From Thermoanaerobacteraceae bacterium (GTDB lineage: Bacteria > Bacillota > Thermoanaerobacteria > Thermoanaerobacterales > UBA4877), in NCBI GenBank assembly GCA_030016635.1, contig JASEJQ010000014.1, forward strand, positions 1-46,254: 46,254 nt of DNA. Reading direction: 5' to 3'. Within the stretch, counting starts at the first letter, position 1, and each line of letters starts with the position of its first letter. The notes under the pieces were generated by a model. The model saw only the letters and a list, made by a program, of their open reading frames with translations. It did not search any database and was not told the DNA's origin. This document shows positions 1 through 46,254 of this stretch, one piece after another. Both the position numbers and the translations under genes were made by a program.

Positions 1-8
1 CTTAAAAT

Positions 9-33
9 AAAAAAAAACGGCATCACATACCGT
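9..33 (-). terminator. Possible intrinsic terminator downstream of fabZ
   Basis: Read on the minus strand, ACGG and CCGT (positions 30-33 and 17-20) pair around a short loop and are followed directly by a run of nine T. The stem is short and has one mismatch. It would end the leftward fabZ transcript after repeat copy A, placing that repeat in the 3' untranslated region. Confidence 0.45.
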
Positions 34-101
34 CTAATATGATCACTTCAAAATAAAAGGTATTTATAACTCATGTGTAAGGAGTCTATATCAGCATACC
101 A

Positions 102-343
102 GCAACATCCATGCACCTGTGCACTCGTCTTGATACATCAAGGTCAAGGGACGCTCCTCTACTTCGATGATGGGCTTTGCCGTTGAGAAATGTCCCTATT
201 CCACTCGTTGTCTGCATTCCGCCGGGTACGCCTCCATGCGACATCCATGCCTATGGCTTAAACTCAGCAGGCGTCCTTGCCTGCTGCATTTGCCACTCAT
301 TAAGAGTATCATAGACTCTCTTTAAGGGTGCATTTGATGTTGC
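102..343. repeat. Structured intergenic repeat, copy A (242 bp)
   Basis: This is the first of three related elements in the window. Its ends are complementary: GCAACATC at 102-109 pairs with GATGTTGC at 336-343, and the next bases (ATGCACC with GGTGCAT) pair too, so the termini form an imperfect stem of about 15 bp. Outside it AGCAT (93-97) faces ATGCT (349-353). Inside are a hairpin CAGCAGGC/GCCTGCTG (265-272 with 279-286, loop GTCCTT), a stem AGGGAC/GTCCCT (147-152 with 192-197), and the invariant hairpin GAGT...ACTC (304-318). There is no plausible ORF. All flanking genes point left, so transcription would read the complement of the sequence as given. Its functional strand is unknown. Confidence 0.8.
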
Positions 344-398
344 ATGTCATGCTCTATTAGTTCATACATTGGAATTATTTCTTATTATGACACATGAT

Positions 399-842
399 TT
401 AAAGATTTTCTTCCTTCATATCTACTGCTGCAAACATGAGTTCTGCCTCACATACGACTCTGTCATCTACAGTTATTTTACCCTTGCCTTTGCCCATACC
501 CATCTTCATGGCAGAAAACTCAATCTCTATCCTCATCTGGTCACCAGGCACGACAGTACCTCTGAACCTGCATTTGTCAATACCTGTAATCATGAGAAGC
601 TTATCCTTCAGTTCCTCAGTTTGCTTTAATGCACAGGCACCAAGCTGAGCCATGCTCTCTATCATGAGTACACCCGGCATGACAGGTTTTCCCGGGAAAT
701 GACCCTGAAAGAAATAATCATTAATAGTTACATTCTTTATGCCTACTGCTTTTTTACCCTCTTCTATCTCCAGAATCCTGTCTATCATCAGGAATGGATA
801 TCTGTGGGGTAATAGTTTTTGTATTTCATTTATATCCAGCAT
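399..842 (-). CDS. fabZ: 3-hydroxyacyl-[ACP] dehydratase FabZ
   Basis: FabZ dehydrates beta-hydroxyacyl-ACP to trans-2-enoyl-ACP in type II fatty-acid synthesis in the cytosol. The 147-residue length is normal. The N-terminal LPHRYPFLMID motif and the catalytic segment GHFPGKPVMPGVLMIE are intact, placing the catalytic pair at about His48 and Glu62. An in-frame TTG lies two codons upstream, but it is only one base from the GGAG box, whereas the ATG at 842 sits seven bases away, so that ATG was chosen. The gene lies downstream of the flagellar genes, as in Bacillus, but is separated from them by repeat copy B and may have its own promoter. Confidence 0.96.
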   Translation of the reverse strand: MLDINEIQKLLPHRYPFLMIDRILEIEEGKKAVGIKNVTINDYFFQGHFPGKPVMPGVLMIESMAQLGACALKQTEELKDKLLMITGIDKCRFRGTVVPGDQMRIEIEFSAMKMGMGKGKGKITVDDRVVCEAELMFAAVDMKEENL

Positions 843-869
843 TTTCAATCTCCTTAACCAATTTTTGTT

Positions 870-898
870 GTTATATCAAAAAAGATTTTAGTGTACAA
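870..898 (-). promoter_or_regulatory. Candidate promoter for fabZ
   Basis: On the minus strand a TATAAC box preceded by TGA (an extended -10 form) lies 17 bp from TTGTAC. It sits between repeat copy B and the fabZ start. The -35 match is weak, so the call rests mainly on the extended -10. Confidence 0.35.
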
Positions 899-919
899 AG
901 CAGTATTCCACGAATGATA

Positions 920-1109
920 GCAACATCTATGCACCTGATCGTTCGTCTTGATACTCTAATAATTCGTGGTTGCATTTCGCCGGGTACGCCTCTATTCGGT
1001 GTCCTTGCCTCAAAGTCGGCTCATCCGGCGTCCATGCCGGATGCCCCGGCTACACTTGCCACTCATTAAGAGTATCATAGACTCGCTTTAAGGTTGCATT
1101 TGATGTTGC
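920..1109. repeat. Structured intergenic repeat, copy B (190 bp)
   Basis: This copy has the same end stem as copy A: GCAACATC at 920-927 pairs with GATGTTGC at 1102-1109. The pairing continues outward (AATGATA left, TATCATT right) with one bulge. The central hairpin is CATCCGGC/GCCGGATG (1022-1029 with 1036-1043, loop GTCCAT), and the GAGT...ACTC hairpin is identical to that in A. It lacks about 50 bp present in A and C, including the AGGGAC/GTCCCT stem, so that part behaves as an optional domain. It fills the gap between the FlgJ-type gene and fabZ. Confidence 0.8.
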
Positions 1110-1130
1110 ATATCATTCTTCAAAGGGTTT

Positions 1131-1469
1131 TTACAGTTTAATTAAAAAAGATTTATAGAGCATATCAGCCAGGCCAAATCCACCAGACTGGCTGATTTCC
1201 TTTGCATACTCATCATCCAGCATGGATGTGAAAATGTCTATGCCAATGGAATTGCCATATAGGCTATCCTTCGGCACAGTAGCTCTCATGTTTTTTAAAA
1301 CCATTGATACCAATATAGACTCAAAATCCTGGCAGGCTTTCTTTAAAAGTTCATCATCTTTTTTATCCACTGCTTCTTTAAGCATGGTCTCAAAACTTAC
1401 AGTCTTATCAGCGCTGCTCTTAACATTTGCGCTATCAATGACCAATAGACCATTTATCGGGTTTATCAA
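1131..1469 (-). CDS. FlgJ-type flagellar rod-binding protein
   Basis: This 112-residue protein matches the rod-binding domain found at the N-terminus of FlgJ, with the typical ACQDFESILVSMVLKNM segment and a C-terminal GGFGLADMLYKSF-like end. It lacks the muramidase domain of proteobacterial FlgJ, as is usual in Clostridia. It probably helps cap or assemble the flagellar rod as it passes through the wall. A TTG start is chosen because AGGTGG lies five bases upstream and there is no better ATG. The start follows the flgG stop by nine bases, so the two are probably translated from one message. Confidence 0.85.
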   Translation of the reverse strand: MINPINGLLVIDSANVKSSADKTVSFETMLKEAVDKKDDELLKKACQDFESILVSMVLKNMRATVPKDSLYGNSIGIDIFTSMLDDEYAKEISQSGGFGLADMLYKSFLIKL

Positions 1470-1478
1470 TTAACCCAC

Positions 1479-2261
1479 CTACCTTTTCAGGTTGTTTGTT
1501 ATATTGAGCATTTCGTCTGCTGTTTGTATGGACTTTGAGTTTACCTCATATGCCCGCTGTGCAGTTATGAGGTTTACCATCTCCTGAACGACCTGGACAT
1601 TGGATGTTTCTAAAAATCCCTGAAGAATATTGCTTGTAGTATTTGTCTCATCCTCATATATAGGTTCCCCGGAGGCAACAGTAGAGGCATAAAGATTATC
1701 GCCAATAGCCTCGAGCCCCTGTGGATTTAAAAACTTAGCTGTTCCTATTCTGGTCGTTTCTTCTGATGTACCATCTTCATTCTTTACGCTTATTATTCCA
1801 AGTTTGGAAACGGATATATCCTTTTGATTTGAATCAAAGTATATCTCTGCTCCTCCACTGTCCAGTACAGGATACCCCTCAGACGTAGTAAGCATAACCG
1901 TATCACCATCAACACTTAATTTAAAACTGCCATCCCTGGTATATAACTCTCTGCCATTGGGGCCCAGCACGGTAAAAAATCCCTCTCCATCAATAGCCAG
2001 GTCCAAGGGATTATCTGTCTCCTGAAGGTTTCCACCGCTGAAGTCTTTGACTGTCGCCGATGGCTTTACGCCATGACCTACCAGGAGGTTCACCGGCCTC
2101 CCCTCATCATATGCCAGTTCCTGATACAAAAGGTCTTTAAACTCAACCCTTTCTTTTTTATATGCTGTGGTGTTTACATTTGCCAGATTGTTTGATATGG
2201 TATCCACATTGAGCTGCTGTGCCTGCATACCTGATGCTGCTGTCCACATTGCCCTGATCAT
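1479..2261 (-). CDS. flgG: Flagellar basal-body rod protein (FlgG/FlhP type)
   Basis: The 260-residue protein has both hallmark ends of the rod/hook family: an N-terminal MWTAASGMQAQQLNVDTISN segment with SNNLANVNTTAYK, and a C-terminal GFLETSNVQVVQEMVNLI segment followed by a coiled-coil-forming tail. The central GEGFFTV and YTRDGSF motifs are present. It would form the distal flagellar rod. The ATG has a strong AAGGAGG box. Order and position next to mbl match flhP of Bacillus, so the names flgG and flhP are both possible. Confidence 0.93.
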   Translation of the reverse strand: MIRAMWTAASGMQAQQLNVDTISNNLANVNTTAYKKERVEFKDLLYQELAYDEGRPVNLLVGHGVKPSATVKDFSGGNLQETDNPLDLAIDGEGFFTVLGPNGRELYTRDGSFKLSVDGDTVMLTTSEGYPVLDSGGAEIYFDSNQKDISVSKLGIISVKNEDGTSEETTRIGTAKFLNPQGLEAIGDNLYASTVASGEPIYEDETNTTSNILQGFLETSNVQVVQEMVNLITAQRAYEVNSKSIQTADEMLNITNNLKR

Positions 2262-2274
2262 TTATTATTCCTCC

Positions 2275-3009
2275 TTATACTCTTCCCAAATCATTTACTG
2301 CCTTATCCAGAGTAGAATCCATGGTTGTAATCACCCGCTGATTTGCTTCATATATCCTCATAAGGTCTATCATGTCAACCATCTCAGCTATCGGATTGAC
2401 ATTGGATGTCTCTAAGAAACCCGACGCTATCTCCGGGTTTGCCACCAGGCTGCCTTGCCCCTGTGTAGCGAACAGGTTATCTCCTTCTTTCCTGAGTACA
2501 CTTTTATCCGGGAAATCTACAATCTGCAAGGTATCAACATATTGTCCATTTACAAAAATGTCACCCTGTGTGTTAAAGGTTGTCTTCCCTTCATTAAGAT
2601 AGATATCCCCATTTGCACCCTGGACCCTGTAGCCTTCTCCTGTAACAAGATAGCCATCTGTATCCCTTTTAAAACTTCCATCCCTTGTATACCTTATGCC
2701 GTTTTGTGTAAGTACTTCGAAGAACCCATCGCCTTTTATGCTGAGGTCCAGAGGATTACCTGTCTCCACGAGGTTTGCGGCTTTAAAATCTGTGTAGACC
2801 ATTGCTGGCCTTACCCCAAAATACATGCTGCCTATAGGTACTGTATCCTCAGCCACCTTCATGATTTGTTTTTCTTCTATTGCCTCTTCAATCATCAAGT
2901 CTTTTTTAAATGCTTTGGTATCTGCATTGGCAAGATTATTGGAGACAATGTCAAGCTTTCGCTCCTGGTTTACCATGCTTCCGGCTGAAATATATATCCC
3001 GCGTAACAA
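2275..3009 (-). CDS. flgF: Flagellar basal-body rod protein (FlgF/FlhO type)
   Basis: This 244-residue paralog of the next gene shares the N-terminal VSNNLANADTKAFKKD motif, the central GDGFFEV and YTRDGSF motifs and the C-terminal GFLETSNVNPIAEMVDMIDL motif. It is likely a proximal rod protein. The start is TTG, supported by GGAGG six bases upstream; it begins one base after the mbl stop codon, indicating translational coupling. Position directly after mbl corresponds to flhO in Bacillus. Confidence 0.9.
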   Translation of the reverse strand: MLRGIYISAGSMVNQERKLDIVSNNLANADTKAFKKDLMIEEAIEEKQIMKVAEDTVPIGSMYFGVRPAMVYTDFKAANLVETGNPLDLSIKGDGFFEVLTQNGIRYTRDGSFKRDTDGYLVTGEGYRVQGANGDIYLNEGKTTFNTQGDIFVNGQYVDTLQIVDFPDKSVLRKEGDNLFATQGQGSLVANPEIASGFLETSNVNPIAEMVDMIDLMRIYEANQRVITTMDSTLDKAVNDLGRV

Positions 3010-3010
3010 A

Positions 3011-4048
3011 TTATACCTCCTCTCCAGTTATAATGACATTGGTCCCAACCCTGTTTCTATTTATATTATCAAGAGATTCCAGTGCCTTACCGGTACCCAG
3101 AGCAACGCAAGATATCGGGTTTTCGGCAATAAACACGGGAATCTTCAGGATATCTTCCATGAGCTTGTCCAGGCCATTGAGCAACGAACCCCCTCCTGTC
3201 ATAATGATGCCTTTTGTACTTATATCTGCCGCCAGTTCGGGTGGGGTTTTTTCAAGAACATTATGTACAGCCTCCACTATCTGACTTACTGGTTCTTTTA
3301 ATGCCTCAAGGGTTTCACTGCTGTCAATAGTAATATTCTGGGGTAGCCCGGTCACAAGACTGCGTCCCCTTATCTCCATGGTTGCCGGTGGATTTTTGGG
3401 ATGGGCGTAACCTATAGTCTTTTTTACCTCTTCTGCAGTCCGCTCACCAATCATGAGTTTGTGTACCTTTTTCATATACTGGATTATAGCCTCATCAAAG
3501 TTATCACCGGCAACTTTCAATGAGGCGCTGACCACTGAACCACCAAGGGATATCACAGCGATATCCGTTGTACCGCCACCTATATCCACAACCATATTGC
3601 CGCTGGGTTTTGATATATCCATACCAGCGCCAATTGCTGCAGCTATGGGCTGCTCTATAAGGTAAACCTTTCTTGCACCTGCCTGCTGTGCTGCTTCAAT
3701 TACAGCCCTCCTCTCGACACCTGTGACCTTAGCAGGTATGGCAATCATCACCCGTGGCCTGATAAAGCTTCTTGAACCACAGGCTTTTGATATAAAGTAC
3801 TTGAGCATCTTTTCAGTTATCTCATAATCTGATATAACTCCTTCTCTTATAGGTCTTATGGCTATTATGTTCCCCGGTGTCCTTCCTATCATTTTCCTTG
3901 CATCCTCACCAACTGCTAGTACCTTTTTGCTTTCCCTTTCAATTGCAACAACTGATGGCTCGGTGAGGACTATACCCTTACCTTTGATATATACAAGTAC
4001 AGTAGCGGTACCAAGATCGATGCCTATATCCAGACCCATGCCAAACAT
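3011..4048 (-). CDS. mbl: Rod-shape actin homolog, MreB/Mbl family
   Basis: This 345-residue bacterial actin polymerises under the membrane and guides side-wall peptidoglycan synthesis. It has the nucleotide-binding signatures of the family: DLGTA near residue 12, VVDIGGGTTDIAVIS in the middle and IMTGGGSLLNGL towards the end. MreB, Mbl and MreBH are hard to separate by sequence alone. The gene order mbl-flhO-flhP-fabZ, also found in Bacillus subtilis, favours Mbl. An ATG start preceded by GGGTGG was used. A 62-base gap separates it from the upstream SLH gene. Confidence 0.93.
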   Translation of the reverse strand: MFGMGLDIGIDLGTATVLVYIKGKGIVLTEPSVVAIERESKKVLAVGEDARKMIGRTPGNIIAIRPIREGVISDYEITEKMLKYFISKACGSRSFIRPRVMIAIPAKVTGVERRAVIEAAQQAGARKVYLIEQPIAAAIGAGMDISKPSGNMVVDIGGGTTDIAVISLGGSVVSASLKVAGDNFDEAIIQYMKKVHKLMIGERTAEEVKKTIGYAHPKNPPATMEIRGRSLVTGLPQNITIDSSETLEALKEPVSQIVEAVHNVLEKTPPELAADISTKGIIMTGGGSLLNGLDKLMEDILKIPVFIAENPISCVALGTGKALESLDNINRNRVGTNVIITGEEV

Positions 4049-4110
4049 ATTTTACCCACCCTTCATTTGTTCTCTTCTTTTATATTCTATATAATATTTT
4101 AAAATCCTCT

Positions 4111-5613
4111 TTATCTGTAGTTAATAATTCCATCTTTATAATCCTTCTGAAAGTCTTCTTTCAGGTAATCAATGAACCTGTTTAATAGTGCAGCGGCTTC
4201 GGCACGGGTTAGCCGGTCGTCAGGGTTTACACGTCCACGACTGTCACCCTTGAGTATGCCCATCTGTGATGCCACATATATAGAATCTTTAGCCCATAAT
4301 GGAATCTTGCTGTCATCTGCAAAGCCTGTTGCATAACCATAGTTGGGGGCCAGGCCTTCCAGTCCCGCCGCACGTACAAGGATTGTCACCGCCTGAGCTC
4401 TGGTGAGGTATTCATCAGGGCCAAACCTGCGTGGAGAAAGGCCATCGATGAGTCCTTTCTCAAATACATTCTTAATATATGGGTAATAGATGCTGTCCGT
4501 TGGTACATCATCAAAAGGAGATACCTCCTGGGTCTGGTTCCTGGTAGTCCTGGTTGTCCTTGTTGTATCTGATGATACCGGCAGCATATCCGTAGCTTTT
4601 GACACAGCCATGACAAAATCCGCCCTTGTCATGGGAATGTTGGGATAAAAATATATAGTATCCCGGGCAAATACATTGAGACTGGCAAGCCTTCCAATTT
4701 CTTTTTCTGCCCAGTGGCCAGCAGTATCCCTGTATTCCGGTATTAGCATCCTTTCCTGGCTGACGGGTTCATTCATGGTAAAAGAAATGGAGTCTGTATT
4801 CCGTTTTTTGTTGTCCACGACATACCCATTAGCGGTTTCTTTTAGCATCGGAAGGTTATAGTCTATGACCACTGTACCTTCCCTTTTCTCCTGAAGAAGG
4901 TAACCACCCTTAAAGCTAATCCAGGTGGGGTCATTTATTATATAATCAAGGGTTTTTTCCCTGGTATATGAAAGATACTCATGGAAATTACCTTTCCATT
5001 CCACCTCATCGGTGTCACCTGTACCGGACTTGGTGTAACTGATGGCCTGGCCTATATCAAGGGTTTCGGTAGAGCCCCAGTAATGGTCGTACCCTGTCGT
5101 CTTCCCTTCGATATCCACTATTACTCTCCCCTGATTCCTGTTTATGGTATATACCTTCCTGCCGGTCCAGTTTCCAGCAAAATAGTCTACAGCCGGCTTA
5201 TTGTCAATGACTCTGGACATGCTAAGGGCATAATCATCAAGGTTGAAGCTATCATTTCCTATCTTTATGGTCTCCCTGTAGTTTCTGTCCAGTGTTGATG
5301 TTTCTATAGTCTGATGTTTTTCACTATTCGCCTCAACAGCAGTGGTTATTGTATAGCTCCGGCTAAGGGTGGCATTCTTCCCGGCATTAGCCAAGGTATA
5401 GTGATAGGTGGTCCTGATGTTGCCGCCTCTGCTGCTGGAGGTTATATTGAGGGTACCGTTCATGAGGATTGGTTCTCCTGTGATAAATATATATTCCTTA
5501 TATTCGTATCCATCAGAAAGTCCGCCCTCTATGCCGGGTACCTGGGCATATGCTGCACTTGAAAAAAACATGAGAAAAACAACAACAGCTACGATTAACT
5601 TTTTCAACTTCAT
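4111..5613 (-). CDS. Secreted protein with three C-terminal SLH domains
   Basis: The 500-residue product starts with a clear signal peptide (residues 1-23, ending in AYA). About 270 residues of unrecognised, mostly beta-rich sequence follow, then three S-layer homology repeats at roughly 297-345, 361-410 and 428-480. Each SLH repeat has the typical aromatic start and a TRA core (TRADFV, TRAQAVTIL, TRAEAAALL). SLH domains bind pyruvylated secondary wall polymer and anchor the protein outside the cell. Its start overlaps the stop of the upstream SLH gene by four bases. A Thr/Arg-rich linker separates repeats one and two. The function of the N-terminal part is unknown. Confidence 0.88.
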   Translation of the reverse strand: MKLKKLIVAVVVFLMFFSSAAYAQVPGIEGGLSDGYEYKEYIFITGEPILMNGTLNITSSSRGGNIRTTYHYTLANAGKNATLSRSYTITTAVEANSEKHQTIETSTLDRNYRETIKIGNDSFNLDDYALSMSRVIDNKPAVDYFAGNWTGRKVYTINRNQGRVIVDIEGKTTGYDHYWGSTETLDIGQAISYTKSGTGDTDEVEWKGNFHEYLSYTREKTLDYIINDPTWISFKGGYLLQEKREGTVVIDYNLPMLKETANGYVVDNKKRNTDSISFTMNEPVSQERMLIPEYRDTAGHWAEKEIGRLASLNVFARDTIYFYPNIPMTRADFVMAVSKATDMLPVSSDTTRTTRTTRNQTQEVSPFDDVPTDSIYYPYIKNVFEKGLIDGLSPRRFGPDEYLTRAQAVTILVRAAGLEGLAPNYGYATGFADDSKIPLWAKDSIYVASQMGILKGDSRGRVNPDDRLTRAEAAALLNRFIDYLKEDFQKDYKDGIINYR

Positions 5614-8024
5614 TCATCCCCCTCCACTATCAAAAGTCCGTTCAATCTGTCATCGAGAAGGATATATAAGGGCGTTCCCTTCTTCATATAATCCATGGAG
5701 GATATCCTGTTGCCTTTTATAACCAATGCATCCTGCGTCCACACATATCCATGTGAAGGGCCCGGTGTCCATTTTTCTGTAAAACTGCTGTATTCCAGTA
5801 TGCTCGTAAGATTGGCCAGGCCATTATTATCCATGGTGTCAAACCTTGCAGTAACAAATCTGATGTCCTCACTGTTGTTATAGTCAAATATAACCATGCC
5901 AACTACCTCTTCACCGTCCATTACTGCATAGAAGTATTCACCTTCGTACACCGGATGTCTTTCATACCTATCATTTAAAAATTTGTCTGATGATATTGTT
6001 TTAGTATCATCAAGGCAGTCTAATATATATGTGTCATTATTCACGTAAAGACTTCCAGCATTTCTAACCCTTCTCCATTCATTACCATCGATCTCGTAGA
6101 TATAATCAGCATCAAAGGTTGTAGAATTTATAGTATCAATCTTACCCCTTACTATCCTCACCGGAGGCTGGGAATCAAGAACCATTACTAATGAAGCCTC
6201 ATTGTTGCTGCCCATCCTGTCCAGCAGGGCAAGTACAGTTTGGTCCTTTTCAAGATTATCAATGGTGACCATCTTCCCATCTTTTAATATAACACTTCCC
6301 TTACTTATTCTCACATCGGTATCTGGAAGTGAAAAACTCCCTGCTACGCTGTCTACACTGTCTATATTTTCCACATATTCTTTCATATGACCGTTTTCTG
6401 CAATTATCCTGTAGACTTTTTCTTCTCCATATTCCATACGGGTAATCAAATATACGTAGCTTCCAATATAATTTTTTAGATTTTCCTGTTCAACCCCGGT
6501 ATCATATAGCTTCACATTATCAGATACCTGAAAATTTAAAGAGGTCTCATCTGTCCAACGGAAATTGTCAAATTTCAGAGTATCGTCTATCTGAACTTTA
6601 TTTGCTACAACAGAAGACAATCTCCCCCTATAAAGATAGGCATACTCCATGTTTCCTGCTACCTTTTCCATAGAGTAAACTCTGCCCTCATTGTCAAGAT
6701 ATACCTTTACTATATCTCCGGGTTTTGCCTTAATATTTACATAAGAAGGCAAGATAAAACTTTTGGTATTTCCCTCCTCATCTCTTATTGTTACATAGCC
6801 GCTGTCTATAACTACCACGCTACCTGTATAATAGAACTTTCCTGACTCTGTATAACCCGGATTTTCAACACCGCCATCTATTGAAAGTTGCAAAAGATTC
6901 GTGCTGTTGCTGGTAAACGAAACAAACTGGCCGGGGATGATCTCATCAAAAGATGCCTTCCTGCCGTCTACGGTGATAACAGTATAGGGTGTAATATTGT
7001 AGCTATTCACATTACTTCCCACCTGTATGTTCACTGTATCTTTTCCCGTTGATATTACCTCCCCCTCCTGGACCCTCGGATTTAGATTGTCACTTCCAGC
7101 AACCTCTATGAAATATGGTACTCTGTCTTTCATATAAATGTCTGCTAACTGATAAAGTTTCAGGCTGTCCTTTACCTTCCCATTATCCAGAACGACTATA
7201 CCGTGTTCATTGTCTGTAGATATCACAAATAAACTGCTATCGGCCTTTCTCATAATATAATCAACGCTGTTATACTCTATATCGCTGACAGTTGCCTTTA
7301 CTCTGGTTATAGCGAATTTTTCAGGATATTTATCCAGAATCCTCCCCAGTATTACTGCCACTTCACTACGGGTTATACTGCTCTTAGGGGCGAAAGTTCC
7401 GTTGCTCTTACCTACCATTATCCCCTCTTTCAGGACAGGCTCTATAAACGGGATGTAATCCACATTGAACGACTTACTGTCGTCAAAGCTAAGCACAAGC
7501 CTCTGGTCTATGCCATATGCCGGTGCATATCCCAGCGCCCGGCCGATGCAAGAAGCAAACTCTTCTCTTGAAGCAGCAGCTTTCCAGTCTTCTGAATATA
7601 TATCCCCTTGTGGGATATATCCATCGTCTGCAGCAGTAAAGATATATCCAACCGCCCATGTGCTGGCGTTTACAATGTCCGAATAAAGCCCCGCTGTTTT
7701 CTGGTCAAACCTCTTCTGGGCATCTTCTTCAACCCCGGCCAGCCTTAGAGCTACACCTATGGCTTCCTCCCTGCTCAATATCCGGTCTGGATGAAATTTA
7801 CCGTCACCTACACCTTTGAGCAGAGATAAGGCCGTCACCCTTACTGCATCTCTATATGCCCAGTCTGCCACTTTATCCTCAAACATGACACTGTTTAAAA
7901 CATATTTAAACCCCTGAAAGCCTTGATATACTTCTCTATCTGCAGGTGCAGCGTAAACACCACAAATAGCAGGAAAGAGAAGAGTGAAAGCCAACAAAAG
8001 AATACCAATTCTCCTCATGTTCAC
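5610..8024 (-). CDS. Secreted protein with N-terminal SLH domains and long unknown C-terminal region
   Basis: The product is about 804 residues with a signal peptide (1-26). Three SLH-type repeats follow immediately, at roughly 49-95, 112-160 and 178-232, with cores such as SREEAIGVALRLAG and TRSEVAVILGRILD. The remaining 570 residues look like repeated beta-rich segments resembling KOW/SH3-like modules, with no recognised catalytic motif. Translation may begin at the GTG directly after the preceding stop or at an ATG two codons later (8018). The gene is contiguous with the TIG-repeat gene upstream and overlaps the next SLH gene, so all three are likely made together. It could be a wall anchor for the TIG protein. 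Confidence 0.85.
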   Translation of the reverse strand: MNMRRIGILLLAFTLLFPAICGVYAAPADREVYQGFQGFKYVLNSVMFEDKVADWAYRDAVRVTALSLLKGVGDGKFHPDRILSREEAIGVALRLAGVEEDAQKRFDQKTAGLYSDIVNASTWAVGYIFTAADDGYIPQGDIYSEDWKAAASREEFASCIGRALGYAPAYGIDQRLVLSFDDSKSFNVDYIPFIEPVLKEGIMVGKSNGTFAPKSSITRSEVAVILGRILDKYPEKFAITRVKATVSDIEYNSVDYIMRKADSSLFVISTDNEHGIVVLDNGKVKDSLKLYQLADIYMKDRVPYFIEVAGSDNLNPRVQEGEVISTGKDTVNIQVGSNVNSYNITPYTVITVDGRKASFDEIIPGQFVSFTSNSTNLLQLSIDGGVENPGYTESGKFYYTGSVVVIDSGYVTIRDEEGNTKSFILPSYVNIKAKPGDIVKVYLDNEGRVYSMEKVAGNMEYAYLYRGRLSSVVANKVQIDDTLKFDNFRWTDETSLNFQVSDNVKLYDTGVEQENLKNYIGSYVYLITRMEYGEEKVYRIIAENGHMKEYVENIDSVDSVAGSFSLPDTDVRISKGSVILKDGKMVTIDNLEKDQTVLALLDRMGSNNEASLVMVLDSQPPVRIVRGKIDTINSTTFDADYIYEIDGNEWRRVRNAGSLYVNNDTYILDCLDDTKTISSDKFLNDRYERHPVYEGEYFYAVMDGEEVVGMVIFDYNNSEDIRFVTARFDTMDNNGLANLTSILEYSSFTEKWTPGPSHGYVWTQDALVIKGNRISSMDYMKKGTPLYILLDDRLNGLLIVEGDE

Positions 8025-11000
8025 CTATCTCCCCAAAACAGCATAGACCCCGGTCCTGCTGATCGATGTAAATTGTTCCGGTCTTGAACCAACCATATCC
8101 CACGCCCTGTCATCATCATTAAAGATATACAGTCCGTTCTCCTTAGCACCTTTATATACCAGACGTATATCAAAGTTATTTAATGCCTTAAGTTCAGATA
8201 TCTCACCATTAACACTGGCAGATATATCCAGCTCAAACATCGATGACAGTGCCCTGACACCCCTATCAAAGAATTTAGAGTAGCTTCCATAATCACTTCC
8301 TGTGAGTTCTTTGATATAAACTATGACGTAATCTCCATCGTGTCTTCCTGAAGACATGGATGCAATGTCATGATTTTGAAGCTGTCCAAGTGAGAACTCC
8401 AGTTCTATCTTAGGTGTATTTATTGTAACCCACTTGCCGGAATTTTTAATAAGATAAACAGGGATATTCATCTTGATATCTATCGGTTTTGATGGGTCAA
8501 GATCAAGGTCAAATGCAAATTCTCTTTCATCTATTCCCAGTGTAATAACTGCTGTACCACCAGATACATTTATTTGATTTCTTGTTGATGTATCCTCATA
8601 ATCCCTGTCAGGTCTCGTATCCAGGGTCCTGGCACTGGCCTCCGCAGATTCTGATACCCCGTAAGAGTTTATGCCCTCCAACCTGAAATAGTACCTCGTA
8701 TCCCTGTCAAGGCCGGTTACATAATATTCATGTCCTTCAGTAGAAGCTATAAAGTGGTAGTCATTATCATTGGATTCCCTACCATAAATCTGATAATGGT
8801 CGGCACCTCTTAACAAATCCCAGGTAAGTCTTATCGTATCACCTGCAACTCCTTCAGCATTGAACCCGGTGGGACTGGCAGGTACTGTCTCAATAAATTC
8901 AAACCCATCCCTGGATACAGCCTCTCCGTAAGCATCAATATTTTTTACAACTACATCAGTTTTTCCTGCGGCATGAGGAGGTGTGATTACCTCTATGGTT
9001 GTATAATTTATCCTTGTAACCTTCACTGCTTCGGCATCATCGAAAAAGACCCTTATGTCCTCCCTGAAGTCATCGCCTTTTATAGTAACCTTATCTCCAC
9101 CCAGGGTCGACCCCTGATTGGGCTCTATGGAGGTTATAACGGGGTTGCTCTCTAATCCAAGATAGGTAAAGGCATCCTGAAGAACTGCACTGCTGTCTCC
9201 CTCATTATAGACTACCACATCCTGAGGAATCCCTATCATGGCAGGATCTCCTTCCGGGGTATATATCCTTATGAGCTTCCCATCTTCAGTTATATACTTT
9301 ATTTCGGCCTCTTTACCTCCTATATATACCTTTGCATTGGGCCTGAAATCTGAACCGTATATAGAGACAGGGGTTCCGCCCTTTACACTGCCTGATGGAG
9401 GATATATATGGTCTATAGTCGGATTGGTAAGTGGCTTTATAAAGTTAATGGTGCTTTCAGCAATGCCGCCATCAGGGTTTATTACCTGAATTTTCTTGGG
9501 TCCTATAGAGGAAACTGGAGGTATCTTTACAAGTATGCGCCCCGAGCTTACAATATCAATATTATAATCAGTCGGATTATTAGGGTCTTCGCCCGGGTTT
9601 AGCGTAAGGTCTATGGTCCTATCCCCATCGATTATCCTGACTATACTGCCGGGATTTACCTCATTCCCTTCTGAATTTATCACCCTCATGGAGAAACCAG
9701 AACCGATTATCTCAGCATTTCCACCAGTTATAGGCAGTATTGGGGGCACAATTTGAGTAATCTGTGGCTTTGACTGCGTATAGGTAAAGCCATTCTTCAG
9801 GACGGCCAGGCCGGTGTCAGGGTTTATGACCGTGACATCTACCGGGCCGCCCTTAGTATAAGGAGGAGTTACCGCATTAATCTGATTATATTTTACATAG
9901 GCAACACTCTGTGCCTTCTGATTTCCAAAATACACCTCCGGGGGTTTATCTTCATTTTTTCTGAAGTCATCACCATTTATTATCACAAGGTCTCCGCCAA
10001 ATGTACTTCCTGTATTTGGAGCAACAGAGGAAATAATTGGATTGCTTGAAGGTGATACATAAAGAAAACCATTCTCTACCACTGAATTCCCGCCGTCTTT
10101 ATTGAGTATCATCACGCTTGCAGGGCCTGACCCATGGGCTGGCGACTTTACGGCAACCGTCTGTTTCTCCTCATTAAAACTTATAATGTCGGCCTTCAAA
10201 CCCCCAAAATATACCTCTAAGTCCTGCCTGAAGTCTTTCCCTTTTATCTCAACCACAGTACCACCTTTTGTGCTGCCACTATCCGGTGTAATTTCACCAA
10301 TCTCCGGTTTGCTGTCCGGTATCTGGAAATTAAACCTCATAATGTTTGATACTGCAGTATCAGGGTTTTCTATATAAACATCATAACTGCCAGCAACCGG
10401 TATCTCATCATCTGGAATTGACGGCAATACAAAACTTATGGTATTGGGGTTTAACACATATACCCTGTCCTGAACTCTATCCAGTTTCCTGCCGCCCACT
10501 ATGACAGAAGACTGTTCACTATAGATCTGGTTGCCATTTTCGTCCTTCACCGGTTGATTATTTTCATCCATTAAAGGTACACTCATAACAAATTCAGTAC
10601 CCTTTATCCAGACCTCTGTACCTTTACCACCATGTGCAGGGACTATGGATGTTATCTTTGGATTCGTTGTCACTATAGTATACTCAAACCCATCTTTCAT
10701 TGTAGCAACGGCACCCTCAGCTTCACCCGCCACAAGACTAATCACCTGTACCGTCTTTTTCCCCACAGTACCCGGTGGCGTAGTAATAGATATTGTATTC
10801 CCTGTACTGTTGTTTATTTTGGCCTGCTCACCATCTATGGTCACATAAAGGATCTTGGGGAATGTACCACCAGTGATGGTAACCTTTGTACCTCCCTCTA
10901 CAGGCCCGCGGACCGGTTCTATGCTATCTATCCGCATTTTATATGTGGGATTGGTGTATTTAAATGCTGCTTCCAGTACAGCTTTGCCACCGCTGGCTAT

Positions 11001-13487
11001 TACATTCTTATCGTATGTTTCCGGATAGCTTTCCAGATTAGTGAAGTTAGGGTAATCAGGATTGACCAGCTTGACATCGGCATAACCCAGTGTCTTTGTC
11101 CCGCCGGCTGGTATATAACCCTTTATCCTTGTACCCGTCTTAAAGCGACTGCCATCTATAATGTTCCCTTTATCGTCATAGACAGCAGTAATATTTACAA
11201 TCTGGTTTCCTATCCATACCTTTGGCAAAATTGGATTCCCATTTTCATTAGTCTTGACTAAGAAATCACTGCCGCTTATTGAAATAAAGATATCATCATG
11301 GATTGATCCTACATTCGGGGTAATAGATATAATTTCAGGGTTTGAAATATATTCATACCCATCCTCTTTTATTGTCTTACCGCCTTCGCTGTTTACAATT
11401 ATTATATCTTTTTTGCCAATTGTATCACTGGATGGTGTTTTAACTACAAGGGTTGAGTATATATTTCCATTACTCTCATATATGCTAATAGATACGGTCT
11501 GTGCCAGGTTTTTAGCCGTTTCTTCTCCAATATATACCTTTGCCCCCGGTCTTATGTCAGTCCCTTCGATAGTTATTTCATCCCCACCCAGTTTTGAGCC
11601 CATATATGGATGCACCGATATTATTTGAGGCTGAGTAAGGTCTGGCTTGTATGTAAAACCATTCTTTATTACTGCAGATTCACTGGTCTCCAGTGATATA
11701 TTATTAAAAACATACCTCTCTTCGGCTGCAGGATCAATATTATATATAGATCCTGCAACAGTATGTGTATTTACAGCCACATCCACCTCGGTGTCTATCC
11801 TCGGGTCAAGTGTAACTATAGGTGTCTTAGCACTTATAATCTGGTCCCTTGAGCCGGTCTTGAAGTTTATGCTATCAATATTTGCTTCATTACCTATAGT
11901 AAGCTTGACTGTTTTTTCGATATATACTTCATTTCCCTGATACTTACCCTTATAATGCACAACATATTCTTTTGTCACAGGGTCGTATAATTCTGCAATA
12001 GGTTTTATGTCATACCAGCTGTTTTGCTCATTTTCCGGGAGCAGGTTGCTGATGTTTATATTGCTTATATTTCTACCTACTATGCTCACCGATCTCTGCT
12101 CTGTTTCCCGTGCTTCCTGAGGATTCACCTGCTCAGGATATATGGTGAGGGCGTTGGCCACTGATATGTATGTAAAGCCGCCTATCTTCCTTACCTCACT
12201 TCCATCTACCGGGTTATATACATACACATCCTTTGCGCCCTCTTCTGTTGAGGATGGGGTGACAGCTGTAATAATAGTCTTAACCGGGTTATTGGGATCC
12301 ACAGCTATAGACCTGACTGTAGCCTTGTTTTTCTGTTCATAACCCCCTATAAAGACCTGCATCCCCTGTACAAATCCCGTACCGTATATTTTTATCTCAG
12401 TACCTCCATCGGTGGTGCCTGAATTAGGCTCTATGCGGTCTATGGAAAGCCCGGCAGGGGTATAGACCACAGTAAACTCACCCTTCAATGTCACCTGAAC
12501 ATCATTATATACTCCATCCTGTAATATCTTTTTTCTTATGGATATATCCTTATTATTCCTATCACCAGCCTCAGGAACAGTGACTTTTATCGTGTCCAGT
12601 GTATCAGTATCATTTATTTCAATATTATCATTTATAGGCACACTGGATCTTGCAATAATTATAGAAGTTATTTTACTTATGTCATCGGGTAGGTTTGTCC
12701 CGGTGATTGTGAGTTTGTCTCCAGGATATGCCCGGGTCTTATCTATACTCTGGATATGTGAAAGTTCATTGAATATAAAGTTCTTGCGTATGGCCAGGCC
12801 GTTATTAATATTTCTTACACTTACCTCATATTTAGTTGTGCCATCATTCACTATCTGCTGTGGTACCTCTGCCACAATCCTCAAACTATCTCCGGACAAA
12901 ATTTTCACTTCACCCTTTAGAGAGGAAAGACCGCCTATTCCATCAGTGCCGCCTATCATAAGTTCTTTTAAATTGAAGTTCTCTCCCTCTATTACGAGTT
13001 GTCTGACCTCTTCTGTACCAGTAATATTGCCATTATTATCCCTTGTAAATGTAGTCTCCACATTTAGATATACATCTCTTATGACTGGGTCTTTTACGAA
13101 GTTAAACTGCAGAGTATCACCTGTGGTGGAACCATCAGAAAGAACCTTTATCTTATCTATAATTATATTTGCAATACCTGTATATAAAGGTGCGCTATTC
13201 TCAAATTCAGTGGTTGGTGGGACATATATAATTAATTGCTTGGATGTGCGTGAAACAGTTGGGCTTGCCGTATATAAAACACCATTGTAGTAAAATTCAA
13301 GAGACACAGAAGTATCAACATCAAATCCATGGTCCTTATCAGCGCTTACTATTATCTGGCCACCATGACCGGAAGATACGAGATTGGTGTCCATTGTTAC
13401 CACATGGTCTTGCGCACTTGCACCGCTAAAAGAAAAGATAGAAACAAATAAAGAAATGACCAGAATAAGACTTAATGTTTTCCTCAC
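8025..13487 (-). CDS. Giant secreted IPT/TIG-repeat protein with FN3 domain
   Basis: The 1820-residue product has a signal peptide (1-25) followed by about twelve or thirteen IPT/TIG immunoglobulin-like repeats. These recur about every 100 residues with the pattern I..I.P..GS..GGT.V.I.G..F and a following V.. GG..A segment. One fibronectin type III domain lies near residues 1525-1610. About 200 C-terminal residues end in TGVYAVLGR, a segment that in many Firmicutes surface proteins immediately precedes SLH repeats. Here no SLH repeats follow in the same ORF. No catalytic residues are evident, so a fibrous or adhesive surface role is likely. GTG is the start, with GGGAG eight bases upstream. 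It is the first gene of the surface operon. Confidence 0.9.
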   Translation of the reverse strand: MRKTLSLILVISLFVSIFSFSGASAQDHVVTMDTNLVSSGHGGQIIVSADKDHGFDVDTSVSLEFYYNGVLYTASPTVSRTSKQLIIYVPPTTEFENSAPLYTGIANIIIDKIKVLSDGSTTGDTLQFNFVKDPVIRDVYLNVETTFTRDNNGNITGTEEVRQLVIEGENFNLKELMIGGTDGIGGLSSLKGEVKILSGDSLRIVAEVPQQIVNDGTTKYEVSVRNINNGLAIRKNFIFNELSHIQSIDKTRAYPGDKLTITGTNLPDDISKITSIIIARSSVPINDNIEINDTDTLDTIKVTVPEAGDRNNKDISIRKKILQDGVYNDVQVTLKGEFTVVYTPAGLSIDRIEPNSGTTDGGTEIKIYGTGFVQGMQVFIGGYEQKNKATVRSIAVDPNNPVKTIITAVTPSSTEEGAKDVYVYNPVDGSEVRKIGGFTYISVANALTIYPEQVNPQEARETEQRSVSIVGRNISNINISNLLPENEQNSWYDIKPIAELYDPVTKEYVVHYKGKYQGNEVYIEKTVKLTIGNEANIDSINFKTGSRDQIISAKTPIVTLDPRIDTEVDVAVNTHTVAGSIYNIDPAAEERYVFNNISLETSESAVIKNGFTYKPDLTQPQIISVHPYMGSKLGGDEITIEGTDIRPGAKVYIGEETAKNLAQTVSISIYESNGNIYSTLVVKTPSSDTIGKKDIIIVNSEGGKTIKEDGYEYISNPEIISITPNVGSIHDDIFISISGSDFLVKTNENGNPILPKVWIGNQIVNITAVYDDKGNIIDGSRFKTGTRIKGYIPAGGTKTLGYADVKLVNPDYPNFTNLESYPETYDKNVIASGGKAVLEAAFKYTNPTYKMRIDSIEPVRGPVEGGTKVTITGGTFPKILYVTIDGEQAKINNSTGNTISITTPPGTVGKKTVQVISLVAGEAEGAVATMKDGFEYTIVTTNPKITSIVPAHGGKGTEVWIKGTEFVMSVPLMDENNQPVKDENGNQIYSEQSSVIVGGRKLDRVQDRVYVLNPNTISFVLPSIPDDEIPVAGSYDVYIENPDTAVSNIMRFNFQIPDSKPEIGEITPDSGSTKGGTVVEIKGKDFRQDLEVYFGGLKADIISFNEEKQTVAVKSPAHGSGPASVMILNKDGGNSVVENGFLYVSPSSNPIISSVAPNTGSTFGGDLVIINGDDFRKNEDKPPEVYFGNQKAQSVAYVKYNQINAVTPPYTKGGPVDVTVINPDTGLAVLKNGFTYTQSKPQITQIVPPILPITGGNAEIIGSGFSMRVINSEGNEVNPGSIVRIIDGDRTIDLTLNPGEDPNNPTDYNIDIVSSGRILVKIPPVSSIGPKKIQVINPDGGIAESTINFIKPLTNPTIDHIYPPSGSVKGGTPVSIYGSDFRPNAKVYIGGKEAEIKYITEDGKLIRIYTPEGDPAMIGIPQDVVVYNEGDSSAVLQDAFTYLGLESNPVITSIEPNQGSTLGGDKVTIKGDDFREDIRVFFDDAEAVKVTRINYTTIEVITPPHAAGKTDVVVKNIDAYGEAVSRDGFEFIETVPASPTGFNAEGVAGDTIRLTWDLLRGADHYQIYGRESNDNDYHFIASTEGHEYYVTGLDRDTRYYFRLEGINSYGVSESAEASARTLDTRPDRDYEDTSTRNQINVSGGTAVITLGIDEREFAFDLDLDPSKPIDIKMNIPVYLIKNSGKWVTINTPKIELEFSLGQLQNHDIASMSSGRHDGDYVIVYIKELTGSDYGSYSKFFDRGVRALSSMFELDISASVNGEISELKALNNFDIRLVYKGAKENGLYIFNDDDRAWDMVGSRPEQFTSISRTGVYAVLGR

Positions 13488-13529
13488 AGCAAGCTCTCCC
13501 TTCGTGTTCTCCCTCAGTTATTTTAATAT

Positions 13530-13557
13530 ACGCCGGACATGCCTCCATGCGGTGTCC
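13530..13557. repeat. Fragment of the structured intergenic repeat
   Basis: These 28 bases match the internal part of copies A and C that holds the CCTCCATGCGG loop. GGACA at 535-539 pairs with TGTCC at 553-557 (both within 13.5 kb), giving a stronger stem than in the full copies. The fragment lies in the predicted leader of the surface-protein mRNA, about 45 bases before the GTG start. Confidence 0.55.
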
Positions 13558-13626
13558 ACGTTTATACTCAAGCACATAACCTGATATTTATTTCGACATA
13601 AACACTCATAAAATAAGTCCAATTTT

Positions 13627-13655
13627 ATTATACCATCAAATATAAATGTTGTAAA
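13627..13655 (-). promoter_or_regulatory. Sigma-A promoter of the surface-protein operon
   Basis: On the minus strand TTTACA (13650-13655) is separated by exactly 17 bp from TATAAT (13627-13632). The predicted leader is about 130 bases long. The -35 box overlaps the T-run of the upstream terminator, so the two transcription units are tightly abutted. Confidence 0.7.
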
Positions 13656-13681
13656 AAAAATGCTGCACATAAAGTGCAGCA
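13653..13681 (-). terminator. Intrinsic terminator of the cwlD-to-usp operon
   Basis: On the minus strand TGCTGCAC pairs perfectly with GTGCAGCA around a five-base loop and is followed by eight T. It lies about 85 bases after the USP-like gene. Confidence 0.9.
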
Positions 13682-13767
13682 ATATAAATTGGGTTGGGGC
13701 ATCAACTTTCACTTATTATATTACAACGATCGACAAAATACCACAATAGGAAAATAGTCTCATTTAT

Positions 13768-14172
13768 TTAGTCTATCACATTTACATGTATGTTGTTGTT
13801 TTCTACACATTTTCTCAGTGGGTTTATAACCTGCTGATTATCAAATGCGGATCGCAGGGATTTCCCAACTATTATCTCATTCACCTTATTATCCTTTGCA
13901 AATTCGGCCAGGGTTTCATATACCTTTTTCCCTGAAAGAATGCTGACACTGCCTCCAAGGCTTTGTGCTTTATTAAAAAGCTCAAGAAGTATTGCATGTT
14001 CTTCCAGATGCTTATGGAGATCGTCGTCCTTATTGACATAAGCCACTGAAAATTCTCCCTTCATCTCCTTGGCCCTGTCATGGCCTGCCTTTATAAGTCT
14101 TTCACAGCTCTTCTGAGGTGTAACGCAAACCATTATCCTGTATCGACTTCTGGGGTCAAAGTTGTCTATCAT
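13768..14172 (-). CDS. Small universal-stress-protein-like domain protein
   Basis: This 134-residue cytosolic protein resembles the USP-like (nucleotide-binding alpha/beta) domain seen in KdpD sensor kinases and UspA proteins. It begins with IMVCVTPQKSCERLIKAG, has an internal AEFAKDNKVNEIIVGKS segment where USP proteins carry their nucleotide loop, and ends in a final beta-strand HVNVID. A longer reading from 14190 exists, but its extra codons contain the GGAGGGGAG ribosome site, so the ATG at 14172 is preferred. It is the last gene of the long operon, directly behind the transglutaminase. Its job there is unknown. Confidence 0.75.
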   Translation of the reverse strand: MIDNFDPRSRYRIMVCVTPQKSCERLIKAGHDRAKEMKGEFSVAYVNKDDDLHKHLEEHAILLELFNKAQSLGGSVSILSGKKVYETLAEFAKDNKVNEIIVGKSLRSAFDNQQVINPLRKCVENNNIHVNVID

Positions 14173-14195
14173 AATTAGCTCCCCTCCCATTTTGA

Positions 14196-16238
14196 TTAAA
14201 TTAGCTCAAATGCCCTCCCGGCCAGGTAAAAAAGTATCCCCATTTTTTTCCGGTATACCTTTAGTGCGTCTTCATATTTTATCCTCATTTTATCCACATC
14301 ATCATCCATAGGTACTTTTTTCCCATATAATGTACTCTCATATATGTTTATTATATCACTTAAACCGATTGTTTCTGAAACCCTCGTAAAGTATTCTCTC
14401 ATTGTTTCTCCATTTTCTATTTTTACATCCATGCGTTTTAAAATATTTACTATCCTATTATTATAATATAACACAAGGTCGGTTTTGGAAAGCCTTTTCA
14501 TTAAAAAATATGCCTTAATATGTGTTATTATTATGACAATAAGACATATAAATAGAGGTGTCAGCAACCAGTAGTATGGACTATATTCGAAAGTCATCAG
14601 ATCGGGTGAAGATTTTATTTCTTCATTGGTTTTTGTTTCCTGACTGATTTCGTTATCTGGTATAGCAGGATTATCTGTAATTGTGTACAATTCACCGGAA
14701 ACAGGTGAATAGTCAAATCCTTGATACAGCGGTGTGGGGTCAAAACTCATCCATCCAAAATCATTAAAATATACCTCAACCCATGCATGGGCCATAGAAT
14801 TCCTCACATAATAGACAGTGCCGCTGTCTGGCTCCGGCGGCATAACATATCCCTCCACATATCTGGCCGGTATCCCCTGGGTCCTCAGCATCACTGTCAT
14901 GGCCGTAGCAAAATAGGTACAGTATCCCTCTTTCAGGTCAAAAAGGAAATAGTCAGCAAAGTCTCTATCGGCAGGTGGTTTTGGTGCATTGAGCTCATAG
15001 GTAAGACTCCTTAAATAATCCTGCAATGCCACAGCCTTATCATATGGATTATCAACGTCCTCTGTAATAACAGTAGCAAGGTCTCCTACTCTTGTCGGCA
15101 GCCCCTGGGGAAGCTGCAAATATTTTCTTATATCTTGAGGATAGTCATATCCTGACCTTTTGAGTTTTTCAAAATCCACATAAGGTATGGCCGAGGTAAC
15201 CTCATAGCTCCTCTCGCCTGTATTTCCTGAACGTATTTCATAATCCTCATCAATATAAAAAACGCTGTTGCTGTTTAAATCAAGCCATAACGGGGAATAG
15301 GCGGTATAAATAGTCTCACCCGGACCATATTTTGTTACCTCCTGAACGATAGACCTGAATGATACATGCTCATCAAAATCTGGTTCAATATGACTGTTAT
15401 CCTGTAGTAAATTCCATCTGTACTCCGTCTTGTGCCATCCTCTTCCGTCATATTCATCATATACCCTCCCCCTCAGATATGTGCTCTCAGGGGAAACCAC
15501 TCTCATCACCACGTTTTCATTTAGTGTCCTTGGCCCTCCCAGTTCTACATATTCATGGCCGCTTTCACTATTTACACCTGATGCCGTATAGTTTTTAAAT
15601 ATAACTGAGGCCAGGCCCTTAATCTTATCAACTTCAAAGGGTTCAAAGGCAGGCGGCATAAAATAAGTTATGGAGAATATGAATATAGTCAATACAGTTA
15701 CCCAGAGGGTTGAATAATGATCGCTGAAACCACCCTGCTGATACACCAATAAAAATATCAGGGCTAAAGCAAATATTAATGTTGCAGTAGATGCTATGCC
15801 TACCCCTATATACGACTGCGCAGCAAGAATAGAAAAACCTCCCAGCCCTATATAAAATACGTATTTTTTCTCCTGTATCAATGAGTAGGTACAGTATGCA
15901 ATAAGCAAACAGGAGACAACCATAAGTATAAAAGCATATCTCATATCAAGCGGGTAATCCCCATATATAAAACCTGCTGTCCATATCAAAAATGCAGCAA
16001 TCTCTCTTATGACAGAGGGAATATATCTATAAAAAATAATGAAAGAAATCGGTATAAGGACCAGACTTTTCCTCAAAAATGGCAGCTCTGAAAAAATGAC
16101 AACAACTGCCGTAATCAGAAGTGAAGCTGCAGCAATCACAGGAATTGACTTTGCACCTATTATAGATACCCCGGTTGGTATATCAATTATTAAACTAATC
16201 AAAAACGTAAATATCAGCCTGGCTCTTAGACTCTTCAA
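14196..16238 (-). CDS. Membrane transglutaminase-like protein (TgpA type)
   Basis: This 680-residue protein has about six membrane segments in residues 1-200, an extracytoplasmic region, a transglutaminase/protease-like core, one more membrane segment at about 552-575 and a cytosolic C-terminal tail of the DUF4129 kind. The catalytic triad is visible as Cys440 (EGYCTYF), His484 (MAHAWVEV) and Asp500 (MSFDPTP). Such proteins regularly accompany MoxR and DUF58 proteins, as here. The start is a TTG with GGAGGGG five bases upstream, giving a 44-base overlap with the DUF58 gene. The substrate is unknown; protein crosslinking or peptide cleavage at the cell surface is plausible. Confidence 0.88.
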   Translation of the reverse strand: MKSLRARLIFTFLISLIIDIPTGVSIIGAKSIPVIAAASLLITAVVVIFSELPFLRKSLVLIPISFIIFYRYIPSVIREIAAFLIWTAGFIYGDYPLDMRYAFILMVVSCLLIAYCTYSLIQEKKYVFYIGLGGFSILAAQSYIGVGIASTATLIFALALIFLLVYQQGGFSDHYSTLWVTVLTIFIFSITYFMPPAFEPFEVDKIKGLASVIFKNYTASGVNSESGHEYVELGGPRTLNENVVMRVVSPESTYLRGRVYDEYDGRGWHKTEYRWNLLQDNSHIEPDFDEHVSFRSIVQEVTKYGPGETIYTAYSPLWLDLNSNSVFYIDEDYEIRSGNTGERSYEVTSAIPYVDFEKLKRSGYDYPQDIRKYLQLPQGLPTRVGDLATVITEDVDNPYDKAVALQDYLRSLTYELNAPKPPADRDFADYFLFDLKEGYCTYFATAMTVMLRTQGIPARYVEGYVMPPEPDSGTVYYVRNSMAHAWVEVYFNDFGWMSFDPTPLYQGFDYSPVSGELYTITDNPAIPDNEISQETKTNEEIKSSPDLMTFEYSPYYWLLTPLFICLIVIIITHIKAYFLMKRLSKTDLVLYYNNRIVNILKRMDVKIENGETMREYFTRVSETIGLSDIINIYESTLYGKKVPMDDDVDKMRIKYEDALKVYRKKMGILFYLAGRAFELI

Positions 16239-17301
16239 AGATACCCCTCCATTTTGAAGGTGTAATTATCCTCTCATCCTGCCAATTTTCATTATCAACA
16301 ACAGTTAAAACCAAGCAGTTAAAAGTATCAAGCATTTTAAAAACAGTCATGCTCATCTCCGGAGCAATGATAAACTTTGGCTCAAAACCCTCAGACAATA
16401 ACAAACGGTACAAAAGGTCATCTTTCATAATACCTTCAAATTTCATTTCCACAAAAGAATCCACCATATCTTTAAAATCTTTTCTGTTTCTTATTGTAGT
16501 ATATCTTATGTTATCATTTATAATTAGGATCTCCGCCTTCAGATCGCGTTTTAAAAAAGAATCAACAATAGTCAAAACTAAACTCAGGGCTTCTTCCTCA
16601 CCTTTCTCATCATAAATATTCTTTCTCATATCAAATAATATATTGACACCATTTTTTGCTGAATCCATATATTCTTTTACCATGAGCTCATCCTGCTTTG
16701 CAGAAAGTTTCCAATGGACTCTTTTTAAATTATCTCCGGGCATATATTTTCTGATATCATAGGAACCGCTGGTGCTTTGCTGCCTGGATAATATTCTACT
16801 CCCGCTATCATTTCTTAATAAAAACGGTACAAAATCTGAATTATAAATTTTAGGAAAAACAGTAATGTGCACCTGTGACGTCATGTCGACATGCCATCTA
16901 AAAAGCCCAAAAGGTTCGTGAGAACTTATATGCACTGGACCCAATTCATATTTGCCACGTTTTTCAAAGGACTTACTACCTTCTATGGTAAACTGACGAA
17001 AGGGTCCTATATAATTTATTTTACAGTCAGCATCAAGTGATTTAACCAGAACAGCCGCATTAAAGACAGGGAGAAAAGTATCATTTTGCGCCACAATCTC
17101 ATACCTAAGGTCTTCATCCCTGAATATTTCTTTTCTGGTAGTAAACAAAACAGCGGATATACCCTTTCTTGTATATATACTGTATAAATAGTCAAATAAA
17201 ATAATCAATGCCAACCCATAAAAAATACTATAAAATTCCTGCGCCCCTATAAGTATTATAAACAGGAAAACAAGAAGCAGCAAACTATACACGTACCTCA
17301 C
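16195..17301 (-). CDS. DUF58 domain protein
   Basis: The 368-residue protein begins with two membrane segments (about 4-40), then a beta-rich region, then the diagnostic DUF58 block YDIRKYMPGDNLKRVHWK followed by a von Willebrand A-like fold (ILFDMRKNI). Proteins of this type are found with MoxR AAA+ ATPases and are thought to be their membrane-linked partners. The GTG start overlaps the end of the MoxR gene by 17 bases, so the pair is translationally coupled. No enzymatic role is established. Confidence 0.88.
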   Translation of the reverse strand: MRYVYSLLLLVFLFIILIGAQEFYSIFYGLALIILFDYLYSIYTRKGISAVLFTTRKEIFRDEDLRYEIVAQNDTFLPVFNAAVLVKSLDADCKINYIGPFRQFTIEGSKSFEKRGKYELGPVHISSHEPFGLFRWHVDMTSQVHITVFPKIYNSDFVPFLLRNDSGSRILSRQQSTSGSYDIRKYMPGDNLKRVHWKLSAKQDELMVKEYMDSAKNGVNILFDMRKNIYDEKGEEEALSLVLTIVDSFLKRDLKAEILIINDNIRYTTIRNRKDFKDMVDSFVEMKFEGIMKDDLLYRLLLSEGFEPKFIIAPEMSMTVFKMLDTFNCLVLTVVDNENWQDERIITPSKWRGIFEESKSQADIYVFD

Positions 17302-18232
17302 CCCGCGGTATTTTTACCGTCCTCATTATCTCCTCAATAATTTCCTTTGAATCGACCCTGTTAAGTTTTATGGACTTTGTAACAATTCTATGGGGGAGAA
17401 CATATGCTGCCAGCTTCTTAACATCATCTGGTATGCAATAGTCTCTTCCCTTTAGATATGCATAAGCCCTGCTGGCTTTTGCAAGAAGCAAGGCACCTCT
17501 CGGACTTACGCCATAGCTTATATAGTCATTCTTTCTCGTAGCCTCAGCTATATCCAGTATATATTCCTCTATCTCCGGAGCCATAAAAACATTTCTGGAC
17601 TCAGATATCATTTTCTCAACATCTTCAGTAGTTAATACAGGTGTTAATTCATCAAGTGGGTTCTTGCTCATATACTCCTCCAGCATCTCTCTCTCAGCAG
17701 ACCTCTGTGGATAACCAATGGATATCCTCATCATAAATCTATCCATCTGTGATTCTGGAAGCATAAATGTCCCTTCAAAATCTATAGGATTTTGTGTGGC
17801 AAGCACCATAAAGGGATACGGTACCTTATAAACAGTGCCATCCACAGTAACCTGTTTCTCTTCCATGACCTCCAGCAGACTGGACTGTGTCTTGGGTGTT
17901 GCCCTGTTTATCTCATCAGCCAGGAGAATATTTGCAAAAACAGGTCCCTTCATATATACGAATTCCTTTGCCGCCTGGTTGTATATATTAACTCCTGTAA
18001 TATCCGATGGCAGCACATCGGGAGTAAACTGTATCCTGCTAAAATTCAGATTTAAAGACCTGGCCAGTGCCTTTACCAGTGTAGTTTTACCGACACCAGG
18101 AATATCCTCAATCAGCACATGACCTTCCGCAATCAAACAGGTAAGTACCATCTCCACCGCATTTCTTTTGCCTTTAATAGCCTTGCTTACGCTGTCAATT
18201 ACTTCCTCTATCTTTTCTCTCAAGAATCCCAC
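17285..18232 (-). CDS. MoxR-family AAA+ ATPase
   Basis: This 315-residue ATPase has Walker A (GVGKTTL, about 45-51), Walker B (ILLADEIN, about 102-109), sensor 1 (LATQNP) and the MoxR-specific GRDYCIPDDVKKLAAYVL region near the C-terminus. MoxR proteins act as chaperone-like remodelers of partner proteins, usually with a DUF58 or vWA protein encoded next door, as here. The gene begins one base after the radical-SAM gene stops. Length and motifs are standard for the family. Confidence 0.92.
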   Translation of the reverse strand: MGFLREKIEEVIDSVSKAIKGKRNAVEMVLTCLIAEGHVLIEDIPGVGKTTLVKALARSLNLNFSRIQFTPDVLPSDITGVNIYNQAAKEFVYMKGPVFANILLADEINRATPKTQSSLLEVMEEKQVTVDGTVYKVPYPFMVLATQNPIDFEGTFMLPESQMDRFMMRISIGYPQRSAEREMLEEYMSKNPLDELTPVLTTEDVEKMISESRNVFMAPEIEEYILDIAEATRKNDYISYGVSPRGALLLAKASRAYAYLKGRDYCIPDDVKKLAAYVLPHRIVTKSIKLNRVDSKEIIEEIMRTVKIPRGEVRV

Positions 18233-18233
18233 C

Positions 18234-19211
18234 TCAGAATATAATATTTATTTTATACCCGCATCTTGCACAGGTTCCATCTTTTATACCCTTCACCTTT
18301 GTCCTGTATCCACGTTCAACTATTATATTATGGCACTCAGGACAGTAAGTATTATTATCGGTACCATACACATTTCCTATATATACATAGTTTAAATATT
18401 TCTCCGCTGTTTCTCTCGCAAAAAGCATCATTTCAATAGGTGTTTCCGGCTTGTCCATTTTATATTGAGGAAAGTATCTGGATAGATGAAGCGGTATATC
18501 CTGGCTTATGGAAGAGAGCCACCTTGCCATTTCACCAATATCTTTCAAATTGTCATTCAGGTCTGGTATAATGAGATTTGTAATTTCTATATGGGTACTA
18601 CGGTATGATATCTCAATGGTTTTCTTAACACTGTCCAGCTTACCCTTGCATATCTTCTTATAGAATTCACTCTGGCCCTTGAGGTCTATGTTCATAGCAT
18701 CAATATATGGAAGCAGTTCCAGCAATGGTTCTTCCTCGATATAACCGTTAGTAACAAGTACATTCATAAGTCCTTCCTCTTTTGCCTTTTTAGCAGTATC
18801 AAGGACAAACTCATACCATATCATTGGTTCGTTGTATGTATAAGCTATGCCTATATTCCTATCATTTTTCTTTGCTATTTTAATTGTATCACTAACAGTT
18901 ACCTCCTGCATTATGGGTATATCCTGCGATAATTCCCAGTTCTGGCAAAAACTACATTTTAAATTACAGCCAAAGGATGAAATGGACAGGATAGATGAGC
19001 CAGGATAAAAATGATAGAGGGGCTTTTTCTCCATAGGGTCCATTGATAGAGCAGAAATTTTACCATAGTTTAAAGTATAAAGCACACCACCTATATTTTT
19101 GCGTGCCCTGCATGCCCCTATCCTTCCATCCATAATATGGCAATGGACAGGGCAAAGAAAGCAATGCACTCTCCCCCTGTCCTCTTTCTCGTAATATAGG
19201 GCTTCATTCAT
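18234..19211 (-). CDS. amrS: AmmeMemoRadiSam system radical SAM enzyme
   Basis: This 325-residue radical SAM protein resembles pyruvate formate-lyase activating enzymes. The [4Fe-4S] motif CNLKCSFC gives Cys82, Cys86 and Cys89. It also has an N-terminal cysteine set (C17, C20, C24, C34) and a C-terminal pair of CxxC-type knuckles (CPECH and CARCG), as usual in AmrS. It probably modifies a substrate together with the Memo-AMMECR1 protein encoded just upstream; the two genes overlap by eight bases. The biochemical reaction of this conserved system is not settled, so function is inferred only from family and context. Confidence 0.9.
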
Positions 19212-20574
19212 GTCTTATCACCTCAAAACGGAGCATCTCATATACCTCATCCGGCCTTATGCCAGCTTTGCGCAGAGCTATGGATAATTGCTCTTCCACT
19301 GTATCTACACCCTCTAAATCTGGCAGCAAAACTCCGGTGCGAAAACCTTTTTTGACTACCACGCCGTATCGCTTTGGGTCTAAAACACTTTTATCTATTA
19401 TGGGTTCAGGAATGGTAAGTACATCTACAGAATATGCCAGAGCATTTAGCTCGCCTTCGGTTACCGGATAGAACCTCGGGTCTTCAGTACCGGCACTGAC
19501 AGCATTGTAAATAATCTCTTCTGCTATATTCTTTCTTACAGGCATTATAGTTCCTATGCATCCCCTTAATTCTCCATCCTTTTTTAATGATACAAATGCC
19601 CCTGTTCTTTTTTTATACATCTCCTCGGGCAAACCTTCAGGTACAGGCATTATGCTATGCCTTGTAATATAATATTCCAGACTTTCTTTTGCCAGGCGAA
19701 CATAAGGGTCCATTTCTTTTTTTACCTCCGTTTCGCTGTTTAGGGCATAAGATTTTACCAGAAATTCTGCTACACCATACCCAACCCCAAAGGGTCCTTC
19801 ATGGGAAATCACACGAGGTGCAATTTCTAGTTTGTCTAGTATACCCATCATAATTAATATAGACCTGAAACCACACTCAGCTGCTTCATCTATAAGTGCC
19901 TTATCCATTTCCATAACCGATTTGGAATCCATATGCTCTAATAATTCCAGTATTTTTTCGTCAAAAATATTACCTTTCGGTGTGTAGCCATTGGGAGAAT
20001 TCGGCGTAAGTTTATGTGATAGGTCGCCACTGGCCACCACCACAACGTCATCTGTTAGCGACTTTATGACATTTTGTATGATTGTCCCGAATCGGTAAAG
20101 TTCTTTAAAAGCCAGAAAACCATAGGATATATGGACTAGCTTAAATTCATTGTATTGTTTTGTGATAAAATATAATGGTACTACCGCACCGTGGTCAAGA
20201 CTCAAGTCGAGGTCGTACCGTGCGGCCAATCTTTCATCTGCTTTTAGACATTTAATTCCATTCAGGTTGGCTTCTTCTATAATACGTTCTGTCAGTTCCA
20301 TATTGTTTTCAAATCCCATCTTAACCTGGGGTGCACCAAAGTAACCCAGGTCTCCCGCAATATCCGGCATACCATATGCACATACTGCATCCCTGAACAC
20401 GTACCCATGAGGTGAAATGATAATGACAGTCTGAGGTCTTAATTTCGAGATCGTCTTTGAAACATCATTCATGGCGTCAATTGTCTTTTGTATCTTTTTC
20501 TCCTCTCCCTTACCCACCTCCGGTATAATTATCGGCGGATGAGGCATGAGGAATGAGGCCAGGATTTTTCCCAT
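19204..20574 (-). CDS. Fused AmmeMemoRadiSam protein B (Memo) and A (AMMECR1)
   Basis: The 456-residue protein joins two modules. Residues 1-270 are a Memo/extradiol-dioxygenase-class LigB-like domain with [11 protein letters not shown], a central SGDLSHKL metal-site-like motif and [12 protein letters not shown]. Residues 285-456 are an AMMECR1 domain with the GCIGT motif ([12 protein letters not shown]) and DVLTIPEP. Separate genes for the two halves are common, so the fusion strengthens the idea that they act in one complex with AmrS. The start is placed at the ATG at 20574 because AAGGAGG lies eight bases upstream; a longer frame from 20604 would overlap cwlD. The catalytic product is unknown. 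Confidence 0.88.
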
Positions 20575-20587
20575 GGTATATACCTCC

Positions 20588-21256
20588 TTATTCCATAGTT
20601 TCAAAATATTTATTTATCCCTAGATATATTGCCCATGCTATCTTTTCCTGATACCCGTCATCCAGCAGAAGTTTATATTCCTCAGGATTGGACATAAAAC
20701 CGCATTCTACTATGACAGCCGGCATATATGTATTTTTGAGTACGTAATAGTTGTCTGACGTAGCAGCCTGCCTCTTATTACCTCTATCCAGTATCTTTAT
20801 CAGCTGCTCTTGAATTGCCTCCGCTAATATTTTACCATTTTTTGAGCTGGAATAGTAAAAGGTTTGTGCGCCAAAATATTTTGATTGTGGAAAACTATTG
20901 AGATGTACGCTTACAAAAATATCAGCATTGTGTTTTCTTGCGATTTCCATACGTTCTCTCATATCACTGCTTTTTGTACTTCCAAGTGCATAATTATCTC
21001 CTCTGGTTAAAATTGCCTTCCCGCCTGACTCTTCAATAAGTCTTTTTAATTTAAAGGCAATTTTTAAGTTTATCTCAGACTCTTTTGTACCGCCTGCTGT
21101 TTTGCCAGGGTCCCAGCCACCATGACCGGGGTCTATGACTATAATCCTGGATGTTGTTGGAAGACTAAATGTAGTGGTAACCTGTGTTTTTATGTAAAAG
21201 GTTGTGAGTATGATAACAAAAGTCAAAAGATATGTAACAGGCTTGATATCTGACAA
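20588..21256 (-). CDS. cwlD: N-acetylmuramoyl-L-alanine amidase, CwlD type
   Basis: The 222-residue protein has one N-terminal membrane anchor (about 8-24) and an Amidase_3 catalytic domain. Zinc ligands are visible at His45 (DPGHGG), Glu59 (TKESEINL) and His118 (SVHLNS), with the catalytic glutamate at Glu184 (VECGFMSN). Short, membrane-anchored amidases without wall-binding repeats are characteristic of CwlD, which removes peptide from muramic acid to allow muramic-delta-lactam formation in the spore cortex. A TTG start is used, preceded by AGGGGA. It heads the operon running to the USP-like gene. Confidence 0.86.
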
Positions 21257-21309
21257 ATATATATCCCCTTTCTTTTAATATTTCTATGTAATTTTATGCT
21301 TGATTGTAA

Positions 21310-21336
21310 ACAAAATTGATATTGATACATAGCATA
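21310..21336 (+). promoter_or_regulatory. Candidate SigK promoter of the LysM gene
   Basis: AC at 21310-21311 is followed after exactly 16 bp by CATAGCATA (21328-21336), matching the SigK consensus AC-N16/17-CATAnnnTA. The predicted start of transcription would lie just before the AAAGGAGG box. The consensus is short and the DNA is AT-rich, so a chance match is possible. Confidence 0.4.
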
Positions 21337-21362
21337 TATTAGCAAGAAAGGAGGGAATAAAA

Positions 21363-22202
21363 TTGGTAACAAGAAGAATAACCTATATAGTAAGACCTGG
21401 CGATACACTGTTTTCCATTGCCAGAATGTTCAACACTTCTATAGACGATATAGTGAGGGAAAACAATATAGTAAATCCTGCATTGATATATCCAGGAATG
21501 CAGTTGATTATACCCATGAAAGGTGTGCTGTATACGGTAAGGCCTGAAGATACTGTCTATGGCATAGCAATGAGGTTTGGGGTGCCTTATGAATCTATTA
21601 TCTATGCAAATAGTCTTGTCTACCCATATGTTATATATCCCAATACGACTCTTTTCATCCCTGGTGCCAGAGATACAGAATATGCAGGGATACCAGCTTA
21701 TCCAGGCATGCCATATCCATGGCCACCTGAATACGGCTATCCAAATCCCCCTGGTTACGGTTACCCATGGCCTTATCCACCCGTGGGAGGATGTCCAATT
21801 TCGCCTCAGCCTGCTCCTGCTCCAGCACCTATACCTGTGCCAATACCACAACCTGTGCCTCCAACACCCGAACCATGCGACTATTTTGTCTATACTGTAA
21901 AACCTGGTGATACGCTGTTTGTACTTGCAACGCTATTCTGCACTACCGTCGATGCTATAGCAAACGCCAACAACATCAAAGACCCTAATAAAATTAATAT
22001 TGGTCAGAGACTTAGGATACCGGTATCTGATGGAAGGTTAAGATATTATACAGTTAGACCCGGTGATAGCCTCTATGAAATTGCCAGAAGATTTAATACT
22101 ACTGTTGAATCTATTGCAAAGGCAAATGACATTGCTGACCCTGCTAAAATTTATCCTGGCCAGAGACTTGTGATAATATCTAACTGTAAGCCAGACCCAT
22201 AA
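21363..22202 (+). CDS. Four-LysM-domain protein, possible spore coat protein
   Basis: The 279-residue protein has four LysM domains: two N-terminal (about 4-52 and 55-100), a Pro/Tyr-rich linker of about 75 residues, and two C-terminal (about 178-222 and 230-275). Each shows the YTV.PGDTL...A..F pattern and ends in a hydrophobic strand. LysM domains bind N-acetylglucosamine-containing polymers. There is no signal peptide or catalytic domain, which resembles mother-cell-made spore coat proteins such as SafA. The TTG start has GGAGG eight bases upstream. It is divergent from cwlD, and the SigK-like site fits a sporulation role, but this remains inference. Confidence 0.85.
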   Translation: MVTRRITYIVRPGDTLFSIARMFNTSIDDIVRENNIVNPALIYPGMQLIIPMKGVLYTVRPEDTVYGIAMRFGVPYESIIYANSLVYPYVIYPNTTLFIPGARDTEYAGIPAYPGMPYPWPPEYGYPNPPGYGYPWPYPPVGGCPISPQPAPAPAPIPVPIPQPVPPTPEPCDYFVYTVKPGDTLFVLATLFCTTVDAIANANNIKDPNKINIGQRLRIPVSDGRLRYYTVRPGDSLYEIARRFNTTVESIAKANDIADPAKIYPGQRLVIISNCKPDP

Positions 22203-22211
22203 ATTATTTTA

Positions 22212-22233
22212 TTCATTAAAAAATTTTAATGAA
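22212..22233 (+). terminator. AT-rich palindrome after the LysM gene
   Basis: TTCATTAAAA pairs perfectly with TTTTAATGAA across two bases, ten bases downstream of the stop codon. It is AT-rich and lacks a clean T-run, so termination here would be weak. Confidence 0.35.
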
Positions 22234-22251
22234 GGATTTTGGTCACTTATG

Positions 22252-22260
22252 TGATATAAT
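22252..22260 (+). promoter_or_regulatory. Extended -10 promoter for the riboswitch operon
   Basis: TGATATAAT is a perfect extended -10 element located about 15 bases before the riboswitch aptamer. No convincing -35 box lies at the usual distance, which is typical of extended -10 promoters. Confidence 0.6.
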
Positions 22261-22271
22261 AAACAATAGTC

Positions 22272-22406
22272 AAGAGTGTATCTAAGGGTTCCGCCTTGTA
22301 AAGGGTCTGTGACCGAGCGATGCAACCCAGGTTTATCTGGTTACACCGTGGGTATAAAATACCCCAGCGGCAGGTCTTGATGGTTTTTCCTGCTGCTGGG
22401 GTATTA
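22272..22406 (+). promoter_or_regulatory. ykkC-family riboswitch (subtype-2-like) with expression platform
   Basis: The leader carries the conserved ykkC blocks in order: GTATCTAAGGGTTCC (22277-22291), GACCGAGCGATGCA (22311-22324), a variable hairpin, GGTTACACCG, and GGGTATAAAATACCC. The GACCGAGCG and TTACACCGTGGG forms and the GCGGCAGG tail look more like the ppGpp/PRPP-type subtypes than the guanidine-I type, but ligand cannot be decided by eye. The 3' strand of the last aptamer helix (22359-22374) also pairs over 16 bp, with one wobble, with CCTGCTGCTGGGGTAT at 22389-22404. Ligand binding should therefore block that hairpin and turn expression on. The tail after the hairpin is only partly T-rich. 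Confidence 0.8.
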
Positions 22407-22423
22407 TTATAAATAATATATTT
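22389..22423 (+). terminator. Riboswitch-controlled terminator, 3' arm and tail
   Basis: The 3' arm at 22389-22404 closes a 16-bp hairpin whose 5' arm (22359-22374) is shared with the aptamer. The hairpin is followed by AT-rich sequence and a TTTTTT run at 22421 onward, so it probably works as a transcription attenuator. Confidence 0.6.
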
Positions 22424-22532
22424 TTTCAATGGAAGGCGGTGATATATTAGTGCATTAAAATATTATAAGAGGTTTATTCAGTGACACCATAATTAACATT
22501 ACACAACTCATAAATTATAAAGGGGGATTCAA

Positions 22533-23708
22533 ATGCAACCAATCGTAGCCTTGACAATTGTTCTTGTAGTTTTTGCGCTTGGAGACATAGTATCTGCTAA
22601 GACAAAAGCTCTGTTATCAATGCTTTTTGTAAGTTCCATAGTCTTTCTGGTAGGGTTCTGGCTTGGTCTGCCAAAAGACCTTTTTGCAGCATCCCAGCTT
22701 GTAGGGATAGGAAGTGTATTAATTGGTTTGCTCATTACCCATATGGGTACTTTAATGAGTATTAGCGACTTAATAAAGCAATGGAAGACTGTAATAATAG
22801 CCCTTGGTGCCGTTGCTGGCGTAGGAATATTTGTACTTATACCGGGCAGCATGATATATGGAAGGCAAATTGCGGCTGTTGCGGCTCCACCAATATCCGG
22901 AGGCGTCGTTGCTGCACTGATGATGTCTGACGCTGCAAAGGCAAAAGGATTAACAGACCTGGCAGTATTTGCTACAATGCTTTTAGTGGCTCAGGGATTT
23001 ATAGGTTATCCTCTTTCATCAATTTTCTTGACAAAAGAGGCTAAAAGGATTAAAAAGAATAAAGAGGAATATCAAAAACTCCAGTTTGAAACTGCCATTA
23101 CCAGGGATGATGACAAAAAGAAGAGTTTTGGACTCCCACCAATGCCAAAGGAATTCCAAACATCTACAGTGTATCTGGCCAAGCTTTCCCTTGGTGCTCT
23201 CGTTGCAATAAAGTTAGCTGCGCTATTTAATAATGCAATACATCCCTATGTATGGGCTTTATTTATAGGTATTGCCTTGAGAGAAATAGGATTCCTGGAA
23301 GAGGATATATTTACAAAGGCAAATTCCTTTGGTATATCTATGGTTACACTTCTGGCCATAGTCATGGGTAACCTATCCCAGGCAACACCCCAGATTATTC
23401 TTGAATATCTTTCCCCATTGGTAGGTACGTTGATTCTTGGGGTTATAGGCATATTTATTTTTACATTTATCCTTGGCAAATTGCTCGGCTATTCCTTCGA
23501 AATGGCCGCCACAATAGGTCTTACAGCCCTATATGGTTTCCCCGGGACGTATATACTCACACAGGAGGCTGCAAAAGCTGTAGCCGATAATGAAGAGGAA
23601 AGACAGCTCATAATGAATGAGATACTTCCAAAGATGCTGGTAGCAGGATTTGTTACCGTAACCATTTCCTCAGTGATATTGGCAAGCATCTTTGTAAAAT
23701 TTATATAG
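22533..23708 (+). CDS. Unrecognised polytopic membrane transporter under riboswitch control
   Basis: This 391-residue protein has about ten hydrophobic segments in two halves separated by a charged cytosolic loop (about residues 168-205, rich in Lys/Glu). A glycine-rich segment APPISGGVVAALMMSDAA in the first half and GLTALYGFPGTYILTQEAA in the second look like the paired re-entrant motifs of GltS/2-hydroxycarboxylate-type secondary carriers. I could not assign a known family. It has AAAGGGGG before its ATG, follows the ykkC-type leader and is followed after 15 bases by an M20 amidohydrolase, so it probably moves the amidohydrolase substrate or product, perhaps an amino-acid conjugate. Confidence 0.75.
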   Translation: MQPIVALTIVLVVFALGDIVSAKTKALLSMLFVSSIVFLVGFWLGLPKDLFAASQLVGIGSVLIGLLITHMGTLMSISDLIKQWKTVIIALGAVAGVGIFVLIPGSMIYGRQIAAVAAPPISGGVVAALMMSDAAKAKGLTDLAVFATMLLVAQGFIGYPLSSIFLTKEAKRIKKNKEEYQKLQFETAITRDDDKKKSFGLPPMPKEFQTSTVYLAKLSLGALVAIKLAALFNNAIHPYVWALFIGIALREIGFLEEDIFTKANSFGISMVTLLAIVMGNLSQATPQIILEYLSPLVGTLILGVIGIFIFTFILGKLLGYSFEMAATIGLTALYGFPGTYILTQEAAKAVADNEEERQLIMNEILPKMLVAGFVTVTISSVILASIFVKFI

Positions 23709-23723
23709 AAAGGGATGAATTAA

Positions 23724-24902
23724 ATGTTTGATGTTAAAAAGGAATGTCAGCAACTGTTTGATGAGGTTGTGGCCCTGCGGAGGGACTTTCACAAACATCC
23801 AGAGTTGGGTTTTCAGGAGGTCAGAACCTCAACAATTGTAGCAGAAAAGTTGAAAGAATATGGGCTTGAGGTAAAGACAGGCGTGAACAAGACAGGAGTA
23901 GTTGGCCTTTTAAGAGGTGCTCAGTCAGGAAAAACTGTGCTTTTAAGAGCTGATATGGATGCCCTTAAGGTAAATGAAGAAAATGAGTGTGACTACAGGT
24001 CTGAGGTAGATGGTGTAATGCATGCATGCGGCCATGATGCACATACGGCAATGCTCCTTATGGCCGCTAAGGTACTGTCTATGCACAAAGATGAGATTAA
24101 AGGAAATATCAAATTCTTGTTCCAGCCATCAGAGGAAAATTTCCCTGGCGGTGCACTGGGGATGATAGAGGAAGGTGTCATGGAAAACCCCCACGTGGAT
24201 GCAGTTTTTGGACAGCATGTATGGGCTGGCATACCGGCCGGTAAAATCGGTGTAAGGCCAGGCCCACTCATGGCTGCCCCTGATGAATTCAGGCTTACTA
24301 TAAGGGGCAAAGGTGGACACGGTTCGGCTCCCCATCTCGGCATTGACGCCTTAGTTATAGGCGCTCAGGTAGTACTGGCCTTACAGACTCTGGTCAGTCG
24401 TGAGATCGATCCATTAAATCCTGCTGTAGTCTCCATAGGTACTTTTAACAGCGGCACTGTAATGAATGCCATCCCTTCGGAGGCTAAAATGACCGGTACT
24501 GTAAGGCTCACAGACCCGGAATTGAGAAAAGAAATGCCCGATAAGATTGAAAGAATAGTAAAGGGTATATGCGAGGCTCTCCGTGGAGAATATACCCTTG
24601 AGTATGTACATGGTTATCCACCAACAGTAAATGACCCTGAAATGACTGAACTGGCCAGAGAGGCTGTTAAAGAGGTCGTTGGTGAAGAAAACATAGTAGA
24701 CCCAGGGATATCCATGGGCGGTGAGGACTTCTCTTACTTTCTGGAAAAGGCTCCCGGAAGCTTCTTAATGCTGGGTATTACAAACGCCGAAAGGGGTATT
24801 GACAAGAACAATCACCATCCCAGATTCGATATTGATGAAGAGGCACTGCCTTTAGGAGTTGAGGCACTTGTACGAGTGGCTTTGAAGTTTTTAAATAGTT
24901 AA
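23724..24902 (+). CDS. M20-family amidohydrolase
   Basis: The 392-residue enzyme belongs to the M20D group, which includes N-acyl-amino-acid, hippurate and IAA-conjugate hydrolases. Metal-binding residues are visible at Cys102 and His104 (MHACGHDAH), Glu137/Glu138 (FQPSEENFPGG) and His165 (FGQHVW), with a further site in GGEDFSYF. The dimerisation lid begins at GKGGHGSAPH. It would hydrolyse an N-acyl or peptide bond in the cytosol, releasing an amino acid. The exact substrate cannot be told from sequence. It is the second gene of the riboswitch operon. Confidence 0.9.
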   Translation: MFDVKKECQQLFDEVVALRRDFHKHPELGFQEVRTSTIVAEKLKEYGLEVKTGVNKTGVVGLLRGAQSGKTVLLRADMDALKVNEENECDYRSEVDGVMHACGHDAHTAMLLMAAKVLSMHKDEIKGNIKFLFQPSEENFPGGALGMIEEGVMENPHVDAVFGQHVWAGIPAGKIGVRPGPLMAAPDEFRLTIRGKGGHGSAPHLGIDALVIGAQVVLALQTLVSREIDPLNPAVVSIGTFNSGTVMNAIPSEAKMTGTVRLTDPELRKEMPDKIERIVKGICEALRGEYTLEYVHGYPPTVNDPEMTELAREAVKEVVGEENIVDPGISMGGEDFSYFLEKAPGSFLMLGITNAERGIDKNNHHPRFDIDEEALPLGVEALVRVALKFLNS

Positions 24903-24924
24903 TAGACTTTCAATAAAAAGATGT

Positions 24925-24974
24925 CCTATGGCAATAACATCCAGGCGTACCAGCTGGATGTTATTCGCCATAGG
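24925..24974. terminator. Long palindrome between convergent genes
   Basis: The arm at 24925-24944 pairs with the arm at 24954-24974 over 20 bp with one bulged base. On the minus strand it is followed by a short TTTTT run, so it may terminate the cyclodeaminase transcript and also stop the rightward operon. Its left arm contains CAATAACATCC, the same 11 bases that form the left end of repeat copy C, so it may instead be a collapsed derivative of that repeat. Confidence 0.65.
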
Positions 24975-24990
24975 TTATTATCAATGAATA

Positions 24991-25620
24991 TTATATCTCT
25001 GTTTCTTTTAGTATTTTATCCCTTAAGATATTGGCGCTTTTTTCCAGTTCTTTAATCTCATCTCTTGTGCTGTTAACCAATTCATTGTTTTTTATATAAC
25101 TCAGGTTAATTTTTACGTTATCAATAGATCCCAATAGGCCTGAGTGGGCCATCAAAACCCCAACCCCAATATCCGATATAGCGTTGGGATTTACATAGGC
25201 TTTAAGTTTATCAAGGTTCTCGAGTACCTTAAGGCTCAGCTTTGCTGTCTCTAAAGGCACCTCCATGGCTTTCACATAGGCTGTCTGAAGAGCTTCTGTC
25301 CTTATGTTTTTCTCTTCCTCAGTATTCTTGGGCAACTTAATTGCCTCCATAACTGCATCATATGCTTTGGTGTCCTCATCAATCAGCTCTGTAAGACGTT
25401 GCTTCAATTTTGCACATTCATCATAGGTGTAGTCGATCATGTATTTTATTGTTTCATCATATTCTTCATAAAACTTCTTTCCAACAGTCAGATTAACAAC
25501 CATCATCCCTAGTGAGACCCCTAAACTCGATGATAGGGCCGATACGCTACCACCCCCCGGTGTTGGTGAACCGCTCGAAAGCAAATCAAGATAACTCTTT
25601 ATAGTTTCATCTGCAAGCAT
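24991..25620 (-). CDS. Formiminotetrahydrofolate cyclodeaminase family protein
   Basis: This 209-residue all-helical protein matches the FTCD C-terminal/FchA family, with the N-terminal GSPTPGGGSVSALSSSLG folate-binding loop. It should convert 5-formimino-THF to 5,10-methenyl-THF and ammonia; some relatives act as methenyl-THF cyclohydrolases. The gene is the last of the hut set and lies downstream of hutI, which supports the cyclodeaminase role. The ATG at 25620 is preferred over an in-frame ATG three codons upstream because the AAAGGG box would touch the latter. Confidence 0.9.
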   Translation of the reverse strand: MLADETIKSYLDLLSSGSPTPGGGSVSALSSSLGVSLGMMVVNLTVGKKFYEEYDETIKYMIDYTYDECAKLKQRLTELIDEDTKAYDAVMEAIKLPKNTEEEKNIRTEALQTAYVKAMEVPLETAKLSLKVLENLDKLKAYVNPNAISDIGVGVLMAHSGLLGSIDNVKINLSYIKNNELVNSTRDEIKELEKSANILRDKILKETEI

Positions 25621-25641
25621 ACAATTCATCCCTTTCTTTAT

Positions 25642-26883
25642 TTATTCCTGAGCTTTGTAAACAATACTGCCTCTTTTAACAACCGTATTTGATAGGTTTA
25701 CCCCCAGATGATATGGTATATAATTGAGGTTTGGTGCATCAAAGACAACCACATCACCTGCCTTGCCTTCTTCAATCGTGCCTATCAGTTCACCCATACC
25801 AATGGCGCAGGCTGCATTAAGGGTTGCAGCGGTAATAATCTCCTCCGGCGTCATTTTAAGCTTCACAGCGGCCATATTCATAACAAACTGCATGGACTCT
25901 GTAGGAGAGCTTCCAGGATTATAATCAGTGGCCAGAGCGACGGCTAAACCCATTTCTATCATGTCCCTTGCTCTGGCAAATTTCTCTTCCAGGTTGAAAG
26001 AGGTTATTGGAAGCAGCACAGCTATTACACCTGCTTCTTTCATTTTCATCAGACCTTCATCAGTTGATGCAAGCAGGTGATCAGCTGAGACTGCTCTAAG
26101 CTCTGCCGCCAGTTCTGCTCCACCCATAGGATTTATCTCATCGGCATGAATCTTAAGCCCCAGGCCCAGTTCTCTGGCCTTTGTCAAAATGTATCTGGAA
26201 TCATCTATGTCAAAAACCCCTTCCTCACAGAATACATCGCAGTAACGGGCCAGGCCTTCCTCAGCAACCTTTGGCAGCATGTCTTCAACCACCAGATGGA
26301 CATAAGCGTCTTTGTCATTTTTGTATTCTTCCGGAACCGCATGGGCACCCATAAAGGTAGGCACTATATCAATAGGCTGAAGTGAGTCGAGATTGTGCAT
26401 TAATCTTAAAAGCCTGAGCTCTTGTTCAGTATTTAGCCCATATCCGCTCTTAACCTCTGCAGTTGTAGTGCCATACTTAACCATGCGCCTCAATGATTTT
26501 AATATTTGAGAGATTATAGCACCATCACTGGCAGACCGTGTTGATCTGACTGTGTTTAAAATACCTCCCCCACTTTTTAAGATATCAAGATAAGATACAC
26601 CCTTTAGCTTTAAAGCCATTTCATTTTCCCGTGAGCCCACATGGATAAGATGAGTATGCGGGTCTACCAGCCCGGGTGTGACAACTTTTCCTTCTGCATT
26701 TATAGTTGTTTTTGCCTCTATCCTTGATGGATCACCCTCTGCAACCTCTACTATAACCCCATCATCTATGGCTATATACCCTTTTTCGATTATCCTGACA
26801 TCGTTCATTTCTTTGCCATTTCTGGGGACAGAGCCTGTAGAAGTCACTATTGTTCCGCCCTTTATAAGTGTATCAATCTTCAT
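25642..26883 (-). CDS. hutI: Imidazolonepropionase
   Basis: The 413-residue enzyme hydrolyses 4-imidazolone-5-propionate to N-formimino-L-glutamate, the third step of histidine breakdown. It has the amidohydrolase metal ligands DPHTHL (His76, His78), KIHADE, SADHL and ATDYNPGSSP, and the family-specific GSRENEMALKLKG and GGGILNTVRSTR segments. The ATG at 26883 is chosen since AGGTG lies six bases upstream; a GTG three codons earlier would overlap that box. It begins nine bases after the ftcD stop. Confidence 0.96.
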   Translation of the reverse strand: MKIDTLIKGGTIVTSTGSVPRNGKEMNDVRIIEKGYIAIDDGVIVEVAEGDPSRIEAKTTINAEGKVVTPGLVDPHTHLIHVGSRENEMALKLKGVSYLDILKSGGGILNTVRSTRSASDGAIISQILKSLRRMVKYGTTTAEVKSGYGLNTEQELRLLRLMHNLDSLQPIDIVPTFMGAHAVPEEYKNDKDAYVHLVVEDMLPKVAEEGLARYCDVFCEEGVFDIDDSRYILTKARELGLGLKIHADEINPMGGAELAAELRAVSADHLLASTDEGLMKMKEAGVIAVLLPITSFNLEEKFARARDMIEMGLAVALATDYNPGSSPTESMQFVMNMAAVKLKMTPEEIITAATLNAACAIGMGELIGTIEEGKAGDVVVFDAPNLNYIPYHLGVNLSNTVVKRGSIVYKAQE

Positions 26884-26892
26884 ATCAAACAC

Positions 26893-27786
26893 CTACTCAT
26901 ATATATGATTTTCCAATATCTGTTCATTATTAAAGCTGTGTACCTGAAGATAGCTGATAGCTGTATCTATAAGCGCCTCTGAGGGCAGAAGTCCTATAAT
27001 CTCTGTTTCTGCTATGTTTACTCCATACTTGGCAGCCTCTATCTTGATAAGCTCATAAGCCCTATATAATGGTGTCTTCTTATAGTCAGTCATATTCATG
27101 GACACCTGAACCATTTTCTTATCTTCCAGATTTACCCCTATAGCCTTCACATATCTAAAGCCGCCGCTGGAATTTCTAACAGCCCTGGCAATGTTCTTTG
27201 CTATATCCAGGTTCTGGGTATTCAGATTGACATTGAAGGCAATAAGAGGTGGCCTGGCCCCTACCGCAGTGACACCACTCTTTATGCTTACCTCTCGTGG
27301 TCCAAAATCCGGTTCCCATCCCGGCTGTTTTATCTTGTAAAAAAATCCTTCATACTGACCCTTGCGTATGTATGCCAGGTCCTCTCTCTCTGGTTTCGTA
27401 GCTGCCGCTTCATAAAGGTATACCGGTATATGGAGATCATCCCCTATTTTTTTGCCGAGTTCCCTGGCGAGTTCGACACATTCCCCCATTGTGACATCCC
27501 TTACCGGGACAAAAGGTATTACATCTGTAGCACCCATCCGCGGATGTTCTCCTGTATGTTTTGACATATCTATGATCTCTGATGCCTTTCTGCATGCGCT
27601 GTACGCAGCCTTAACTACCCATTCAGGTTCTCCAAGAAAAGTGACGACAGTCCTGTTGTGATCATAGTCAGGGGACACATCCAATATCTTTACCCCATCT
27701 GTCTTTTTTATCTCATTTACAATCTCATCAATCTTCGTCTTGTTCCTACCCTCACTGAAATTCGGGACACACTCAACCAGCCGCAT
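26893..27786 (-). CDS. ftcD: Glutamate formimidoyltransferase
   Basis: This 297-residue protein corresponds to the transferase half of mammalian FTCD. It begins with RLVECVPNFSEGR and carries the HTGEHPRMGATDVIPFVP motif of the active site. It moves the formimino group from N-formimino-L-glutamate to tetrahydrofolate, leaving glutamate. The deaminase half is encoded separately two genes downstream. The start was moved 14 codons inside the longest frame, to the ATG with AAGGAGG seven bases upstream. Confidence 0.95.
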   Translation of the reverse strand: MRLVECVPNFSEGRNKTKIDEIVNEIKKTDGVKILDVSPDYDHNRTVVTFLGEPEWVVKAAYSACRKASEIIDMSKHTGEHPRMGATDVIPFVPVRDVTMGECVELARELGKKIGDDLHIPVYLYEAAATKPEREDLAYIRKGQYEGFFYKIKQPGWEPDFGPREVSIKSGVTAVGARPPLIAFNVNLNTQNLDIAKNIARAVRNSSGGFRYVKAIGVNLEDKKMVQVSMNMTDYKKTPLYRAYELIKIEAAKYGVNIAETEIIGLLPSEALIDTAISYLQVHSFNNEQILENHIYE

Positions 27787-27818
27787 GATAAATCCTCCTT
27801 TGACATCTATATAAGTTA

Positions 27819-27847
27819 ATTTTACCATAAATATTCTGTGTTATAAA
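27819..27847 (-). promoter_or_regulatory. Candidate promoter of ftcD-hutI-cyclodeaminase
   Basis: On the minus strand TTTATA lies 17 bp before TAAAAT, which is preceded by TGG. The site follows the hutU terminator-like hairpin and lies about 35 bases before the ftcD start. Confidence 0.4.
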
Positions 27848-27872
27848 ACTGGAAAACATTTTTCTTCCGGAC

Positions 27873-27897
27873 ATAAAATAAGGGGATTATCTCCCCT
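27873..27897 (-). terminator. Terminator-like hairpin after hutU
   Basis: On the minus strand AGGGGA pairs with TCCCCT around a five-base loop, beginning inside the hutU stop codon region, and is followed by TATTTTAT. The T-run is imperfect, so read-through into ftcD is likely. Confidence 0.5.
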
Positions 27898-29549
27898 CAT
27901 TTCCCAAGCATTGGTATATTTACGCCTCTCTCCTTAGCTGTCTTTATTGCTATATCATACCCTGCATCCACATGCCTCATTACACCTGTACCCGGGTCTG
28001 TGGTGAGTACGTGCTCCAGCCGCCAGGCCGCTTCATCTGTACCATCAGCACATACTACCATTCCAGCATGTATTGAGTACCCTATGCCTACACCGCCTCC
28101 ATGATGTACAGATACCCATGTAGCACCGGAAATCGCATTTATAAGGGCATTTAATACAGGCCAGTCTGCAATGGCATCGCTTCCATCCTTCATAGCCTCC
28201 GTCTCTCTGTATGGTGATGCCACAGATCCGGAGTCTAAATGGTCTCTACCTATGACTATAGGGGCCTTGAGCTCACCCTTTCTCACCATTTCGTTAATGG
28301 CCAGGCCGAACTTAGCCCTCTCTCCATAACCCAGCCAGCAGATCCTAGCCGGCAGTCCCTGGAAAGCCACCTTCTCTTCAGCCATCTTTATCCATCGAGC
28401 AAGGGACTTATCCTCGGGAAAGAGTTCCAGTACCTTCTGGTCTGTCTTATATATATCTTCCGGATCTCCAGAGAGTGCTACCCACCTGAATGGCCCCTTG
28501 CCCTCACAGAAGAGGTCTCTGATATATTCCGGAACATAGCCGGGTATATCAAAGGCATTGGTTACACCCTCATCATAGGCCATACGTCTGATGTTATTGC
28601 CATAGTCAAACACAATTGCACCGCGCTTTTGCATCTCAAGCATAGCCTTCACGTGTTCTGCCATGGCTTTTTTAGACCTTTTGACATATTCCTCAGGATC
28701 GGATTTTCTAAGCTCTAAGGCCTCCTCAAAGCTCATGCCATTGGGAACATAGCCATTTAACGGGTCATGAGCTGATGTCTGGTCTGTTACTATATCTGGT
28801 ATTAAACTGCGCCTTACAAGCTCTGGATGGACATCAGCTGCATTTCCTACAAGGCCGATAGAGAGCGGTCTCCCCTCCTCTTTTGCCTTCATCACCATGT
28901 TTATAGCCTCGTCCAGACTCTCTGTCATGGCATCCAGATACTTAGTCTTGAGCCTCTTCTCTATCCTTGACCTATCCACCTCTACTATCAGGACTACACC
29001 ATCATTCATGGTGACAGCCAGAGGTTGTGCACCACTCATACCGCCAAGACCGGCAGTAAGGGTGAATGTCCCTTTTAGTGTGCCATTAAAATGCTTTCTT
29101 GCACAGGCTGCAAATGTCTCATATGTTCCCTGAAGGATCCCCTGTGTACCTATATATATCCAGCTGCCCGCTGTCATCTGGCCGTACATGGTAAGGCCCT
29201 TTGCCTGCAGATCCCAGAAATTATCCCATGTGGCCCATGCAGGCACCAGCATAGCATTGGATATGAGAACCCTTGGCGCCCTGGCATGGGTCTTGAAGAC
29301 TGCTACTGGTTTACCTGACTGGACCAATAGTGTTTCGTCCTCATTCAGGTTTTCCAGGCTTTTTACTATCGCGTCAAAACACTCCCAGTTGCGGGCGGCC
29401 TGGCCAGCACCTCCGTAGACAATAAGGTGCTCCGGGTCCTCTGCCACCTCAGGATCCAGGTTGTTCATGAGCGTCCTGTATGGAGCTTCAATCTGCCAAT
29501 TTTTACAGTGCAGCTCATTCCCTCTCGGAGCCTTTATAACTCTTGCCAT
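27897..29549 (-). CDS. hutU: Urocanate hydratase (canonical copy)
   Basis: The 550-residue NAD-dependent enzyme converts urocanate to imidazolonepropionate. Family motifs are intact: [55 protein letters not shown], the catalytic Cys403 in GLPARICW (equivalent to Cys410 of the Pseudomonas enzyme), [10 protein letters not shown] and [11 protein letters not shown]. Its ATG has GGAGG eight bases upstream. The leader contains repeat copy C. It is one of two urocanase genes in this locus and the one whose motifs are standard. Confidence 0.96.
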
Positions 29550-29607
29550 GATATTACCTCCATAATTTTAAATATATTTACAGCAACAAATCGATATATT
29601 CATGTCA

Positions 29608-29859
29608 ATAACATCCCGGCACCTGATCGCTCATCTTGATACATCAAGGTCAAGGGACACTCCTCTACTTCGATGATGGGTTTCGCTGTTGAGAAATGTC
29701 CCTATTCCACTCGTTATCTGCATTACGCCGGTACGCCTCCATGCGGCATACATACCTACGGCTTAAGCTCATCCGGCGTCCTTGCCGGATGGAGCCGGCT
29801 ACATTTGCCACTTAACAAGAGTATCATAGACTCGCTTTAAGGATGCCTTTGGTTGTTAT
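29608..29859. repeat. Structured intergenic repeat, copy C (252 bp)
   Basis: The end stem is kept with changed bases: ATAACA at 29608-29613 pairs with TGTTAT at 29854-29859, where copies A and B have GCAACA and TGTTGC. GGCACC faces GG(A)TGCC, where A and B have TGCACC with GGTGCA (A) or GGTTGCA (B). The central hairpin is CATCCGGC/GCCGGATG (29770-29777 with 29784-29791), and AGGGAC/GTCCCT (29653-29658 with 29698-29703) and the GAGT...ACTC hairpin are present. It lies between the araC-type gene and hutU, in the predicted hutU leader, in the same orientation as A and B. Confidence 0.8.
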
Positions 29860-29909
29860 ATGCCATGCTAAGTAAGTTGCAGAAGAATAAACTCATTACT
29901 ATATATTCA

Positions 29910-29938
29910 ACTATAAATACTGAATTCCCTCTAAACAA
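29910..29938 (-). promoter_or_regulatory. Candidate promoter of hutU
   Basis: On the minus strand TTGTTT lies 17 bp before TATAGT, between the araC-type stop codon and repeat copy C. Transcripts from here would carry repeat C as their 5' leader, about 350 bases before the hutU start. Confidence 0.4.
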
Positions 29939-29964
29939 TTTTAGCATCATCAGTAATATTTTGC

Positions 29965-31134
29965 TCAAAACTTACTGGGAGGTATCCCCACCACATTTTT
30001 AAACACCCTGGAAAAATAATTAGGGTCTTTGTAACCCACCATCTTCGCTATGGCGGATATTTTTAGGTTTTCCTGTTTTAAGAGTTTTTTGGCATTTTCA
30101 ATGCGAATTCTGGTTAAATAATCTATAAAATTAAGACCGGTGCATGCTTTGAAAACATGGCTGAAATAGTAAGGACTAAAACCAATATATGAGGAAATAT
30201 CTTCCAGAGTGATATCTTCAGAATAATTTTGACGGATATATTCGATTGCCTCATCAATCAATTTGAGGTTTTGCCTGTCTTTAATAGACCGCATGAGATC
30301 TATTACCTCTGTAATATATCTCTTGCTGGTTTCGCATAACTCTGTGGCAGTTTCGCTTTTCAAAAGGTCGTCAATGTAGCTGAGTGTAGTTGAGACCATT
30401 CTCTCCGGAGTTATACCATTCTCCACACCGATGCGCATAACGTACATGAAAAGCTCAATTGCTTTTACCTTCACCACAGTGGAATTGGTGCCGTGGCTGG
30501 CGGTAAATAAGATATCTATGACAGAACATGCGCCACTGACATCACCGCCTCTTACTTTAGCCGCAAGCTCTGATTCTATATCTGTTAAAAAAATCTCCTC
30601 ATCATTCCCGGAAGGGGTTATATCATCATAATGAATTATTTGATGGTTCCCTTTAAAGAACTTATAATTAAGTGCCCTTAAAGCCTCTTTGTAAGAAAGG
30701 TTTAAATTCCTGACATCCCTATAGGTACGGCCTATACCAACGCTCATAGGTATAACACATACCTCTTCTACCCAATCTTTTATTCCTCTGGCCATTTCAA
30801 TGCATTTATCCCTGGCATCCACTGCACCCGTATAATCAACTGTGACCAGGTGAGCTACAAGACTATCGCCCATAATGGCAGAAAGGTGATTTTTCTCACC
30901 GGGATAAGTATTAAGCGCCTTTAATATGCTGTTTCTCAAATCCTGTTTATACTTCTCGCTTCTATTGGCTGTAATCCACTCGTAGTTATCTACCTGGAAC
31001 GCAAAGACGCAATTGGGATACTCCTCAATACCTGCAAGGTTCATCATATTCCATATTTTCTTTATATCCGATGTGGTGCTGTATATGATATCATACACCA
31101 GTCCGGTTAAAATCAGCTCTTTAACACCATCCAT
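29965..31134 (-). CDS. AraC-family transcriptional regulator
   Basis: The 389-residue protein ends in a double helix-turn-helix AraC domain (about 285-389) with DITLEDISSYIGFSPYYFSH and KISAIAKMVGYKDPNYFSRV as the two recognition regions. The first 180 residues look like the degenerate GGDEF-like domain of CdaR/response-regulator-type AraC proteins, with SVGIGRTYRDVRNLNLSY, and a helical linker follows. There is no receiver domain or membrane segment. It starts four bases after the second urocanase stops and precedes hutU, so it probably controls one or both hut transcripts in response to an imidazole compound. That is inference from position. Confidence 0.85.
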   Translation of the reverse strand: MDGVKELILTGLVYDIIYSTTSDIKKIWNMMNLAGIEEYPNCVFAFQVDNYEWITANRSEKYKQDLRNSILKALNTYPGEKNHLSAIMGDSLVAHLVTVDYTGAVDARDKCIEMARGIKDWVEEVCVIPMSVGIGRTYRDVRNLNLSYKEALRALNYKFFKGNHQIIHYDDITPSGNDEEIFLTDIESELAAKVRGGDVSGACSVIDILFTASHGTNSTVVKVKAIELFMYVMRIGVENGITPERMVSTTLSYIDDLLKSETATELCETSKRYITEVIDLMRSIKDRQNLKLIDEAIEYIRQNYSEDITLEDISSYIGFSPYYFSHVFKACTGLNFIDYLTRIRIENAKKLLKQENLKISAIAKMVGYKDPNYFSRVFKNVVGIPPSKF

Positions 31135-31138
31135 ATAA

Positions 31139-32770
31139 TCACCCCATCACAGGCTTGAGAAGCTTCACAGCAATATCTTTGGCCTTCTCATAACCGGCGT
31201 CGGCATGTCTTATTATGCCCAGGCCAGGGTCATTATTAAGCACTCTACTTAATCTTTCATCAGTTGATGCATCTCCGTCAGCGACTATGGTCATCCCGGA
31301 GTGTATAGAATAACCTATACCCACACCACCGCCTCCATACAGTCCCACTAAGCTTGCCCCAGAAGAAGCATTCAAAAGAGCATTTAAAACAGGCCAGTCG
31401 GCTATCGCGTCACTGCCGTCCATCATCCCCTCCGTCTCCCTATATGGTGAAGCTACAGAACCAGAGTCAAGGTGATCTCTTGTTATCGCTATTGGGGATT
31501 TCAAAATTCCTCTCCTCACCATATCATTCATAATGAGGCCAAATCTGACCCTTTCTTCGTAATTCATCCAGCAGCATCTCGATGGAAGCCCCTGGAATCT
31601 TATTCTCTCCTCTACCTGAGGTATCCATTTCATCAACACCTCATCATCACTAAACTCTTTTAGGATCACCTCATCAGTTCTATATATATCCTCAGGGTCT
31701 CCAGAAAGGGCTATCCACCTGAAAGGTCCTCTTCCCTCACAAAAGAGCGGTCTTATAAACAAAGGGACAAAGCTGGGAATATCAAATGCATCCATAATTC
31801 CGGCTTCATATGCCTGCTTCCTTATGTTGTTCCCATAGTCGAATACCAGGGTGCCGTTTCTTTGAAATTCCAGCATACTCTGAACCTGTATGGCTATCGA
31901 TTCTTTTGATAATTCAACATAACGTTCAGGTTCTTTTACCCTCATATTATCCAGTTCTCTCAAATCCGCACCAAGAGGAACATAGCTTAAAAGATCGTGG
32001 GCAGGAGTCTGATCGGTAACAACATCGGGGATAATACCCCTCTTTAATATCTCAGGGTAAACCCATGCAGCATTGCCTAAAAGACCTACAGAAATTGGTT
32101 CCGTTTTTCTTATAGAATCGTAAATCAACGAGATTGCCTCATCTATATCCTCTGTCATGTAATCACAAAAGCTCTCTATCAATGACCTTTTTATCGCATT
32201 TCTGTCCACATCCACTACAAGTACCGATGCACCATTCATAGTTGCTGCGAGAGGCTGGGCGCTCCCCATGGCACCCATCCCGGATGTCAGGACAAATTTC
32301 CCTGTCAAATCACTGTTAAAATAGGCCTTGCCAAGCTGATAAAACGTTTCCCAGGTCCCCTGCAAAATACCCTGTGCTCCGATAAATGCCCATGAACCAG
32401 CCGTAGATTGACCATAACAGGTAAGACCTTTATCTTCCAGTTTCCTGAAGTTGTTCCAGTCAGACCAGTACGGGACTATCAGACTCCCTGCCATTATCAC
32501 CCTGGGGGCGTCCTCATAGGATTCAAATACGCCTACTGGCTTACCAGACTGTATTAAAAGGGTTTCATCATTTTCCAATCTTAACAGCGAGTCCATTATA
32601 GCCATAAAGCTGTCCCAGTCTCTTGCAACTTTTCCATTCCCACCATATGCTATGAGGTTTTTGGGATCTTTTGCTATATCAGGGTCTATGCAGTTTAAAA
32701 GCAGTCTGAGTATCCCCTCCTGCTGCCAGCCTTTACAGCTTAATTTTATTCCATTGGGTGTTTTTATCAT
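31139..32770 (-). CDS. Divergent urocanase paralog in the transporter operon
   Basis: The 543-residue protein is homologous to urocanase along its whole length and keeps the catalytic cysteine (Cys400 in GLPSRCCW), DYGNNIR, FCEGRGPFRW and [17 protein letters not shown]. Several motifs that are fixed in the canonical copy differ: ARNW is [17 protein letters not shown] is [24 protein letters not shown] is QTPAHDLLSY with a deletion, and [10 protein letters not shown] is VGLYGGGGVG. These changes suggest a different substrate, such as a modified urocanate, rather than loss of function. The ATG at 32770 follows GGGAGG; a longer frame would run into livF. It is coupled to livF. Confidence 0.85.
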   Translation of the reverse strand: MIKTPNGIKLSCKGWQQEGILRLLLNCIDPDIAKDPKNLIAYGGNGKVARDWDSFMAIMDSLLRLENDETLLIQSGKPVGVFESYEDAPRVIMAGSLIVPYWSDWNNFRKLEDKGLTCYGQSTAGSWAFIGAQGILQGTWETFYQLGKAYFNSDLTGKFVLTSGMGAMGSAQPLAATMNGASVLVVDVDRNAIKRSLIESFCDYMTEDIDEAISLIYDSIRKTEPISVGLLGNAAWVYPEILKRGIIPDVVTDQTPAHDLLSYVPLGADLRELDNMRVKEPERYVELSKESIAIQVQSMLEFQRNGTLVFDYGNNIRKQAYEAGIMDAFDIPSFVPLFIRPLFCEGRGPFRWIALSGDPEDIYRTDEVILKEFSDDEVLMKWIPQVEERIRFQGLPSRCCWMNYEERVRFGLIMNDMVRRGILKSPIAITRDHLDSGSVASPYRETEGMMDGSDAIADWPVLNALLNASSGASLVGLYGGGGVGIGYSIHSGMTIVADGDASTDERLSRVLNNDPGLGIIRHADAGYEKAKDIAVKLLKPVMG

Positions 32771-32774
32771 GTAT

Positions 32775-33479
32775 CTATCCTCCCAGATAGGCCTTTTTAA
32801 CCTGCTCATTTGATAAGAGACTTTCTGTGGTATCACTTAATATTATTCTTCCTGTCTGCAGTACATAGCCCCTTTCTGCATAAGATAAGGCCTTTTTAGC
32901 ATTTTGTTCTACCAGCAGTATAGTAAGTCCTTTTTCATTGAGCTGCTTTAACACATTCAAGCTGGCATTTATGAGAATAGGCATAAGGCCCATAGAAATC
33001 TCATCAATAAGCAAAAGTTTCGGAGAACTCATTAGAGCCCTTCCAATCGCCAGCATCTGCTGCTCACCACCGCTCATTGTCTTTGCAAGCTGCGTTTTTC
33101 TTTCTTTTAATCGTGGAAACAGTTCATATACTAAATCATAGTTCTCTTTAATTTTAGCATTATCTTTTATATTGTAACAGCCCATCCTGAGATTTTCCTC
33201 TACGGTTAGTTCTGGAAAAACTCTCCTACCTTCTGGCACATATCCTATACCCATCTGAGAGCGTGTCCACGATTCTTTATGGGTAATGTCTTCCCCTTTA
33301 TAAATGATGCTCCCATTTTTTGGCTTAAGAAGACCTATTATGGTTTTCATTATAGTTGTTTTCCCTGCGCCATTTGCTCCAATTATAGTAACAAATTCTC
33401 CTTCATTAATACTTATATTGATATTATGAAGTGCCTGCGACTTACCATAAAATACATCTATATCTTTTAATTCAAGCAT
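32775..33479 (-). CDS. livF: Branched-chain-amino-acid-type ABC transporter ATPase (LivF)
   Basis: This 234-residue ATPase has Walker A (GANGAGKTT), the ABC signature TMSGGEQQM and Walker B (LLLIDEIS), and is of the LivF subfamily by its YVPEGRRVFPELTVEENL region. It energises import by the LivHM membrane pair. The ATG at 33479 is chosen: it begins one base after the livG stop and has AAGGAAG upstream. The last gene of the transporter set proper, it is followed directly by the second urocanase. Confidence 0.93.
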   Translation of the reverse strand: MLELKDIDVFYGKSQALHNINISINEGEFVTIIGANGAGKTTIMKTIIGLLKPKNGSIIYKGEDITHKESWTRSQMGIGYVPEGRRVFPELTVEENLRMGCYNIKDNAKIKENYDLVYELFPRLKERKTQLAKTMSGGEQQMLAIGRALMSSPKLLLIDEISMGLMPILINASLNVLKQLNEKGLTILLVEQNAKKALSYAERGYVLQTGRIILSDTTESLLSNEQVKKAYLGG

Positions 33480-33480
33480 A

Positions 33481-34224
33481 TTATTCTTCCTTTCCAAGAT
33501 ATGCTTCTATTACCAGTGGATCATTTTGAATTTCATTTGGGGTACCTTCCGCTATCTTCTCGCCAAAATTAAGTACAACCAGTCTGTCGCAGGCCCTCAT
33601 TGCAACATTCATGTTATGTTCTACCATCATGATAGATATCTTCTGTCCTTTTAGCATCGATATTAAGTTAATAAATTCATCAGCATCATCATAACTCAAG
33701 CCAGCACATGGTTCATCGAGCATGAGGACTTTCGGTCTTAAGGCAAGGGCTCTGGCTATCTCTAACCTTCTCATCATGCCAAGACTAAGTTCGCCAGCTT
33801 TTTTATTTGCTGCATCCTTCAGGTCTAAAAGTTCAATATAGCTCATGGCTGATTCTACTGTATCACTTTTCTTTGCCAACTTGAACATGGATACTATACC
33901 GTTATACTCATCTATACCAAGAGCTGTCAGTATATTATCCAGTACTGTCATATCGCGAAACGCATGGGCTATTTGAAATGTCCTTGCTATACCCAGTCTA
34001 GCTATATCATGGGGCTTTAATCCTGTAATATTTTTACCTTCAAAATGAATGCTGCCCTTTGTAGGGGAATATACACCGCAAATTATATTAAACAGGGTGG
34101 ATTTCCCGGCACCATTTGGCCCAATTATACCCAGCACTTCATTATTACCCAACTCGAAACTTACACCATTTAAAGCCTTTAATCCTCCAAAACTCTTTTC
34201 TATGTCTTTTCCTTGCAATATCAT
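33481..34224 (-). CDS. livG: Branched-chain-amino-acid-type ABC transporter ATPase (LivG)
   Basis: The 247-residue ATPase carries Walker A (GPNGAGKST), a signature near LSLGMMRRLEIARAL, and Walker B (LMLDEPCAGL). The GIARTFQIAHAFRDMTVLDN segment is typical of LivG. In place of the usual LS-x-GQ signature it reads LSLGM, a known variation in this subfamily. Its start overlaps the livM stop by four bases (ATGA), showing translational coupling. Confidence 0.93.
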   Translation of the reverse strand: MILQGKDIEKSFGGLKALNGVSFELGNNEVLGIIGPNGAGKSTLFNIICGVYSPTKGSIHFEGKNITGLKPHDIARLGIARTFQIAHAFRDMTVLDNILTALGIDEYNGIVSMFKLAKKSDTVESAMSYIELLDLKDAANKKAGELSLGMMRRLEIARALALRPKVLMLDEPCAGLSYDDADEFINLISMLKGQKISIMMVEHNMNVAMRACDRLVVLNFGEKIAEGTPNEIQNDPLVIEAYLGKEE

Positions 34225-35105
34225 TGATCCACCCCCGATGTCTTAGGTCTTAATTTACGAACTATATTCGCAAATATACTTCCATCTCCAACTAAACCTT
34301 GTGGCTGAAAACTCATCATCAAAATAAGTATTGCACCATATATTAAAAGCCTGTAGTCGGAAACAAATCTAAAAATCTCCGGGGCTAAACCCAGTACAAT
34401 AGCACCAATAATCGGGCCGGCTATGGTACCCAGTCCGCCAACGACCGCCATTGAGAGAATAGTAATCGATGTCATAAACTGGAAGTTATACGACATGATG
34501 AAACCCATATAGTATGCATATACTGAACCGGCAAAACCGGCTATTAGTGTTCCTATCCCAAAGCTAATGACCTTAAATTTCCTCGTATCAATGCCCAGAG
34601 ACTCAGCAGCTTCTTCATTGTTTCGAATAGAAACAAGGGCAATACCTATCCAGGACCTTTCCATACGTTTTGTAAATAATATTACCAGCAGCATAAGCAA
34701 TAAGATGATTATAAACAGCCCAACATACCCAACAGGGTAACCAAATAACTTTAATGGAGGAATAGAAAGACCCATAGATGCGCCAAAAAAAGGTACATAT
34801 TGAAATATCGCAACGACAACGAAATTAAATCCTATAGTTGTAATAGCAAGAAAGTCATCCCTCACCCTCAGGCTGGCAAGGCCCAGCAGCAGACCTACAA
34901 TTCCAGCAATAAATCCAGAAATTATTAACGATGGTAGAAACCCCACGCCGTATTTACCTGCAAGTATTGCTGTAGTATAGGCACCTATGCCAAAAAAGCT
35001 GGCCTGGCCTAAATTCGGCTGACCAGCATAACCCGTGATTATATTTACACTTAAAGCAAGAATGGCAAAAATACCAACATTTATAGCAACCACAATTCCA
35101 TACAT
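34221..35105 (-). CDS. livM: Branched-chain-amino-acid-type ABC permease (LivM)
   Basis: This 294-residue permease has about eight to nine membrane segments and the LivM signature GQPNLGQASFFGIGAYTTA near its N-terminus. The conserved cytosolic coupling loop reads RNNEEAAESLGIDTRKFKV. With LivH it forms the membrane channel. The ATG at 35105 follows AAAAGGTG; an in-frame GTG three codons earlier lies within that box. Confidence 0.93.
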   Translation of the reverse strand: MYGIVVAINVGIFAILALSVNIITGYAGQPNLGQASFFGIGAYTTAILAGKYGVGFLPSLIISGFIAGIVGLLLGLASLRVRDDFLAITTIGFNFVVVAIFQYVPFFGASMGLSIPPLKLFGYPVGYVGLFIIILLLMLLVILFTKRMERSWIGIALVSIRNNEEAAESLGIDTRKFKVISFGIGTLIAGFAGSVYAYYMGFIMSYNFQFMTSITILSMAVVGGLGTIAGPIIGAIVLGLAPEIFRFVSDYRLLIYGAILILMMSFQPQGLVGDGSIFANIVRKLRPKTSGVDQ

Positions 35106-35120
35106 GATATTCACCTTTTT

Positions 35121-35984
35121 CTATGCATTATTGCTGGCAAAAAGACCCTTTGGCCTTATAAGCAGCATTATTATCAGTGCCACAAAGGCAATGGCATCTC
35201 TGGGAAGAAAGAATCCTATATATCCACCAAGGAATGTCTCAACAAGCCCTATAATCAGAGCCGCCAATACAGTACCTACAGGGTTTCCCAGACCACCCAG
35301 CACAATTATTGCAAGCATTTTATAGGCTGGTGTATCCCCCATTGTAGGTGAAATGGAATTATACATGATTCCAATCAAAGATCCAGCAACCGCTGCGAAC
35401 CCATAGCCAAGAAGAAAATTCAATGCCACAACCAGGTTAATGTTAACTCCCATGGCTTTAGCTGTCTCCATATCCTGTGCTGTAGCGCGCCAGGCCAAGC
35501 CAATCCTGGTGTGATAGAGTATATACCATAATATAAAAAGCAGGACAGCAGTAACAACCATGACAAGTATCCATGTGGCTGGTATGCTCACACTGGAAAG
35601 TTGAATGCCACTAAATGGCAGTTTCGCTGGAAATCTCTTTGCATAAGGACCGTTTAACAAGCGCAAAAGATCTTCTATAAATATAAAAACACCAATACTT
35701 GTTATTAAAGGAACAATTGATGGTTTATCCAGCAGCCTTAAATAGATAAATTTTTCAAGACATATTCCAATAGCACCGGAAATAATAAGCGTTGCTATCA
35801 ATGAAACAAAAAGGTTGCCCGTAAGGGCATATATAGCCATACCTATATATGCCCCTACAGCATATGCTCCTGCATTTGCTATATCAAGAACCCTCAAAAT
35901 CCCATACACCAGCGTTGCTCCCATAGCAGTCAGGGCGTAAACACTACCAATGACAATACTATTTACCAATTGTTGTAAAAACAT
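35121..35984 (-). CDS. livH: Branched-chain-amino-acid-type ABC permease (LivH)
   Basis: The 287-residue permease has about eight membrane segments. It begins with the usual LivH pattern GSVYALTAMGATLVYGILRV, and its coupling loop TAQDMETAKAMGVNINLV matches the family. A good GGGAGAG box precedes the ATG. It lies between the binding protein and LivM genes, with gaps of 13 and 15 bases. Confidence 0.94.
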   Translation of the reverse strand: MFLQQLVNSIVIGSVYALTAMGATLVYGILRVLDIANAGAYAVGAYIGMAIYALTGNLFVSLIATLIISGAIGICLEKFIYLRLLDKPSIVPLITSIGVFIFIEDLLRLLNGPYAKRFPAKLPFSGIQLSSVSIPATWILVMVVTAVLLFILWYILYHTRIGLAWRATAQDMETAKAMGVNINLVVALNFLLGYGFAAVAGSLIGIMYNSISPTMGDTPAYKMLAIIVLGGLGNPVGTVLAALIIGLVETFLGGYIGFFLPRDAIAFVALIIMLLIRPKGLFASNNA

Positions 35985-35997
35985 TTAATATCTCTCC

Positions 35998-37224
35998 CTA
36001 TTGAATGTCGGGTGGTGCTATTATCTCCATATCTGTAATTTCATCAAAGAAATGTATCTCACCATTTTTCACAGTTTGAACCTGCACCGGTTTTATAACC
36101 TCCCCGAGCTTATTATAGCTTGTTATAACGCCAGTAACAGCATCAAAATCATGTATTTTATACATGCCATCTTTTATTGCATCTGGCGTGGCCTGGCCGC
36201 TGAGCTTTATAGCCTCAGCCAGCACCATAAATGAATCATATACAGAGGCGCCTACCATATCAGGTGCAAATCCATATTTTTCAGTATAATTCTTAATATA
36301 ATCCTGAGTAACCTTTCTCGTATCATCTCTATTGAGGTTCGTTGTAAAGACCAGCCCTTCCACATCCTTACCTAATACCCCAAAGAACTCTTTGGTTGCA
36401 TCTATACCCTCTGTACCCAGAAGCTGCACAGTCATATTAAGCTGTTTCATTTGCCTCACTATCTGTGAACCCTCTACGGCATAAGCTACCATGTATATAA
36501 GGTCAGGATTCTCATTCTTAATCTTTGTAAGCAAGGGGGTAAACTCTTTTTCTCCAAGCTGGAAAGTATCTACGGATATTACCTCTCCGCCCAGTTTAGC
36601 AACTCTTTCTTTAAACCCTTCTACTAAGGATGCTCCGAAGTCATTATCAACCTGCAATACAGCTATCTTCTTTGCTCCCAACTTTTTAACAGCCACCTCT
36701 GCCCCTGCCCTACCCTGAATTGGACCTACAAATGACTGCCTAAAAATGTAGTCACCAGCCTTAGTAATATCGGGATGCTCAGCATAAGCAGATACCATAG
36801 GTATCTTAGCTTGCTGATAGACAGGTGCGGCTGCCCTTGTAGGATTGCTGTACGAACCACTCACCACAGCAACCACCTTATCACTTGTGGTTAACTTCTG
36901 GGCAATACTTACTGCCTGTTCAGCCTTAAAGTTATCGTCATAGTCGACCAACTCAATCTTCTTGCCAAGAATACCTCCTGCATTATTTATCGTCTCAACC
37001 GCCAGCTTTGCTGAATTTAATGCACTTTCACCATCCGCTGCTGCAGGGCCTGTAACAGGTGCAAAGAAGCCTATCTTTATAGTTTCTTCACCTGATGGGC
37101 TTGGCTGCTGTTCCTGCTGCCCTGATGACTGAGTCTGTTGTGGCTGTTGATTTCCACTACATCCGCTCATTACCATCAGAGCAATAAGGAGCAGTGAAAT
37201 TACTGAAAAAAGACGTTTCTCCAT
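35998..37224 (-). CDS. livK: Branched-chain-amino-acid-type ABC substrate-binding lipoprotein (LivK)
   Basis: The 408-residue protein has a lipoprotein signal with lipobox MSGC (Cys22), a Gln/Ser-rich linker and a periplasmic-binding fold of type I (IKIGFFAPVTGPAAADGESA start, VVSGSYSNPTRAAAPVYQQA hinge region). It would sit on the outer face of the membrane and deliver substrate to LivHM. This family binds varied ligands including amino acids, urea and aromatic acids, so the branched-chain name is only a family label. Coexpression with a urocanase paralog suggests histidine, urocanate or a related imidazole compound. Confidence 0.92.
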   Translation of the reverse strand: MEKRLFSVISLLLIALMVMSGCSGNQQPQQTQSSGQQEQQPSPSGEETIKIGFFAPVTGPAAADGESALNSAKLAVETINNAGGILGKKIELVDYDDNFKAEQAVSIAQKLTTSDKVVAVVSGSYSNPTRAAAPVYQQAKIPMVSAYAEHPDITKAGDYIFRQSFVGPIQGRAGAEVAVKKLGAKKIAVLQVDNDFGASLVEGFKERVAKLGGEVISVDTFQLGEKEFTPLLTKIKNENPDLIYMVAYAVEGSQIVRQMKQLNMTVQLLGTEGIDATKEFFGVLGKDVEGLVFTTNLNRDDTRKVTQDYIKNYTEKYGFAPDMVGASVYDSFMVLAEAIKLSGQATPDAIKDGMYKIHDFDAVTGVITSYNKLGEVIKPVQVQTVKNGEIHFFDEITDMEIIAPPDIQ

Positions 37225-37430
37225 TACTTTCCCTCCTATTTCATTAAATTTTTATTTTAATTATAATTCAACGTAGACGCATAAACATCCTTCGTATTAT
37301 TTTTTGATGGCAAGGATTATTTTGTTTTTATCCTTTATCATAGTAAATTGACCATTTTCGGAGGGCATGAAGGATTTTTACAAAAAAAGTAGAATTATAT
37401 AAGTAAAAGTTGAAAAGGAGGATTAGTGTT

Positions 37431-37931
37431 ATGAAAAAGGAATTAAATGTACTCAATTTTGCCATGAACATGGAGCTTGAAGGACAGTCTTTTTACGGTA
37501 ACTATTCTAAAAGTGTTAAAAATCCAAAGGCCAGGGATCTGTTTGAATCCCTTACAAAGATGGAAGAAGCCCATTATAACTATTTGAAGGCTCAGTATGA
37601 TAATCTATCCAATGGTAAATCAATTGAAGAACCAGAAGGAGGTTTTGAGAGCCCCGAGCTCTTCAATAAGAGGATGGAACAGCAGAACATTCCAACCACA
37701 TCCTTTGAGACCAGCACCTCTGATATAACACTTTTGAGGATGGCCTACCTTATAGAGGATGACTTTATGAACTTCTATAAAAAGGCAGCAGAAAATGTGG
37801 ATGACCTTGGAGTAAAGAACATGTTTTCAGGCCTGGCCGAATGGGAAAAGGGCCACAGAGAAGCCTTGGAAAAGCAATATAAGGAAATGTTTGAAGCAAA
37901 CTGGTACAACATGGGATTTTATCCATTTTAA
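37431..37931 (+). CDS. Ferritin-like (rubrerythrin-type) protein
   Basis: The 166-residue protein folds as a four-helix di-iron bundle. Its metal ligands appear as MELEGQSFY (first Glu), KMEEAHY (ExxH), a third-helix LIEDDFMNFY Glu and EWEKGHREAL (ExxH). It has no C-terminal rubredoxin domain. Such proteins handle peroxide or store iron in anaerobes. The ATG at 37431 was chosen since the AAGGAGG box lies inside a longer TTG-started frame. It stands alone, divergent from livK, with a bidirectional terminator after it. Confidence 0.85.
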   Translation: MKKELNVLNFAMNMELEGQSFYGNYSKSVKNPKARDLFESLTKMEEAHYNYLKAQYDNLSNGKSIEEPEGGFESPELFNKRMEQQNIPTTSFETSTSDITLLRMAYLIEDDFMNFYKKAAENVDDLGVKNMFSGLAEWEKGHREALEKQYKEMFEANWYNMGFYPF

Positions 37932-37959
37932 AAGAATAGCCATCACTGGCTATTCTTTT
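37930..37959. terminator. Bidirectional terminator between convergent genes
   Basis: AAAAGAATAGCC (37930-37941) pairs perfectly with GGCTATTCTTTT (37948-37959) around a six-base loop. It overlaps the stop codon ends of both the ferritin-like and cyclase genes, and A/T flanks allow it to work in either direction. Confidence 0.8.
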
Positions 37960-38567
37960 ATTAGTATCGCTCTTATGGGGCTTGCATCTGCCCCTTTTAG
38001 TTTTAGAGGCAGACCTACGAAGATATACTCTCCTGGCTCTACTAAATATAGATCAAGCCCCTCGATTATTGGGATATTTGAGCTCAAGAAAATTTTATGT
38101 ACCGGAAAATCATTATCCATATCAACTGTTATATAGTCAAATCCGAAGGCCCTAATACCCTTTTCTTTCAAAAACAGGGCTGCTTCCCTCGTAAGACATG
38201 TAAATCTGTCGGTCAGTATCTCATTATGAATGTACTCTGAGTTATCTGTCTTTATAATGAGGATATCTCCTCTTTCTATCTCAAAGTCATAAAGGTCTTC
38301 AGGCATAATTATATCTGTATCCTCAATAGAGATAAGTTTTGCTTTCCCACAAAAGTTTTCTATGCTTATTTTATCTACGGATTTACCATCCCTTATAAAA
38401 TGCTTGGGAGAGTCCACATGCGTGCCGCAGTGGGAACCCATTGAAAACATAGAAAGGCTGCATTCAGACTCTTCCAGCGTCTTAAGCCATTTCAGTTCAA
38501 AAGAAGGATCATCAGGATACACAGGCATCCCTTCCCATATTCCCATGCTTACATCATAATATTTCAT
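37950..38567 (-). CDS. Cyclase-family metal-dependent hydrolase (kynurenine formamidase-like)
   Basis: This 205-residue protein carries the hallmark HxGTHxDxPxHF metal-binding motif (His46, His50, Asp52 and His56), and the second conserved region FGFDYITVDMD. The family includes arylformamidases and isatin hydrolases, so the substrate cannot be fixed. The start is moved ten codons inside the longest frame, to the ATG at 38567, where GGAG lies seven bases upstream. It begins five bases after the trxB stop. Confidence 0.85.
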   Translation of the reverse strand: MKYYDVSMGIWEGMPVYPDDPSFELKWLKTLEESECSLSMFSMGSHCGTHVDSPKHFIRDGKSVDKISIENFCGKAKLISIEDTDIIMPEDLYDFEIERGDILIIKTDNSEYIHNEILTDRFTCLTREAALFLKEKGIRAFGFDYITVDMDNDFPVHKIFLSSNIPIIEGLDLYLVEPGEYIFVGLPLKLKGADASPIRAILIKE

Positions 38568-38571
38568 TTTC

Positions 38572-39477
38572 CTACTCCGACAGGTATTTCTCTGCATTGA
38601 TGGCAGCTATTGCTCCATCTGACATAGCAGTCACAAGCTGCCTGACAGATTTTTTCCTAACATCACCGGCTGCAAACACACCTGGGATATTTGTCCTCAT
38701 CTCTTCATCCCCCAAAATATATCCGTTCTCATCCAGATTTATTATTCCCTTCACAAACTCTGTATCTGGAACATTCCCAATGGCTACAAAGATACCATCC
38801 AGTTTAAGTTCTTTTTTCTCACCGGTCTTTACATTCTTTATAACCGCACCTTCTACAAACTCATTTCCCTTTATTTCTTCTACCACACTGTCCCATATAA
38901 ACTCAATCTTGGGATTTTTAAATGCCTTATCCTGCTCCGCTTTTGTAGCCCTAAGCTCATTCCTCCTGTGTATCACATATACCTTTTCAGCATACCTGGT
39001 CAAGAATGTCGCATCCTCAATGGCTGTGTTGCCGCCACCCACCACAGCCACTGTCCTGCCGTTGAAAAACGCTCCATCGCATGTGGCGCAGTAGGATACG
39101 CCCATGCCCCTGAGTTTCTGTTCGCTCTCAAGTCCTATTTCTCTCGGATACGCGCCCATGGCAAGTATTACCACTTTTGTTTCATACTCCTTATTGCCAA
39201 CCACAATCTTTTTGGGATTGGAATTAAGATCCACAGAGGTTATTTCCCCATAGGTTATCTCCACATTATACCTTTTCACCTGTTCCTCCATCTTCATGGT
39301 GAGGTCAGGTCCCGCAATGGATATATATCCCGGATAGTTTTCAATGTTATACGTGGTTGCGGCCTGGCCACCCAGCGCTTTTTTCTCTATTATCAATGTC
39401 TTTAAATTAGCCCTCCCCGAATAAAGCCCCGCAGTAAGCCCTGCCGGACCGCCGCCAATAATTATCACATCATGCAT
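38572..39477 (-). CDS. trxB: Thioredoxin reductase
   Basis: The 301-residue FAD enzyme transfers electrons from NAD(P)H to thioredoxin. It has the FAD site GGGPAGLTAG at residues 8-17, the redox pair CATC (Cys130 and Cys133), the NAD(P)H site GGGNTAIEDA and the C-terminal GVFAAGDV motif. Length is slightly below the usual 310. The ATG at 39477 has GGAGG eight bases upstream; a GTG five codons earlier falls in the box. Confidence 0.94.
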   Translation of the reverse strand: MHDVIIIGGGPAGLTAGLYSGRANLKTLIIEKKALGGQAATTYNIENYPGYISIAGPDLTMKMEEQVKRYNVEITYGEITSVDLNSNPKKIVVGNKEYETKVVILAMGAYPREIGLESEQKLRGMGVSYCATCDGAFFNGRTVAVVGGGNTAIEDATFLTRYAEKVYVIHRRNELRATKAEQDKAFKNPKIEFIWDSVVEEIKGNEFVEGAVIKNVKTGEKKELKLDGIFVAIGNVPDTEFVKGIINLDENGYILGDEEMRTNIPGVFAAGDVRKKSVRQLVTAMSDGAIAAINAEKYLSE

Positions 39478-39543
39478 AATAAGCACCTCCACTTTTCATT
39501 CATTTATATTATATACAATTAATAACTAATAAACAAAACCGGC

Positions 39544-39941
39544 TTAACCCCCTAATTCCGGAGATTATTCACTAAATGCTTTGATATTTACAGTATTGCT
39601 CATAAATGCTTCATAGAACTTGTTTGGTGCCATAAATTTTGTGCTGCCATGCCTACGACGTTCTATAGTATCTCATGTATTCGGTCACAACTGCATATGC
39701 TTTCATGAAACCGGCAAATTCATGCCTGTTGTAACACTCATCTGACAAAATAGAGTGGAATGATTCTACTGGTGAGATATTGTGCCTACGAGCTACCAGG
39801 GACACATTCCCTACTTCATTACATTCTTTTATGACCTGCTCTTTAAATTCATCACTAAATTGTTTTTGTATCATGCTCTATAACACCCTAATATTATACT
39901 ACTGCATAAGTGACTATTATCCAAGTGCATTAGGGGGCTAA
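39544..39941 (-). mobile_element. Internally deleted IS3-type element with inverted ends (about 398 bp)
   Basis: TTAACCCCCTAAT at 39544-39556 and ATTAGGGGGCTAA at 39929-39941 are inverted repeats (12 of 13 matches). Between them lies a transposase remnant joining the start of OrfA to the end of OrfB. Flanking bases show no clear target duplication. It looks like a MITE-like derivative of a larger IS3/IS150-family element that could be moved only by an active relative. Confidence 0.7.
39565..39874 (-). pseudogene. IS3-family transposase remnant (OrfA start fused to OrfB end, frameshifted)
   Basis: The N-terminal part (KQFSDEFKEQVIKECNEVG) is the HTH of IS3-type OrfA. It runs directly into ESFHSILSDECYNRHEFAGF, typical of the C-terminus of the OrfB integrase, so the whole catalytic core is deleted. 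The frame 39653-39874 then stops, but a +1 frame shift continues the OrfB tail (ERRRHGSTKFMAPNKFYEAF) to a stop at 39565. The product cannot be an active transposase. Confidence 0.8.
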
Positions 39942-39994
39942 ATAAATATTTTAATAAAAAAAGTACACAATAATTCATGAAAGGAGTAAAGACA

Positions 39995-40255
39995 ATGAAG
40001 AAAAACGTTGGAGATCTTGATGCCTTGATCAGGCTGTGGACAGGACTTTATATATTTGGCAGAGGCATAAGCAAAAGGTCAATACTCAAGACATCGCTGG
40101 GCGGGCTTGTCATATCGGAGGCTTTAACAAGAAGATGCCTGCTATATTCAATCATGGGAATATCCACCCTGGATAACCAATCTCAGACTATGAATGGCAA
40201 AATGCAGGGCAGCATTATCGGAAATATAACCTTAGAACAAAGCAATGAAGAATAG
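39995..40255 (+). CDS. DUF2892/YgaP-like small membrane protein
   Basis: The 86-residue product begins NVGDLDALIRLWTGLYIFGR, the pattern seen in the DUF2892 membrane segment of YgaP-like proteins, with one or two hydrophobic stretches (about 10-28 and 35-60) and a polar tail. It lacks a rhodanese domain. The ATG at 39995 has AAAGGAG eight bases upstream, which rules out the earlier in-frame ATG. Role unknown. Confidence 0.65.
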   Translation: MKKNVGDLDALIRLWTGLYIFGRGISKRSILKTSLGGLVISEALTRRCLLYSIMGISTLDNQSQTMNGKMQGSIIGNITLEQSNEE

Positions 40256-40267
40256 CTCTTCATTGCT
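40241..40267. terminator. Bidirectional terminator between convergent genes
   Basis: AGCAATGAAGA (40241-40251) pairs perfectly with TCTTCATTGCT (40257-40267) around a five-base loop. It spans the stop codon of the DUF2892 gene and abuts that of the MazG-like gene; TTATTTT follows on the plus strand. Confidence 0.8.
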
Positions 40268-40582
40268 TTATTTTATATAACCTTTCTTTTTAAGTTTTTC
40301 TATATGCTCTTCAAGTTTTTCTTCTATATTTACGCCGTATGTATCCTCCATGACAAACATCATGGAAACAGCCACCTGTGCCACATCTAAGAGTTCAGTT
40401 GATATGCGGTCTATAACCTCTTTTTCACTCATGTCCACCTTTTCACCATTTAGCCCCCTGAATTTACCTATGGCTTGGGCCAGTTCCCCTGCCTCCTCCA
40501 TAAGTTTTAAGGCAGTAGACTCAATACTTGGAGTGAGATTATTCAGCTTTGGTAAGCTCAGTACCTTGTAATCATTTTCCAT
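40268..40582 (-). CDS. MazG-like nucleotide pyrophosphohydrolase
   Basis: This 104-residue protein has the all-alpha NTP-pyrophosphatase signature: LMEEAGELAQAI (EExxE) and ELLDVAQVAVSMM (ExxD), which bind magnesium. The family hydrolyses dNTPs or modified nucleotides to monophosphates. It is a single-domain, MazG-like form. The ATG at 40582 follows GAGG by nine bases; an ATG three codons upstream touches that box. An extended -10 promoter lies about 30 bases upstream. Confidence 0.85.
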   Translation of the reverse strand: MENDYKVLSLPKLNNLTPSIESTALKLMEEAGELAQAIGKFRGLNGEKVDMSEKEVIDRISTELLDVAQVAVSMMFVMEDTYGVNIEEKLEEHIEKLKKKGYIK

Positions 40583-40613
40583 TTTTATCATCCTCTAAAT
40601 CATGTATATAACA

Positions 40614-40622
40614 ATTATATCA
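40614..40622 (-). promoter_or_regulatory. Extended -10 promoter of the MazG-like gene
   Basis: TGATATAAT on the minus strand is a perfect extended -10 element. No good -35 box is visible. The leader would be about 25 bases. Confidence 0.5.
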
Positions 40623-40644
40623 GGGAAATATAATAAATAGAAGA

Positions 40645-41060
40645 GACTTATAACAGCCGAGCTAAGACTGATATATGTTCTACGGGATGTATATTAGTCG
40701 GGCAAAGGTTATTATAGGTCGCTCGATTTATAATAGCCGGAGTGAAGATTGCTATATGTATCGAGCCTATATATATCAGTCTCCCGATTGGTATGAATGG
40801 GGCAGATATATATAGCAGTCGAGCCAAGACTATTAAGGGTGTCGATTGAATTTGGTTAAAATTGAATATCGATTTTCTGAATTTCTCCTGTTTCTGTAAC
40901 AGTCGAGAGATTGTTGCAGGAGCATTAGATATCCTTAATAGTCGGTCAAAGGTTAACTGAGGGTGTTGCAGCTATCTATTGTCGCCGAAAGGTGGCAGTA
41001 GGTGGCGAGAATATCTTCGTTAGCCGGAGAGAAGGTTGTTATGGGTCTCTTCGGGTTAAC
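40645..41060. repeat. Degenerate tandem array of about 40-bp units
   Basis: A core AGYCG followed by a GR-NNAA-G segment and TATTATAGGT-like bases recurs at 40655, 40696, 40735, 40778, 40817, 40901, 40940, 40980 (TGTCG) and 41022. The spacings are 39, 41, 43 and, with one decayed unit, 84. Units are not identical. Several can form small hairpins, for example AACAGTC/GATTGTT (40898-40904 with 40909-40915), ATAGC/GCTAT (40733-40737 with 40751-40755) and AGTC/GACT (40817-40820 with 40828-40831). No ORF is supported. The array lies upstream of the MazG-like promoter and behind the PTS terminator. Confidence 0.7.
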
Positions 41061-41094
41061 AAAAAATCCGGGCTGCTTAACCCGGAATTTTTTT
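41061..41094 (-). terminator. Intrinsic terminator of the PTS operon
   Basis: TCCGGG (41067-41072) pairs with CCCGGA (41081-41086). On the minus strand this is followed by TTTTTT, and on the plus strand by ATTTTTTT, so it can work both ways. The stop codon of the IIA gene lies in its loop. Confidence 0.85.
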
Positions 41095-41397
41095 CTCCAA
41101 TCTATCTATTCTCTTATAAAGCTCAATCATTCTCTTAATGAGATTTTTTTCGGCCAAAGCAGTCATAAGCTGATCCTGAGCATGTATCACCAGAAAATTG
41201 GGTGCTTCACTCTGTTCACTCTGCACCAGCATGTTCTGATATTCGTGCCCGACATAGAACTCATCGTCTGCTTTTTCCAGATGTTTTTCAGCCTCATCAA
41301 AATCTCCGTTTTCAGCAGCATCCAGTGCCTCATATGCTTCTCCCCTTGCATTTCCTCCATGAAGAACCAGGTTGTATATTATTTGTTCTAAATCCAT
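41077..41397 (-). CDS. celC: PTS lactose/cellobiose-class IIA subunit
   Basis: The 106-residue protein is a three-helix-bundle IIA of the lactose/cellobiose class. The phosphorylated histidine is His72 in FLVIHAQDQLMTA. It accepts phosphate from HPr and passes it to the IIB subunit encoded upstream. The ATG at 41397 follows AAAGG by eight bases. Substrate specificity cannot be read from IIA. It is the last gene of the operon. Confidence 0.92.
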   Translation of the reverse strand: MDLEQIIYNLVLHGGNARGEAYEALDAAENGDFDEAEKHLEKADDEFYVGHEYQNMLVQSEQSEAPNFLVIHAQDQLMTALAEKNLIKRMIELYKRIDRLEKKIPG

Positions 41398-41414
41398 CTG
41401 CATCACCTTTCTCT

Positions 41415-42728
41415 TTATTGTCTTGTGGCCTGCTCATCCTTTAAGAGTTGTGCTTCATACATCTTAAAGAATGGATAGTATATAAGCCCGGCTACAAGCA
41501 TATCTACAAGCTGCAGCACTATAGCCTTCCAGTCTCCCCCGCTGGATATAAACCCGCTGAAGAATACAGGTACGGTAAAGGGAAGCTGTAAAAGCGGCCT
41601 GGCCACAATATTTGCGGCAAATGCGATATAATTTATTGTTACTACTACAGCCGGTGCAACCATAAACGGTATCATCAAAATTGGGTTTAATACAATTGGT
41701 GCGCCAAATATTACAGGTTCATTTATATTGAATATAGCTGGAACAAAGGCTGCCCTGCCAATAGCTTTAAGCTGTGCCGATGCTGACAGTAAAAACATTA
41801 TAACCAAAGGCCATGTCGTACCTGAACCACCAAGATGTGTAAACACATGGAAAAACGGCTCCGTTACTATTCCTGGAAGAGGCTGACCTGCAGCAGCAGC
41901 TTGCGCATTGGCTGCAAGCTGATTCATCCAGAATGGATAAGCTATGGAAGAAACCACATTCATTCCATGGATACCCAACGACCATAAAAGCATCATGAGG
42001 ATTATCTCCGCCAGAGCTGCAGGATAACTGTTAGACGCTGATACCAACGGTTTAAAAAGGTCTATAACAAGCTGAGGCAAGGTGATATGATAGTTAGCCC
42101 ATACAATCCATTCAGCGCTCCATGCCAGTACAATCATAACAAACATAGGTACCAAAGCCATGAAGCTTCTAACAACATAGGGTGGCACCCCCTCAGGCAT
42201 TTTTATTACCAGACCTCTCTGGTTGAAAAACCTCACCACAATAGCTGTTACTATGCCAACAATTATTGCAATAAAAAGACCTTGACCACCAAGATAATTC
42301 AGGGCGTCACCAAAACTAACCTTTGTGATGTCCTCCGCCGGGAAACTGGTTATCAAAAAGGCCAGCATGGATATTAAACCCGTTATAGCCTCGTCCTGAT
42401 CCCAACGTGCGGCCAGGCTGTACGCAGTACCAAATGCAACCATAAGTGCCATTACACCAAATGTAAGGTTAAATGGTATCATAATCTGCCCCATAATTGG
42501 TTTTATGGCATTGGCCCATGCGTTTATCGGCCCCCAATTTAAGCCTGTAGGCGGGTTAGCTATTATAAGAAATATTGCACCGGTAAGTATTACCGGCAGT
42601 GCAAAACTGCTGAATGCATCACGTATTGCCTGAAGATATACGTTCTGAGCTATATTAGCCAGAACAGGCATTAATGATTCTTCCATCCATTTCATAAACC
42701 TGTTATTATTTAGCCTATCTCCATCCAT
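41415..42728 (-). CDS. celB: PTS cellobiose-class IIC permease
   Basis: This 437-residue IIC subunit has about ten membrane segments and the motifs of the cellobiose/chitobiose/lichenan branch, including LGIHGMNVVSSIAYPFW and NINEPVIFGAPIVLNP. It imports and phosphorylates a beta-glucoside or related disaccharide. GAGGAGG precedes the ATG. The name celB is a family label; chbC or licC are equally possible. Confidence 0.92.
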   Translation of the reverse strand: MDGDRLNNNRFMKWMEESLMPVLANIAQNVYLQAIRDAFSSFALPVILTGAIFLIIANPPTGLNWGPINAWANAIKPIMGQIMIPFNLTFGVMALMVAFGTAYSLAARWDQDEAITGLISMLAFLITSFPAEDITKVSFGDALNYLGGQGLFIAIIVGIVTAIVVRFFNQRGLVIKMPEGVPPYVVRSFMALVPMFVMIVLAWSAEWIVWANYHITLPQLVIDLFKPLVSASNSYPAALAEIILMMLLWSLGIHGMNVVSSIAYPFWMNQLAANAQAAAAGQPLPGIVTEPFFHVFTHLGGSGTTWPLVIMFLLSASAQLKAIGRAAFVPAIFNINEPVIFGAPIVLNPILMIPFMVAPAVVVTINYIAFAANIVARPLLQLPFTVPVFFSGFISSGGDWKAIVLQLVDMLVAGLIYYPFFKMYEAQLLKDEQATRQ

Positions 42729-42742
42729 TTACAGTTCCCTCC

Positions 42743-43069
42743 TCACTGGGCACTACCCTTTTTATTTGCAAGGTTGATTATTTGATCCAGTATCTTCTTA
42801 CCGTCCATCACTGCAAAAGCCTGCATATCCACTACATCGACGGGTATATTGTATTTGCTGGCTATACCCTCAATCTCCTTTTTCAAGTGTCTAACCTGAG
42901 GCTCCAGTAATGCCACATCATATTTTTCTGCGTTTTTCTTAAACTCACCCGTGCCACCGGCATCAACAACAATATCGAGCCCTTGTTTTTTAGCTTCATC
43001 AGAAACCTTCTTAGCAAGAGAGCTGGATGTCGCTCCCCAGCTGCATAAAATCACAGCATGTATTGACAT
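42743..43069 (-). CDS. celA: PTS lactose/cellobiose-class IIB subunit
   Basis: The 108-residue IIB has its phosphorylated cysteine at Cys9 in ILCSWGATSSSLAKK. Typical IIB proteins of this class read C-x2-GMSTSLL after the cysteine, so the loop here is unusual although the cysteine is kept. The ATG at 43069 follows AGAGGTG by six bases. The gene lies between a small membrane protein gene and IIC. Confidence 0.88.
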   Translation of the reverse strand: MSIHAVILCSWGATSSSLAKKVSDEAKKQGLDIVVDAGGTGEFKKNAEKYDVALLEPQVRHLKKEIEGIASKYNIPVDVVDMQAFAVMDGKKILDQIINLANKKGSAQ

Positions 43070-43081
43070 GGATATCACCTC

Positions 43082-43306
43082 TTATCTTTTATTGTTTCCC
43101 TTCAAGGCTTTATTTTCCAAATCTATCATCTTTATAAACAGCTTTTGCATATAATAAACACACAGTGTAAAAGAAAACCCAAACATCATCACTATTGCCC
43201 CATGCCAGAAGTCAATCTTTACCATGGTATATATGGATGCACCGCCCCAAACACCAAGTAACAGCAGATAAAAAACTCTCAACTGCGTTTTTGCAATCCC
43301 AAACAT
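43082..43306 (-). CDS. Small two-TM membrane protein of the PTS operon
   Basis: The 74-residue product has two hydrophobic segments (about 9-28 and 36-57) and a basic tail (KALKGNNKR). I do not recognise a family. Its ATG directly follows the regulator's stop codon (TAAATG), with AGGATGG upstream, so it is translationally coupled. Position inside the PTS operon suggests a role with the permease. Confidence 0.7.
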   Translation of the reverse strand: MFGIAKTQLRVFYLLLLGVWGGASIYTMVKIDFWHGAIVMMFGFSFTLCVYYMQKLFIKMIDLENKALKGNNKR

Positions 43307-45379
43307 TTACATTACCATCCTTTTTATCTCATCCAAAAATTTGCCCCTGATAGCCTCCTCAATGACATTCTTCAGTTGTTTGTTATCTTCTGCAGCATTG
43401 ATTTTATCTATCAACAAATTATCCTCTATCAAGGAGACGCTGATATCTCCCATCACCTCAATCCCTTCTCTGTCTTCCTCTGGAGCCAGCATTAAAAAAG
43501 CGGTTTTAATGGTCTCATTTTCATTCAATAGGTTTTTCATGGTTACTTTACCTGTTATCCTTCCTACCATTACCAGAGGATATTTAAGGCTATCAATGGT
43601 GCAGTGGTATATTACAAAACCTCTCCCAGGTAATATTATTTTCCCAAGGCTTTCCCTGTTTAAAAGCCTCTCTTTTATTGCATCCTTGCTGGTTATTAAA
43701 CTGCGTCTTGAAAGGCAAGACAATAACTCATCAATCAACTCTTCTGAGGTTGTGCTGTTTAATTCTGTAATATCAATGCTGTCCAGCATATTTAACATGT
43801 GTCTGCCATATCTGGCTATATGCATGATGTCATAATCTTTCTTTGTCTTATATTCATGTACGCTTCTATTCATTATTAGGTCGGTGTTTAGAGCATTTTT
43901 TATTTTCTCTATGTCCTCACTTAACAGTAAAGGATTTACAACAATACTCTTTATATTCATATTGTTTACCGGTATAGTTGATATTATCAGGTCTATATCC
44001 TCGTTTTTTATCCCTTCTTTTAACTTTAAACTGGATACAGCATCTACAACGTTGATTTGCGGGAACAACTGAAGCTTTGATAAAAGCATTCTAGATGTCC
44101 CTATACCACTGGCACATACCACAAGGACATTGTACTTTCTCGTGTTTCTTTCTTTTCTCTCAATAGCAGCACCAAAATGCATGGCAATATAGCCTATCTC
44201 ATCGTCTGGTATAGGTATACCTGACTCACTCTTAAGAACCTCGCACACCTTTTTTGTTTTTTCATATAGGTCCATGTATTTTGTCTTTATATCTTCCAGC
44301 AGGGGGTTGCGAATGGCCAGGCCTGTGGACAACCTGTATAAAGCAGGCTCAAGATGGGTTAACAGGCCACTCCTTAGAAGTTCATCGTCTTTAAATGACG
44401 TACCAAAAATTTTCTCAGCCTCACTTATCAAAGAGTCTGCTAAATCACTAAGCTCGCTCCTATTACCTGTGTCCACATTGGCTCTGTATCTGGCCCCACG
44501 CAGGTGCACTGTTATATATCCTATCTCACCCTCAGGAATTTTAATCTTTAGCTCATCCTCAAGATACCCTGCAAGTGCCATGGCATAAGCGTATTCTTCA
44601 GTATCCCTAAGTTCATTTAGTTTATCTGTCTCTATCTCTATACTTTCACCAGACTCAAGTCTTTTTATTGCCAGTGCCAGATGTATAATAAGCCCCATAT
44701 ATGAACTCTCTGCAATATAAAAGTCCAGTTCATTGGAAAGCATGGCAACAGATTTCTCAATGGCAACAACAGTTTTCTGGTCAATAACATCCAAAAAGTG
44801 ACTACTAAAACTCAAATCATTTTTTGTCCTCTCAGGATTAGCCCTGTTCAAAAACTCAACAAGGGATTCTGTATCTATATTTTCATACAAAAAATCAGTA
44901 ATAGCTTTCCTGAAGTCACTCTCGTCCCCAGTAACTGAAACACCAAACCCAGGCTTTGTAACAAGTAAAAGATTATGAGCTTCAAACCACTTCTCCAATT
45001 CTTTCAAGTCATAGCTTACAGCCGCTACCGATACACCAAACTTTTTTGCAAAATACTCAAGCTTTATAGGCTCCTTCAACTGGAGCAGTTCAGACAATAT
45101 CAAGGTCCTGCGCTTATCAGCATCAAAGTCCAGTCGAACACCAAGCAAATCCATCCTTAGTTTTTTCAGATTGTTTGTCTCGCCCTCGAGCGTTAATCTT
45201 TCTGATGAATTTAATATGGCTATCCCATAACTTCCTATTGCTTTATTAATTGCATTGATTTCCCTATATACTGTCCTTCTGCTGACATCATATCTATTGC
45301 ATATTTTTTCAATGTTTAAACTTTCACCTTCAATTAATTTATTTAAAATCTCAAACTGACGTGCACTCAGTTTAATCAT
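43307..45379 (-). CDS. licR: LicR/MtlR-type PTS-regulated transcriptional activator
   Basis: The 690-residue protein has an N-terminal helix-turn-helix (about 3-60, with YDVSRRTVYREINAIN), a second HTH of the Mga type, two PRD domains (histidines in GLIIHLALAIKRL, YITVHLRGARYR, LLTHLEPALYRL and YIAMHFGAAIERK), a IIB-like domain (VLVVCASGIGTSRMLL) and a C-terminal IIA-like domain with a histidine in FVIYHCTIDS. HPr and the PTS subunits phosphorylate such proteins to switch them on or off. The ATG at 45379 is preferred, with GAAGGTGG upstream. It heads the PTS operon and likely controls it. Confidence 0.9.
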   Translation of the reverse strand: MIKLSARQFEILNKLIEGESLNIEKICNRYDVSRRTVYREINAINKAIGSYGIAILNSSERLTLEGETNNLKKLRMDLLGVRLDFDADKRRTLILSELLQLKEPIKLEYFAKKFGVSVAAVSYDLKELEKWFEAHNLLLVTKPGFGVSVTGDESDFRKAITDFLYENIDTESLVEFLNRANPERTKNDLSFSSHFLDVIDQKTVVAIEKSVAMLSNELDFYIAESSYMGLIIHLALAIKRLESGESIEIETDKLNELRDTEEYAYAMALAGYLEDELKIKIPEGEIGYITVHLRGARYRANVDTGNRSELSDLADSLISEAEKIFGTSFKDDELLRSGLLTHLEPALYRLSTGLAIRNPLLEDIKTKYMDLYEKTKKVCEVLKSESGIPIPDDEIGYIAMHFGAAIERKERNTRKYNVLVVCASGIGTSRMLLSKLQLFPQINVVDAVSSLKLKEGIKNEDIDLIISTIPVNNMNIKSIVVNPLLLSEDIEKIKNALNTDLIMNRSVHEYKTKKDYDIMHIARYGRHMLNMLDSIDITELNSTTSEELIDELLSCLSRRSLITSKDAIKERLLNRESLGKIILPGRGFVIYHCTIDSLKYPLVMVGRITGKVTMKNLLNENETIKTAFLMLAPEEDREGIEVMGDISVSLIEDNLLIDKINAAEDNKQLKNVIEEAIRGKFLDEIKRMVM

Positions 45380-45820
45380 GGTGGCCACCTTCTAAATGAC
45401 ATAAATTTAATAATTATTTTTCACCACACTTATAATTATATATCCAAGATTATAAAATTCAACAATAAGATATATAAGGCATGGCAGACCATGTGTGACA
45501 TAAACTTAATTACTTCAAACATTAAGGAAGTCTCACAACGAAATGACCAAGTTTAATCACCTTTACAATATTTAAAGATATGAGAAATTGTGCTTTTATC
45601 TCCTGTAAAGAGGCTTGAATCTGAAACGGCCAATATCATCACTTCCTCATTTTTGGGCATAAAAATACCGCCTCGACCTTATAATGTCTTAGCGGTTTTG
45701 CTTTATATTATACCGTTTTAATGCCAACACTTTTAAGTATTTCAAGATTTATTTTGACTGTTATTCTCAAATTAAATTAGTCCAAAACTATCAAAATTTC
45801 TCAGATTAAATAATCCTGTG
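45380..45820. other. Gene-free AT-rich region upstream of licR
   Basis: No credible ORF is seen in about 440 bases. The only structure noticed is a repeated motif TGACATAAATTTAAT at 45397-45411, TGACATAAACTTAAT at 45496-45510 and a looser TGACCAAGTTTAAT at 45544-45557. Two of these are 18 and 117 bases before the licR start, where a regulator site could lie. Confidence 0.4.
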
Positions 45821-45882
45821 ATAAAATTAATGCTAAAGTAATGTGAGAAATAATTCTCACGTTGTTTTAGCATTAATTTTAT
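45821..45882 (+). repeat. Long nested palindrome before the edge transposase-like gene
   Basis: The 17-base arm at 45821-45837 is perfectly complementary to 45866-45882. Inside it GTGAGAA (45843-45849) pairs with TTCTCAC (45854-45860). The right arm ends one base before GGAGGG, the ribosome site of the following gene. Confidence 0.75.
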
Positions 45883-45894
45883 GGAGGGATTTTT

Positions 45895-46254
45895 ATGCAG
45901 ATGATTTTCCATGTAGAGGATACTGAAGAATATTTGCATAAGGGCAAGGACTACAAGTTCCCTGAGCCGCCGGACATATGCCCTCATCCTGACTGTAAGA
46001 GCAGGGTAAGATTAAAAAAACATGGCTTTTATTACCGGTACTATTCAGATGGGTCAAGATATATTAAGATAGCCATAAGAAGATATATATGCCCTGTATG
46101 CAGGAAGACTGTCTCATTCCTACCCGATTTCTGCCTTCCACATTTTCAGTATTCTATTGACTTGATTGTAAGGTCAGTTAAAGAGACTATATCAAGAGAT
46201 ACAACCATCAGCTCCTTTATCGCTAAGCTGAGAGAATTTTCTCCAGAGACGGTG
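45895..46254 (+). CDS. Transposase-like protein with N-terminal zinc knuckles (truncated by window edge)
   Basis: The open frame of 120 codons runs off the right edge. It has cysteine pairs CPHPDC and CPVC, which look like a zinc ribbon, around a basic segment, and then SVKETISRDTTISSF, which reads like the start of a DNA-binding transposase region (DUF6431-like). The ATG has GGAGGG at 45883-45888. Such short zinc-ribbon proteins occur in Firmicutes insertion sequences. The catalytic part is not in view. Confidence 0.6.
   Translation, partial: MQMIFHVEDTEEYLHKGKDYKFPEPPDICPHPDCKSRVRLKKHGFYYRYYSDGSRYIKIAIRRYICPVCRKTVSFLPDFCLPHFQYSIDLIVRSVKETISRDTTISSFIAKLREFSPETV

What the first reader, a model, noticed from the sequence alone, without database searches (positions are those of the whole stretch)
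102..343. A dispersed intergenic element with covarying stems (copies A, B and C)
Three elements of 242, 190 and 252 bp share end complementarity and internal hairpins while their bases differ. At the ends, A and B have GCAACA/TGTTGC and C has ATAACA/TGTTAT, a double compensatory change. Next to it TGCA pairing in A and B becomes GGCA/TGCC in C. The central hairpin is CAGCAGGC/GCCTGCTG in A and CATCCGGC/GCCGGATG in B and C, two more compensated pairs, always with a GTCCNT loop. The GAGT-ATCATAG-ACTC hairpin is invariant. Pairing kept through substitution is the classic sign of selected structure. I do not recognise a known RNA or IS family. It could be a structured RNA, or a non-autonomous mobile element of the IS200/605 or retron kind.
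Basis: partly seen in the sequence, partly recalled or inferred. Interest (0 to 1): 0.8.

Follow-up and report, generated by a model that had tools for sequence, protein, structure and literature searches.

The report
Mobile DNA carrying CsrA-like RNA hairpins
The three repeats are copies of a small transposon-like element, present about 50 times in this bacterium, that carries a known but unexplained RNA structure (TwoAYGGAY) with two hairpin loops fitting the binding code of the global regulator CsrA; this suggests that the RNA family spreads as mobile DNA and may act as a scattered CsrA decoy.

Summary
Copy B matches Rfam RF01731 (TwoAYGGAY, function unknown). The host genome holds about 50 copies in two length classes; A and C are the longer class. 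Covariation is strong (34 of 68 pairs with double changes, 0/500 shuffles). The elements are MITEs: terminal inverted repeats GATTNNAGTGTAAGAAG, 6-7 bp target duplications, and an empty site for copy B in a relative. In Thermoanaerobacter the same core sits in a second MITE type. Its ends match a 1566-bp IS1182-family insertion sequence, and it inserts at intrinsic terminators, duplicating the whole hairpin (22/26 copies; control 0/95; empty sites at 90-100% identity). The host-type ends match a second, 1940-bp IS1182-like insertion sequence. What is conserved across both vehicles is a two-hairpin head with CANGGANG loops, the Csr/Rsm consensus, GGAs 24-27 nt apart, on one strand only. RF01731-positive genomes nearly always have csrA (47/49 against 245/350). 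Best reading: an IS1182-mobilised MITE transcribed as UTR that binds a CsrA dimer. Mobility is shown; CsrA binding is inferred. Not IS200/605 and not a retron.

The parts
884..1142 (-). Copy B, full element between terminal inverted repeats GATTTTAGTGTACAAAG (884-) and rc ATTAAACTGTAAAAAC (-1142)
   Evidence: TIR matches at 885-900 and 1127-1142; alignment with about 40 full-length copies; orthologous site empty in a relative
878..883 (.). Left copy of the target duplication of B (AAAAAA)
   Evidence: sequence
1143..1148 (.). Right copy of the target duplication of B (AAAAAA)
   Evidence: sequence
936..1091 (-). RF01731 TwoAYGGAY RNA core of copy B
   Evidence: cmscan 47.6 bits, E 9.3e-5 for the window
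1029..1036 (-). Head hairpin 1 loop of B, CATGGACG on the RNA strand (CsrA consensus CANGGANG)
   Evidence: sequence; GGA kept in 39/40 copies
1000..1007 (-). Head hairpin 2 loop of B, CAAGGACA on the RNA strand (one mismatch at the closing base)
   Evidence: sequence; GGA kept in 37/40 copies
68..376 (-). Copy A, long-type element (approximate ends AACTCATGTGTAAGGAG / rc AATTCCAATGTATGAAC)
   Evidence: BLAST and nhmmer family, alignment
272..279 (-). Head hairpin 1 loop of A (CAAGGACG)
   Evidence: sequence
242..249 (-). Head hairpin 2 loop of A (CATGGATG)
   Evidence: sequence
29582..29890 (-). Copy C, long-type element (ends approximate and degenerate)
   Evidence: 84% identity to A, nhmmer alignment 29588-29878
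29777..29784 (-). Head hairpin 1 loop of C (CAAGGACG); the hairpin 2 loop of C has lost its GGA
   Evidence: sequence

Best explanation
The repeats are MITEs, short non-autonomous DNA transposons moved in trans by IS1182-family (DDE_Tnp_1_6) transposases. Their cargo is the TwoAYGGAY RNA: a long rod closed by two adjacent hairpins whose hexaloops read CANGGANG, the high-affinity Csr/Rsm consensus. They insert in intergenic DNA near gene ends. In Thermoanaerobacter they insert exactly at intrinsic terminators and duplicate the whole hairpin; the upstream copy is then cut off from its U-tract while the downstream copy keeps it, so the element should be transcribed as part of the 3' UTR without loss of termination (inferred). 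The transcribed head would bind one CsrA dimer across its two loops (GGAs 24-27 nt apart), making each copy a CsrA site in the mRNA that carries it and the family a distributed CsrA sink. Shown: repetitiveness, TIRs, target duplications, empty sites, matching IS ends, covariation, one-strand loop conservation, csrA co-occurrence. Inferred: trans-mobilisation by these transposases, transcription, CsrA binding, any effect on the host.
For: Rfam match; 29 RF01731 matches and about 50 copies in the genome. TIRs and target duplications; empty orthologous sites for B and two other copies in G001. Thermoanaerobacter: nearly all TIR-selected loci carry the core; direct duplication of the terminator in 22/26 copies against 0/95 mismatched flanks; empty sites with one terminator copy at 90-100% identity. 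IS1182 insertion sequence (NF033551, 496 bits) with ends CAGACTGTTGACAAA/CAGTTTGTTGACAAAG and the same terminator duplication in 11/13 copies; second IS1182-like insertion sequence with ends TGATTCTAGTGTA and 6-bp duplications, as in the host genome. Covariation. Two CANGGANG in 23/26 TIR-selected copies, none on the other strand; spacing 24-26 nt. csrA in host and in 47/49 RF01731-positive genomes against 245/350 others. Two CANGGANG-like hexaloops about 18-21 nt apart are a known high-affinity arrangement (PMC4894983); the CsrA idea for TwoAYGGAY was proposed from motif matching in PMC4333381.
Against: No PF13751 transposase was found in the host genome itself, so the mobiliser there is lost, unassembled or different. 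The group-2 transposase is below NCBIfam's IS1182 cut-off (164 against 270). No expression or binding data. Strand-specific G-U excess is clear only in the head hairpins (36:11), absent in outer stems (45:48), and copies are not independent; a motif-anchored count is weaker (21:9 and 5:2). Orientation relative to neighbouring genes is biased in the host (27 sense against 12 antisense, p 0.024) but not across the phylum sample (8 against 9). csrA co-occurrence is not corrected for phylogeny; two positive genomes (both family f71) lack a csrA hit.
Confidence: 0.6

Rival explanations
1. It is purely selfish DNA: an IS1182-type MITE whose hairpins are read as DNA (or by the transposase), with no RNA function. 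Covariation arises because the transposase or cruciform extrusion needs paired arms.
For: Mobility, TIRs and target duplications are shown; outer stems show no strand asymmetry (45 G-U against 48 A-C).
Against: The two GGA loops are kept on one strand only, with constant spacing, in two vehicles with different TIRs and in other families of the phylum; the matching autonomous IS1182 elements show no such head at their ends; head hairpins favour G-U over A-C; csrA co-occurrence.
Confidence: 0.25
2. It is a domesticated CsrB-like small RNA (trans-acting sponge) that merely happens to be repeated.
For: Single-copy loci with shared flanking sequence in several Thermoanaerobacterium genomes suggest vertical retention; two CsrA-type loops.
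Against: Dozens of copies with transposon ends and duplicated target sites elsewhere; only two loops per copy, unlike the many sites of CsrB-type RNAs; no own promoter or terminator was demonstrated.
Confidence: 0.1
3. IS200/605-type (Y1 HUH) element or retron product.
For: Hairpins with conserved loops.
Against: Long TIRs and target duplications are not made by Y1 transposition (established knowledge); ends match IS1182-family DDE elements; neighbours of the window copies are FabZ, rod-binding protein, FlgF/G, urocanase and an AraC-type regulator, not a reverse transcriptase.
Confidence: 0.02

Closest known systems
Rfam RF01731 TwoAYGGAY RNA (PMC2864571)
   Same: Same fold and two A-Y-G-G-A-Y hexaloops; copy B and 19 other copies in the genome pass the curated threshold
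   Different: Described as a candidate RNA of unknown function; here it is shown to be the core of mobile elements with transposon ends. A and C carry an extra arm and fall below threshold
IS1182-family insertion sequences (NF033551), incl. IS1272 and its stem-loop targeting (PMC5678879)
   Same: Ends and target choice of the Thermoanaerobacter MITE equal those of a full IS1182 element; structure-directed insertion; the duplication of a whole stem-loop was drawn as pathway b in that paper
   Different: The MITE has no transposase; IS1272 replaces the stem-loop, here it is duplicated; host-genome copies use a second IS1182-like end and 6-7 bp duplications
CsrA-titrating RNAs (CsrB/RsmZ, flaA leader; PMC4894983)
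   Same: CANGGANG-type hexaloops spaced for one CsrA dimer; conserved, covarying hairpins
   Different: Dispersed mobile copies in intergenic DNA and 3' UTRs instead of one dedicated sRNA or leader; binding not tested
Other bacterial MITEs (BOX, RUP, SPRITE, Correia; review PMC10969869)
   Same: Short, repeated, intergenic, TIR-bounded, structured
   Different: That review holds no mention of CsrA or IS1182; the cargo here is a conserved two-hairpin head with a global-regulator consensus

Membership tests
RF01731 TwoAYGGAY | Covariance-model score at or above the gathering threshold | tested here: met
   Copy B 47.6 bits against 43; 20 genome copies over the cut-off; A and C not reported
RF01731 TwoAYGGAY | Two AYGGAY terminal loops on adjacent hairpins | tested here: met
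   GGA 39/40 and 37/40 in host copies; copy C has lost one
MITE | Short, multi-copy, no transposase, terminal inverted repeats | tested here: met
   About 260 or 310-340 bp, about 50 copies, shared TIR
MITE | Target-site duplication and empty sites | tested here: met
IS1182-mobilised element | Ends and target duplication shared with an autonomous IS1182 element | tested here: met
   Thermoanaerobacter MITE; for host copies the partner is IS1182-like but below the NCBIfam cut-off
IS1182-mobilised element | Transposition in trans by that transposase | not testable with these tools
   Needs a transposition assay; no transposase of this family found in the host genome
CsrA-binding RNA | CANGGANG hexaloops, two, spaced for a dimer, in a csrA-positive host | tested here: met
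   consensus in PMC4894983
CsrA-binding RNA | Physical binding to CsrA | not testable with these tools
   No binding data available
IS200/605 (Y1 HUH) | No terminal inverted repeats and no target duplication | tested here: not met
   Both present
Retron | msr-msd next to a reverse transcriptase gene | tested here: not met
   Neighbours of window copies are other genes; not searched genome-wide
IS256-derived MITE | IS256 (PF00872) transposase with matching ends | tested here: not met
   No PF00872 hit in the genome; ends match IS1182-like elements instead

The most novel reading that the evidence does not exclude
A transposon family spreads ready-made CsrA-dimer binding sites through genomes: IS1182 transposases deposit a MITE at terminators, the duplicated terminator keeps termination intact while the element enters the 3' UTR, and the accumulated copies act as a genome-encoded, copy-number-set CsrA sponge that links gene 3' ends to the Csr network.
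Probability: 0.4. Interest if true: 0.88.

Novelty: new variant of a known kind. Interest (0 to 1): 0.72.

Why it matters
TwoAYGGAY has been an RNA family of unknown function since 2010. Showing that it is the conserved core of IS1182-type MITEs explains its scattered distribution and makes the CsrA hypothesis directly testable in Thermoanaerobacter strains. It would be a case of a mobile element carrying binding sites for a global RNA-binding regulator, and a clear natural example of a transposon that targets a stem-loop and duplicates the entire stem-loop. It also warns that covariation in a repeated intergenic element can mark mobile DNA as well as an RNA gene.

Tried and rejected
IS256 as mobiliser (from TIR resemblance and apparent 8-9 bp duplications): no PF00872 in the genome; my first reading of the duplications as 8-9 bp was revised to 6-7 bp once the IS1182-like ends were known. 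IS1202 (long duplications) was considered from PMC10132070 and dropped when IS1182 elements with identical ends and targets were found. The pattern search GAGTNATCATAGNACTC was mis-specified (no hits) and redone. Nothing in viral contigs with the head pattern. The host organism's name could not be obtained, since its own records are left out of the named collection. Single-sequence folding of the head gave an alternative hairpin 2; the Rfam pairing was used instead.

Full report
WHAT IS THERE. The window is contig C20 of a 2.35-Mb genome in 114 contigs. The three repeats exist as described. Copy B matches Rfam RF01731, TwoAYGGAY, on the minus strand at 936-1091 (47.6 bits, cut-off 43). The genome holds 29 RF01731 matches, 20 over the cut-off. 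A BLAST search with copy A gave 56 matching pieces; profile searches over the fetched loci give about 50 substantial copies in two length classes. A and C belong to the longer class, which has an extra arm of about 80 bases and scores below the Rfam threshold.

STRUCTURE. In 28 copies, 91.2% of cells of a 68-pair structure pair; 34 pairs have changes on both sides (0/500 shuffles reach this), and sliding the partners destroys the pairing. The shape is a long rod made by the two arms of the element, closed by two adjacent hairpins (the head). The loops on the RNA strand are GGA in 39/40 and 37/40 copies. In 26 Thermoanaerobacter copies chosen by their ends only, 23 have exactly two CANGGANG motifs on one strand and none on the other; GGA spacing is 24-26 nt. 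In the host the commonest spacings are 25-26 nt, with no motif on the opposite strand in 49 of 50 copies.

MOBILITY. Copies share ends GATTNNAGTGTAAGAAG in inverted orientation. Counted outside GATT/AATC, clear duplications are ATGTAAT, ATGAAAT, ATTTTT, AAAAATT and AAAAAT; B has AAAAAA. The relative G001 (same family) has the orthologous fabZ/rod-protein junction without copy B (73% identity through the junction) and two more empty sites; it also shares some occupied sites.

THE SECOND VEHICLE. Genomes of genus g5 are Thermoanaerobacter: G016 has the length of T. wiegelii Rt8.B1 (2,785,056 bp, NC_015958.1), which the named scan returned. The five searched carry 15 to about 97 ends per genome of the form CAGNNTGTNGACAAACTTT, bounding elements of about 265 bp (some 331) with the same core. 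They sit at intrinsic terminators, and the whole terminator palindrome (about 19-30 bp) is present on both sides: 22/26 against 0/95 for mismatched flanks. For three sites the joined flanks with one terminator copy match other species without the element at 90-100%: for example G016 reads AAAAAGGCACATAAAGTGCCTACACAAAC where G012 has the element between two copies of GGCACATAAAGTGCCT.

THE MOBILISER. The same genomes carry a 1566-bp insertion sequence whose transposase is IS1182 family (NF033551, 496 bits, cut-off 270), with ends CAGACTGTTGACAAA / CAGTTTGTTGACAAAG and the same terminator duplication in 11 of 13 copies. A second, 1940-bp insertion sequence with a related transposase (PF13751 above cut-off, NF033551 below) has ends TGATTCTAGTGTA and 6-bp A....T duplications, the pattern of the window elements. 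So one RNA core rides in two MITE types that correspond to two IS1182-like lineages. Other families of the phylum show the same: L200 has CAGACTGTAGACAAA ends and a duplicated terminator, L208 similar ends, L198 a host-type end. No PF13751 gene was found in the host genome. IS1182 targeting of stem-loops, and stem-loop duplication as a possible outcome, are discussed in PMC5678879; an IS1182-linked rearrangement in T. kivui is in PMC12056078.

FUNCTION. CANGGANG hexaloops are the high-affinity CsrA/RsmE target, and 18 nt is the stated optimal spacing for one dimer (PMC4894983). PMC4333381 proposed CsrA binding for TwoAYGGAY from motif matching. New here: loop conservation in copies selected without the RNA model, on one strand, in two vehicles; csrA present in the host and in 47 of 49 RF01731-positive genomes against 245 of 350 others (Fisher p 1.7e-5, not phylogeny-corrected). 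The head hairpins favour G-U over A-C on the RNA strand (36:11), the outer stems do not (45:48); this fits RNA-level selection on the head and DNA-level pairing in the rod, but copies are not independent and a motif-anchored recount is weaker. The RNA strand of all three window copies is the coding strand of the flanking genes; host-wide, sense exceeds antisense 27 to 12 between co-directional genes, but a phylum sample shows no bias. CsrA binding is therefore likely but unproven.

CONTEXT IN THE WINDOW. A and B flank fabZ (399-848). B lies between fabZ and a flagellar rod-binding protein gene (1131-1469), which is followed upstream by FlgF/G-like genes. C lies between urocanase (27897-29549) and an AraC-type regulator (29965-31134).

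VERDICT. A known Rfam family, newly explained as the cargo of IS1182-type MITEs. Mobility is firmly shown; the link to particular IS1182 transposases is strong by ends and targets; CsrA capture is the best explanation of the conserved head and is testable.

Noticed in passing
window 1127-1142 and 1131-1469: The stop codon of the flagellar rod-binding protein gene lies inside the terminal repeat of copy B, so the insertion set that protein's C-terminus.
   Followed up: partly
L227 (G014), from about 1727 on: At the terminator that carries the MITE in G012 (downstream of prs), another Thermoanaerobacter genome has what looks like a group II intron with a reverse transcriptase ORF: terminators serve as shared insertion sites for unrelated elements.
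   Followed up: partly
L002, L024, L026, just after ...CTTTAA: Three host copies carry the same extra segment of about 85 bases (CCGTCCATGCTTATTTTAAGCACAACC...) at the same position, after which the arm resumes; a third structural variant or a nested element.
   Followed up: no
L063, L065, L066, L071, L077: Thermoanaerobacterium genomes have a single copy at what looks like one shared locus, with other ends (GACAATTTTGA...TCAAAATTGTC): possibly a domesticated copy.
   Followed up: partly
L062 and L079 (G039): Two RF01731 copies lie in tandem about 290 bp apart.
   Followed up: no
G000 contigs C11, C26, C27, C40, C41, C43, C48 (first about 100 bases) and window start: Many contigs of the host assembly begin inside or next to an element end, so the assembly is broken at these repeats and copy number is a lower bound.
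   Followed up: no
G198 and G390 (family f71): The only two RF01731-positive genomes without a csrA hit belong to one family and are 92-94% complete; they would be a natural test of loop decay without CsrA.
   Followed up: no
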